Assembly (NCBI GenBank): GCA_036872755.1
Contig: JAVHNS010000012.1
Span: 868,001 to 932,000 of the forward strand
Source of the DNA: Orbilia blumenaviensis
Taxonomy: Eukaryota > Ascomycota > Orbiliomycetes > Orbiliales > Orbiliaceae
DNA: 64,000 nucleotides
Reading direction: 5' to 3'
Shown one piece after another: positions 1-64,000 of the stretch. The translations under genes were made by a program, and so were the position numbers. The notes below the pieces were generated by a model. That model was not told where the DNA came from, did no database searches, and saw nothing but the letters and a program-made list of their open reading frames with translations. Every line of letters starts with the position of its first letter. The stretch's first letter is position 1.

Positions 1-3000
1 ATTGAAAAACAAAGAAAGAAAGACAGTAGCACCCGAGAACGTAGATAAGGTCGGTGTAACCTTGACCATGGTTGGAATTGCCTGGATGGGTCAACAATCA
101 TGATTGACAACAAAGCCAGGCCGGGGCTTGTCAAAGAAACTCTCCAGCAGCGAGCAGTTAGGACATCCTTGACAGGTTTTTGTAGTGGCGCTTGCGGCCA
201 GAGCTGGAGCTTACCCAGACCACATTTGCGGCTTTGGCTTCGATACCAACTTTAGTTCTCCATCGATAATATATGCATGCATGGAGTCATTCCATCTGAT
301 CTGTGGGGCCATCCACCGTCATCCACTGAGTATTTCCAGATCCATATGCATCCTACATGATTCGAAACCTGAGAATTGTGGATCCATGGAAGTGGGCCTT
401 GACCGGGGAGCTCGGCTTGCTGTGGCTTAGCGCTGTGGCTTTGGTCAAGAGGCTGCTTTCTTGAAGCGGTTGCTACAACACCCACAACGCAAAACCCTCC
501 CAATATGTGTATCTTCCCTTCGTTCTTACACTTCACCTATCATCTTTCCTACACCTCACCATCTTTCTTACTGAATACCACCCACCTCCCCTAAACTACA
601 GCAATGCCCTCAATACCACCACAGCACGAAAGCTATGTGGGGTATCATCAACCAAAATTTTAAGACTTTTCTATCAAGAGGATCGAATCATCTACCACCT
701 ACCACCATCTACACAGACAGAAAGGAAGATTCTCTCTTAGTAACTACCTAGGTAGAAAGGTCTAGAATATTATTTCCTCACAAGATATCAGCTCGTATGC
801 CTGACGAAGTTAGCAATCACACATGAAACCCAACTTTATCACCAACCACCCACACCCTCAACATGCAGACTGAACCTGTTAAGCAGCCACTAATACTGCC
901 TTCCTCTATTGCACGCATTCTATACGTATATAAGCAACTTACAGGACCTATTTGAACCGATGCGGTTCCCTACCGCATAGTCAACTATCTACGAAATATG
1001 AGTATACATGACGAGGATGTATGCTACAAAGTCGATGTCCAGTTCCGTCATACCGTTCTACTGGTGGGAGATATAAAGCTGCAACCTTCCCACCACTATA
1101 TATATACATATATAGACTGCACACACATTGATACTGCAAAGAGCAGCCGAAGTCTCCCCACTAAGAGCCTGCTTGAAACACCCCTCCCTGCCCAACAGGA
1201 GGATAAATCAAATAATATGGCGATATCCTAAGCCCCATTTCGCCCTACCGGCTATTTTGGGTCGAGGATAGCTACTGGCGATATGAATTCTGATGTCCTA
1301 CCAAATTTATATACCCTCAAGACGTGAGGCCAGCTAACGGCGACCACGAGAAACCAATACATCCAAAAAAATCATCCAAAAGTATACGACCCACTTCCAT
1401 ATTCCTCTAGTATCCCTAGCCGATAAGTTTTCTGACTTTCCTTTAGGATACCAAGACTGCTCTGGTATATCAGGCGTCATATTCCGCTTACCGTATGATA
1501 AAGGCCCCCGGGGTATATAAATAACTCCCCGCTGAGCCGAATTCAACTTCACCACTCTCTCTTCACAACCTCACCAACTGCCCAGTTACCACCTTAACTA
1601 AACAGCAAAACACGTTCCCGGTCTCCTCACATCCACCCGACCACAAGCTGGTCTTTGCCGAGGTTCTAAGACTGCTCCAAACAAGTTATTTTCACGTGCA
1701 TTAATCCTGCGGTCATCCGGTCATGGTGACAATGCCACCCAAGCGTTCAGGTTCGGCCCTCGAGGCTCCTGCTGCCAAGGGAGTGAAGAGGCCGGAGCCA
1801 ATCCGTTGGATGGGCTGCCGGCTCAGCGAAAAAGAACTAGACTCTGAACTAGACCCAGAAGCGGACTTAGAACTAGATTCAGAAGAATAATCTTCTTCTT
1901 CAGTGCCAAGGACTTCCAAAATCACCTTCGAGAAGTAAGCACAGATCGCGTGATACCGAGCTTCAAGCTGCAGGGTTGATGTTCTAGCAGACAAAAGGGG
2001 TCATTACCCTCTATATATACCCCTTATCGACACAAAGCTACCAACAAATACGAGCTGCCGAATCAACAGCATTTTCTGTAACGTTGGATGACTTAAGATA
2101 TACATCGCCGCTTTTATGGAACCAATTCGCAGGCTATAATCAATACGTGGAGTAAATCCAACGCTACAAGAATGCTAATATATATCATATACGCGAAAAC
2201 CCGCCATTCGATGATTAGAGGGTTGACACAAACGAATCATAAAAACGGGCAGGCCACACTACGAATTATGACCTATGCATCCCTGTCTTTGTTAATAACA
2301 GGACTATATATTCTCCAGATGCTATGCATGGAAGTTACCGGAAAAGGTCACCTTCGAGTCAGCTGCAGGGCCAGTTCAAAAACTCCGACTTCATGGCGTT
2401 AGAAAGCGATTGCCCTTTACGGTAGCCCCGTATATCCTTTCAAATTATGCGTCCTGCTCTGAAGCCGAATTCATACAGGCCCATAAGCACTACACTATTG
2501 CATATTCAAAGAACTCGACATTCCTGCATGAATCAAGCCGTGCCAGCCTTGTTCCATGACATACTATGAGACTACTCCATGACCATGCCAACGCCATCGT
2601 AATGCAGTCATATACATATATTGGAACACGCGAGCATATAATCCATTACAAACCCCTCCTACATACAGTTATTTTGGACGGAGGTACGAAATACCCCGAT
2701 AAAGGTAATGGGTCATGCGTCTTCTCACGCTCGTCTCAAATCTCATGGAGTCGAAGGGGTAACCTAACTCATATCCACAAGGCACTGAAAGTTACCGAAC
2801 ATACTAACTTGTAAACCACTATTTCTAAAGTTGGGGCTTCAATTAGTTTTTAGCGGCTTTTATATAATTAGGGATACTTAGATGTGTAGTCTTTGCGCCC
2901 AAGACGAGATGCAGAATATGCAGTTTTCAAACCAAAAAAAAATCACAAATTTTTCAAAACTGCATCGTTGAGCACTACATTAATACGGGACTTACAAAAA

Positions 3001-5443
3001 AATAAAATTTCTGCACATTTCATTTCTGCAAAAGTTGGTTATCCATTCAATGCAGAAAATTCAGAAATCGAAAATGCAGAAAATACAGAAATGTCGACAA
3101 ACCTGCACACCTGAGTACCAACATCCCATCTGCTTAGCGCATGATGAGCTCGAGAACCGGCAGAAGCCAACCGAACTTATCGTGAAGGATATGCAGCCGG
3201 TTTACTTGGCAATTTGTTCCTGTTCTGGCTAGATTCGAATATTCAGAGTGACACTGGTCCCCCGGAGGGGTACCAACCTCAGACAATGAAACCGAGCTAT
3301 GCCTGAGAGCCGTTGCTAATTCAAACGAAGAACTCGAGGGCCGCTTGGTGATCGCGAATGGATTTGACAAAAACCCACTATAATTATTTTTGGCTTACAC
3401 TGGAATTGCATTGATCCCGTAGTAGCTCACACAGATGGTTATCGGGTAAATTTCCCAAATTAATGGTCAATGGAACCCCGACCCATGAATACAAACGACA
3501 CCGAAATACTAGTGATGTCTATCTTAGACGCACTTCCGATTGTTCACAAAGTTGACGAACCGCCCACGGAACATCCCACCATATACTACATGCCCTATAT
3601 ATCTCATCAAATATATAAATCAGCCACCGAGACCAAATGATCTCGGGCACCAGGGAGACTATTTCGCCGATACGGTTATCGATAGTTATCGGAAACCATT
3701 AAAATGATCTCGCAACCACCAAATCCAGCTACACCCTACGATAGGACTGCAAGTTCTGAATTCACACACAGCCTCCTTATCACGATAACCGCTCCTAAAG
3801 CGCCATTTTCCGCTCTCGTAGGTGCTTATACCTTTACAATTATATATACAGATCTAAGTGACTAAGAACAAATGGACTCCAGGCCTAAGCAATCACACAA
3901 ACACAGGGTCTTCCAGCGTGTTCACGCCCCAGCGTTGGCAATACAGAGTGGCGGGTCTGAGTACCTATATATATATACCTAGGGTTCAATAACCGCTACC
4001 TATCATGAAGTATAGGTTATGAGCCCAGAACGACACATTTGAGGTCAAAATATTAAAAAAATTTTAGAACCTTGACTAAACTTTCCTTCGTTCATCAAAT
4101 CAAGAGCAGCTCAAAATAGTCGAATTACTGGACAGTACCTGCTCCGTGATGTCGAGTAGCAGTCTGACCAGAATATCACATGGTGTGCTTCTAGAATCCA
4201 GGGCGTGGAAGAGATACCTTCGAGCCACCGATGATCTGGTAGGGGCTTTCATATCATCAACCACTAACAAATGCAGAACAAATAACGAGAGGCTAGGAAA
4301 CAACCCACGAGCTGATAGAAGAAAGCCTGGTTTCCATGGTCTCGGAGAACAAGAGTATATTAATATGGAGAAGCTATGCCATATTGCATAAATATGCCGC
4401 TAGGCCGCCCGTTTGCTCTGCCGCCACCACTAGTTCTGGTTCCCATTTCTGTGTGTGTGCATGAAACTTCACAACCCCAAAATCGATAGGCGCATAATTA
4501 ATTCTACTTAGCAGCTTTGGGACAAATCTATCATTTCATTCCAAGCCCCCAATCTTAAGCTTTTCAGCATGGTATCAAATGCCGATAAAGGTCATTCTCA
4601 GCCCGAAAATGGATGATGACGCCGCAACATTGCGATTTCATACTTCGAAGAGAAATCGACTGATTGCGCATTCCGAAGGCTCAAAGATAATCATTAGATA
4701 TGGGCATAACTTGAAGTTGACTAAGTCAAGAGCATTTCCAATAGCTTCACACGCGCAAATGGAAGCACTAATCGAACACATGAGACATATAGAAGGAAGG
4801 CTGTACCTGTATATTCAAAAATATAATGTTATACATGTATTAGGACAGTTAGTATTTAGATTTCCCAATTGGAGCTATCCGGACATATCACCAACAACAT
4901 ATCCGTAGTCTCTACATCCTAATTCCCAAGAGAGGCGCTAAGGTTAGTCATTCATAGAATATTATAATAATTGAATCGCTTCCCAGTTCTTCATAGCAGT
5001 GACCAATCATACATGCACACCTATATGCAAATACTTTATACATATTTCAAAGGATTATATTTACTACCACGCTATCCACAACCCGCAGGGCTAGCCAGAT
5101 AAACATTAAACGCGCTCCCAAATAACCACTAAGCATGCACAAGTGTTCTCCGGGTCTACCGCCATTCAGGGCTATAAGCCTCCCCACGACCAATGCCCAT
5201 AGATTCCGCAATTTCAAACTTCGCAGAAAGTTTCCCACAGATGGGCATACTAAATAGATAAATAAAAATGAATAAATAGAGAGGTATATGCAGAGAAAGA
5301 GAAAAGAGATCCCAAACCTTTGACCGCATCCACATCTTCAATACCAACGAGGCCCATGTCAATTATCTGATCATCTCGACTTCCAAAACAACCAAAAGCG
5401 AATCCGAACCACAAAAAACATATCCAAGACGACTGCACCCCAA
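1..5443. other. Gene-poor AT-rich region, no supported gene
   Basis: I see no ORF with recognisable protein character or convincing splice structure in this 5.4 kb. The longest candidates (4579-4908 plus; 1713-1994 minus) are short, have no recognisable motif and are probably chance. The region has many short palindromic TATA/ATAT stretches (for example 3595-3620, 3965-3980) and an AT-rich patch near 2880-3100 with repeated ATGCAG / CTGCAT inverted motifs. It could be decayed repeat DNA, but no terminal repeats or transposase remnants could be established. The last few hundred bases would include the promoter of the F-box gene at 5444. Confidence 0.6.
2911..3096. repeat. AT-rich inverted-repeat patch built on ATGCAGAAA/TTTCTGCA
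   Basis: A perfect 10-bp inverted repeat, ATGCAGTTTT (2918-2927) and AAAACTGCAT (2956-2965), is followed by ATTTCTGCA copies at about 3008-3032 and their complement TGCAGAAA at about 3052-3085. The motif thus recurs in both orientations over about 180 bp. This could form a cruciform or be the relic of a small non-autonomous element. No target-site duplication was identified. Confidence 0.4.
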
Positions 5444-6818
5444 ATGGACACCCTAAGTAATACCCAACTGGCACCAGCCGCATGCGCCAAACCTTCTACT
5501 CCACTCCCCGGTATTCCTGACAACGTCGACTGGTTCGACGACTTCTTCTACGACCCTGGCGCGGGTACCTCCCTCTTGATCAGATACTCCAAAACCAAAC
5601 CTTCAGAAGTGATCCTAAGAGCCAGCATCCAACGTTCCGGAAAAATCACTCTGTGGTGCCACGGCCCAATCCTGCCATTCACGGCCCCACCAAACGCCGG
5701 CACCAGTCGACCACAAGTGTTCTCTCCGAACGCTCTCTCAGCACTTTACCAAAAATACATCACCCCCACCGCGTCCCCAAAAACTCCACTTCTCCCACAC
5801 CGTATATCACCCCTCGAAGACGAACTCATCCTATCCAACATCCCACCCGCCAACCCACCAATCATCCAAACCTCAACCTTCCACAACCTCCCCTCCCACA
5901 TATTCCTAAAAATCTGCAACCACACACCACCAGGCGACCTGCTAAACCTCTCCCAAACCTGCCGTTCGTTCCTCCAAACGATCTCCCACGAAAACTTCCT
6001 CTGGTTCTCAAAGTTCGAGGGTAACAATATTCTGGGAGCCTGCTTTGGTAACTGGGATCGGTACGATGCTACCAAAGATTACATGCGTGTGGCGCTGGCG
6101 TTTATAAATGGAACTACGTCTTCGAACAGGGGATACTGTGGGAATTGCTTTGAATGGCGAACGGGGCTGTACAGGACTTTTGTCGGGCCGGTTGATTTGG
6201 TGCTGTTTTGTCGGGAATGTCTGTTTGTGAGGTATCCGCAGAGTAAGTTTTTATATCCTAATTTTTTCCTTTTTCACATATATATAAATACCTACTTGGG
6301 TGTATACATAGATGTATATGCAAAGCATAAACCCTATCCATGCGTATACGTAAAAGCCCCGCACATTTTCTAACAATCCTCAAAAAAACCTTACAACAGG
6401 CACACCATTCTACCTCCCCACCCCCGCCCCCTCCGACATCCCAGACTGGCCCAACTACCTCCTCTCATGGTGCCACCACAACCGCCTCTCCCGGGGGATG
6501 ACATTCCACACAAACTTCACCCCATCCCAATTCTTGGATCTGATCAACCAAAGGAAATGGAGGATAATAACCCCCAACCCCCCTTCTCCTTCTACTACTA
6601 CTACACCGGTGAACATAACAGACATTGAAAATTCATCGGTCTACACTTACACCGTAGCCCTGCCGAACGTTAAACCTGTGGGGAAGCGGATGTTTGACGG
6701 TGGTGACTGCTTTGGGGTTTATGAGGGGAGTGTAAGGTTTGTGCTGGGGAGGGATCGATTGTTCGTTTTCATCCGGGATCCCGGTGGTCTTAGTGCTGGC
6801 ATTATCAGTAGTAGGTAG
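5444..6818 (+). CDS. F-box protein with a C-terminal CxxC pair
   Basis: Predicted substrate-recognition subunit of an SCF-type ubiquitin ligase. Two exons: 5444-6242 and 6400-6818, joined across a 157-nt intron with a GTAAGT donor and an ACAACAG acceptor (phase 1), giving about 405 aa. The ATG at 5444 is the first in frame. Residues about 146-188 read as an F-box (FHNLPSHIFLKIC, then DLLNLSQTCRSF and a Trp). Just after it are CGNC (232-235) and CREC (256-259), which look like a zinc-binding knuckle; this layout recurs in fungal F-box proteins of unknown substrate. No LRR, WD40 or kelch repeats are visible, so the target cannot be guessed. The region before the F-box is Pro/Ser/Thr-rich. It converges with the orphan gene at 7585. 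The F-box call is solid and the exact intron ends are likely. Confidence 0.85.
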
Positions 6819-7584
6819 TAACAGCGGTGCAAGTGGGAGTTAATGTCGACGTTTAAGTTCCTTCTTGTCCTGCTGCTGCAGCATACTACCGCTTTTCCTC
6901 CAGCCCTCTTTCTTCCTTTCCTTTACTTCTTCTTTTTAATACTTCCCGTCTTCCCCCCTTTCAATAGTAATACCATAAAAACATATTTCAATCCTTTCCC
7001 GTTTTTCTTTCTTGCATTCAAAGGAATTATTATCATTTATTATCCTAAGATATAAATAAAGGTATGGGGCTGAGAGTGTGCATATCAGGACAGTGATACC
7101 CACTAACCTACCATCTGCCCACTAACTACAAACCATCTACGATACATTAAAACCCAACCACCTGCATACGCCTATCAACTTAAGCTTATTGCAGTACCAC
7201 CAAACCCCCCCTGATTCGATAGGATAGAAGTTAAAATAACCTCTTTAGAAAAATTTTTAAAAAAAGAAAATATAATTCTCCCTTCCTATCCAACCTAGAA
7301 CCATAGAACCCCGAGACCACAATTGTCTCTCCATACAAGATCTCAAAAAAAACATCCATTTGCTCCAGCATGCAAGCACCACAAGTAATGAAAACGCTCG
7401 ATAAATGCATACCACCGCCCCAAACCCTCACCTTCAAACACCCCAACGCCGATAAAACCCCTTCCACATCAATCATAAAATAACATAATTATAACCCACT
7501 CCAATCAACAGCAAAATAATAACAATAATAATAATAATTTCTCCAAGCTCGAGCCCAAGCTCTCACTACACCATTCCAGCAAGG
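6819..7584. other. Convergent intergenic spacer
   Basis: This stretch between the stop of the F-box gene and the stop of the minus-strand orphan gene holds T-rich 3' UTR-like sequence on the plus strand (6890-7060) and A-rich sequence toward 7240-7280, consistent with two 3' ends facing each other. Small ORFs at 6843-7055 (plus) and 7231-7476 (minus) are low complexity or unsupported. Nothing else is evident. Confidence 0.6.
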
Positions 7585-9880
7585 TCAAAAAGTCGTACTA
7601 ACAGCCCACTTCAGCTTCTTCGCATCCTCCACCCCAACATTCATAGATTGAACCCGCCACATCTCAATCCTCTTCCCAAGTTCCGCCTTAAACCCAGATG
7701 GGAACTTCATCCCCTCCGCATCAAGCCCATTCTTCAAAACTTCAGTAACTAAGTATTAAAAAAAACCTAATCAGCGCATGCACCCCACTTATAATCACAC
7801 AAAAACTGTTGGAAACTTACCATGCCCAAAAACAAATGGTTTTCCTGAAATCGGACTGTGGGCAACCACTAACGCCCCAGAGAATCCTCTTAAACAGGTG
7901 CATTTGACTTCGAACTTGTTATTCGGGAGCAGACCGGACTGTCCGCCCCTGTTAACCGTTTCATTAATAGTGCCGCAGACAACTGTCTTTCTATCCGGTT
8001 TAAAAGTCTCCTCGTAGGCAGCTCTCTATATAACCCCCAAAACCGATCAGCCCTCCATACAGAGCATTAAAAGAAAAGAAAAAAATTAAAGAAAATCCAA
8101 AGAGCTAAAACCAAGAGAGAGAAAAATAGGGAGAAGCACTTACAGATCCCATATTCCACTCATCCTTCCACTTCGTCTTTTTATCCTCCCACAACCTAAA
8201 ACCCATAGTATCCGGAACCCCCCGCCCATTGTACCCCGCCGTGAAAACCCAATAGTTCGCCGGATCAGCCTGCAACAACGCCAACTCGGGCTCATGAGCC
8301 TCCTTGATCTGATCAAGCAATATAAAATCCTTCGGCCGCCAGGTCTCATCACAAGGACGATACACCGCTATACAATCCTTGATAATCCAATCCGCAAGAT
8401 AGACCTCTACCAAATCGCCGTCCGTTTCCTGACAGTTAACGAATGGTTCGCAGGAAACATATAGTCTGGTGGTACCCGTAGAGAGCCCAACTCGCTCGTT
8501 GTAGGCCTGGGAGGGTCGTAGAGTGCTGACAAAAATGCCACCTTCAACCCAGAAACCTGAATCGTACTCGCCGGTGTGGTAGTTGAACAGCCTGCCCACG
8601 GCTCGCAGCATCGGCGGGATAGGGTTAAGACGGAGGAATAGATAAGCAGCGCTGTCTTTTGGAAGGGTAACCGCCCCAGTGGAGCCGACTAGATGAAAAG
8701 AGTTCCAGGTGCTCAAAGGCGCAGTCTACATTTTTCGTCAGTTATAATCCTTTGAATTAAATCGTCAAGGGGACCGAGACTAATCGCCAAGTAAAAATAT
8801 AAAAGGTCACACATACCTTCGCAGTCCCATAAACATTTCCAGTCGCCTTAATCTCATCTTTCCACGGATATGGAAGTCCCATTCTCCCACAAGGCGCGGT
8901 AAAATTCGCGTTTTCGGTTTTACCATCACCAGCAGCAGTAGCAGCAGGCCCGCTCATGGGTCCATCCCCCTCTTCAGTGGCCGAAGACTCTGTCAGTGTC
9001 ATCCACGCCTCACTCCCATCATTCCTCACAGCCTTATTCGAACCTTCTTCTCGATTGTTTCCAATCGATCCTTCAGGCAAGTTAGACGCGACACTATCAA
9101 AAAAAATCACCCCCAAAAAAGGTTAGTACTTCCGCAGCAAAACGAGGAGACCAGAAGACGAAATCGAAAAGAAAGAATAAAGACATACAGCGGCAATCTC
9201 TCACCCACATACCCCTTCGCATCACAAGGATTTCCCGAAGACTTTCCAGACTGACTGTCCCCAGCGGAACTCTGCTTCCTAGACGGTTTCATATCCTCGT
9301 CCGGCTTCGCAGCCACATCTTCAACCACCGCCTTACCCATCCTATCATTCAGCTCAGCCAGCGTTAGCGACGACCCAGAGACCAGTTTCTCATAAATCAT
9401 CCCTCGAGCAGAAACATAAGTCTCATTTATCCCGCGTTGATCCAAAAAGGCCGGGTTTCCGAACGAGTAGTAACAAGGCTTTGAAACCGGGGCCCCGGGA
9501 GGTTCCATAAGTGACTTGAGATACGCAGGGTTCGGAGCCGGCGTACAAGGGACCTGGTTTCCGACGGCATTCCATACGGGCTGCAAGATTTGGCCTGGTG
9601 GAGTCTGGCTAGATTTGGTGGTGGTGCCGGTCTGAGTGTTTGCAGGCGCGTGAACAGTCAGTTCCGATAATGCTATGACCGGGCGAAGGTGTCGCCCTGG
9701 TTGATCGGATTCGCTCACGGGAGCATCTCGCTCAGAGGAAGCAGATTGGGGGGTATACTGCATAGCAGTCCCTGGGCAATCAGGAGTGGCATCCAAGAAG
9801 CGTGCTGCAGTGCAGCGATCTGGAACGCAGACTAGGCCGCTTTGATGGTGGGCAGCACAATGATGCTTTTGAGCTGACAT
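7585..9880 (-). CDS. Orphan five-exon protein, about 631 aa, function unknown
   Basis: I do not recognise this protein. The minus-strand exons fit together by phase: 9880-9213, 9093-8817, 8725-8144, 8025-7821 and 7748-7585. The introns (119, 91, 118 and 72 nt) begin GTATGT, GTATGT, GTAAGT and GTAAGT and end in TAG. The first ATG in frame is at 9880. The N-terminal third is Cys/Pro/Ser-rich (about residues 5-150) and the middle is acidic and Gly/Ala/Thr-rich. The C-terminal 320 residues look globular, with the stretch YNGRGVPDTMGFRLWED in exon 3 and paired cysteines in exon 4 (KCTCLRGF). Upstream of the ATG the frame stays open and encodes a strongly hydrophobic segment with no start codon, so an extra 5' exon giving a signal anchor is possible. 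The coding assignment is good because five exons share frame and codon character; the N-terminus is uncertain. Confidence 0.75.
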
Positions 9881-11489
9881 TGTATTCTTTTTCCCTTCGG
9901 ATGTGTATTTTAATAATCGCGTCAAAAAGACAGCTGACCCAGCGATCAAAAGCGCCAAAGAAAAGACGGAGAGGGGTATAAAGAGAAGGTTATCTCGAAG
10001 AGAATAGACGTTTTTTTCTGAGGGAAGTAGTGAAACCAAAACAGGGTTTTATCGGGTGATGAATTGAGGGTGGTGGAGGTATCGATACCAGCGATGCGAT
10101 GCGATGTAGTGAGATGAGATGAAGGAAGAGAAGAATGGACGGATCTAGGGAAATTCAAGATACGATGTATGTACCTATACTAGAGTATACGTGCATGGCC
10201 CAGACCGGCCGGGCCTATGCATCACGACCATTTGGGTCCACCGCCACACTCGAATTGAGTTGACGATTGGCAGCGAGAGGGCTGATCCACGTGGTAGTGA
10301 GACATTGACGTTTATATAATTATAAATAAATCACAGGCTGCATTGTTACTTCTTCAGAGATATTCCGAAGTCCTTCCCAGAGACACAACACAAAGCCAAC
10401 TGGGCTACGACGACAGGTCGGGTCTTTTATTCGATCATATACGGATATTTTTTATGTATACGTTGTTTGAGTAACCGAGTTAGACCCTCCTCCGCCCTTC
10501 CCATCGTGATATCAGATAAAAGGTTTTAAAGAATAATACCTACCTACCTTTATCCCCCTGTTTGGGCAAGGCACCGGCCCCATACTGGCCAACCCACCGT
10601 CACAGACGTTATCTTTTATCGTCACAGTTGTTATCATTTTATAATCAAATTCTGCGTTGTCCAGCTTCAAAATCCAACAGACCGCAAAACCGAATGCAGG
10701 ATCAACCCCCCGCACTACACTACACCACACTACACTCAAAATGCATCCCAAACCCCATCCATAATCCCAGTCCCCAGTCCCCAGTCCTGATAAGCAGCAG
10801 CTAGCTAAACCTAGGTATTCTATCTAAACCAAGTAAGTGGGTTAATTTAGCCTCTTACAATCCCCTCCTCCCCAATTGGCCCGATTTCCTCTCCCTCCTT
10901 GCTATTTTGTGCAACCCAAAAAAACAACGCCGACAATAACCGTCCACAACCCCCCCCCCCTTCTTCAACGCCGATATCGGCGAAGCCCATCGCGCGCGCC
11001 CGCGCACGCTTGTTTAATCAACATCAACCATCTTCGGATGTATTGATGGAATTGTATGACTGTGACCCTTTCTTTTTGGTGAAATCAAATGACTTGTGGT
11101 GAATTGACTCTTATTATTTTAATTCCTGAGGAGCTGAAGGGATAAGTATATAAAGAGGGTGGTGTCGCGCTGGTTCAGTAGAAATATTATCATTATCATT
11201 ACCATCATCAGCAGCATCGATTGACATCGAGAGGAAAAGAAAGTATTTCTCTTGATATATATCAATATCTCTCTCTATTATACCAGCAGCAAAAGAACAA
11301 AATAAAACAAAAAAGTCCAATCCAATCTTCATTATTTTTCATATCAATACATAACCTCTTCTCGTACTCATAACCCCCCCCTATAATCCAAATCCCCAAG
11401 AACAAATCCTCTTTCTTCAAATACACAATCCAATTCAATAAATAACATACACACACAATAAACACCATATCCAAAAAAAAAAAAACAAG
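9881..11489. other. Intergenic spacer with simple-sequence tracts
   Basis: Divergent promoter region between the orphan gene (minus) and the methyltransferase (plus). It includes an in-frame hydrophobic open stretch on the minus strand just above the orphan gene start (about 9890-10030), a run of 11 C at 10950-10960 and a CG-alternating stretch (CGCGCGCGCCCGCGC, from 10991). AT-rich leader sequence with an A-run at 11474-11485 comes just before the methyltransferase ATG. No convincing gene. Confidence 0.6.
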
Positions 11490-12335
11490 ATGTCCTCAGA
11501 AATCAAAAACACCTCCTACACCCACGAAACCTACTCCACCCACGCCGGCTTCGTCCCCCTCCTAACCACCAAAATCACCACCCTCCTCTCCCCTCAACCC
11601 CACGAGCACATAATCGACCTCGGCGCCGGCGACCTAATCCTAACCTCCAAACTCTCCCACCACTGCGCCCAAATCCTCGCCCTGGACGCCTCAAAGGACC
11701 TAATAACCTCCGGCCGCGCCTTATTCCCCCAATCCACCCATCCAAACCTCGCCAGCAGAATCGTGGACTGCCGCTACCTCTCAAACGAAAAGGATATAGA
11801 AACAGCTGAATGGGATAAAGTATTCAGCAACGCGGCGTTACACTGGATACTCCGTGATCCCACAACTAGAGATTCAACGTTAGAATCGGTTTATAAAGCT
11901 TTAAAACCCGGTGGGAAATTCATAGCTGAGATGGGAGGGTTCGGTAATATCGCTGAGGTACACGTCGCGATCACATCCGCTCTCCACGCGCGTGGGATAC
12001 CGATCGGGAAGATTAGAGATGCGAATCCTTGGTTTTTTCCGAGCGTGCAGCATATGACTGAGTTGTTGACAAAAACTGGGTTTGAGATCGAGATGATTGA
12101 GAGTGAATATAGACCTACGGAGTTGAGTGTTGAAGATGGGGATGGGGAAGGGGGGGTTAAGGCGTGGATTGAGATGTTTGGACAGAGGTTTTTGGAGCTG
12201 GTTGAGGATGTTGAGGAGAGGAAGGTGGTGGCTGGGGTGGCTAGGGATTTGTTGGAGGGTGCGGCGAGGAGGGAGGATGGACGGTGGGTTGTGGGGTATG
12301 TGAGGTTGAGGTGGGTTGCTGTTAAGAAGGCTTGA
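11490..12335 (+). CDS. Class I SAM-dependent methyltransferase
   Basis: Single-exon gene of 281 aa starting at the ATG at 11490, immediately after an A-rich leader. The fold is the Rossmann-like class I methyltransferase. Motif I is IIDLGAGDL (residues 41-49), a slightly degenerate E/DxGxGxG in which the third Gly is missing. The acidic end of strand 2 is LALDAS (about 63-68), ALHWILRDP follows the motif III region, and KPGGKFIAEMGGFG is the post-motif beta-hairpin. This arrangement resembles trans-aconitate methyltransferase and UbiE-like small-molecule enzymes, but the substrate cannot be read from the sequence. There is no signal peptide or membrane segment, so it is probably cytosolic. 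It lies alone and converges with the kinase gene; there is no biosynthetic cluster around it. Confidence 0.9.
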   Translation: MSSEIKNTSYTHETYSTHAGFVPLLTTKITTLLSPQPHEHIIDLGAGDLILTSKLSHHCAQILALDASKDLITSGRALFPQSTHPNLASRIVDCRYLSNEKDIETAEWDKVFSNAALHWILRDPTTRDSTLESVYKALKPGGKFIAEMGGFGNIAEVHVAITSALHARGIPIGKIRDANPWFFPSVQHMTELLTKTGFEIEMIESEYRPTELSVEDGDGEGGVKAWIEMFGQRFLELVEDVEERKVVAGVARDLLEGAARREDGRWVVGYVRLRWVAVKKA

Positions 12336-13349
12336 TTTAGAAAAAAAAATGTATTTTATATTGCGCATTAGTCTCGTGGATTGCGCATTACGGTTATGCA
12401 AATTTATCTTTTTCTTTCTTTTTTTCTTGCAAATTGGGTCTGTGGGGGTGGTATATATATTTTATGCAATTCAATGGGGAGGCCTTAGTTGTTTTCTATT
12501 CTTTGAGATCTCAAATTCAAAAACTATATCTATATCAGGTATATCTATATCTGTGGTCAACAGCGTCTGCCACCGAGACTATTCATATCTATAATGTGCA
12601 CAAATACACAATTTTGAAAAAGTAAACCCCAAAAGATCTTTATATAACCATCAACTCAAAACAGCATCCATTTAGGACCAAAAAATCCCTCAGTCGTATA
12701 ATCAACCCCCCCAAAAAATAAAAAAACCCTACATCTTCATCCCAAGATCAATTACATTTCTATTTAAAAAAGAAGCGAAGTGTGGTCAATTCTGCGTTGG
12801 GCACGTCGTCAAACCGGCGTTAAAATATATATAACTCGGAGATAACCACCCCCCAGCCCACAGCCTTGGCGGGACGTCATGGTCTCGCTCTTAGCCTCAT
12901 TTCACCCGTCCCCTTGCACACACACGCACACGCACACACACGCACACACATATGATATAAACGATATAATGTCAGGAGAGGATGGAACCATATATATACT
13001 TATGCATACCAATTGAATTGAATGCTTCGGATTTTACCACCAGAAAAAAAGGGAAATAACAATGGAAATTCAAAAAGAAGAAGAAGAAGAAGAAGACAAC
13101 TTTTTCCTTGCTCCGAAAAGAACTTATCAAAGACGTAGAGAAGAAGAAGGATAAGAAGAAGAAGAGGAAGGACCCATAATAGCTGAGAAAAAATCCACAA
13201 TCCAAAATGTATATATCATACCAAAAGCCCCCCGCCAGAAAACAAAAAAAAGAGGAAAAAGAAGAAGAAGAAAAAGCCCAATCGCATGCATTCGGGAACT
13301 CAAAGAATAAGAAATGGACAAGCGAAAAACGAAATGTCGACATTACCAT
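12336..13349. other. Convergent spacer with CA repeat and GAA tract
   Basis: Between the methyltransferase and kinase stops. It holds T-rich 3' UTR-like sequence after 12335, an imperfect CA/CG dinucleotide array (CACACACACGCACACG and on, about 12917-12950), and a purine-rich GAA/AAG tract (about 13072-13170) that on the minus strand is the pyrimidine-rich 3' region of the kinase gene. ORFs here are low-complexity Phe/Ser or Glu/Lys strings and are not genes. Confidence 0.7.
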
Positions 13350-14648
13350 CTATTCCAACGCAGCGATAGCATCCTTCACAACCCCAATCAGCTCCTTGAT
13401 ATCCGGCCGCCCTTCAGGCTCAACATGCAAACACTTCCTCACAATATCCTTCGTCTTCTCGCCCACATCCCCTTCAACCCTAGCCCCCATCTGCCCCGCC
13501 GCCGGAAACTTCCAATCCCCGCTCGCGATAGCCAATGCCAAACTCCCACCTCCAAGCTCCGTCGACAACTCAAACGGCGAATGGTGATACATCAACGCGT
13601 ATAACAAACACCCCATACTCCAAATATCGACTTTGGTATCTACCACGCTATCGGTTTTGACGTCGAAGAGTTCGGGGGCTCGGTAGGACATTGTGGAGTG
13701 CTCGGCTGCTTCGTCTTGGATTTGGATTGCGAGTGAGCGGGAGGTTACGTGGATCGGAGATGGGGCGATAGAACCGAAGTCCATCAGAACCGGGGTCACG
13801 CCGTCGTCAGAAATCATCACGTTCCCTAATGTTTCCGCGAATTAGTACCATTATTTAAGATATAAATTTCTTCTGTTTTAAAAGGGTTTCAATAGAGGAA
13901 AGGGGAAAGACTTACCCGGCTTGATATCGCGGTGGGCAAACGACCGGAGATCGCCGGAATGTGCTCCACCAGATATATCACGCGATCCCTCCATCAGCGC
14001 AACCCCTTCCTCTTCATCATCCGCCCCAGCACGGTTCTGAGCTCCAGCACCAGCACCAGAAGCCGGCGTATGAGTGACCTTGTGCCCATGGATCAACGCT
14101 AAACCTTCACAAACCCCCAAAAACAGCTCCAGCACCTGCTTCTCAGGGAACCATTTTTTATCCACCAAATTCGCATTTATAAGATCTTGCAGGTTACCAC
14201 GTCGGTAGTACGGGAGAAGTATATATGCGGTTTTGGAATCATCGCGTCTTTCGGTGACTATTGTGGAGTCGATGAGTGGGATCAGGAGGGGCGAGGGCGG
14301 GAAGAGCTTGTAGGATTCGATTTCGGAGGTTGCGCGGGTGAGGGATTCTTGGCCAAAGGGGCAGCGGATCTTTTTCAGGGCGTAGAGGGTGCCGGAGTTG
14401 TCCTGGACGAGGTAGACGTATGAGAACCCACCCTATCAATTACAATATACACCGTTAGTATGTACTATTATATTTTAGGTGATTTGTAGTAAATCGCGAT
14501 AAGATAGATAGAGAGAGAATTGATAACGTACCTCTCCGAGCAGACGAAGGATCTTGAATGAACGGTGGTTTATGACGAGGGCGGGGGTGGGGAAACAGCT
14601 CATGCAGCTGGTGAGGGTGTAGACGAGGTCGAGGAAGTACTGCGCCAT
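13350..14648 (-). CDS. Serine/threonine kinase, STK16/Env7 (NAK) family
   Basis: Three exons on the minus strand: 14648-14532, 14432-13916 and 13825-13350. The introns have GTACGT and GTAAGT donors and TAG acceptors (phases 0 and 1), giving 369 aa, close to yeast Env7 in size. The glycine loop is split by intron 1 and reads LLGEGGFSYVYLV (37-48). The catalytic Lys is K59 (YALKK), the catalytic loop is HRDIKPGN (206-213), DFG is at 227-229, and MSYRAPELFD and DIWSMGCLLYALM follow. The loop before HRD carries an insertion of about 45 residues rich in Gly/Ala/Glu. Cysteines 15 and 18 (SCMSCF) sit where family members are palmitoylated for membrane or vacuole attachment. By analogy it may act in vacuolar membrane fusion or Golgi/endosome trafficking; that role is inferred from family. 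Confidence 0.92.
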
Positions 14649-15599
14649 GACGAGGGAATTATTCGGCCGTACCGAGAAACTCGAATTGATAGGTTTGGAC
14701 CTTTTCTCCGATTGACTTCCCAGCTTTTGTATCAATATTCGTATTCTATCCCAGGTGATCCGGTAAAATGTGGAAGTTTTAAATGGGTTTTTTTTTTAAC
14801 GGAGCAGCAGCAGCTTTCCTATAATATGTGATGTAAGTCCGGATGGAGAGATGTGGTCTTTTATGTAGGGCGGGCGTTTTTGGAGATGTTGTTGAAATGT
14901 CAGCCTGGGCGTTGGAACGGGACCAATCAGGGGTCAGCGCGGCGGGGGGGTGGTTCAGCCGCGACAGCCAGCGAGTGCCAGATTTAGACCGGCCGACCCA
15001 GTTGCATTTGATTTGGGGAGGGGGGAGGACAGGAAAAGAAAAAAACGGGTACTCCGCCACGGGTTGTGGGTGCGCAGGGCTTGACCAAAAAAAAAAGTCA
15101 AAAGTAGGCTGGTGCTAACTAACTAGCTAGCAGATACCCTAACTTAGCTAGCTTGGATCTCTACATGGTAAGTACATGGCCAGATGCAGCGATGATGATG
15201 ATTATGATGATGATGTTGACAATAAGGGCTCGAGGGTGGTGGTGGTGGTGGGGATCATATAGCCTGATTTTCCAGCATTGTATGCCAAATCATATCGTAA
15301 TGCTTTCCACCCCCCCAGGCCCTGCTGCCTTCTTTTTTTTATGCTATATACGGACGGGTGCTTTCGCTTCACACGGGAGTAATAAGGTACGCATATACCT
15401 AGGTACGATCCGGTTCTTCAATATCTCTGGCCTACCTTATACACCTATACATTGCATGGTGGAGAATCGAGGACCAGACAGAGGGGAGCAAGTCGATCGG
15501 GTCAATGGAGCTGTAGTGGTAAAACCCTCCCAACATGCCGTGTGGGAGTTCTAAGCAGTACATGGCTATAAGGTATAGTATAGTTATACCTAATATATT

Positions 15600-15760
15600 A
15601 TGAATCGGTACCTACCTACCTACCACTTACCTACCTACGGAGAATACCTGGCACAATATGGGGTTCATCGAGTGCAGGTATCCATCTATCTATCTAAGCA
15701 TCTAGGCTAGGTATCTTTAGCTGCTAGGTAGGTACCTATCTACCTACCTTCCACTGTCAG
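15600..15760. repeat. ACCT/AGGT tetranucleotide repeat patch
   Basis: Runs of TACC (CTACCTACCTACC at about 15610) alternate with the complementary AGGT form (GCTAGGTAGGTACC at about 15724), so the region can fold back on itself. Further ACCT/AGGT patches occur at 15395-15402, 18030-18080 and near the right end at 63918-63945. Confidence 0.7.
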
Positions 15761-16068
15761 AATTAAATATCAGCGAATACCTACTTTCTGCCGCCAACTG
15801 CAACCGGGTAGTCTAGGTAAGCACTTCAATATTGAGACCCAACTCGGAGTTTAGTCAAACAGGTGTGTTTGGGAGGGGGAGAGAGTGAGGGGGGGAGGAA
15901 GAGACTGGTTCTTGGCACCCGTTTACGTGAAACGCCCCCAACAGTTACTAAGTAGCTCAGCACGTTACCTTACCAAGTGCCATAACTATATTGATTCAGT
16001 GCAGTTGCAGCCGACCGATCACACAACAGCCTCCTAACTACCTACCTACAGCTCATCTTGATCATGGG

Positions 16069-16105
16069 TCTGGCTGTCTGGCTGTCTGGCTGTCTGGCTG
16101 TCTGG
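16069..16105. repeat. CTGGCTGT octamer tandem array
   Basis: About 4.5 uninterrupted copies of the 8-bp unit CTGGCTGT, from TCTGGCTG to GTCTGGTT. A plain minisatellite in non-coding DNA. Confidence 0.85.
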
Positions 16106-16383
16106 TTGCCTGTATTAGATAGGTACCTCCTAGATGAATACTAAGGAGAAGGTACGAGGGCAGGATGGATCTGGATCTGGATCTGTGTCGGTTGGTAATC
16201 GAGATAAGATGTGTTGTGGCGGTCAACGATCGATCACGTGTGTTTGTTTGTTCGCAGGTCCCCGGGACTGGCCAGACGAACAGCAACGCCACCGGAACGG
16301 ACTGCAGGCTGGAACGGGAAACAGCCAAGGTAAATGGACCTTCAAAACGGGGACTCGACTCGACCGGGTCTGATCTGGATTTA

Positions 16384-16406
16384 TGTGTGTGTGTGTGTGT
16401 GTGTGC
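16384..16406. repeat. GT dinucleotide microsatellite
   Basis: About eleven TG units directly after TTTATG in intergenic DNA. Simple sequence with no coding role. Confidence 0.85.
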
Positions 16407-19400
16407 TTACAGATGTATGTAATGTATGTACGTATGTACTCCGCGCTATCTTGGTTCTTCCTCTTCTGCTCAGATCGGGATCAGCTCTGCTACTGCCGCT
16501 GCTGCTGCTGCTCCTTAGCTGTACGCATATACTTCTTACTATCTGTGGTACAGCCAACCTAGGTAGTAGCTGGTGGCCTGGTTTTGGTTTTTCGTCTGTA
16601 GGTAATTCGCTGCACCTGCATAAACACCCACATCGTCCGCCTCAGATCAGCCATAATGGGACCCATCCTTTCCATCGAACGGACCCCCGTCGCATTGGCT
16701 CTCATATGATCCCGGGGCCCACCCAGATTTTGACATTACTACTAATACATACATACCATTGGCATTGGGCATTGGCATTGGCCACTTTCCTTTTTGCTGG
16801 CGACATCCAGACCAGTTAGGTCAGTCAGACTGTACCTCCGCTCTACGTATAATAATACCCTCTTCTTCTTTGGACACAAATATTGATATTAATACATGAT
16901 ATTATATTATATTATATTATGTTTGCTATCCGTTTTAACGCGAGTATTTGATGTGAAGAGATAAAAAAAAAAAAAGGCGTCGTGTTTAATTGGAAGCAAC
17001 CAAAAAAAGGGCGTCTCGGATATGCGTGGGCGTGGGCGTGTAATCGACTCGGCTCCATCTCCATGTGTGGGATGGAGGAGATTGGCAAACGGAAGCTTGT
17101 TTATTAGCTCACCGGTAACACATTTCGATCGATTTCTGCTCGGATCCTTTCCCTTTCCCTTCCCCCCCTCTTTTCTAAATCATACTTCTTTATAAAATCA
17201 AATTTATATATATATCTTCCAGGACCCACTGGGGTTCTGTATGGCATCTGAATATGCCTTTTATATAAGGTATACTTCGATCCATATCTGGTGTCTATAT
17301 GTAGAGAGGAAGGAAGGAAGGAAGGCGTGTATGGGGGCGAGCCGTGGATGAATTGCAGAGTATGAGACACATCAGAGCAAAAAGCCCTTGACCGTACGTC
17401 TGTCCCTTTTGGGGAATCTTAATTGGGGGTGGACTTTCGGCGGCTACTTTACCTTCTTCCTCTTCTTCTTATCCATCTTCTTATTCATCTCCTTGTTGAA
17501 AGAAGGATAGAAAGAAAGAGGGAAGACAGGCGAACGTGTATACTCCCCCGTCGTCACATTTTAGCATTTCCCCCCTCTATTATTTTTCTTTTCTTTTCTT
17601 TTTTGTATACTATACGGTTCGGGTATATTAGGCACTTCACAGCAAGAAAAACTGCCAACGACAATAACAGTTTGGCACATGTACCTTTTTCCCGCACACA
17701 CGCTACATTAGGTACTTCTTACAAAGTACGGACATATGTACCTTACAATTAATACAATGAAACGAATGATATCGGGTTAGCACAATACAATAGAAAATAG
17801 AACAGAGTAGGGTAGAAGAGGACAATACCATTCAGGACCGTCAGATGCAGACTTATTATTGTCATTATTATTATTATTCTGGGGTACCAATATACGCCTT
17901 GCGATCATTTCTAGTATACCACCACCACTATCGCTATTGGCAGAGGCAAAACAGAAAAAACGCAAAGTTAAGGAAAGAACAAGTGATATAGTGTGGGTGA
18001 CAGAGAGAAGCGTGAGGGCATCCAGCAAACAGGTAAGTAGGTAAGTAGAAGTAGGTAGGTAAGTAGGTAGGTACGCACGTTAGGTAAGCCGGTCAGTCAG
18101 TATAGTATGCGAAGTGAAGTCAAGTCATGAAGTCCAGTGAAGTGAGGAAGTAGCATGACCGGATCGAAACAGACTTGCTTCTTCCACACTGTTCCTTTCC
18201 CTCTCGTTCTTCTCTTTCTGACGCTATTCGATTTGGCCATATAATTTTTAATTTCTTTTGGACGTCCTCCATTCTTTCTCTCTTCCTCCCACACCTTTCC
18301 TCCTCAACTTCACTTCACTTCTTTTCTTTTGCTTCTCTCTCTCTATCTATCTATCTATATTCATCTCCATCTCCATCCCTACTTCCCTCCCCGACATACC
18401 TAAAACCACTGTCAACCGTTCTCTCTCTCTCTCTTTTTAGGACGTCGGACCTATTCGACCTTGATTCTTCCCGACTAGCCTGGACTCGATTTTGAATCTC
18501 TCGACAATCAACATACATCCAGCGTTTCCCTATCTATTCCCTATTGTATTCCCTTCCCACCATAACACCCCTCTCAAAGGCGAAGGCTTGGTTTTTTTGA
18601 ATTCCTGGGGTTTTCCAACTGAACCATTTATTTTGCTATCAACAATCTTTAACTTCTCTTGTCTCTCGAACGTTTTGTTCTTCTTCTTCTCACCCACACA
18701 CACACACACGTCTCTTTTTTTTTTTAGGTTTTTCTTTCTTCCTTTCTCTCTTCCCTTTCTTTTTGGTTCTGCCTTCTCTTTTTGCCGACGGGAAGGCTTC
18801 CACGCCAGCATATTCACGCCATTGGAGTTAGTTCCTTTCAGCTATACACTTGTGGTTCTCATTCCAATTTTAATTCCGACTGTCACGATCCTTTCCCTGG
18901 TTCTTTCTATCGATCGACCCACGGTATAATTAAGCCTTATATTATACCAATCCAAACCAACTGCTCGCCATATCGACGCATCTACTCGACTTCTTCTCTG
19001 GTTTATATGTCACTCGACATTTCTGTCCGCGAAAGTAATTTAAAAAAAAGAGAAAGCTTGGGAGTCCACGTTCTTTTTGCCCGCTGGGGATAGGTTGCAG
19101 TTGCGGTTGTAACTTCAACGAAACACAGACGACGACACGCTGATTGGCCCAGGTCCACTTCTGCCACAACGCAGCTTTCCCGTCGAGCTCGCGAGGCTCT
19201 GTGCATCATCAATCACGCACGCACGCACCTTTCTTTTCCCCATATCTTGAGATACTAACGTTACCTGCACCCTGCACCGGCATCCGCAGTTCACTTTTTT
19301 GGTATTCGTGATATCTTGAGGATACTATATCGCCGTTGAGGAGGGTATTCCTACTACACATATACATTATACATAACGTATATCTACACACGAATACGCA

Positions 19401-20385
19401 TACGCTGTAGCTATTATATTCGATATTCACCTGTAAGTGCATATCACGAATTTTTCATGAATCTTTAAATTCCCAGTTTTGAATTTTCTTGATCTTGGTT
19501 TCCGTCGGTTTTCCCTTTTTCCCCAAGCCTTCTTTCGTGAGCACACACACACACACACGCACACCCCAGAATACGTACATTTGCCTGGCCTTTTTTTTTC
19601 GTTTCTTTTGCATTGGGCAATTCCTGTCTTAGCACCCGAGACGCACTCGGGCACAGGAAAAAGAAAAACGGTAGAGCAAAAATTCGCTTCGTCGTTTTTT
19701 TCTTTTCTTCCTCTCCCCCTCGACAGATGGGACAAGACAGCCAGCCAGACAGACGAGCAGCAGCAGCAGCAGCAGGACAAGAACAACCCTTGCCCATGCC
19801 TAGCGTTGTCCCTTTTTGAAAGAAAAGACGAGATCCGGCCCCATGAAATCATTGCCTCACTTTGCCAATGCCCGCAGAAGCAAGTCGGTATACGTACCTG
19901 GGTACAACTTGTACCTACATTATCTGCATCACCTGGGGCCAAGCGGGTGTAGTGTAGATGTGAGAGGGCGTATGAACAATTTTTTATTTCATTTGAGTTT
20001 ATTTTGTTTTATTTCCTCGAGTCCACATGCGGGCCAGGATATAAATATATGAAAAAGAATGGGATGGATGGGGAAAGCAGGAAAGCGCCCTAAACGCCTT
20101 CGATATCATTCGAGGTGGAGGGAAGAAGAGGAACGTCCCCGGGTGATGTTATAATGTCATGCAGACGTCCCATCAAGGTTGCTTTCCCAAAGGTACCTAA
20201 CCTACCCTTGGGATCTTACCGAAATCCGCTAAAACGCACCCTTCCCACCACCACCACCCACTACAAAGGAGAGAAAAAACCACCACTCGTAAAATAGCCT
20301 TTCTTTGCGCCAATTTAGCATCGAAAAGAGGGAAAGACCTTGCACCTACATACATACACACACACATTACATTACATGTTTCCCC

Positions 20386-20388
<3 letters not shown>

Positions 20389-20416
<28 letters not shown>
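20389..20416. repeat. Poly(T) run of 28 nt
   Basis: An uninterrupted run of 28 T in the region upstream of sntB. It is unusually long for this window, where most T-runs are 8-12, and similar long A-runs occur at 34321 and 52210. Confidence 0.85.
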
Positions 20417-21630
20417 CCTCTGGTAATATAATGTATGTGTGTATGTAGGTATCGCTGTTCTTACAGCGTTCGCGGACACACATGCACACACGCACACTTT
20501 CACTAGCTCACTCATCCGCTCACTCTCTCACATATAGACAGGCGGACGGAAACGACGTATACATCGATTACAAGTTGCATGTATATGTATACGAGGGAAA
20601 GGTCCGCACTGTAATATATCTATATTTTTTCTTTTCTTTTCTTTTCTAAAGAGTGATTGTGCCCGTGTTCATTTCGAGCCGAATCGAAGCCTCATTGCAT
20701 CGATCGTGGTTTGATTGCATATCCCATCCCCAATATATTGCCCTGCATACATAGCGTACATACCACACCTTACCGTACCTACTATTACTACTGCTGTTGC
20801 TGGTGCTGGTGCTGCTGCTGCTGCTGCACATCACATACACATCAGCTGTTGATATCGATATCATCTGGCTTGCACTCCTCGACTGTTCACTTACTCACCT
20901 ACTTAACTGCTTACTTGCCCGCTCTGTTGATTGGAAAGAAAGGGAAAGAAAGAAAGAAAAAAAAAAACTCTCCATTCATCGGGTTGGGTGGGACTGTGGG
21001 AGAGTATAGGATTGGTAGTAGTGGCGGTAGTAGTAGTGGTGGTGGTGGGAGGTAGTAAGAGTGCTGGTGGTTCTTCTGGTGGTTAAACATGTTTGGTGTT
21101 CGTTCGTCCCATACAATTTTCCGCCCTTCTGAGATTCCCTTCCTTCCTTCCAATTATAACTCTCCTTCCTGCTCGATACCTCCAGCCTGAGCCTGAACCT
21201 CAAAACCAAAACCAAAACCTCATCACCAACCAACCAACCACGCTGCACACCCCCCCTCCAGACCATCACGTATCTTATCTGGATATTGACTTGCTACTAC
21301 TGCTGCTGTTCTGTCCGAACTTGCTCTCTGCTTCGAGTCTGCATATCTTTTCTCTGCTCATTCCCACAATTCTCCCCGAACTGCTTCGAGTCCGTCCATC
21401 GAGCCTCCTGGTGCCTCCATGCCCTTCCTAGGCAAACGACCAGAATTGACCAGACAGCACACCGTCCATAGTTCCCATACCGGCTACAAGAACCCGGCGA
21501 ATACAAACCCACCGTCTCCTCTGTCGACAACTCACATCCTTTAGTACTTTCCGGTCCCTGGATAGCTCGAGAGAGGCATCCCCTTCTCCCTTGTCCGCTG
21601 CCCTATCCCGTGGGGCTCTCTGGCGAGGAG

Positions 21631-24600
21631 ATGGCGTCCTCAACCGCTGCTCCCTCGCCCTACGGCACCAGATCACGACAACGATCTACTGCCCAGCGCA
21701 TAAATTACGCTGAAGACAAGGACAATGACATGGATTTCGAGTACACAAACTCCTCAATTACATCCAATACACGGGCTACCAACGCATCCGCCCAGAGTGC
21801 GCCGGATCTCGCTCCTGCAAACGCAACCATCACGGCAATCGGTGTGAGCACGCGAAGCGGTGGAGCATCGGCTGCCAGCAGCTCTTCCCGTCGCTCTTCG
21901 ACAGTCGCGAACCATTCCCAGCCTGTTTCCGCCCCGGCTCCTCCCCCTCCTCCTCCTCCACCACCTGCTCCACCGGCTACCAACGCGACTGCCAACTCTC
22001 GGAAGCGAAAGTCGACAGCTGCCCCTCCTCCCGTATCCACCTCGACCTCCACGCCAATGACCAACGGAACTTCCACACGGCCGTCCGCCCGTCAGCATGA
22101 TAGAGCCAGGGAACGTCAGAAGATGAGGGAGGCTCTTACCCACCAGCTATCTTTTGAGAAATATGGTGGTGCCTACCTGAGTAAAGGTGGCTATCTGGAG
22201 GCGGACGACGGCCAGCGACTATCCGTCCACGGTAACTTTCTCCCCGCCCCCCTTATCATCAGACTAACATGCTTCGTTTTCTAACTAACAATGGCTCTAG
22301 ATCACATCTACCTGATATCCGAACCCCCCGGCGAACCTTACTACATCGGCCGTATCATGAAATTCGGACACGCCGGCGGCAAAAACAACGCACCAGTCGA
22401 TTCGATAACCGTAAACTGGTACTATAGACCCAAAGACATCGGAAGCCGCAAAACCGCTGATTCCCGGCTACTTTTCGCAACAATGCACTCCGATGGCTGT
22501 CCTCTATCCTCAATACGGGGCAAGTGCAACATATTACACAGATCCGAGATCGATGATTTGGAGGCGTTTAAGCGCCAGAAAGACAATTTTTATTACGAAA
22601 GATTATACGATCGATATCTGCAACGCTATTTGGATATCGTGCCCGTGTCGCAAGTTCGCAATGTTCCCGACAAGGTCAAGCAGGTTCTCAACGAGCTGTG
22701 GAGATTTGTGTTGATCGAGCAGGGGAAAAGTGCGCTTCTTACGGCAGAGATGAGGAGCTGTAAGAAATGCCGCGATTTCTGCGCAAAGTAAGCTCAAACC
22801 TTTCTCCCCTAAAATAAAATAATAAAGAAAACAGCCATAAAAAAAAATAATATATATCCACGAACGACAGAAATTTGGATTTTTTTCCTTTTCTGTGGAA
22901 TAGTAAGACAAAATATGCTAATAGCTTGCTTGGTAGTGACAATTCCGTGGTTTGTGCGATGTGCGAGGAGTCGTTCCACTTCCAATGCGTTAACCCACCT
23001 CTCACTAAGAAGCCACAACGCGGCTTCGGCTGGTCTTGTGCTCCCTGCAGCCGAGCCCACGAACGCAAATTGGACGCCCGCAACGCGACCGTTCCCATCC
23101 TGGACAGCCACCACACCGAAGACGAGGTGTTCGACGAGGAGGAAGAAGAGCCACCGAATCAGAATTCCGGCACGACCACAAGCAATGGCGTTAATACCCC
23201 TGCGACTCCGCGGTCTTGGGACCTTAATCCTGCCGCTCATAAGCATATCATGGATACAATTGCTCAGTGGCCTTACCGCTATCTCGGAATTAACTGTAAG
23301 CCCGAGGAAGTGTTGGAACTTGACGATCGGATATTCCCCAGAGGCGGTATGAGTATCGGCCAGAAACATCAAGCCAACGTTGTCCCCTGGTACGGTCGCC
23401 CTGTTCAGCTTATCGCCCCAGCTGAAGAAAAGACCAAAGACGGAAGGCAGAAAAATAAGGCAAAAAAGACCCGAAAGGACGTCGAAGACATTAAAGCTGC
23501 AGCGGCGCGTACCCCATGGATCCAGGAAATGCCCGACGGTTATGTTGAACGTGGTAATAGCGACGAAACCTCACAACCTCTATTCATCATGCCTGACGAG
23601 GAAGACGAAGAACGAGGGACGGAGCGTACTTCTACCAGACGTATGAGCCGAGTACGACCCGTCGGCAAGGATCTGGAAGACCTTATCGACGACTTCATGT
23701 TGAAAGCTGAACCTCTCGCCAAAGGCTGCGGGGTTGCCAAAAACGCGACGAATTTCCTTGATAAAGCGTCTCAGCTGCTCTATGCCAACAATTGGGATGT
23801 AAAAGCTTCATTGGAACAGTTAAAACAGAACGACAAAAAGTCGCTTAAAGAACCAGACTTCAAACCTGATGAAATCAAGCGATTCGAAGAAGGAGTCAAG
23901 AAGTTCGGAAGCGAATTGCATACCATTGCCCGTCATGTGAAGACAAAGAAACACTGGGAAATCGTTCGTTTTTACTACATGTGGAAAAAGACACCGCGGG
24001 GTCAAGAGATCTGGGGGAATTTCGAAGGCAGGAAAGCTAAGAAAGAGGCCAAAATGCGAGATAAAGCCGACGCTGCGGCCGCTGCTAAGCTTGTTGATGA
24101 CGTTGCAGATGCTGATGACGATTCAGCGTTTGATGACGAAAAGGCCCTGTCGAGGCACAAGCAGTTTCAGTGTAAATTCTGCGCGACCCAGAAATCGGTG
24201 CAGTGGCGGAGAGCTCCTGGTGTTACTCCTGGCGAAACTATAAGTCCGAAGACTAACAAGAAGGACGCTGAGAAATACACCTTCATACCCGCGCTGTGCA
24301 GGCGGTGTGGCGAGTTATGGAGGCGTTATGCAGTTGCCTGGGAGGAACCTGGCGATGTAGTACGGAAATCGAACCAGAGCGGCCAACGCAACGCCAGACG
24401 AAAGATCGATGACGAGTTGATTCGAGAGCTTCAAGCTGCTGACGACGACGCGCAGGAAGTGGAGGATTACCTACGTAACCATGGGTATTATCCACCTTCT
24501 GCACCGGCTGCTGCTGAAAAAGAGACAGCCGTTGCGATGACGCCGACGGTATCAGAACCTCCGAAGAAGAAGACCAAGACGACAGACGGTCAAGAGCCGG

Positions 24601-27163
24601 CTGCGGCTACTGCGGCTGCTTCTACGACGAAGGATTCTACACCAACGGCAACCGCCGGTAAGAAGAAGAAACAGCAACAACCACCCCCACCACCGCCCGA
24701 ACCCCCTAAACCGAAGCTGTTACCATGTGCGGTGTGTGATCTTGTCGAGCCGGTTGGAAGCGAGCATCTTGTTTGTAGAGATTGCAAGTTGACGGTTCAT
24801 CGGACTTGTTATGGCGTTGGGGTGGTAAGGAGTGCGAATAAATGGGTGTGTGACATGTGTACGAACGATAAGAACCCGTTGGTTTCGACGGAGTATATCT
24901 GCGTTTTGTGCCCTGTTCGTGGTGATGGAGAAGCTGAGGAAGAGCAAGCGAGGCTTAGAGCTGCGGAACGACCGTATCCCAACAGCTCGAGGAGTGCGAA
25001 GGATAAAGAAGCTCGAGAGAAAGAAAGGGAACGACAGAAAGAACTGGAAAAAGAAAAGGCAGCTGCAGAAATCGATGGAGGGTCACCACCCACCGCCTCT
25101 GAGAGGGAAGAAAATAAGAAGCGGGATGTGGTTGATAAGACTCGACCGGCTAATCCCAGGCAACCTTTGAAGAGGACGGCGGGTAATAATTGGGTGCATG
25201 TTAGATGTGCGGTTTGGACGACAGAAATCAGGTTTGGGGACTGGAAGACTTTGAGTCCTGCAGAGGGGATTGGAACTATTCCACCGCAAAAGTTTCAGGC
25301 AGAGTGTTCGCTTTGTTATGATGGGAAGCTACCGGAAAAGAAGAAGGGCGCTTGTGTGCAGTGTCACTACTGTCATGCTCATTGTGAGTTTTTCTATTTT
25401 ATTTTTTTAAACTCTTTTTGATGTTTATTTGGAATGGGATTTGGCTAACTTTGGGTGTAGTCCATGTTGGTTGCGCGCATAAAGCAGGGTATCGCTTCGG
25501 CTTTGACATCCAACCCGTGAAAAGCTCAAGACGAGATACTGTGAATATCGTCAGCATCGGGAATGAGACAGGGAATATGCAGGCAATGATTTGGTGCCCG
25601 AGCCATGATCTCAAGACGCAATATCATGATATGACGGAGGTGGTGCCTGATACTGAGAATGTGAGTTTCTTCTTTCCTCATTTCTTCGGATTGAGAGGGG
25701 TATCTGGATGCTAACTGGAGCAGAAGCAAACGGCGCTCGAGTTGTATCTTGAGAATTATAAGCAGGCGGATTTGACCCTGACGGGCACCGTGCGCAAGGC
25801 ACAGCTTGTTACTCTCTCTGCTAAAGCCTCGCAGCAGACGGGCCGTCGGTCAAGTTTGATATCTGCCGGTTCAGGCCACGGACATCGTAATTCTATATCA
25901 TCACCGATCAATGCGCATCACAACGAGCCTACATCTCCCGCGAGTAGTCCTCCGGAGAGTGTCAAGAGATGCCGTAAATGCGGAACTGATGTTACACCAC
26001 TCTGGCATGAGAGCAAGATTATGATGAAGAAGGAACCGGTGACGACCTCTGGACTTCTGGATGTTGCGAGAACGGAGCTTACGAATGGAGTTCATCCCGC
26101 TGATCGTATGGACACTACTCCTGATTTTGGAGGGGAGGACAGCACGCCTCCGCCGACGGAGATCATGGAGTATAAATGCCATAAGTGCCATTGGGATGAG
26201 CTGCATCCTCCGAAGCAGACCGATCCTCCTGTCGAGAAGCCGAGGAGCCGGAATCCGTTATCGATCAGTGGACTTATTGATCCACCATCGAGGCCTACGC
26301 CACCGAGGGAGATTCCAATGCCAGTGCAGAATGTGGCTCCACCAGCAGCCATACCTGCGCCGCCTCCTCCTCAACCGCCACCGCAGCGAGAGATGCAGCA
26401 TGATACGCCATACGAGCCTGCGCCTGTTCAGTCATATGAACCTGCGCCTGTTCCGCCTGTTCCAGTATCGGTATTCCAACAGCCTAAACTGGCACCTGCG
26501 CCTAATCATGTTGTACCTGCGCCAGTGCACCAGCCTCCCCCGCACCAGCCTTCGCACCAGCCGTCGCACCAGTCTTCGCACCAGCCCTCGCATCAACCAT
26601 CGCATCAGCCGTCGCATCAGCCGCCACATCAGCCGTCACACACGCTTCCTGCACCTGAACAAACGTCGGTTCAACTCTACCCGGCCCCACCCAACCACGT
26701 TGTCAACCCACCATACGAGCCACCACCGCCACGTCCATCCCCGTACTACACGCCGCCACCACACGTTCTTCCCCCCGGCTCTTCTACTCTATCGATGTCT
26801 CACTCTCACCCAATGAGGGATGCACATCCCCCACTTCCACCTTTGCATCACCGCTCACCAATCACCGACCACCCCCCAGTCCGTCATCCGCCAATGGGCA
26901 AATTCCCGCCACCGCAGTCACATACAGTATTGCCAATGGCGGCGCCTATCGCGCCCAGTCCTGCGGCGTTCAATCACCAACCTCCCGCACGTCATACCTC
27001 GCTATCGCCGTTCTCACCGCCGATCTCACATCATCAGTACCATCGATCACCATCCTCAGCAGCCCCTGTTGCACCGCAGCCGCAGCCTAGAGTATTTGCG
27101 ACGCCGGAACCGAGGCCGGCTGGAGCTAGTGGGTCGCCTGCGCTTGCCAACCTTCTTCATTAG
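21631..27163 (+). CDS. sntB: SntB/Snt2-type chromatin reader (BAH, SANT, PHD and extended PHD)
   Basis: Large nuclear epigenetic regulator. In fungi Snt2/SntB reads histone marks, works with the Rpd3-type deacetylase and controls stress response and secondary metabolism. Five exons: 21631-22231, 22301-22787, 22904-25383, 25461-25660 and 25724-27163, about 1735 aa. I start at the ATG at 21631 (MASSTAAPSP), the first ATG after upstream stops. Domains in order: Ser/Pro-rich N-terminus with a poly-Pro run; BAH domain (about 201-340, DHIYLISEPPGEPYYIGRI); PHD finger (about 355-415); SANT (about 682-735, with HWEIVRFYYMWKKTPRG); a GATA-like CxxC..CxxC finger (about 785-830); PHD2 (about 970-1030); extended PHD (about 1120-1235, NWVHVRCAVW to WCPSHD); and another CxxC pair (about 1340-1410). 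The C-terminal 300 residues are Pro/His/Gln-rich and disordered. The last intron could alternatively splice 3 nt upstream, adding one Gln. Confidence 0.95.
26540..26645 (+). repeat. His-Gln-Pro-Ser coding repeat in the SntB tail
   Basis: About ten tandem copies of a 12-bp unit encoding HQPS (variants HQSS, HQPP) in frame within the last sntB exon. Codons vary between copies (CAC/CAT, CAG/CAA, CCG/CCA/CCT), so the array is not freshly expanded. It lies in the low-complexity C-terminal region. Confidence 0.85.
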
Positions 27164-28670
27164 GATGAAGTAATGGAAGTGGAGTCAAAGAGATAGATCC
27201 CTTGCTGTGATGCGATGTTGTATGTTCAAAATAAGAGCGGTGGTAACGATCATGGAGTTTCTTTATTTTCCAGGCGGGAGAAAGGGGGGTGTATTTTTTG
27301 CTTGTTATTTGTTCAAATCGGTCTGGTTTTTTCTTTTCTGTGAATGTGTAACTCGCTACTGCTTTCCGTGGCTGGCTGTTTTTTTCAAGTCTTCCTTTTT
27401 TTTTATTCTGCATAAAACGGTGGATACGGTGTTAACACTTTTTCGGTTTATGCCTTTTACACGTTTTTCTTATTATATTATCTTTTTTTTCCTCCTCTCG
27501 AATCTTGTGGGTAGTGGGTCTTTCTATTTACTCTTTTTCCCCCGTTGTTAAAACGTCGATGTCGTGTTCATAGGTTTTTCTCTACCACTTCTACAACTAC
27601 TTTAAGTACTATTACTATTACTACTTTACTTTATTTCTGTTTTTTCTTGTTGATTACCACAGAGATATCCCACTTCGCTGCGAGTTAAAGTTTATTCCCC
27701 CCTCTCTCTTATCCTATTTTACTTTTCTTTCCGTTGAGATATCAAAATACAATATCATGGGCTCGCCTTCCTTCCTTTATTTTTATTTTATTTTACTTTA
27801 TTTCGTTTTGGTTTTGACGCTAATATACACAGGCTATTACTTTTTTTCCCTTTTATATGTCTACTACTTGTTTATCTATGTTAAAAAAACTTTTTTTTTT
27901 CCATTTTTTCATTTTCCTTTCCTTGTTTCTCCTGTCGGATGTGGATGTGTCATGGTATTATAGTATAGTATAGTGTACGTAGTATGTTGAAGAAGGGGGG
28001 GTGAATATATTTGAAGAGGCTACTACTGGCTTACTATATACGGTTGATTGAAGTTTTTTGTGTTCTGATAGATAAATAAATAAATAATGGTGATAGATGA
28101 GTTAAGTTTCTGACTATAGCGCTGGCCGTGGGTAGGTAGGTAGATTGCGATATAGTCTTTGGAAAATTGGGGGGGATATGCTGGAGGCAGATAGATGGAA
28201 GTGGATTGTCACGTGATGATTTTGTAAACGGCCTCTCCCTTGGAATATAGTTAACTCTGTATTCTAAGGTTGTTTTAGGATGCTCAATATTAAACATCCT
28301 AAAAAGTGACTTGCTTTTCGAAAATTCTCGGACCGGGATCATCCTAAAATTTAATGGATCCATGGATATCATAATCAGAGATAAGATGATTTTAATTTGA
28401 TAATTGGACTTTTTTTTGTTTTAACAATAGATAAAACTTTATCTTTGCCCCACTAGTACCAGTACACAAGGTTTTTCCTATTCTCGCCGGATTCCGACAT
28501 CTTGTACAGCCTTCATTACCACCCGGTTGAAATTGAATTGTCTGTTTTGTGGAGAGAAAAAAATAGAATATTTAATACAACTCTTATATCCTCTTTTTTA
28601 ATTTCCAGCTTTATTTCATTCATTTTTTTTTTTTTTGCAGTAATTTCTTTAATAATAAAAAAAGAAAGGG
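27164..28670. other. Intergenic spacer, sntB 3' region and fcy1 promoter
   Basis: T-rich sequence from 27290 to 27950 is consistent with the 3' UTR and downstream region of sntB. A short ATAA array (AAATAAATAAATAA) occurs at about 28073-28086. Around 28270-28380 the word CATCCTAAAA/TTTTAGGATG recurs in both orientations, an inverted-repeat feature. The last 100 bases before fcy1 carry a T-run and a CAG that could be an acceptor for a leader intron. No coding gene is evident. Confidence 0.55.
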
Positions 28671-29594
28671 ATGCAGCTACAAAACATGGGTACTCCCACG
28701 GAATCCGACAAGAAGTTTATGAAAATAGCTTATGAGGAGGCGAGGAAAGGGTATGAGGAGGGCGGTATTCCTGTAAGCATAAATTCAGTCTTTTCGGGAG
28801 CCCCCACCACCGTATATACGCGGTTTTTGAAGGCGGAGTTGCATGCGGATTGCCATCCTTGCTTGTATCGGGCGGCCTGTTCCCGTCGACAATGCTATCT
28901 TTCTTCTGTGGTATTTTGCATAGCTCAACACAGAGGGAAAAAAGGGCGGGAATGAATGAAAACCCATGAAATTGAATTTTATAAAAAGTTTTTTTTTTTT
29001 TTTCAAGATTGAGCTTCGAGATAAAGAAATATATATATTTTGTTTCTTAAGAACTCCGCTAATATACACATCTTAAATACTAAATTTTACCAACGGAGGA
29101 ATATAGATAGGAGCAGTACTAGTCTCTTCAACCGGCGAAATACTAGGACAGGGCCACAATCTTCGAATCCAAGACTCCAGTCCCATCCTTCACGTACGTC
29201 CCTACCACCACCATTCCTTCTAATTACAAAAAATCTTCAGTAGCAGCAAATATAATTGAACATTTAACATTTAAAATATAATATATATATACAGGCCGAA
29301 ATATCAGCCCTCAAATCAGCCGGCCGTCTCCCCGCCACAAAATATCAAAACACAACAATGTACACCACCTTATCCCCCTGCAGCATGTGCACCGGCGCGA
29401 TACTGCTGTATAAAATATCCAGGGTTGTGATAGGGGAGAATAAGACTTTTGTGGGGAGTGAGGATTGGTTGGGGGTTAAAGGGGTTGAGGTGGTGGTTAT
29501 GGAGGATGAGGATTGTAAAGAGTTGCTAGGGAGGTTTATTAAGGAGAGACCGGGGGAGTGGGGGGAGGATATTGGAGAGGAGGAGGAGAAGTAG
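28671..29594 (+). CDS. fcy1: Cytosine deaminase (Fcy1 type)
   Basis: Deaminates cytosine to uracil in pyrimidine salvage; it is also the enzyme that activates 5-fluorocytosine. Three exons: 28671-28772, 29107-29193 and 29295-29594, all phase 0, giving 162 aa versus 158 in yeast. The zinc and catalytic residues are in place: H63-A-E65 (the HAE motif, split by intron 2) and P91-C92-S-M-C95, each one position later than in the yeast enzyme. GGIPIGAVL at the first exon junction and the SPILHAEISALKSAGR stretch are hallmarks of the family. Intron 1 is long (334 nt) and AT-rich compared with most introns here; intron 2 is 101 nt. The C-terminus is Glu-rich. A second in-frame ATG at 28686 is an alternative start. 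It converges with npl4. Confidence 0.95.
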
Positions 29595-30335
29595 AGTTGG
29601 TTGGTTGGTTGGTTGGGGTTGGGATTGTTGAGTTAAAATGATGTTTGTGATCGAAACATGCATCGATGGCTTCTAAAGGTTAAGGTATACAAGGGCTGTT
29701 AAGTTGAGCAGAGCTCTTATATTATCTCTTTTATACGATCTGTACAGCTGTAAATAAGTCTTATGCAGCTCAACCGGAGTTACATCGCTAACCCCCATAA
29801 TTTACACAATCGATGGAGAGAAACATTCGTTCATTGATTCATTACAGGAATCTCTATAGGTAGATGAGTTACCAAATAAGGGAAGGAAAGTAATGCAAAA
29901 AGGATACCCCTAAAGATGCAATTTCCTTTGCTGTTTCTCCATTTTCTCATTTTTTTTTTTGTTTTAACCACAGTACAGGTCAACATTTTCATTCCGACCG
30001 ATATGCTAGTTGCCAGACCCGTATCTAAGACCATCCCCGCCTCTTTTTCAAACGGGTTTTCTGTTTTTTTTCAATCCTCCAGATCCGCCGTGCCCACCCC
30101 GCCTATCCATCCGAGCCTACTCCATGAATAATCAAGTGCACATACAATTATACCGAAGGAAAAAAAAACAATAAATCCACCAGCCGCCCGCTCGAAAGTC
30201 GAAAAGGATATAAGGTTTATAGAGAAACGGAAGAAAGGTGGAAAAAGAGTTGGGTGTGAGATGGAAAGAAACAGCGTTTAACAATCCAATCCAGCTTGAT
30301 AAGAGGGTGGGGGGAGGTGGGAGGGAAAGGGAAAT
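29595..30335. other. Convergent spacer between fcy1 and npl4
   Basis: Begins with a TTGG array (about five copies, 29597-29616) right after the fcy1 stop. The rest is unremarkable AT-rich 3' flanking sequence for both genes, with A/T runs at 29949-29960 and 30160-30170. Short ORFs here have no protein character. Confidence 0.65.
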
Positions 30336-32707
30336 TCATCGGGTTAAACTAATCCGCCTCAGCTTCTTCGTCAATACTCGTTCTTCACCAGTGACCGATT
30401 CCAGCCCTGAATCCTCTGAAGCTCCGCTGCCTGCCCCCGAACTAAGCATCTGCTTTTCAAAATCTTCTCTCACGGCTTCCTTCTTTACACCCCCTAATCT
30501 TTCTCCCCTCCTATGCAGCGAGTGTTGAACCTGCATCCCACCGACTCTATCGGCGAGCCCACCGATTTCATCCACTCCCTCGTCTTCAAACCTCCTCTTT
30601 CGGCTGGCAGCGGCAGCAACACTGGGTAGGAATTGAAAAGGTCGAGCAGTACGAGATGACGAAGGGTACTCACCGCTTTCTTGTAGAATCGTGAGTAGCG
30701 TTGCCCAGCCACCGGTTTGGGAGAGCGCAAAGCCATCGTTAACATCGTGTTCCGTCGCGACTTTAGCGAGAAGACGTTCTTCGTCCTGTTCACGTCGTTA
30801 GCACAGTTTCATATTGTTATCATATGTAAAACAACTAAACCCCCCCGTGATATCTAACTGATCCGGTACTGTGAATTTCATAAAAATGAAAACACAAAAC
30901 TCACCTTATCCAAAATACCGAAATTATGCAAGAAACATAGCATATGGAAATCGCTGATGACGTCAACTCCAACTTCCCCTCCCTTACCAACTCCCAGCTG
31001 CCGCGCCACAGCCCCAATGTCTTGAACCACCCCGACTGCCTCCCGGTTCTCGATCGGGAAGCCTCCAGCAGTACCTATAAATGTCGGCCTGCTCTCTGTT
31101 GGGAACCCATGTGTTAACGTTACGAGCAGATAATCAACTGGGAATGCCGGCTTCGCGTTCTCTTGAATTGATGCGCCGTATTCATTGATCCGACGGTAGA
31201 AGACTTCCGGAACATATCTTGCCGGTGTAGAAGACGTAGTATCATCCTTTTCATCCTCGTTTCTTACAAGCATCAACCCTGGGTCCGCAGAAGGTTCGAT
31301 AATATCAGCCCTAACCATTTCGACCGCTGTGTTCGACGCCTGATAGGCAAAGATATCGATTCCGCCTTCTGGATTGCCGGAAATCACGCAAGTGATGAAG
31401 TTGCTCCCAAAGTAACCTGTATCTGAAAATTTGCTGGGATGGGGATGGTCCGCTTGAAGTTTCGCAGCAAAGGCAATTTCGAGAGATGAAAGGAAGTATG
31501 AGTCAATATGTCGTTTACAAACAACAGTACTCTTGCCGGTACCATCGTCTGTTAGATCCGTGAAGATAACACCGACTTTTCGCAAACCACAGAGGGCTGC
31601 CACTTCATCAACCGCTGTGCTGTCCCAGGGGAGTGTCAGGGCAATCCCGTCGCTCTCACATCGCTGTGGTGGTTCGTATATCGCTTCAACGACAGCTTTG
31701 ATGCCGAGAGGAACTTCAGGATAAGGAGCATAGCGACCATAGAGGTATCCTAAGCGCTGAGAACCACTACGACGCCAGAAATCCAACAGGGTATTAATTA
31801 AACCTGGGTCAGAGAACTCAACGTGGTCGACCATGCGGAAATCCTGCTGTTGAAGGGTAATTGCCGAAGGCTGACACTTTGTGCAAATACCAGCCGGCCA
31901 GGCTGGATGCCCACTGGGACAATTGGGCTTTACGCGGAAGAAAGGCTCGGATAGAGGTGGCATATACGAAGATTTGAGTTCCGGTTTGTTGGTTGCCGTA
32001 TTGATTTTGCGGAGATGAGAGTGGAAGGAAAGATGTTTGATCTTTTTCTCTGCCATATATTTTGCATCATATGGCTCCAATGGCATGCAGTAATCGCACA
32101 TTCCCTTCCCTCCGTGCCTGCACATCTTTGCATCCTTAGGTCGGTGGATCTTTCCATCTTGCTTATCAAGAAGTTCGTCGACCGGGTCCGGGCTGATAGT
32201 TTCCCAGGGGTTTAACTTCGAAGAGGTGTGTGAGTTTGTGGTGTATGTATAGGCTTCGGAGACGTCCTCTTCAGGTTTGACGGCTTTACCGGAGATACGG
32301 TTCGCGGTGGGAGCACTGGCGGTAGCACTGGCGGTACCATTCGCGGGGGCGGTTTCGTAGGACAGGAAGAGCATATCGCCGTGGCTAGATTATATTAGAA
32401 TAGGATCATAGAAGGCAAATATGATAGCAGCCATACTTAAGACCAACATCTCTAACTGCCTGACCGGTAAGGTCCTTTAAGACACGAGTCGAGCCATTCG
32501 CTGGTTTGTCCGAGAGTAATATCGACTGAGTGTCGATGGTTTTCGGTAGGACGTCAAGTAGCTACCCCCCAGCTGTTAGCGAATAGCCCCTCCGAAGCTA
32601 GGGAAAGTGCAAAGTGTGAGTACCTTGTGATAAAGAACCGATATGTCGTCTGTAGGCTGAACTTCGATCCGGAAGGTGCCGTCCGGGCACCGAAATCTTA
32701 GAATCAT
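30336..32707 (-). CDS. npl4: Npl4, Cdc48 cofactor in ERAD
   Basis: With Ufd1, Npl4 recruits the Cdc48/p97 AAA ATPase to ubiquitinated substrates in ER-associated degradation. Four minus-strand exons: 32707-32624, 32561-32437, 32384-30905 and 30785-30336, about 712 aa. The start ([16 protein letters not shown]) is the typical ubiquitin-like N-terminus. The Npl4 zinc finger lies at about 155-305 ([12 protein letters not shown], later [17 protein letters not shown]). The MPN-like Npl4 domain follows ([37 protein letters not shown]). Exon 4 completes the conserved tail ([16 protein letters not shown]). An apparent donor near 30662 is not used: the frame runs straight through to the stop, adding about 110 residues of basic, low-complexity C-terminus. 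That tail makes the protein longer than usual and its end is less certain. Confidence 0.93.
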
Positions 32708-34320
32708 GTCGCCGATTTCTCGTGGATATAGTAGACGTGTAGGATCCGAGGCGATGTTGTTGTAAGAGCAAGAGGGAAGGAAAGCGTAGCTAAGTCTCGA
32801 CGGCGAGGCTGTTAGGACAGGGGACGCGTGGTCTGTGGATTAGTCAGAGAAGTATGGATTCGGCTGGTAGGAGGAAAGAGATCCTTCTGGATGGTTTTTG
32901 TCGTTCTGGTGCTCTGTTCACGGACCACGCTTACTCAGATGGTTGAAACAGTGATGTGGGCGTGTGCACTTTGGGGAAGGGTTGCTGTGAAGCTGGTGGG
33001 TTGGTTGACGACATCAGCTGGCACGCCAAGCCGGAGAGAGCTGTACCTGTATACTAGCCACAGCGGGGCACAGACTCACTCGCACCGCCACATATAAAAT
33101 CACGTGTAGGAATCAGCGACTACATTGGCTAATTATCGTGGTTCAGTATCCTTAACTAAATATTGCAGATGCATTTATCGGGCAGCCGTTACGTTCCAAA
33201 ATACTGATTGTAGATTGGTACCTATCCATCTACCTATTCATACCCAGGTTAACTTCTCCACCTTCTTGAATTTGCTAGCCATACCTTGGGAAAGCTTTAG
33301 TACCCTCAATATGATGATTGCAAACCATATTCATGGGTACGGATTCCACTAAACTAAGCCTTTAGGCACCATAGGCTCGATATACGGTAATAGATCAGAA
33401 TAATTGCCCCGGACTGTATCAAGCCAGGTATGTATACACCATATTAGACTTAATCAAATAACCGTCCGAAGATGTGTTGGGAGAGTTGTAAAAAGTAACC
33501 TATGTGTATACGAGACCAAGTTAACTCATTCTCGGCACTCAGGTAACTATTCCGTCCGAACTGAAAGATTGCACAATCAATATCCCGCCGTCAGTGGCGT
33601 TTTTACTACCACTTGTGGCTTGTAATATAGCCAATATAATCCCCTCCCCAGAGTCAAAAACTAGCTCAAGGGTCCAAAAAAAAAAAAGAAGCACGATGTT
33701 ACATTGCAGCGCAATAATAGGAGGTGATATCGATTTCGAGCGAAATCGTGCGCTCTCCATCTGAGCGCTGACTTGCGCAAGTAGATATTTGTTTGGTATG
33801 CCAACATTAACACTACAAAGTAGTTGGTCGGCGGTAGAATTGGAGAAGTTTAAAAAGACACACAATGGCTGCGCCCCGGATTTTGATAGAACGAAAGCCA
33901 AAAAAAAAAGGGGGGGGGGAGTTCCAATGTTCGCTGCTACCTTTGTGGGTTTCTTTTCTTACGAATATACGGTTAGTAATCGGTTGCTGTTGGTGTGAAT
34001 TAAATTGTAAAATGGTCTGATTGCAATAGAAAGACCGTGAGAGATGCATATGGAAGTTGGCAGCTTCCATCAGTCCTGGCGTAGGAGATGTACATGTACA
34101 TGTACATGTGTATGTGTATGTGTATGTAGGGACCCCTGCCGTGGTATTGGGAATGGCGGGGATATGTCGGTGGACAATAAGGGGAAAACTCCACCGCGGT
34201 AGTCTACGGCCTGGCTCGAGATACTAAATTGATACAAACCCGGCGCCGTCGCGAGAAGGCGACTTGTGAAATGGGGCCATGCGGGTTGAGGAAGAGACAC
34301 ACCACCAGGGGCTGGGCGCG

Positions 34321-34347
34321 AAAAAAAAAAAAAAAAAAAAAAAAAAA
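34321..34347. repeat. Poly(A) run of 27 nt
   Basis: An uninterrupted run of 27 A between GGGCGCG and GTTGCACG. A retroposon 3' tail is conceivable, but no element body or target-site duplication was recognised. Confidence 0.85.
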
Positions 34348-36535
34348 GTTGCACGAAGCGCATTGACTTCGGAGCCTTGAATGCTGTTAGAAGAAAGGTT
34401 TGGGGAGTTCAGGTTCGCATTGGATGGTAATATTGCCAGATCCGCGGTGTGGACGAGCAAGATAATTCTATGACAGCAGTAGTTTTCTTTTTGTCTCTGC
34501 TGACGTATGCAGAGGAGAAGAAAAGGATGGTTTGTCCGTCGGAATTGGACTGGCACTTTCATTGGCGAAAAAACTGACTGTATTCGGTACTTACGCATAA
34601 AGTCCGGGCCTCTCATTTAAAGATTTCAAGACAAGCGTGTCCTTTGGCAGCCTGACTGTCGATAAGTATAAGCGAAGGCGAGACAGGTGCCCTAGACCGC
34701 AAAAAGCTTGATACCAAAAAAAAAAAAAAAAAAAAAGAGTGAGGGAAAAAAATAAAATATAAATGTATAGACCCTCCATGTATGAATCCATCCACTATCC
34801 GCGACACTGTACGGATACAGATACAGATCTTGTGATATGGGGTGGGATGCTTGGAATGGGGATGGGATGGTCACACATGGATTGCGTGTGTGAGGGCAGG
34901 TGGTGCTCCAAATATAGCGGCCCCTCGAGACCCAAGCTTGCAAGTCTCGTTCCCAGGGAGTCCTAGAGGTAACCATGACGAGGGTGGGCCAGCATATAGT
35001 ATGTATGTCGTGGTTGTTCGGACCCAGCGAAAGCTCGGAGCGACCTGCCCTGAATATTCTGAGCAAGCCAACCCTTGCATTATGATTGCACTGCAGGGTG
35101 GATAGGTGGGTAGTATACCAGTATAGTACCCCGGCTTCCCTGGTCTGGTATGTATGGTAAAATGCTGTCATAACCAATGCGACCCAAGATCTTTTTATGT
35201 CTTCGCGAGGGAACGGCGTGAGCGAGCTATAGGTTACGGAATGATAAAGTGATAAATAGAACGCAGAAGGAAGCAGAAAGGAGAAAAGGATAGAAGGCCT
35301 GCATGTATAGGGAGTTTTATCTTTATTTTATTTTAACAAAGGGATTCTTTCTCTTCTGGCTCTTCCTCACAGTTAATGCGCATATGCTGTAATCAATACA
35401 TCATCACCGCAAACTTTTTTTTAATTTTAATTCCGCTCGTTCAGACTGTGTGTATGCAAGCTCTGCACATCAGAATTTAAAGTGCCTGCCCTCCACTAGC
35501 ACTACCTCCACGCTCGTTAGCTAATTCGAATCCGATCGGTGAATCTGGGAGGCTGGATCCGGTGAGCTCAAGACAAGCTCAAGAGAGGGACAAGATCTCG
35601 GGATCTCTGGGCACGGATAACAACCCAGGTCGGCAGGCATCTGGCGAATCCAAGGACCATACGTGCATACCGGACTGGACTTAAGGACATACATACACCA
35701 CACACCCATACATTGCATTACAGGCGTACCTAGGCCAGTAGCTAGCTTAGCACGAAGCCCTTCTGGATCTGACGTATTTCTGGTCGCCGGCGCTTCTTGG
35801 CCCAGCAAATTGGTATAATTCGAAGCTGCAACCCAAGATTCTTAATTTTTCGGTCAAGGCGGAAGCTCTCATAGTTCGTCGTGGCAGTGCTGAAGCTCAT
35901 AAATCATAAAGAGCCATCATCGGAGCGACACTCTTCGCTTTCTTCTTCTTCTTCTTCTCCGTCTTTTTTGCTCCCTTTGTGCTTGAACTTTTTGTTCTGT
36001 CTTTCTTTCCGTTCTTTGTCTTCGTCATTGGGAATAATTACTGCAGGGAGGGAGCTAGCTAAGAGCTAAGAGCTAAAAAAAAAAGATAGACGGAGAGACA
36101 GAAGGACCAGTAATAACTTCGTGGGGGAACAGCCGACACAATTTTTTTCTGCGATTGCAATTGCATATCCTAGCCGGCTCTGCAGCTGTTTCTTTCCCCT
36201 TCCCTTCGCTTTCTCTCCTTTCTCTGGACCGGATCAATTTTTTTACAATTAAACTTTAGTAGGTAGGTAAGTCCGAATCTGATGAACAGGAAGAAAACCC
36301 CCTCTCTACCATCTCATGCTACATTTCTCTCTGGCTTCCGGCAACCTCCGATTTTCGGGCTTTGAATATACACTTGTGTATGTCATGTCAATGGGTATGC
36401 GCATGCTTTGCATTGTAACTGCAACCTGTGAGGTACCTGCTGTGCTGTAGGTACCTACATCATAGCCTGGCTGGTTACGACTGGTTGGTCACGGTCTGCG
36501 CATGTGTTGGTTGCTTCGTGCACCTCGACTTGTCG

Positions 36536-36592
36536 GCTTGACTTGACTTGACTTGCACTTGCACTTGCACTTGCACTTGCACTTGCACTTGG
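36536..36592. repeat. TTGCAC hexamer array with TTGAC lead-in
   Basis: Three to four copies of the pentamer CTTGA pass directly into about seven copies of TTGCAC. The change of repeat unit within one array suggests slippage from a related seed. Non-coding. Confidence 0.85.
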
Positions 36593-37441
36593 CTTCAATT
36601 CGGGCTTCTTTTCCACATGATAGCTTAGTTTAGCTTCCCTGGTTGGCCAGTACGGTACAGTACAGTACTCTACTGTGCACAGTCGCACAATGCCGATATG
36701 ACGCCTAGTTGACGAAACTGCACAGCATTGCGTGGTCGGATTGCATTGCGTTATAATGTTTAAATTTGGAGAGACCTTCTTCTAACTCTAGGACGGAACG
36801 AACTCTAGGACGGAACGCCGGCTAATGTTAGGTAGCATCTCCAGAACCGATACGAACCTACAGTCGAGTGTCCGCATTTGCTTCGGACTGCATGCACGCT
36901 ATCCGGTGGCACGGCTCAGGCGGTAGTAATAAGTACTCCCTCACTTACCTGCTCACTTACTGAGCCCCGTTTGCTATACTAGCAGCGGTTACGAAGCAAC
37001 TACGGATTGGATTTATTACTCTTACGTATACTTAACTACTTCCAAAGCTGTTACCACGACCCCCAATTGCAGTTGATTGGGATTATATTACCCAGCTGGC
37101 TCGCGAGGACCAAGCGAGGCTAAGCCCAATTCTCCGGCATATTAATTCTCCTGGCTCCGACTTTTGCGCCATCTGCCCCCGGAGATTGTGAGGAATCGGA
37201 TCCGAGAATTATAAGAGGCCTTTGATATCCGCTTTACCGTCGCCCCGTTACATTGGACTTGCATCGGATTGCATTCCGCACATCAGATCCATCGATTCGA
37301 TCGGTTCATTGCCGCAAGGGTAGCTAAGAATCACTGCAGCAACTGCAGTTGCAACAACCGAACCGCAACTTTTTTTTTTTTTTTTTTTGCAATCCAGGAG
37401 TCTTCGATATTAATTATAATACTAATAGCGAGATAATATTA

Positions 37442-37484
37442 ATGATGACGGTGGAACCGACCAGTATGACGAAAAGGGCGAGAG
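37442..37484 (+). other. Candidate first coding exon of the CAF120-like gene
   Basis: An ATG at 37442 opens 14 codons and ends in phase 1 at G|GTATGT (37485), exactly the phase required by the acceptor at 38558. Joined, it would read MMTVEPTSMTKRAR then A-FSATFFNRDR, plausible for the basic Ser/Arg-rich N-terminus of these proteins. A T19-GCAATCCAG acceptor-like signal lies 43 nt upstream, so the exon may itself be spliced to a leader. The implied 1073-nt intron is long for a filamentous fungus. An alternative ATG at 38294 with a GTGAGC donor also fits the phase. Confidence 0.35.
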
Positions 37485-38557
37485 GTATGTCCATGTTCAT
37501 TCATGCGCAACTGCAATATCATATCAATTCCATCCCGTACATTCGTTCGGCCCTGCCCTGTTTCTACCCTGTTTCTACCCTGTTCCGCCCTGCCCTGCCC
37601 TGCCTTGCATTTGATTGATTGATTGATTGATTTTTATTTTATCAATCTGTTTGTCTGGATGCTGTTTGTCAGGGACGACCCGACCCTTCGCGCTGGGAGA
37701 ACCAAAAGAGATCGAAATTATTGCCATTCTGTCGCACCCGAAACATGGGTCCGGGCAGTGTGAGTGAGCGAGTGAGCATGTGTGTGTGTGTCTGTCTCTG
37801 TGTAATTGTACAGTTACATGCACATATGTTCATGTCCATGTTATCATGCCTACATGGACGGCTGAACTGGTACCTACAGCGGAGCGGGCCCAGATGCATC
37901 TTTCCGGGAAGACTTATTTCCTGCACCTTCCTGTCATGTCATGTCAACCTTGACAAGGCAAAGAGCAGGCCGCCCAGCCCAGCCCCAGATATCACAATTT
38001 ACAATTACTCGACGATCGAAATCTGGGCTTTCTCTTGGGCCCTCTCTGCTCTGCTCTGCTCTGTACCTCTCACACTTTCTCCGCACGCTCTCGCTGCTGA
38101 CGAGAGGAAGCGCTGCCATTTTCGGCCCGGAGTGAGCTTGGTGGTCCCATTTTTGGTGCTAAGCCCAGATCTAGCGATGCAGTTTCAGCCTTAACCCATT
38201 CCCACCCCTCCACATCCATCCACGGCTGTGAGCTAAGGGCTACCCCTTGGCTGACTCCAGGAGGGCCTGTTACCTGTCTACGCACTCGACTCCATGTATA
38301 CGTACATTTTTTTTGGTCTTTTACTATTCAACGGCACGTTGCGTGAGCATGTGCGCCGTTCGTCCCTGTTAATGTTCTCCCTCGTTCCCGTTCTCCTTTT
38401 TGGCTGCATGCCGTATGCCACCCTATCCCACCCTGAAGAGCAATTTTTAGTTACTTTTGTGTCCTGTCTTCCACAATACAACCTAGCTCCAGCCCAAAGT
38501 CAAAGTTACTAATTAACGACCTTGCCGTTTTTCTTCTTCCTTTTCTTTAAATACTAG

Positions 38558-41500
38558 CCTTCTCCGCTACCTTCTTCAACCGTGACCGTACGACCTCGTC
38601 CAACTCATCGCCTGGGCCTGCTTCGCCAACTAAACCGTTGGGTGCCGAGTCCTTCCCGTCCAACTCAACATCCCATTCCACCCCTCCGAACGACTCGCCG
38701 GCACCTACCGCGAGGCGAACCAGCCGGTCCGGTCAGCCACGGCCCACGAGCGTTATAAACCCGTTCGCCATGAGTAACGGGGCCGGAGGAAGCGGTGTTC
38801 TGGAGGGAGACATCCTACCAGAAATGGTAGGTGTCTTTAAGTATCTCGGAGAGCACGCTCAGAAGGTATACCACGAAGGGTACTTTCAAAAATTGCATGA
38901 TATGAATCCTGGTGAGTTTGGAATATTTGCTAGTGTTTTTTTTGTTGGCGGTATCACGGATATTGAATAAATCGCTAATTGTTGGGGGGGTTTTATTAGA
39001 TGGATCCGCTGTTCAAAATAGAGAATGGGTTGATTGCTATGCTCAGCTGATTGGTACTGTCCTGACTATCTGGGATGATAGAGCTATTCAAGAGGAGGAG
39101 GAGAGGACAAGGAGAGGATTCCCAACAGAGGCTGGTGCAGTTAAACCTGCCTTTTTGAATCTCACAGACGCTTCGATGAAAATGGTAGGTTGTACCTGTT
39201 GGATCTCCTCTCGGATCACTCACTAACCAGTTACAGATTGATGCTCTCCCACAGAGAGCCAGTGGACCACCGCTGCAGAACGTCCTTAGTTTATCGACTG
39301 CTGGCCGAAACCGATACCTTCTACACTTCGCTTCGGTACCTGAACTGACACAATGGACAGCCGCCATTCGACTGGCCATGTTCGAACACAACTCTTTGCA
39401 AGAGGCATACACAGGAGCACTCATCGCTGCCAAAGGGAGATCAGTAAACACGATTGGGACAATCCTTGAACGATCAAAGTTCAAGATTGAAGATTGGACC
39501 AGAGTCCGTTTTGGCGCCGGTACGCCGTGGAAGCGGTATTGGACCGTAATCACACCGCCGGACGAGAAGGCTTTTCAGAAAGCCAAAAAAGTCGCCAAGA
39601 AGGCTTCAAAACAGGCCGGTGCGCAAATTCAAATGGAGGCAGTCATGGGTGATATCAAATTCTATGAAAACAGCAAGGTCAAGAAGAAGACCCTACCAGT
39701 GGCCACCATTAGCGGTGCCTTCGCTGCCTATGCTGTTTACCCTGAGGCAAAGGCTTTGATAGAACAAAGCACTTTGATCAAAGTCGAAGGAAACATCATC
39801 ATCCACTCTGACCCGCCATTTAGTAGCGAAGGTATCGTCTTCATGATGCCAGATCACCATGCTGCTGTCACAGGCTTCGAAATGATGTTAAGATTCTTGA
39901 TTCCCACATACGATGTCTTCAACTTGTATGGACGACCTAATAGATTGGCTGCGGATTCGATTGACCCCCGAAGCCTAATGTTTGCGTTCCCAAGGGAACC
40001 CAAACTACAATATAGGCTATTAGAGGTCACCGATGTCGCAGGAATTATTAACGAGAATGGAAGCAGTTCCTGGTCGGAAGCCGAGTGGAGAAGGAAGTTG
40101 AAACAGGCAACCTCGAAGGTTCAATTAAGTGGAAGGCTACAACGTGCAAACCTCGCTAGCCCTAGCACAGCTAGTTTGCCGACCCAGATGAAAATCGGGT
40201 CGTCAGTTAGCTTTGATAGCAACACTGGTAGAAACAGTTTTAATACTCAAAGGCCGGGATTGCCAACAATCCAGAGCTATGGGCAACAGAATGGAGAAGC
40301 GGAGAGCTACGGTGTACCTCCTCAGCTTTCTCGGCAAACGAGCCATACAAGAAGCATGTCGGAAGCACAAGCACAGTTTTACCCTCCCCAACAAGGCGGG
40401 TACCCTGCTGCACCACAAGCGCCTCCTCCACCTCCACCCGGTCAAGCGTATGGTAACCCACCAGCGGGATACGTTTCTCCCCAGAATACAGGCTATCAAC
40501 AGCCCCAGGGGGCACCTGTTCCACTGCCACAGAGTTACACAAATGGATACAATAGCCACCCAAATTCGAGACCACCCTCCAGTAGAAGCCAGCGGAGCCA
40601 GATGAGTGGGAGGAGCGGGCAAGGCCCTTCTCCTCAGTCGATGGGATATAGGCAGCCCGGCCCTCAAGGGCAGTATCCTCAGGGACAATACCCTCAAAAT
40701 GGCCCACCAAGTGCATTCCGTGGAGATCCTCGCGGACCTGGCGGTTTCGATCCGAACCTTGGTAACCGTCAACCACCACAACTCCAAACAACTAACCTTG
40801 CTCCTTCCTACCCCATGCCGACTCCTTCCCCAAGTTCTTCGCGGGCCCCACCAGTCCCTGCTCACTCTTTCTCGCCAGTCGCAAACGCTCGCGCTATGTC
40901 GCGGCTTTCCGTTGGAACGCTAGAGATGATGCACGGCAACAATGCTGGGTAAGGCGGAAACGGACCCTCTGGCATATATGACGTACTGACACATTTATTT
41001 AGGCCTATTCCGGCAGACTACCATGCACAAGCCCAGTCACCAACACTTGGCTTCCCCGCTCAGGCCGACGGCGCGCCGGCCCAAAGGGCCAGGTCCTATG
41101 GGTCGACGGACACCTCAACAGATTCTGAACTCTCTAGCGACTCGGATCTAGCAGCCCCCCGTCCTACCTACACAACACAGGGACACAGAGCAAACGGAAG
41201 TATGGCATCCATTACACCGGCTACGGGTGCAATCGCTTCTCGAATTCCTAAATCGAATGATCTTCACACGGACCCGGACGACTTTGACCTTTCCGAGGAG
41301 CTTCGAAGAAAACAGCTAGAAGCAGCCGCAGCCGCAGCCGCAAGGAACGGTGGACACAATGGTTCATACGGGCAGCACCCGCTTCCTCCACTGCCGCCTA
41401 ACGCAGATCAACAGGGATATGGTGGACATTATGCGAATGGACATGATGGCAGTGCACAAAGTGTACGTGGATATTACCAGTAGTCTTCCCTTTGTCGATT

Positions 41501-44453
41501 TTTTTTTTTTTGGTTTGTTTTGGTTTTTCGGTTTTCTTGCGCACTATGGCATCTTTCGGAATCCGGTTAAGTTACCTTCTGTTTCATTTTATCCTCGTGT
41601 TTTGAGCCTGTTTAAACGGATTATCTTGGATGCTACGCACACAAAAAGTAAATACTCTTTTTCCTGCTTGAAGCTGGGATCATGAGTAACCATAGAAAGT
41701 TTCCTTTTAATACTGGAGAGTACACAGAGATTTTTTACCCTTTCCTTTTCAACCTTCATATTTTCCAACCTTTATTATTTAATTATCTCCTATTCCTCAT
41801 TTCACTTGATACACCCGTTTCTGTACATTCTGGCCTGTTTCTATTTCCAGTTTCCAACGTTGCAACCAGATCACTCCGCCACATTCCCACGTGGCATGGC
41901 GTGACTATGAAAATCATGACCCCTTCTTAGAAAAAAAAAGCCATTCCCTTTTATATTGAACTCCAAGTAACGAGACGGTTTTCCTGATAATTTCTTCTCT
42001 CTCCCTCTATGAAACGATGAGGTTTTTTTTCTCTCTTGCGTAAATTATAGAACATTGTACATTCCTCGCCGCCTCAATTACATATAAACACCGATACATC
42101 CGCTACTGCAGTCACTGCAATTACCGCTGCCACCGCTGCCACCGCTGCTGCTGCGCAGACGACGAAGACAACGAAGACGACGGGAAACGCATACGGAGCC
42201 ACGGATCAAAACTTCCCGCGAACGAACGGAGTCGAAGAGCTTGGCCCTGCAGGCATTACGCCACAGACACTGCTTGGCGGTAACCCTAATAACGCCACCA
42301 ACGTCACCGAGGACAAAGATAACAGCAATAGTAATAATAATAATAATAACGATAATAATAATTCGAGCACATCCACGCCGGCCAGTGCCGAAGCAGTAGC
42401 GGACCGGATTTCAAGAATTGATTCCGAAGTATTCAACCGCATCTCCGGTATCAACAAGTCGAACTCAATTTCTCGAAAACCGGTAGGATCGGGACCTGGG
42501 ATCGGGAGGATGAGCAGCATCATGTCCAGACGGAGTGTTTATTCCGTTGGATCGGATAGTGTTAGCGATTACAGTTCGGTGGTGCAGTCACCTGTTGATG
42601 AGGTCAGACGGAAGGAAAGCTTTGATAGCCTGCCGAAACGCAATGGGGTTAAGAAATTTGTGGGGCAGCCGACGGAGGATATGTTGGAGGTTATGATCGG
42701 GGAGACAAAATACGCGGTTACAAAAGTTAGAGGCGTTCAAGACGACCGTCCGACTTCTGGGGACTGGAGTTCATCGGGACAGGTGCCATTATCACCACCA
42801 CCAAAAACTCCAAATTCAAGGCCTGGTACGAGTGCAGGAGAACTGCAAGAACCGGAAAGCACGGTTGTATTCCTAGGTCACGGAAGGGGTATGAGCGTTG
42901 GAGGTGTGGAGGTTGATTTCGGACCAACGGTGAATTTGGGAGGGAAACTGGGGCCGAAGGATAAGAATGTAGCGAAGAAGAAACCGGCACATGATAGGAA
43001 TTTAAGTCGGGATTCCGACGCTGTGGTTGGCAAGCGACGAAGCATTGCTTGGGTGCCTGGAATGGTTAATTTTAATACGAATGCGGCTGGGAATGGAGAC
43101 AACAACAGCAACGCTAGTGATCAGATGGCGTCTGGCGCTACAACGGTGAAAACAGGAAATACTCTTAAGGGCAAGCAGAAAGAAGCAGATGAGCGGGAGA
43201 AGGAGTTCGACGCGGAGAGCTACGTTGGAGCACAGTTTGAGATAGCCCAGCAGACTACCGACGCCATGAGGAACAAACTTTTAAACCAGCATCATCAAAG
43301 GAGTGGGAGCTTGGGGACGGGACAGTTTTTGAGCTTCTTCGGTGGGAGAAGGAAGAGCAAAACTCCCAGCGATGAAGGAGAACAAGCGGGGAGACCAATG
43401 CACTCGAGGACCAACAGCGTCAGTGGAGACCATCTGCGAAGGATTAGTCGTCTCGGAAGCGTTGGTGATCTCTTGAACAGCGGCGGAGGAAGCAGTGGAA
43501 GCAATAGTCCTAACTTAGCAAGCCGCCCTCAAAGCCGATCTGCGAATAAAGAACTCGCTAGCGCGGGTACTCTAAGTCGACCTCCAAGCCAAGGGAATCT
43601 CCTAACCCGTCCAGCAAGTCGTGGGGCATCTCACCTTCTGAGCACGAATAACCCTTCGAGCACAGCGCTGCCACTTCATGCGCTCCCACCACCAATGGTA
43701 GCACCACTACCACCGAGTAGCTATCATCCACCACAAGTCACACCGACAGCAAGTATCTACCACCCCCCTCCACATCTTCAAACCGGCCCTTCCACCCCGT
43801 CAGTAATAGACCACTACGCCATTCACCACCAGCGCAAGCATAGCCAGTCCGGAAACCTCGGCAATGGCAAGCTCTCAGCTGGGGAACAAGAATATATCGC
43901 CCGAACAACCGGCACCCCTCTTCTCGGCCAAAATTGGAACTCCGAAACCTCTAAGATCAAAAAGGCACCGCCTCACAAAGCTGGTCTTCTAGGCCAAATG
44001 GAGAAGCGAGAGAAGGAAAAGAAGGATTTCAAAGAACGCACCAACCGGAATAGTTGGACTGTTCAACAAGCTATGCGCCAAAGGCAAAGCATGGTTGGTA
44101 TGGGAAGTTTAATGCAACAGCAAGCCCAGCAGCAAGCCCAGCAACAAGCTGAGCAGCAAGCCCGGCAACAAGCCTATCAACAACAACAGCAACAGCAAAT
44201 GGGGATGGGGATGGGAATGGGATTTGGATACGGTGGCCAACATATGGGCCAGCCCATGCAACAGCACTATGGGTTCTATGGAAACCAGCAAACGCAGCAG
44301 CAGCAACCACAGAATGCGGCGGCGATTGCAGCATGGAATGCACAGCAACAGCAACAGATGATGATTATGCAGCAGCAGATGACATTGCAAGCGCAGGCGC
44401 AAATGCAGCAGCAACAAATGGGGGACCGCAGGGGTTCATGGCGTTATGGATAA
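38558..44453 (+). CDS. CAF120-like PH-domain protein (partial at 5' end)
   Basis: Homologue of the fungal Caf120/Skg3 family, PH-domain proteins linked to the CCR4-NOT complex and the bud or cell cortex. Exons: 38558-38911, 39000-39184, 39237-40948, 41003-41462 and 42051-44453, all phase-compatible, about 1704 aa plus an unresolved first exon. If no upstream exon is used, the ATG at 38770 gives 1633 aa. A conserved globular N-terminal third includes the PH region (DGSAVQNREWVDCYAQLIGT, then YLLHFASVPELTQWTAAI) and a second PH-like half (WKRYWTVI, VYPEAKALIEQSTLIKVEG). A Pro/Gln/Ser-rich middle follows. The last exon carries the conserved distal block (LSAGEQEYIARTTGTPLL) and ends in a Gln-rich tail. 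I join 41462 to 42051 because the donor GTACGT and the acceptor ATTATAG are both phase 0 and the frame is open from 42051 on. Without splicing, a TAG at 41481 ends a short form. Confidence 0.85.
41463..42050 (+). other. 588-nt intron with in-frame early stop (possible alternative 3' end)
   Basis: Starts GTACGT and ends in a T-rich tract with ATTATAG. Read through, the preceding exon adds six codons (VRGYYQ) and stops at TAG 41481-41483, followed by very T-rich sequence resembling a 3' UTR. It is several times longer than the other introns of this gene (52-88 nt). It may be a retained or terminal-exon alternative that yields a protein lacking the distal half. Confidence 0.55.
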
Positions 44454-46880
44454 AAAATTGCATTTCAATGGAGAGTTGTATTTCTGCATACTACAAAAAA
44501 AAAAGCGTTTATACAGGTGCGAGCGTGCTGGGATCGAGACTGACACTTTAATATTCTGGTTTTCTTTTTGAGTATATTGCATTGTTGGAGCATTTTCTAT
44601 CTCGGAGGAAAAAAGGGTATCAAAAGTGAAACAAAAAAATAGGAATATCTTTTGAAGGGGGGGTGGTATATAGCGTCTGTATCTTTAAATTCCTTGTTAT
44701 CTGGGCATTTTCAACTTTGGCATTTGCCTTCCTTTATATCGTTTTCCTTATCCCTTGCATCTTTATCACTTTTCAAGTTGAAATTTGCACATATTCCTTT
44801 TTTCTCTCTTTTTTGTCTGTATTGTGTATCATTTTCGTCCGCACACCCCTCAAACGCTTGTTTCATGCATCATTATCAGCGGAGATCGAGACTGCATGCG
44901 CATGGCTGAGCTTCTGGAGTTAATTTAATATTATCTTTAAACAAGAACTTCTTTTTAACTCTCAATTGATCCTATTGAATTTGACATTTGATTTTACTTT
45001 GTTGTGACTTTATGCGATCCATTATGCAGCATCTCGTCGATTAATTGCAATGTTACTGCCAGTATGTGTATTATGTCTAGATCTATCAATTTTTAAAAAG
45101 GCGCATTGATGGCCTAGTTTCCGATTTTTATAATATTTACGAATTTGTGATATCGATACGAGCCTTTTGATCTAACCTGCTTGTGGAAGCTGCTTTAGGG
45201 CTCACAAAAAAAACGATAGATCTGTGGAACTAACCTCGTAAAGTTAGCTCGTCAATTGACCGGATATATATAGCCCATACGCAACTATGGTTGAGATAAT
45301 AACAATAGTTCAAGACATGTAATCTTATCTATATGTTATCATGATATCAATCTAGATATCTACACTAGGGAAGGTATGACGTCTGCGCCTCCGCGCGCTA
45401 GATATGAATGCGATACCGTGGTACCACATGCATCAAACATGCATAAGGCTGAAAATCTGTCATAGAGCTGCAGGATGGTATAATCGAGGTAAGGGGGGTG
45501 GTTTAGTCAGCTTGATGTCACAGCCGGAATGGGGCTTATGCCCACGAGGCTTTGGAGATAGTATTGCATGTATGTGTTGGCACTTGAATTCTATAGTTAG
45601 ATATAACTAATCGATAGAATATAAACGTCGATACCTCGCGGGGTGGTAAGTACCACGAGACTACCTAGTAAGTAGTATGCTCATAATTTCCATTCATTAT
45701 GGAACTTTATGTTTGCGATTGTTAATGTGGAAGATTTTATATGCATACATATAGCATTTGCATTTAAGGCAACTGGGCTATCTATCCCGGCCCCCGGCCC
45801 GTGCAGCCAGAATGATATATATATTAAGGCTATGGGTAATTGAATTTCTACGTAGCTACCCTGACTTAAAGAAGTAGTAAAATCCTCTATGTGGGCAAAT
45901 AGTGCTGACTACTGGCGGTGAAGCAAAGATTCTCAAGATCTGATTTATAGTACTACCGTGCAGTATGGACACTGTTTATAAGTATAAGCATATCTGCTTA
46001 TATTATTACCTTGAAGCCATTATAAAAAATTAAGCTTTCTATACCCTCTACTAATATAAGGCATGTCAAGATACCAAATACATATCCATGTCCGAACCGA
46101 GTCCTTAAGGATGATAGGCCACACAACCGCGATGCCCAGGCTTTGCTTTCCTATTCAGGCCTCAAACCCTCCAACTTGCCCCCAAATTTGCTGTTTTGTC
46201 TTGGAATTTTTTTTTTTTTCTTCCTCTTTTCGCCCCAAATATTGATGTTGATAACTGGGGAGAATTGTGGCCAGGATTAGGATTTTCGATTTCCGTCGGA
46301 GTTTTTTTTGTTTGCCATGCTAATCGTAGACATTTATACGAAGTGCTTGTCAAAATTCCTCCTTCAGGGAGGTGTGTTTGGTCAACTAATATTAATATTG
46401 ATCAATTGCTATTATATATTATACGTATACTGCTGGCCGCGTGTGCAGCAAGGCTATAGGAATTCGAACGGGGTTAGAGCCGATCGCGAATACGAGGATA
46501 ATGTCGAAGCCTGCACATTGCACCTGCAGCCAACCCGCTAGCGTTATAACGTTACTATTACTTGGGCTTAAACTTGCTCGTGGATGTGAGGTTTAACTCA
46601 TACTTGGGTACATACTTTACCTTGCAATCCCCGATCTGGGACCCGGCTGACGGTGGATTAACATCCAACATGTCCCGCCAATGTTACACCCACCCGCGTA
46701 TGCATCCTTCGAGATGAGGGCGACTCCTGTTCCTTGGAAAAACCTAAGCCTCGATTTATCCTATAATAAGGCTTGAGTTCTCGGTTGATAGTCGATAACC
46801 AGTAGTCCTTGAACCTTTTTTTCTTTCTTTCTCTCCTTCGATCCTCCGTTATATATTTTCCGCACTGGTTCGGGGTCGAA
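44454..46880. other. Intergenic spacer
   Basis: AT-rich sequence with a T-rich 3' flank after the CAF120-like stop (44570-44830) and several TATATA stretches (45260-45360, 45816-45826). The 72 bases before the CAP10 ATG are pyrimidine-rich with CTTTCTTTCTTTCTCT, a typical leader. No gene or RNA was recognised; ORFs at 44652-44923 and 46658-47051 have no protein character. Confidence 0.6.
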
Positions 46881-48212
46881 ATGTTTGAGTCGGCCAGGGT
46901 GAAGAGAAGCGCCAAGCCCTTCCTTTTCGCCATTATTGCCCTCTTCACGACCTCCTTTGTCGCGCTCACAGTTTACGACCCAACGCTCGTCAAGTTTCAT
47001 GTCGTCGATCGTGTAAAAAACCTCGCGTACCCGTCGCCGGAGACGAATCATATCGACAACAATGTCCTCAATGGTCTTTTGCGCGATACCCAGATCGAGG
47101 CCTCGGCGAACGATACCGTGACGCCGTTTTCACCCCATGATGAACGAAATTTCGTTATGACCGAAAAGCAATGCGAGGCGTCTTTCCCGGGATTATTCGT
47201 CGAGATCGATCGGGTGCTGGAGGATCGCAGGCCGAGGCCTATAACGTTGGACGAACTCGAGGAGGTCAATAATAAGACATATGGGTATTTCAGGGGTATC
47301 ATATATAACCAAGAGTTATATGTGATAAAAATGGTGGACCCTAATTTCTCACGCGGATTTGCGACCCTCATGGCCATGCACCGTGCGATCGTTACATCCC
47401 CGGAGCCACTCCCAAATATAGAGTTCACGTTCAACACCGCCGATTATATCGAAGAGGAACAACCGGTTGCCACGTGGGCCTACGCACGCCGCTACAACGA
47501 TACTATAAATTGGCTCATGCCGGATTTTGGCTACTGGTCCTGGCCGGAGCCCAAAGTCGGTTCTTATAATGAAGTCCGTCTCAAGGCTCGTCTTGCGGAG
47601 AAAGTTGTTCCCTGGGAGAAGAAGATTCCAAAGCTCATCTGGAGAGGTGCAACACTCCAGCTTCCGGTTCGCATAGCGCTGATCGACCGAACAAAGGATG
47701 CACCGTGGGCGGATGTCAAGGCTCTCGACTGGGCGAGCCCCGAGAGTAAGGAAAAGGACCTTATAACCATGTCGGATCACTGCCACTACCGCTTCGTAGC
47801 TCATACGGAAGGGCGTTCTTACTCTGGAAGACTGAAGTATCTACAGCAATGTCGGTCGGTCGTGATAGCTCATAAGCTGGAATGGGTTCAACATTATCAC
47901 TCATTGTTGGTCCCAGATGGCCCTAACCAGAATTACGTGGAGTGCAAACGCGATTTCTCGGATCTGGAGGATGTGATCAACGATTTGACCAAGGATAAGG
48001 AGAAGGCAAAAAGGATCGCAGATAACTCTGTGAACACGTTCCGAGACCGGTACTTGACTCCGGCGGCTGAAACATGCTATTGGAGGAAATTCATCAAGGC
48101 GTGGAGGGCTGTGAGCTTTGAACCAAAATTATTAGATGACAATGGAAACCTTAGGGGTGTTCCTATCGAGTCTTTCATCCTGGAGAGAAGGACCGACTGG
48201 GTTCCGTACTAA
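46881..48212 (+). CDS. CAP10-domain glycosyltransferase, type II membrane protein
   Basis: Single exon, 443 aa, starting at the ATG at 46881; the frame is open upstream but has no earlier ATG. A basic N-terminus (ESARVKRSAK) precedes one hydrophobic segment (about 14-31, FLFAIIALFTTSFVALTV), a signal anchor placing the catalytic part in the Golgi or ER lumen. The C-terminal half is a CAP10/Rumi-type glycosyltransferase domain (about 200-420): IPKLIWRGATLQLPVR, the SGRLKYLQQCRSVVIAH block and the LEWVQHYHSLLVPDGPNQNYVECKRDF region split around residues 345-375. Relatives transfer xylose or glucose to glycans, as in cryptococcal CAP10 and animal Rumi/POGLUT. The donor and acceptor here are unknown; plant-biomass and pathogenic fungi usually carry many paralogues. 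Confidence 0.93.
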   Translation: MFESARVKRSAKPFLFAIIALFTTSFVALTVYDPTLVKFHVVDRVKNLAYPSPETNHIDNNVLNGLLRDTQIEASANDTVTPFSPHDERNFVMTEKQCEASFPGLFVEIDRVLEDRRPRPITLDELEEVNNKTYGYFRGIIYNQELYVIKMVDPNFSRGFATLMAMHRAIVTSPEPLPNIEFTFNTADYIEEEQPVATWAYARRYNDTINWLMPDFGYWSWPEPKVGSYNEVRLKARLAEKVVPWEKKIPKLIWRGATLQLPVRIALIDRTKDAPWADVKALDWASPESKEKDLITMSDHCHYRFVAHTEGRSYSGRLKYLQQCRSVVIAHKLEWVQHYHSLLVPDGPNQNYVECKRDFSDLEDVINDLTKDKEKAKRIADNSVNTFRDRYLTPAAETCYWRKFIKAWRAVSFEPKLLDDNGNLRGVPIESFILERRTDWVPY

Positions 48213-49188
48213 CAGATACATACATACATATATGTGTAATTCATTATAATTCTCTTCGGATGGGTTTAAATTTGACTAGCTTATGTTTTATTTCATGTCT
48301 TTAGCAGCCTCGATGCTTGGATTTAGAGGAGTTAAAAAGGTCTGTTAATGTTAATGTTAAACGTTATATATGTTTCTTTGTAAATTTTACTGAAGTAAGA
48401 ATTAATCATATCAATGCAGTGTACTAGTATGAAGCGTATTGGATGTATTCAAAATTATAAGTTAGCCGTTATATCACTAATTAGACAAGGCCATGGAGCT
48501 GATATCTGCCAAAATGTAAATTTAGCACTGCAAGTGGGGATAAACTGACTGATGCTCAAATGTCGTATCGTGATCTTTGCTTAGTGACATCTTCTCAGAT
48601 ATACTGAGAAACATGTTAATGCACTAGGAGATAGATCGCTGACACTGTAATCTCCTAGAGCTAGATTGATTTCGAATGTTGCCGAACATCCGGCTTTGCC
48701 AATTCAGTCCTCGATTAAGCTATGGTTTACGAGACTAGTCGAAACTATCGTTCCCAAAATCAGGCAATTGACGTCTCGACTGCGAGAAACGACGCAACAC
48801 CGAAGTAAGTCTCGACCAACTCATAGCAGAAAGTAATCCATCAAATAGTATCTCTATTCATCAATTATACACATTCTAACGGGACTGGAATATAAGGATC
48901 CAAATCCAAACAGCCAATACATCACCACGCACAATCAACACTTAACATCTGGACTCGGAACAACGGCAGCCTCAAAACCAACAAAATATGAAAATCGATA
49001 CCCCTGTCTTAATTAACTGTGTGGAGCTGCATAAAAATTTACGTACTTGAAGCACAAAAGAATTCCAATGGAATGTGCAAACCAATCGGGTAGCCCACGT
49101 ACCCACTCGGCACTATAACTTGGCCCCCCACACACACACAAAAAACAAAACTTTACCACATCCAAAACAAAAAAAATGCAAAAAATGA
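48213..49188. other. Intergenic spacer downstream of CAP10
   Basis: AT-rich sequence after the CAP10 stop, with a short TACA repeat (48217-48232) and no ORF or RNA structure I can support. A CACACACACA run (49132-49139) and A-runs close to 49169-49185 belong to the 3' side of the minus-strand 5S gene. Confidence 0.6.
49168..49185 (-). terminator. Pol III T-run terminator of 5S copy 1
   Basis: Just past the 3' end of the 5S gene the minus strand has T6 (complement of 49180-49185) and then T8 (complement of 49169-49176), the simple oligo-T signal used by RNA polymerase III. Confidence 0.75.
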
Positions 49189-49307
49189 ATCTACAACAGG
49201 CGCGATTCCCATATGGTCACCCACTATAGTACTGAGCGCCCGGTACCGGGCTTGAATAGGGCAGAGCGGACGGGATACCTTAATGTCCAGGTCCTATGGT
49301 CGTAGAT
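49189..49307 (-). rRNA. 5S ribosomal RNA, copy 1
   Basis: A 119-nt minus-strand gene with the 5S layout. The 5' end ATCTACGAC pairs with the 3' end GTTGTAGAT (helix I, 9 bp with one G-U). The conserved TCCCGTCCGCTCTGCC block is at about 32-47, the box A-like TCAAGCCC follows, and the GGGTGACCA box C element is at about 86-94. Length matches fungal 5S (118-120 nt). Downstream on the minus strand are T-runs (complement of 49180-49185 and 49169-49176) serving as a Pol III terminator. Dispersed 5S genes outside the rDNA array are usual in filamentous ascomycetes. A second, diverged copy lies 209 nt away in the same orientation. Confidence 0.9.
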
Positions 49308-49499
49308 ATTAACTTCTTTATCAACTGCCTTGATGAAATTGAACTTTTCTGCACAGTTCTAGTAAAAAAGCGAGCTGGAAATAGAAGCTCCACTTGTTCT
49401 TGGCAGTGTATTCGTGTCCAGAGCTCGCTGGCGAAAAGGTTTTCCCTGTAGAGATCCGCATTAGGTACCAAAAAACCCAAAACTAAACAAAAAAGTTGC

Positions 49500-49507
49500 A
49501 AAAAAAA
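49500..49507 (-). terminator. Pol III T-run terminator of 5S copy 2
   Basis: T8 on the minus strand, about 10 nt beyond the 3' end of 5S copy 2, preceded by TTCTTC. Confidence 0.75.
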
Positions 49508-49516
49508 GAAGAATTG

Positions 49517-49635
49517 ATCTACGACAATCGCGATTCCCATATGGTCACCCACTATAGTACTGAGCGATCGGTAACAGGCTTGAGTAAGGCAGAGCGGACG
49601 GGATACCCTATGTTCCTGATCTTATGGCCGTAGAT
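49517..49635 (-). rRNA. 5S ribosomal RNA, copy 2
   Basis: Also 119 nt on the minus strand and alignable to copy 1 without gaps; I count 17 differences (about 86% identity). Helix I reads ATCTACGGC with GTCGTAGAT, so positions that differ from copy 1 keep pairing (G-U becomes G-C, A-U becomes G-U). The internal promoter blocks TCCCGTCCGCTCTGCC and GGGTGACCATATGGGAATC are identical. The differences cluster at 8-28, 48-68 and the 3' end. A minus-strand T8 follows (complement of 49500-49507). Pairing and promoter retention argue for a working variant rather than a dead pseudogene, though this is inference. Confidence 0.88.
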
Positions 49636-50186
49636 GCAAGATACCTTTTAGAATGGTGTTCTGAAGTTATGATTTCTGGCTCAAGGAGGTTAAGGATTAG
49701 CCAACCAAACTCTCAAATTTTGTAAGGAAACATGTGCATTGAGTGAGTTAGCGTAAGGTCATTCAGGTCTTTGTATGAGGTACTATTATGCTGCTATTTT
49801 CACCGCAAAAATCTGTTGTTTATGAAATCATCTTGAAAATTTATACCAAAATTACAGCCAGTTGGAAAGTATGGATATGTGTTGCCAGGTGTTGGATATT
49901 GGATTTATGTCGACGTTGGAAGTGTCTATGGCCGACGATTGTGTGTGGGCTAGTCTGGCGCCACACCGCCACATCCGAACAAGTGGCACAGTCTTGGCCT
50001 TTGTCAGGGCAAGTGCCCTCCCTTACCGAATTTGGTGGGGCAGCTAGAATGAAGAAAATATGTGTTTCGCAACTCCAATTTCGACGTCTCGGTATCATCT
50101 ACCAACTAACTCATCGGCTTCATACCGTCAACTAACGCCAATCGCCTTCACGACCTTAAATAACCTTACTTCATCTATAAGAAGCA
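49636..50186. other. Spacer between 5S copy 2 and rpp0
   Basis: Divergent promoter region upstream of both the 5S gene (minus) and ribosomal P0 (plus). The final 40 nt before the P0 ATG (CCTTAAATAACCTTACTTCATC) are pyrimidine/A-rich, as in ribosomal protein leaders. No gene was found. Confidence 0.6.
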
Positions 50187-51291
50187 ATGGGGGTTTCCAA
50201 GGTGATTAGCTTCAACGATTCTACGAAAATTTACGGCTTCGAGAGGGGCTTTCTTGGGAGGATGGGAATGCTGATGGGATGAGGATGATTTATTAGGCCA
50301 ACAAAGCTATTTACTTCGAGAAGCTCAAGGGCCTCCTTGAGAAATACAAGTCCATCTTCATCGTCACCGTCGACAATGTACGTATTTATCCGGAATTCAG
50401 AAATGCCAAAGAGTTGGGAGGGAAGCAAGGTTCTAACCGAATGAATAGGTCTCCTCCCAGCAGATGCACGAGATCCGTGTCGCCCTCCGTGGCGAGGCTG
50501 TTGTCTTGATGGGAAAGAACACCATGGTTCGCCGTGTGATCCGTACCCTCATCGGTGACAACCCGGAGTACGAACGTCTCTTGCCATATGTCAAGGGTAA
50601 CGTTGGTTTCGTCTTCACCAACTCCGAATTGAAGGAGACCCGTGACAAGATTCTCTCCAACCGTGTCGCTGCCCCAGCTCGTGCTGGTGCCGTCGCTCCA
50701 GTCGATGTCTGGGTCCCAGCTGGAAACACTGGTATGGAACCCGGCAAGACCTCTTTCTTCCAGGCCCTCGGTATCCCAACCAAGATTGCTCGTGGTACCA
50801 TCGAAATTACCAGCGATCTCAAGCTCGTCGAGTCTGGCACCAAGGTCGGAGCTTCCGAAGCCTCGTTGCTCAACTTGCTCAACATCTCTCCCTTCACCTA
50901 CGGTATGGGTGTTGCGCAGATCTACGACCAGGGTCAGGTCTTCGCCCCAAGCGTTCTCGACATTGACGAGAAGGATTTGATCGACAGATTCTTGTCTGCC
51001 ATCAAGACCATCTCCTGCATCTCCCTTGCTGCCAACTACCCAACTCTCGTCTCCGTCATGCACTCTCTCGTCAACAGCTACAAGAACGTCCTTGCCGTTG
51101 CCATCGAGACTGAGTACGAATGGGATGAGATCAAGGAGCTCAAGGACAGAATCGCCAACCCAGATGCCTATGCTTCTGCTGCCCCAGTCGCCCAGGAGAC
51201 TAAGAGCGCTGATGCCGCTCCTAAGGAGGCTGAGAAGGAAGAAGAAGAGGAGGCCTCCGATGAGGATATGGGTTTCGGTCTCTTCGACTAA
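50187..51291 (+). CDS. rpp0: 60S acidic ribosomal protein P0 (uL10)
   Basis: Core of the ribosomal stalk; it binds 28S rRNA and anchors the P1/P2 dimers that recruit translation factors. Three exons: 50187-50201, 50297-50377 and 50449-51291, 312 aa, the standard length. The body is unmistakable ([47 protein letters not shown]), followed by an Ala/Glu hinge and the shared stalk C-terminus [13 protein letters not shown]. The five-residue first exon gives MGVSK in place of the usual MGGKS, and its donor GTGATT is weak, so exon 1 is the least certain part. Codon use is strongly biased to C-ending codons, as expected for a highly expressed gene; this produces a long spurious antisense ORF. Confidence 0.97.
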
Positions 51292-52209
51292 ACGGACTCC
51301 CTGTTTACCTCTCGATAGCTTGTTCATGAATTTTTCCTATTATAGCATTTTTTATCTTCTGTGTCTATATACATTCTTAACGACTCGGTGTAGACCCGTT
51401 TTCCCATTGTATTTATAAAATATGGGACTACGAGCAGCCGGCTGATAATGAAATGAATAAGAGCAATTCATGAATGAAACAACATGCATCAAAACTGTGA
51501 ATATTTAGAATTTCAGAGCTCCCCTAGAGACATTAGAGCGGTATTGTTAGTAATCGGTCTATGGTCAGCATTCATTTTAGCAACTGCCTTGTGCATTGAC
51601 CAAGACCCTAGGCATTTTAAATTCTTTCGGATTTAGCGGATCGCCTACCTTTGGTTGGACATCTGAAGACGCAACTACTACCTTTAGCCTATACTTTCTG
51701 AAGAATGGATAGCTGGGGGGGTCGTATTCCTCATTCCCAGGTACCTCATTTAGATCTCCAGAATTTTAGATTTATTCCTTTCCAGAATCATGAAAAGGAC
51801 GGAACGTCCAAAAGCCCTAACCGACAGCCGCGAATTAGGCCCAAGAATGCGGATATAGGATTCAAATCTGCAAAGAAAGAAAGGAACTGACTGACTCGTA
51901 CGTAACCATGCAATGCCATTTTTTTTTTTCAATATGCCACGATCTCAAGATATCTAGATACAGACAGACATTTACTGGCCTGCGTAGTCAGCATTTTGTC
52001 ATACCCACCACTGGTGTTACCAACAGTTTTCCGAGTTGAAATCCTCGTCAAGATGTTTGGGTTTATGTGTACCAATTAATAACGCTTGGTAACTCTGCTT
52101 ACCCGCAGCTGACAAACGGACTGGGGTGCTCACCTAACCCGGACCGTTCGGACTGGGGACAGCTAGCGAAGCTTCAAAGGATGATAGATATTCAACATTC
52201 CATTCGTTC

Positions 52210-52238
52210 AAAAAAAAAAAAAAAAAAAAAAAAAAAAA
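52210..52238. repeat. Poly(A) run of 29 nt
   Basis: Uninterrupted A29 between TTCGTTC and CGTCTCCG. It could be the tail of an old retroposed transcript, but the 200 bp before it match nothing I recognise. Confidence 0.85.
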
Positions 52239-53178
52239 CGTCTCCGTCTCGGGAATACCGTATTGGGCGGGAGGGCCTGCATGCAGGAGAACGGTCAAAT
52301 TAAACAATCCATTAGAGATATGCATAGCTAGAGATATCGCTAAACCAGCGCTGACTATGTAGCTCCAGCTGCATCCGAGAATCGATTAAAAATCCCACCG
52401 GCCGGTTAGCGGATGTTTTGATAAAATAATGTAACCAATGCAATGGCTGGGGCCCGAGCTGCGACCGTAAGAAATAAGTGCCGTCCTGGGCGGGATTTGG
52501 GACCTATTTCCAATGCTTTGTGAGCTTCTCCATAACATCGGAAGCTCGAGATTGGGCATCGATTGGAAACGCCTCAGCATATTATCTTCCCAAACGGCGC
52601 ATTCCACCCGAAGGGAGTGCCCTCTTACGCAGCACAACCGCACAAGTGGGAAAGCGATTACTACTGATTACTATACCCCAGCAAATGGTTTAGTCACCTC
52701 TTTTCATTTCTCACCATTCCTGTTAACGTTCCCAAGTCTAGTCAAGGAAAAACTAGTCCGTCTTCAATCAAATCCATTGGTTTTTTGTCCGTGGTGGCGG
52801 TTAGCTAATCAGGAACCCTGCAGACCTACATACTGACAGAGTGCATGTCATGACGAAGGCCGGGGTGGAGCTAATTGGCGCTAGTCCGTTCGTAACACCA
52901 GGCCAGGCCGACCCCACCAACTTCCAGGCATCTAGCTCCTGTCCGTTAACTGATAGCGGGGATATGATGACGGACTACACCCCGACCAGAGAGAAAGAGC
53001 TTCCCAACGGAAAAGAAAAGTGATTGACATTCGCCAGCCGGGCCGGAAGCTTGTGCGGGGCTCTTTCTTGGAACCTTCGATTTAATATATTCTGCCATGG
53101 GTTAATTGACATCCTTGAGGAGAGGAAGAAGGAAAAGTCAATTGCAATGGGAAGCTATACTTAGCTCCCAGCGTGGCC

Positions 53179-53184
53179 TATAAA
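53179..53184 (+). promoter_or_regulatory. TATA box candidate of the quinone reductase gene
   Basis: TATAAA lies 178 nt upstream of the ATG in GGCCTATAAAGAGCG, followed by a C/T-rich stretch that suits a fungal transcription start region. Position and sequence fit; no experimental support. Confidence 0.4.
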
Positions 53185-53361
53185 GAGCGTATCTTCCCCC
53201 CACCGCCAGAAAGTTTAGACCTTTGATCTATCCTTCCTTGAAAAGCCACTGCTCTATTCACTCTTCAAGCCTCTTACCATCCTAAAAGCAAAGTGCTCGA
53301 TAACAGGTTAATTGTTATTTTTGAAACTTCCGACTCGATCATATAATACTCAAAAGACACA

Positions 53362-54240
53362 ATGGCTCCAAAGGTTGCTATCGTTATCTACTCTATGTAC
53401 GGGCATATTGGTATGTACTCTATATGATACCGTAGTTTTTAGTAGATTATGTTTGGCATTTACAGTGCAGACGAAGGGCAATTGGCTGACCGTAATATCT
53501 TCATATAGCCCAGATGGCCGAGGAAGTCAAGAAGGGTGTCGAGGAGGCCGGTGGCACCACCGAGATCTTGCAATTGGAGGAGACTCTCCCTGAAGAAGTC
53601 CTCACCAAGGTACCCTCGAACCAATCAATGATCTCTCAAGACACCATCGAGCATCTTGTACTAATCAATTATTTGTAATGTATCAGATGTATGCTCCACC
53701 AAAGCCATCGTACCGTGTTGTCTCCGACCCCAAGGATCTTCTCGAGTACGATGCCTTCATCTTCGGTATCCCAACCCGTTACGGTAACTTCCCTGCCCAA
53801 TGGAAGTCATTCATCGACAAGACCGGTGGTGTCTGGCAAAGCGGTGGTTACTACGGCAAATACGTCGGTCTCTTCATTTCCACCGGAACCCTTGGTGGTG
53901 GTCAGGAATCTACCGCCCTCGCCACCATGAGCACTCTCGCTCATCACGGCATGATCTATGTTCCATTTGGATATGCGAAGGCCTTCCCACAGATGACTGA
54001 TTTGACTGAGATCCACGGTGGCTCTCCATGGGGTGCCGGTACCTTCGCTGTAAGTCTTATCCCATAAGTCTCTAGCTTTCGTCTTTCTATCAATTATTAT
54101 CGAAAAAGTATCCGCTAACCCTGTCATTCTTGCCTTTACAGGGTCCAACCGGTGCTCGCCAACCTTCCGATAAGGAAAAGGAAATCGCCCGAATCCAGGG
54201 CAAGAGCTTCTACGAAACCGTCAGCAAAGTCAACTTTTGA
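53362..54240 (+). CDS. WrbA/Pst2-type NAD(P)H:quinone oxidoreductase (flavodoxin-like)
   Basis: FMN-dependent two-electron quinone reductase of the WrbA family (yeast Pst2/Rfs1/Ycp4, fission yeast Obr1, mould allergens of the Alt a 7 type). It protects against quinone and oxidative stress. Four exons: 53362-53410, 53509-53609, 53687-54049 and 54142-54240, giving 203 aa with phases 1, 0 and 0. The FMN phosphate loop region is YSMYGHIAQMAE near residue 11, split by intron 1. GIPTRYGNFPAQWKSF, GGVWQSGGYYGKYVG and STGTLGGGQE are diagnostic of the family. Exon 4 supplies GPTGARQPSDKE and ends KVNF at TGA. The stop is immediately followed by CTAG and an open 57-codon extension (listed separately). 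There is no targeting signal in the main form, which should be cytosolic. It converges with the AIG1-like gene. Confidence 0.95.
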
Positions 54241-54414
54241 CTAGCTAGCGATACTGAAAAGATCGAGGCTAACGGCGCCTCTGCTGGTAACGGGGCCGGT
54301 CCTTCTGCAAGCAATGGTGCTCATAAGGAGGAACAGCCACCGGTAACACAGGAGGAGCCTAAAGAGAGGGAATCTTCAGATAAATTCTGCGGGTTGAAGT
54401 GTAACCTACAGTAA
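54238..54414 (+). other. TGA-CTAG stop readthrough extension ending in a CaaX box
   Basis: The quinone reductase stop is TGA followed by CTAG, the high-efficiency readthrough context known from fungi and animals. The same frame then stays open for 57 codons to TAA (54412-54414). The extension is a Gly/Asn/Ala/Ser-rich then Glu/Pro/Gln-rich linker, and it closes with KFCGLKCNLQ. The last four residues, Cys-Asn-Leu-Gln, fit a farnesylation CaaX box (Gln as X), and another Cys sits four residues before it, as in doubly lipidated proteins. Relatives such as yeast Ycp4 have a longer, lipid-modified tail (from memory), so a tail of this kind is plausible. Readthrough is inferred from the sequence; no expression evidence is available. 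Confidence 0.6.
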
Positions 54415-54788
54415 ACGTGACTGTGGTCTACATTTTCTTTTCTTTTCCTTTAAGAAATCCTCGGTTTTTTTAACTTTCGCTACGAAATAGTCTTTATGAA
54501 CTTCGATGCTTCCTCAGCGGTTTCTTGTACATTATAAATAATAATAATCAATAACACTATGGGATGGTGAATCATAACCTGAGCCAAACATCGTGACGGT
54601 ATCGCGAGCTAGTCGCATTATATATTACTATATGAAATTATAAAATAGGTACTGGCAACTATGGTATCCCCAACAAAACAAGAAAACCCAAAACAAAAAA
54701 GGGAAAAATAAAAAGAGAAAATACATGTCTCGCTCGCACCAGTCGGCCATCCTCTCTCTCATAAAGACGAGGAGAAGAAGGGACATCT
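54415..54788. other. Convergent spacer
   Basis: AT-rich sequence between the quinone reductase extension and the minus-strand AIG1-like gene. It has CTTTTCTTTTC tracts after the first gene and ATAATAATAATCAATAA at about 54537-54553, consistent with 3' ends and polyadenylation signals. Nothing else is seen. Confidence 0.65.
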
Positions 54789-55736
54789 TTACACGTTAAC
54801 TTTCCATCCTTCCTCTGTAATCTCGGCCTCTGAACCAACATCCCTCTTGCTTAACTTTCCATTCATGCCCAATTTCTTCTCGGTAATCCAAACTCTCAGC
54901 CACACCAGTCCCTTCATAATGCAAAACAAAATTGTTGTACCAGCCAAAATTCCAACGCAATATGCAGCTGTAACGCCAGATCCCTTGTGGTTGGGGTTGA
55001 GGAATGAGTAGGTATAGAACCCCTGAGTAGCTTTGGTGATATATGCAACTCCAAGATAGCCACCAAGGATGACGATAAGCCATGGGATGTGTACCCATGG
55101 CATTGGCTCTGTGCGTGGGATGATGATTTCAAGGAAGGCAACCACTGCGTTAATCGCGTGAACGGAGATCTGGGGTTTTTTTTCTTCGTTAGCAAATCTG
55201 TTTAAATTTTGGTATATACTCCGCACCATATCGCATTCTTTACATGCATAATCGAATCCGAAACACACGGAATTCCCTATTAGAATTTTTATAAGGGGGA
55301 AGCTTAAGGGGAAACTCACATTACTCCAAGCATCGTACTCCTCTTCGAATCCATCGAACAAAACCGCCCAATAGACGGCTGTCACAGTCCATGGCAAAAC
55401 CGTGATAGTTGTATAAAACACTCCATGCAAAAGTTGCAACCACTTCGGCCAACTCTCCAGCCACGCCTTTCCATATCTCCAATAACTAAATGTATGTGCA
55501 ACGCTAACCAGCAGATAGCACGTAATGCCCCAGTATGTAAGCCATGTGAAATAGCTAAAGCGCGAGCCTGCGATTTCTGGTCGGAGGGCGTTGGCAATTA
55601 TGATTACTAAGACGGAGTACAGACAGAGGAGGGCGCGGTAGGCGAGGAAGACGGGGGATGGGAGGAGCCAGGAGCTGAAGTAGCGAGATTGGCGGTGGGT
55701 TGGGGAGATGTGGTTCAGTTCGTAGAATTTAGCCAT
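54789..55736 (-). CDS. AIG1/FAR-17a-like multispanning membrane hydrolase
   Basis: Integral membrane protein of the androgen-induced gene 1 / ADTRP family, threonine hydrolases that cleave fatty acid esters of hydroxy fatty acids in animals; the fungal role is unknown. Two exons, 55736-55320 and 55169-54789, give 265 aa. The 150-nt intron has a GTGAGT donor, a GCTAAC branch site and an ACCCCAG acceptor. It is a multiple of three with no stop, so the unspliced frame is open (315 aa). About six transmembrane segments are visible. The conserved Thr lies in YFTWLTYWG (64 or 67) and the conserved His in ISVHAIN (143), restored only when the intron is removed (DAWSN-ISVHAIN). The C-terminus is charged and cytosolic-looking. 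Confidence 0.88.
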   Translation of the reverse strand: MAKFYELNHISPTHRQSRYFSSWLLPSPVFLAYRALLCLYSVLVIIIANALRPEIAGSRFSYFTWLTYWGITCYLLVSVAHTFSYWRYGKAWLESWPKWLQLLHGVFYTTITVLPWTVTAVYWAVLFDGFEEEYDAWSNVSFPLSFPLIKILIGNSVCFGFDYACKECDMVRSIYQNLNRFANEEKKPQISVHAINAVVAFLEIIIPRTEPMPWVHIPWLIVILGGYLGVAYITKATQGFYTYSFLNPNHKGSGVTAAYCVGILAGTTILFCIMKGLVWLRVWITEKKLGMNGKLSKRDVGSEAEITEEGWKVNV

Positions 55737-57525
55737 TTTTTTGATTTCCTTCCAACGTCTATTATTCGTACAACCGTTATGTATAGAAATAGTGTGCAGA
55801 TGATTGTGGCCGATAAGGCCTGTCGGATGTCGCGAAACGCTAAGGAACGTTCACTGGCGATAGTGGCGAAGACAGAGGGGAGACAAAAAAAGAGAGTCCA
55901 AAAGCAGGTACAATCAAAGATTCCAAAATAACAAGCGCTTTCCCTGGGAGAGCGGCGCAGATGGGGTATTAATATGTTCGAATATCTCATTCGGACCCAG
56001 CCCTAACGTTAGTTTAAAACCACCCAGCTTCCTGGTTTCCAGCCCTTCCTTTCTGAGTTCGAACGGTTCTCCTCATTTTGTTTTTTTTCGGCTTCAGCCC
56101 AGACATGATGTACGAGCCCAGCTGACACACACACGCTCACCCGCAGCTGTCAATTCACACTAGCAGGGCGTCTTTCTCTCTCTCTCTCTCTTTCTTTGCT
56201 CGCTGTGCGGTTCTCTCCTCATTCTGGTTTTTGAGTTTGCTTTTCGTTCACTCGTTCGCACCGGCGTGGCGTACTTTGCGGGGAGATTGCGTACCAGGAA
56301 GGGAAATGTTTGCAAGGGGGGGCACTGTCCGCATGAGACCCTGGATTTCACATAACGAAATTTTTTTTTTTTTTTTTCTGCCGTTGTTGAGCAGTGAGAC
56401 TTTTCGAGGTTGTGGTGCGTCTGTTTTAGATCTTGAACAGCTTCTTCCCTTGGGTTCCTTTCTTTTCCCCTGGTCTCGAGAGTCATGCAGTAATTGGTTT
56501 TTTTGGTATCGTCCGATAGTGATCGTTTTTTTGTTTTAAGAAAAGGGAATACTTGTTTTCCTTTTCCATTGCTAAGCCTCTTGATAAAGAGTCAGTTGCT
56601 ATTGAAAGAAAATAAGCTGACTGAATCATGGTTAATTGTTTATCGATGTGATTCTTGACCTTAGCTTTGGGAACTTAAGGTTTCTCGTCCAATGACCCCA
56701 GCAATAAACCAAAAAAATTACAAACCCCGTCCCATGGAAAAAGCCGCGGGAGAAAAACTGAAAAGGGCCAAAGTCATCGACAAAGATGGAAGGCACCGAT
56801 AGCTACCAAATCTTATTCCGTTGCTATCTTCACAACCCTCAAGGATACAAGGAAAAACTACGTACGAGGCCTGGAAGGGGGGGAACATCCGGCCCGCGAT
56901 TAGTTAAATATTGACCAAAAAAAAAAGTCGTCATTCAAGGCTACTCGAAAGATTCGCTGAGAAAGGCTTGACATTGCATTCCTGTGTCGAATTTCGGGTT
57001 CTCTGGCATGCTTTGGGAAAGTGCTCGTGTTCGCTCTGTTTTGCTGGAAACATCTTGGCTGGAAGGGGGAAAGGTGATTCGGACTAGGGACAGAAATGAG
57101 ACTTGGGGTGGTTGTGTGGTATTTTTGTTAGGGCAACACGGTCTTTCTCTAAGGCAGGTCCTTTCAGGAACGGAGCAGGTAGTGACAGGCGTAAGATTGG
57201 CAATAATAATATTGACGATTAGTCAAGCCTGATCTAGGAGAAGTATCGCTTTGAAAGAGGGAAGACATGGTTAAGAGTAAATGGTTTCTATATTCTCTTG
57301 ACTGATATTATATTAAATTAAATAAAAACAATAATATAATCAATAACTAGACATGTCTAATAATTAACAAACGGCAATAAGAAAGCGCGGTTTATACAAG
57401 AAAGTGATACAAAACCGTGTAACATCCAATAGTAACTCGGATATACGTCAAAAGCCTAACCCGCTCCATATTATGTATTCAAATCCCTCCAGTCTAATCC
57501 AATATTCTTCCCACTCGCTCTCCTT
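55737..57525. other. Intergenic spacer
   Basis: Upstream of the AIG1-like gene and downstream of the SDR stop. It contains a TC-rich tract (56172-56194), a 17-nt T run (56361-56377) and AT-rich sequence (57300-57370). The ORFs at 56160-56539 and 56984-57232 show no family features. No gene is called. Confidence 0.55.
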
Positions 57526-58569
57526 CTAAAAGTCGAACTCCTGTCCAACGATCTGCTCGCTCAAAGTCCACAGCCTTTTCCCAAACTCCTCATTCACGGC
57601 CCATGGCTTTGGCTCGAGGAACTGACAGTCAGCCAAGTAGTATCCAACACTCTTCTCCCAGTCATTCAACTTGGGGTCCAAAGCCGCCACTAAGCTAGTG
57701 CTAGTTCCCTGATCTGTATTCTTAAAGAACATAACATTGACCATCTTAGTACTCCAGTATTCAACCTGCTCAGGTGTCATATGACGACCCAAATTAGAGT
57801 TGATGGCACCTGGATGAAGAGCCAACGACAAGATTCCGTATTTCTCGTAGAGGCGTCTGGTAAGTTCGACGCTGAAGAGGACATTTGCAGTCTTAGATTG
57901 TCCGTAGGCACCCATTGCGGTGTACTTTGTGAATGAAACGTCAGTTTCTTGGAAATAGAGAAGCAGATCAGCGTCTCCCTTCTCTTCCTCTGGAACTTCC
58001 CGACCTTCCCAGTTGTGGTCGCTGAAACGGATGGGGTTGAGATTATGGGCGTATGAAGAGACGTTGATGATTCTTGTTGCGCCCTTTGGAGCAGTCTTTG
58101 CGGCAGCGATGAGCTTGGGCATAATCAAGCAGGTGAAAAGGTAGTGTCCGACGTGGTTTGTGGCGAACTGCATTTCGATCCCGTCGACAGAAAGAGTGCG
58201 GGTGGGGATTGTCATTACACCAGCGTTGTTGATAAGAATATCAAGGTTCTCGGATGTGGCATTGAACTCGGCAGCGGCCTTGCGAACAGACTCAATTGAA
58301 GAGAGATCCATGATCAATGGCCTGATATTGGCTTCTGGGAAAGCAGCCTTGGCTTGTGCAATGGATTCGTTGAGTTTGCTCTCCGAACGGCCGGTGACGG
58401 TGATTAGGTTTGGCGACTGGGCTGCGAGAGCCTCGAGACCGGCGGAACCAATACCATTGGGGCTGACACCGGTGATGAGGATGTTGCGGCCGGTGATTTG
58501 GGACTTAAATGTGGCTGCGACTTCAGCACCGGATGTAGCTTTGTCGTAGGTGGCGTTAGAAGTCGACAT
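57526..58569 (-). CDS. Short-chain dehydrogenase/reductase (classical SDR)
   Basis: NAD(P)-dependent oxidoreductase, single exon, 347 aa. I use the ATG at 58569; the longer frame upstream lacks an ATG. The nucleotide-binding motif TGVSPNGIG (33-41) fits TGxxxGIG. NNAG is at 114-117, the catalytic Ser is S171 (NVSSY), and the YxxxK pair is Y222 and K226 (AYGQSKTAN). The large substrate-side insertion (HNWEGREVPEEEKGD) and the overall pattern resemble the retinol dehydrogenase / WWOX-like branch common in fungi. Substrate unknown. No signal peptide or membrane segment, so probably cytosolic. No biosynthetic partners lie nearby. Confidence 0.95.
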   Translation of the reverse strand: MSTSNATYDKATSGAEVAATFKSQITGRNILITGVSPNGIGSAGLEALAAQSPNLITVTGRSESKLNESIAQAKAAFPEANIRPLIMDLSSIESVRKAAAEFNATSENLDILINNAGVMTIPTRTLSVDGIEMQFATNHVGHYLFTCLIMPKLIAAAKTAPKGATRIINVSSYAHNLNPIRFSDHNWEGREVPEEEKGDADLLLYFQETDVSFTKYTAMGAYGQSKTANVLFSVELTRRLYEKYGILSLALHPGAINSNLGRHMTPEQVEYWSTKMVNVMFFKNTDQGTSTSLVAALDPKLNDWEKSVGYYLADCQFLEPKPWAVNEEFGKRLWTLSEQIVGQEFDF

Positions 58570-61127
58570 TGTGGAAGATGCGCCGAACAAACTTTAGGGA
58601 TTCGCAAGAAATTGAAAAGTATATATATTGAAGATAGCTATGAATGATAATCTAAGGGATCTGAAAGATTGATTGATAGTTGATTAATTGGATGTATATA
58701 TGTGTATAATTGATTGTGGATGCTTGATAGTTCTGAAGTGTCTGTGGGATGGTTGATTGACTGATTGATTGGTTGATTGATGCTGATGAGAATGGCTTTT
58801 ATTGGCGTCGGGAAATGGTTCTTTTATATCTGATTCGAGCTTGATCCTCAATATTCTAAACATAATTAATTTACAATGTATTCCCGTTGTATAATACGCT
58901 TAACTTCAGATTTCTAACTTGTAATTTCCACGATAACACCGTTCTGCTGTCCAGATAGTTGCCGCCGGAGTTATGGTTATTGGTGTGGAGTTAGCGCCGG
59001 CGCCGCCAATTGCGGCCAAACTTTCATGACCAATGTTGCAAACCCCAATTTTCGAAGGCGTTCTTCCGCCCACCATCCTCGCCAATTGTGCGTATGCTGC
59101 TGACCGGCCGCTAACGGCTGCATATGTCTCTCGATTGGAAATGCAAGACTGGATACTTCTAGACCCCTTAATAACGCCAAATATCGATATTCTGAAGAAG
59201 TTATTGAGACAGTCGGGTATCCATGAGGCTTGTGTTGTGCCGCTTTTGATCAAGGCATCTCAACATCTATAGCTAGCTAGCTCCGTAGCCCCGCCACCAA
59301 TTGGTTTGGAGCAGGATGAAAACTCCAAATTGGCCAAAACTAGTGCTGTTTGTCTTCAAATCTAACCCAAAGAGTACTAAAGGTCATCAATCTACGTCTG
59401 CATGGGCATCATGCAGCTGGCTTATGTGATGTCACTGATTTCGGGAATATGCAGGGGTGGGAATAAGTATGGTGTTTGCGCACAACGAGGACTTGGAGGG
59501 AGCCTTTGTTAACTCCAGTTACCTCCGGAAGGGTATTCTTGGCGCTTTCAAAGAGTTGTAGAATTCAAGGGAAACACAGAGTCGTTCGAACATTCAACTT
59601 CAAATGTTGCAAACCCCCCAAAAGCCTGTATTCGTTCTATCTATTGCTATCGATAATAATTAAGTTTCTAGTTGATGGTCAGACCACGATCGAATTCTAT
59701 TCTTTCGTTATCCACCTATCTCAAGCCATTGCGATATCGGCCTAGGCCTTTCCATCTTTCTCTTATCGATTATTAAAGCGTACCTTTCGCTTCCTTTTCT
59801 CAAAATTGCGAAATTTCAAAGTAGACATGCCACCTTGGCGCAACTTACACATCGATTCGACTCTAGTTCTTGCTCTGGCGACGTTACGCATTACATATCT
59901 ACTTCATGGGTATAACGGATAATTATATAACCCACTTCGATGCAATGGTTCCCCATATATTATTGGGCTCAGATGCCCATGGCCATCATATCTCTTGCAT
60001 AATTTAACTTTTTTTTTTTTCTCACTTTCTTTCCCTTGCACCGATAGTATCGTCGTCTACGGGGAAAAAGTTATCCCATCCGGATCCATCATGCGCATCT
60101 GCCTGCAGCAAGGTTACCTCCTTGGTCAAAGTCCCCCCTTCGAATCGAAGGGCGCCATGTGGACCTTTCCAAAAAGGTAAATGATCTAACATGCAACAGC
60201 GCAACACAAGAATCGTATTCATCAGGCCATCCGCTGTAAAGTCATAAACGGACACGTAGAACAAGCTCAGGATCCAGATATGGGATCCTGATGACAAAAT
60301 AAATTGAAACCGTAATATTTCTGTTTCAGAATCGTGAATTTTGTTTTCTATAGGGACGAAAAAAATCCGGAAGGGACTTAATATGGCGGCCTCACGTGCA
60401 ATCTACTATTCTGTATAAACCCGCATAATACCCAATGAAACTTATCCCACACATTCCGCCCGAATAGTCCGACTGATGCCAATTTAGCCTAACCAACAAC
60501 CCCCCGTTCGCAAATGACCAAATTCCACGATACCGGAACAAGTATGGTTCGTGTCTTAAACAGACCAGGTTGATGCCAACTATTAGTGTGTCTGAGCCTC
60601 GGGAATCACGTCAACGTCGAACAACTGATCGCATCGATCTCGTATCTTATTTAGTTTCTGACAGACCCTTTCCCGCTTCATATTACACTCAACCTCCACA
60701 AAAGAGCAGTTTTGGCCACCTACACTACCCCACCCCCCGGTTCCGATGGATATCCTTGGAACTACTCCGCGTGGAATGATTTCCTGAGGGATAAACACCG
60801 TGCTTTTTTGTCCCGGTTCCCGCACGAGAGCAATTTCCTCGTCTATATAAGGTCTCATCGGGAGCGACTTTGGTTCCCGACTTCGGCATACCGATCCTAA
60901 GCTTCGTCTTCATACGTCTTGTCTTAACTAAAAAAAAAGTCTCCCCCGATCACAAATCATCTTTGATATCCATCCGATATCCATCTGAAAGTAACTAAGT
61001 TACTTCATTTCTATAAGAAACTACAAACAGGATTTAAGCCTATTACATCGTTAGTGTGCACTTATCATATCCTGAAACGTGGCCTCCTAACTAACATATT
61101 TTTTACTTTAGAAAATCCACCATCTCA
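58570..61127. other. Intergenic spacer with TTGA repeats
   Basis: The SDR promoter side has a TGATTGAT-rich stretch (about 58655-58785) and a CCAAT box on the minus strand (complement of 58802-58806) about 230 nt above the SDR ATG. The rest is unremarkable. ORFs at 58906-59253 (minus) and 59033-59272 (plus) overlap each other and have no recognisable domain. Just before the small ORF at 61128, TTTTTTACTTTAG (61099-61111) could be a leader-intron acceptor. Confidence 0.5.
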
Positions 61128-61526
61128 ATGCCTTCCTCAGTAACTTCAAGTACTTCCTCTGACGACTACAAGATGCCTAGTCGTCACTGCACCTCCCTCC
61201 GGGACCATAACCAGGTCAAATTCCTGAACCGTTCCGCAAACACAAATACCTACCGTCTTCAGCAATTGCAAATCCCTCTTATTGAACTCTCAGATAAGAT
61301 CTCTGAGTATCACGATGGGGTAGACGGATCCCCCACCGACCGACGGCAAAGAGCCGAGATGATCCTTCAGCGCAATAGACTTGCCGAGCAAGTTGCTAGG
61401 ATTATTGATGAGATCAATGGCGAGCAGCATCGAGACTGGGAAGCCGTTTTCGAAGCCGCATGGATGGACAGCGAAGATTCTCACTCCGAGACTAGTTGTA
61501 GTGTCGGAGAGGATATGTCAGCATAA
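61128..61526 (+). CDS. Small acidic orphan protein, 132 aa
   Basis: I do not recognise it. ATG start in the context CTCAATGCC, no intron, 132 aa, ending in an acidic Ser-rich tail (SEDSHSETSCSVGED). The middle (about 45-100) is a predicted helical stretch with heptad-like Leu/Ile spacing (LQQLQIPLIELSDKI, then MILQRNRLAEQVARIIDEI), suggesting a coiled coil. The N-terminus is Ser/Thr-rich. The frame has balanced composition with no homopolymer, unlike the chance ORFs nearby, which makes it a probable real gene. No membrane or secretion signal. Confidence 0.55.
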   Translation: MPSSVTSSTSSDDYKMPSRHCTSLRDHNQVKFLNRSANTNTYRLQQLQIPLIELSDKISEYHDGVDGSPTDRRQRAEMILQRNRLAEQVARIIDEINGEQHRDWEAVFEAAWMDSEDSHSETSCSVGEDMSA

Positions 61527-64000
61527 GGCATAAAGAAGCTTGGTCTGGTATCCGGGTGAGGTCTATGCCGCGCTGTTTTATTTTTATTTTTTTCTGGGGG
61601 AAAGAAAGACAAGACTATATGATTCGATCGATCTCTTCTCTTCGTCTGTACATATATATTTTTTCGCCATCTCTACTTTTCTTGCGTTCCTGTTTCCTTT
61701 TTTCTTTCGTTTTATTCCCTTGCAATTTTGCGCTATAGCGATGTTAAGCCTTTTTTTGGGTGCCTTCCTTTGTTTCATTTGTTCTCTGTTTTACCAAGGG
61801 GCGTTTGAAAAAGGGCGTTTTAACATCGGGCTATAGCTTTTACTGGCGTGTTGGTATGGTTGTGTATTTTTATCACTATGGTTGGCGGGGCAATCTGAAA
61901 GCTCCTGAAGGATGCGTTTTTTTTAACGTCCTGTATTCCCCATTTACTCTGTTTTTTTGGTTTGGCCTCTTGTTTTACGCTACGGAAATCCTGTCATCGA
62001 CGCTCCCGAATTTCCTATCATATCCTTTCCAGAACAAGAAATTTGTGTAACATCTATAGCAGAGAATATATAACCAGAACACAATACTACTCACACAATA
62101 CTCTCTCCGTCACATGACGATTTTGGATGTTGAAACCTCTCGCTTGTGAATTTGTATGAGGTTGGATATCGATAGGTGAGGACCTTTGGTAGATCAACTG
62201 GGTGTAAACGGCAACCCGAGAAATCGGTGTAGACAGACGGGTTTCGTGAACCGACCTCAACGAAGCAGTTCCCGTAGAGACCGAATTTTCCGGTATCTCT
62301 GGGCCGTATACTCTTCAACAAGGTTGAATAATTCCGCGGCCGCGAAGACCGAAGTCCCGGGGGGAACTGATAACAAGGCCAACCTGGATCCGGAGAATAC
62401 TTTCGATTATGACTCCAGGGTTGCCTCGTCGTATACCGACCCTATGGACAGAAGCATGCGTAAGTGGGATTATGGTACGTATTGTGAAGACACACGAAGG
62501 CGAATTTTTGTATTTCAAATCCCTTTCCCGCATTTTCCATGTAACCAGCTGTTCACCTTGTTCGCTTTTTGCCTCTGTGGGGTATTAGCGAACATACGGG
62601 AACGTTGCATTATAGCGAAGGCTGGGGAAGGAGGCAAAACGAAAAGAGAATCGAGAGGGTGCGAATGCAATCTGAACACGAGACCCCAAAAATATATTTC
62701 GGATTGGGGATGTTATTCCCTTGCATTTCACATACATACTTATTGCATGTATGTACATTTAAAGTGTCGATATCCTGTTTAAGAAACCATGCATGCATGC
62801 AGCCAGCCAGCCTGCAGATTACTTAATACAGCCTACCCTACCTTACCCTCGCCTGCAAAAAAGCTGTCCACACCTCCCCAAGTAAAAATAATTGGTTCAG
62901 GTTGGACCCGACTTTTTCCGGGCTTGCGATACCGGTCCTAACAAGTCCGGTCGCGAGAAATTCCGATACATGGTCTGTGCTGAGCATTATCATCATCATT
63001 TTATATCGAAAGGGAGCTATATGTTTAAGCCCCCTTCCTTCTCTGCTAGTACAATGAGGGACAACGTATGGATTGGATGTGCAATCGATAACGAAATCGA
63101 TAGCTGGGATTAAACGGAAGTGGGATAGTGGAGTGGGTTTAGCTCGGAGTTGAACCTGGACTCCCCGGGAAGGCTGGTGTAACATGCCTAATTGGTGCCC
63201 TTTTCCTTTCCAATGCGCCGCACTGCGCCGTCAGCCGGCGCTGACGTGGAGAATCTACTTAAGCATTAGGTCTTCGGTACGTAATTATAATGGTAGCTGC
63301 AAACGGTCTTCTATCCACGTGATATGTCTTTTGGACTTCAAAGGTCTCAGAGATTTGGGGAAGATTCTGCTGGTATTCTAACAGCTGATGCATAAGTTCG
63401 AGCAAGTCTGTTTTGCAAATAGATGTGTATAGAAGCTAAAAGTGCACGGCTGCTATGTTGGGTTGGTAGGTTGAGATGGCATGTGTTGGTGCAGATTGTG
63501 CCTCACGTCGACCTAGGACTCGCCAGTAGGTCACATGACAGTTTTGGGCTTCATAACTTTCGGGGGTTTATGCGGGGGTGAAATAGGAGATGTGATGGAA
63601 GTCTTTCCCATAGTTGGGGCCAATATTGGTTTGGTGATGCTGGGTCGGTTGGTTTCGGGCGCGGGGGCTGAAAGTGTGGGTATACAGTCGTACTATGCGG
63701 GCTGCCGAACAAACGCTAAAATTGCAAGCAAGCCAAGCTTGATAACTAACGAGCGTACGGGGTTTTGGCTGCTTTTTCAAGACAGTTTATAGAAAAAAGG
63801 GAACTTAAAACAGTATAAATAATGATTTGAAAGAAAACAAGACGGCTCGCTTTCTTTTTAAAATCTTTTAACACTCGGAAGCAGTCCCAGAAAAGTACCC
63901 AGAGCCCCTACAGTAACTAGGTAGATACCTACCTAGGTGCCTAGTTATGCCACACTGTCAATCGTCATAAATCTTTATTCTGTCTTTGGTTATTTGGAGA
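61527..64000. other. Right-hand end, no supported gene
   Basis: T-rich 3' flank of the small ORF (61565-61800), then mixed sequence. A plus-strand open stretch at 62186-62475 lacks an ATG but ends at a consensus donor (G|GTACGT), so an internal exon is conceivable; no partner exon was found. An ACCTAGGT-type palindromic patch (63918-63945) resembles those near 15600. Nothing else can be supported before the window ends. Confidence 0.5.

What the first reader, a model, noticed from the sequence alone, without database searches (positions are those of the whole stretch)
54238..54414. Stop-codon readthrough predicted to add a prenylated tail to a Pst2/WrbA quinone reductase
Seen: the gene ends in TGA followed by CTAG, then 57 in-frame sense codons and TAA; the last residues are KFCGLKCNLQ. 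Known: UGA-CUA(G) is the best characterised leaky stop context in fungi and animals, and fungi use readthrough to add peroxisomal PTS1 signals to glycolytic enzymes. CaaX boxes ending in Gln are farnesylation substrates. Inference: low-level readthrough makes a membrane-anchored pool of a soluble flavoprotein. To my knowledge a CaaX box hidden behind a leaky stop in this family has not been described. The linker-like composition of the extension, with no stop in 57 codons, is unlike the surrounding AT-rich 3' DNA.
Basis: partly seen in the sequence, partly recalled or inferred. Interest (0 to 1): 0.88.

Follow-up and report, generated by a model that had tools for sequence, protein, structure and literature searches.

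The report
Hidden membrane tail behind leaky stop
A quinone-reductase gene of a fungus related to Orbilia oligospora ends at a stop signal of an unusually leaky type, and just beyond it lies a lipid-anchor tail that other fungi carry as an ordinary part of the same enzyme, so one gene probably makes a plain and a membrane-anchored form.

Summary
The gene (four coding exons, 203 aa, WrbA/Pst2 type) ends TTT-TGA-CTA-G, followed by 57 sense codons ending ...CGLKCNLQ-TAA. The open frame alone is ordinary (9.4% of stop triplets in the window have one as long). The end is not: 59 of the 61 listed long forms of the same enzyme, from at least four other classes of Pezizomycotina, end in CGL-x(1,3)-C-a-a-X after a variable linker. 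The window's frame encodes a variant of that CaaX tail, behind a stop. The window groups with Orbilia oligospora (Orbiliomycetes), where 10 of 12 named full-length orthologues stop at the same residue. Elsewhere the tail is read in a continuous frame; near-identical short/long pairs suggest alternative splicing. In the window's last exon no GT before the stop fits GTRNG, though one of the gene's own three donors does not either. Best explanation: UGA-CUAG readthrough adds a prenyl anchor, as PTS1 is added to fungal glycolytic enzymes. Candida Ycp4 is a published CaaX-bearing relative. Not shown: readthrough, prenylation, DNA-level conservation of the stop in other Orbiliomycetes. PGK, GAPDH and TPI of this genome end in TAA, TAA and TAG, giving no independent sign of the mechanism.

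The parts
53362..53410 (+). coding exon 1 (MAPKVAIVIYSMYGHI + 1 base)
   Evidence: joined exons give a 203-aa frame; introns inferred from the protein match and GT/AG ends
53509..53609 (+). coding exon 2
   Evidence: intron 53411-53508 (GTATGT...TATAG)
53687..54049 (+). coding exon 3
   Evidence: introns 53610-53686 (GTACCC...) and 54050-54141 (GTAAGT...)
54142..54240 (+). coding exon 4 of the short form, ending ...SKVNF-TGA
54238..54244 (+). stop context TGA-CTA-G
   Evidence: matches the UGA CUA(G) motif of PMC4207609
54241..54411 (+). 57-codon in-frame extension: linker then CaaX tail
   Evidence: linker composition like that of long forms
54388..54411 (+). tail CGLKCNLQ, taken as equivalent to CGLPxKCaaX of long forms; CaaX = CNLQ
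54412..54414 (+). TAA stop of the long form

Best explanation
The gene encodes a WrbA/Pst2-type NAD(P)H:quinone oxidoreductase in two forms. Most ribosomes stop at UGA and make the 203-residue enzyme. A fraction misreads the UGA in its CUA-G context and adds one residue for UGA and then 57 residues: a flexible linker and a CaaX box (CNLQ). The Cys four from the end would be prenylated (farnesyl most likely, as X is Gln; recalled), trimmed and methylated, and the Cys of CGL may be palmitoylated. This would fix the long form to a membrane, probably the plasma membrane, to reduce membrane quinones. Shown: the frame, the stop context, the match of the tail to that of long forms elsewhere. Inferred: readthrough itself, its level, the lipid, the place, and that splicing gives the long form in other classes.
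For: TGA-CTA-G and the open frame. CUA after UGA was sufficient for efficient readthrough in Ustilago maydis, and a following G is noted as part of the weak context (PMC4207609, sections 5 part 1 and 11). 59 of 61 listed long forms end CGL-x(1,3)-C-x-x-x; X is L, Q, M, S or V in 59 of 59. The last 12 positions are conserved (mean majority fraction 0.81, against 0.29 in the linker and 0.80 in the core; the 59 were picked by their end motif). The extension's linker scores higher for long-form linker composition than the equally placed stretch of 488 of 488 other open frames. 10 of 12 named full-length Orbiliomycete proteins, and 6 of 7 unnamed ones that fall near them in the tree, end at the same VNF residue. 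In exon 4 before the stop, 0 of 4 GT fit GTRNG. PF00432 prenyltransferase matches lie at three loci of the genome. RNA from the stop on folds better than 199 of 200 shuffles (z -2.48): weak, since 5 of 196 GC-matched stretches of the window fold as well.
Against: No orthologous DNA from another Orbiliomycete was available, so conservation of TGA-CTA and of the tail in the class is untested. None of the 12 named Orbiliomycete proteins has the tail, and a search with the extension gave 3 candidates, none at E <= 10. A profile of the known tails does not lift the extension above background (best domain 0.3 bits). The window lacks GP before CGL (GPCGL in 58 of 59, KFCGL in 0 of 59), lacks the P and a further residue before KC, and has a2 = Leu (0 of 59). 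Splicing is not excluded: one of the gene's own three donors (GTACCC) also fails GTRNG; two short frame-keeping candidates (42 and 48 nt, donor GTCAGC) have a TTTGAC branch-like site; and the canonical donor of intron 3 could join any of 10 in-frame AG in the extension, at the cost of the last 32 core residues. PGK, GAPDH and TPI of the same genome end in TAA, TAA, TAG.
Confidence: 0.71

Rival explanations
1. The long form is made by alternative splicing here too: an intron with weak signals, or intron 3 with a farther acceptor, removes the TGA in some transcripts.
For: Three near-identical short/long pairs elsewhere diverge only at the very end of the short form, apart from one change at residue 49 in the third: P0063/P0082 agree over 204 residues, then read G-IANG against A-stop; P0135/P0193 agree over 203, then KKEAAP against stop; P0042/P0077 differ at 203 (D/V), then read G-AKVENG against G-stop. 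These fit splice junctions near the stop. In the window, two short candidates (54220-54261 and 54220-54267, donor GTCAGC, TTTGAC branch-like site) keep the frame, and 10 in-frame AG in the extension could pair with the intron 3 donor.
Against: The four GT of exon 4 before the stop fail GTRNG and three of them lack a purine at +3, while the gene's three own donors all read GTA; those introns are 77-98 nt. Using the intron 3 donor would delete the last 32 core residues. No long form is among the 12 named Orbiliomycete proteins or the 7 unnamed ones.
Confidence: 0.15
2. The tail is a relic: the ancestor's exon is still open but no longer translated in this lineage.
For: No direct evidence of translation; the end departs from the consensus (KFCGLKC for GPCGLPxKC); PGK, GAPDH and TPI here show no TGA-CTA.
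Against: The frame, both Cys and a CaaX with an aliphatic a2 and an X seen in 23 of 59 long forms are intact, although 10 of 12 named Orbiliomycete proteins end at that residue, so the stop looks old in the class. A relic would need no TGA-CTA-G context.
Confidence: 0.1
3. Chance: a leaky-looking stop followed by a random open frame.
For: An open run of at least 57 codons follows 9.4% of stop triplets in the window; the profile search was negative.
Against: The end matches the tail of this same gene family; the anchored motif arose once in 60 simulated windows of 127,996 codons.
Confidence: 0.02
4. An assembly or base error turned a sense codon into TGA, and the long form is the only product.
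For: Long forms are the listed product in many other fungi.
Against: 10 of 12 named Orbiliomycete proteins end at the same residue, so a stop is expected there.
Confidence: 0.02

Closest known systems
UGA-CUA readthrough making peroxisomal isoforms of fungal enzymes (Freitag 2012 as told in review PMC3798809, passages; Stiebler 2014 PMC4207609, outline and sections 5 part 1 and 11)
   Same: Cytosolic enzyme, UGA CUA(G) stop context, C-terminal extension with a targeting signal; splicing is told for U. maydis GAPDH and A. nidulans PGK, readthrough for GAPDH, PGK and TPI
   Different: Targeting signal is a CaaX box, not PTS1; the enzyme is a flavin quinone reductase; readthrough not measured
Candida albicans Ycp4 (PMC4556627, passages)
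   Same: Flavodoxin-like quinone reductase family with a C-terminal extension ending in a CAAX box; GFP fusion at the plasma membrane
   Different: Separate gene with the tail in its normal frame; extension about 90 residues; relatives without the extension were also seen at the plasma membrane
Long forms of Pst2/'minor allergen Alt a 7' in Penicillium, Aspergillus, Colletotrichum, Fusarium, Botrytis, Pyrenophora and others
   Same: Same core, variable linker, CaaX end with CGL before it
   Different: Continuous reading frame as listed; GPCGLPxKC where the window has KFCGLKC
Drosophila Syx17 readthrough extension (PMC3840789, Table 2 passage)
   Same: Predicted farnesylation signal in a readthrough extension
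   Different: Unrelated protein; signal predicted only; an animal

Membership tests
WrbA / NAD(P)H:quinone oxidoreductase type IV (TIGR01755) | score above the curated cut-off | tested here: met
   194 bits against 132.5
UGA-CUA functional readthrough | UGA followed by CUA, often G | tested here: met
   TGA CTA G at 54238-54244
UGA-CUA functional readthrough | in-frame extension with a recognisable targeting signal | tested here: met
   57 codons ending in a CaaX tail like that of long forms
UGA-CUA functional readthrough | stop context and extension conserved at DNA level in relatives | not testable with these tools
   no orthologous fungal DNA found: genome contigs kept the best 80 of 567 stretches, titled as prokaryotes; viral contigs one partial match; only protein ends compared
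UGA-CUA functional readthrough | extended protein observed | not testable with these tools
   needs an experiment
CaaX prenylation substrate | Cys four from the C terminus, aliphatic a2, allowed X | tested here: met
   CNLQ. Leu at a2 is in 0 of 59 long forms, Gln at X in 23 of 59. That Gln favours farnesyl is recalled
CaaX prenylation substrate | prenyltransferase genes in the same genome | tested here: met
   PF00432 matches at three loci, on C19, C4 and C1; which is FTase was not worked out
CaaX prenylation substrate | lipid attached in vivo | not testable with these tools
   needs an experiment
Alternative-splicing isoform pair (as suggested for other fungi) | usable donor and acceptor that skip the short form's stop in frame | tested here: inconclusive
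   0 of 4 exon-4 GT fit GTRNG, 24 frame-keeping pairs with these weak donors; 10 in-frame AG could pair with the intron 3 donor; one of the gene's own donors fails GTRNG too
Ycp4-like CaaX paralogue | separate gene with the tail in frame | tested here: not met
   one match to exon 3 in the genome, tail behind TGA; the other FMN_red gene found, on C1, ends ...SPASA with no CaaX in the frame read

The most novel reading that the evidence does not exclude
A plain/lipid-anchored pair of one quinone reductase is ancestral to Pezizomycotina; the anchored form comes from splicing in other classes, and in Orbiliomycetes the route was swapped for programmed UGA-CUAG readthrough, making the membrane pool a direct readout of termination fidelity (and so perhaps of oxygen, redox or nutrient state). 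In the papers I could search it would be the first conserved enzyme family shown to use readthrough for prenyl anchoring.
Probability: 0.42. Interest if true: 0.82.

Novelty: new variant of a known kind. Interest (0 to 1): 0.7.

Why it matters
The readthrough isoforms with a known purpose that I met in the papers are mostly peroxisomal. This case would show the same leaky stop used to make a lipid-anchored pool of an antioxidant enzyme, with an evolutionary control built in: other fungi carry the same kind of tail in a continuous frame. It also shows that a CaaX form of this enzyme is widespread in filamentous fungi, although many records list only the short form.

Tried and rejected
Open frame length and GC as main evidence: rejected as weak. 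Profile HMM of the last 24 residues: the extension did not rise above background, so I used an anchored motif with a simulated and a whole-genome control; its range was set after seeing the window, which flatters it. The second genome match to CGLKCxxx-stop (C17:801846) lies in a short frame with stops and was taken as chance.

Classical genes of the same genome: PGK ends TAA, GAPDH TAA, TPI TAG; negative. The other FMN_red gene (C1) has no CaaX end in the frame read. Fungal orthologue DNA in genome contigs and viral contigs: 80 loci titled as prokaryotes (best 80 of 567) and one partial match; not used. Search with the extension alone: 3 candidates, none at E <= 10. No structure was predicted and no fold search run.

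On re-checking I withdrew a stronger claim: the P0042/P0077 pair (D/V at residue 203) could be a plain substitution, so it does not exclude readthrough in Colletotrichum; and one of the gene's own donors fails GTRNG. Some long forms (P0136, P0138, P0141, P0153) skip the FYETVAK stretch; predictors may have forced introns to jump a stop, so the mechanism in those species is open. Rows dropped before the count: proteins of 330 aa or more (32 of 197) and those without WGAG[TSP]; 149 of 197 kept (many Orbiliomycete rows read WGSG and are counted apart, where the 153-aa P0078 was left out). Both protein searches list only the best 120 matches, so the 61 long forms are not a random sample.

Full report
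What is there. The gene has coding exons 53362-53410, 53509-53609, 53687-54049 and 54142-54240, which join to a 203-residue protein. It scores 194 bits against the 132.5-bit cut-off for NAD(P)H:quinone oxidoreductase type IV, WrbA. A search with its exon 3 finds one place in the genome, itself; a Pfam FMN_red search finds one other gene, on C1, in two adjacent stretches over the cut-off, which ends without a CaaX box in the frame read. In a tree of 30 proteins the window groups with Orbilia oligospora (92% identity) and Arthrobotrys megalospora (support 95/85 for the three). O. oligospora belongs to Orbiliomycetes; that it is a nematode-trapping fungus is recalled.

The stop and the extension. 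The gene ends AAC TTT TGA CTA GCT. After TGA (54238-54240) come 57 sense codons and TAA: LASDTEKIEANGASAGNGAGPSASNGAHKEEQPPVTQEEPKERESSDKFCGLKCNLQ. In the window 489 of 5193 stop triplets are followed by at least 57 open codons, so length alone proves little; 20 of 5193 are TGA-CTA, and 0 of 78 open runs of at least 120 codons end so. Stiebler et al. 2014 report that CUA after UGA was sufficient for efficient readthrough in Ustilago maydis and note a G after it as part of the weak context (PMC4207609, sections 5 part 1 and 11). The window has UGA CUA G.

The tail is a family tail. Two protein searches listed the best 120 of 6718 and of 7020 matches, 197 different proteins. Of the 149 shorter than 330 residues and with a WGAG[TSP] motif, 61 have at least 60 residues from that motif on, and 59 of these 61 end in CGL-x(1,3)-C-x-x-x; the other two end differently (P0118, and P0142, which has CGLP and then runs on). 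Their names include Eurotiomycetes (Penicillium, Aspergillus, Paecilomyces), Sordariomycetes (Colletotrichum, Fusarium, Podospora and kin), Leotiomycetes (Botrytis, Sclerotinia, Rhynchosporium, Lachnellula) and Dothideomycetes (Pyrenophora, Phyllosticta); these class names are recalled. The linker is not conserved (mean majority fraction 0.29), while the last 12 positions are as conserved as the core (0.81 against 0.80; the 59 were chosen by their end). The last four residues are CaaX boxes: a2 is I 38, V 18, M 3; X is L 24, Q 23, M 8, S 3, V 1. The window's KFCGLKCNLQ keeps C, G, L, K, C and an allowed CaaX, but lacks the GP before CGL that 58 of 59 have, lacks the P and one more residue before KC, and has Leu at a2, seen in 0 of 59. 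A plain profile search does not find it. I rely on the anchored motif: one occurrence in 127,996 codons of the window and one in 60 simulated windows; two in the whole genome for the CGLKCxxx-stop pattern against two for the reversed control, the other one in a short frame with stops. The linker composition is also like that of the long forms: 0 of 488 equally placed stretches score as high, though 4 of 764 open frames hold a stretch that does.

How other fungi make it. Three near-identical short/long pairs diverge at the end of the short form. P0063 and P0082 agree over 204 residues, then read G-IANG against A-stop. P0135 and P0193, both named Paecilomyces lecythidis, agree over 203, then KKEAAP against stop, which fits a donor overlapping the stop codon. 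P0042 and P0077 differ at 49 and at 203 (D/V); the latter may be a substitution between species. Splicing with a junction at or near the stop is the simplest reading of the first two; it is inference from proteins, without DNA. P0063 is on a 1058-base contig with an unbroken 250-codon frame, which suggests a transcript. Whether most classes splice is not shown.

Splicing in the window. Before the stop, exon 4 has four GT (GTCCAA, GTGCTC, GTCAGC, GTCAAC), none fitting GTRNG; but the gene's own donors are GTATGT, GTACCC and GTAAGT, and GTACCC fails it too, so the test is soft. 24 frame-keeping pairs of 40-250 nt exist with these donors; two (42 and 48 nt, donor GTCAGC) have a TTTGAC branch-like site. 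The intron 3 donor could reach 10 in-frame AG in the extension, at the cost of 32 core residues. In Orbiliomycetes 10 of 12 named full-length orthologues and 6 of 7 unnamed neighbours in the tree end at VNF and none is long (the place of some unnamed rows is not well supported). This fits a stop that annotation cannot cross, but also fits loss of the tail in those species.

What it probably does. Candida albicans Ycp4, of the same family, has a C-terminal extension ending in a CAAX box. GFP fusions of all four Candida family members gave plasma-membrane signal, also the three without that extension, with some cytoplasmic signal; the authors name ubiquinone as the most likely target (PMC4556627, passages). 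The short form may therefore not be purely soluble, and the tail may strengthen or redirect binding. The genome has prenyltransferase matches at three loci. RNA from the stop on folds better than 199 of 200 shuffles (z -2.48), but 5 of 196 GC-matched stretches fold as well.

Against. No DNA of another Orbiliomycete was available. PGK, GAPDH and TPI of this genome end in TAA, TAA and TAG. Nothing here shows translation past the stop.

Known and new. Splicing and readthrough as routes to peroxisomal isoforms of the same glycolytic enzymes are known in fungi (PMC3798809, passages). A farnesylation signal in a readthrough extension was predicted for Drosophila Syx17 (PMC3840789, passages). Nine paper searches listed no title or abstract start that describes readthrough or splicing producing a CaaX form of this enzyme; one search showed 20 of 1516, and subscription papers are mostly outside that library. 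I rate it a new variant of a known kind.

Noticed in passing
P0058, P0069, P0076, P0081, P0095, P0102: Six listed long forms begin MCF(P/G) with a K-rich N-terminal extension and have no C-terminal tail; two are named basidiomycetes (Athelia, Ganoderma), four unnamed. Possibly another, N-terminal, lipid-anchored isoform.
   Followed up: no
window 54789-55736, minus strand: 315-aa open frame with several hydrophobic stretches facing the finding's gene; no Pfam family at E <= 0.001.
   Followed up: partly
P0136, P0138, P0141, P0153: Listed long forms in Colletotrichum and Aspergillus skip the last core residues (FYETVAK); perhaps predictors forced an intron around a stop, so readthrough may also exist outside Orbiliomycetes.
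   Followed up: no
G000:C17:801846-801872 (L094): Second genome match to CGLKCxxx-stop (CGLKCCLQ) in a short frame with stops; looks like chance.
   Followed up: yes
P0002, P0004-P0010: WrbA-like proteins of 414-454 aa, about twice the usual length; names include Gymnopilus and Symbiodinium.
   Followed up: no
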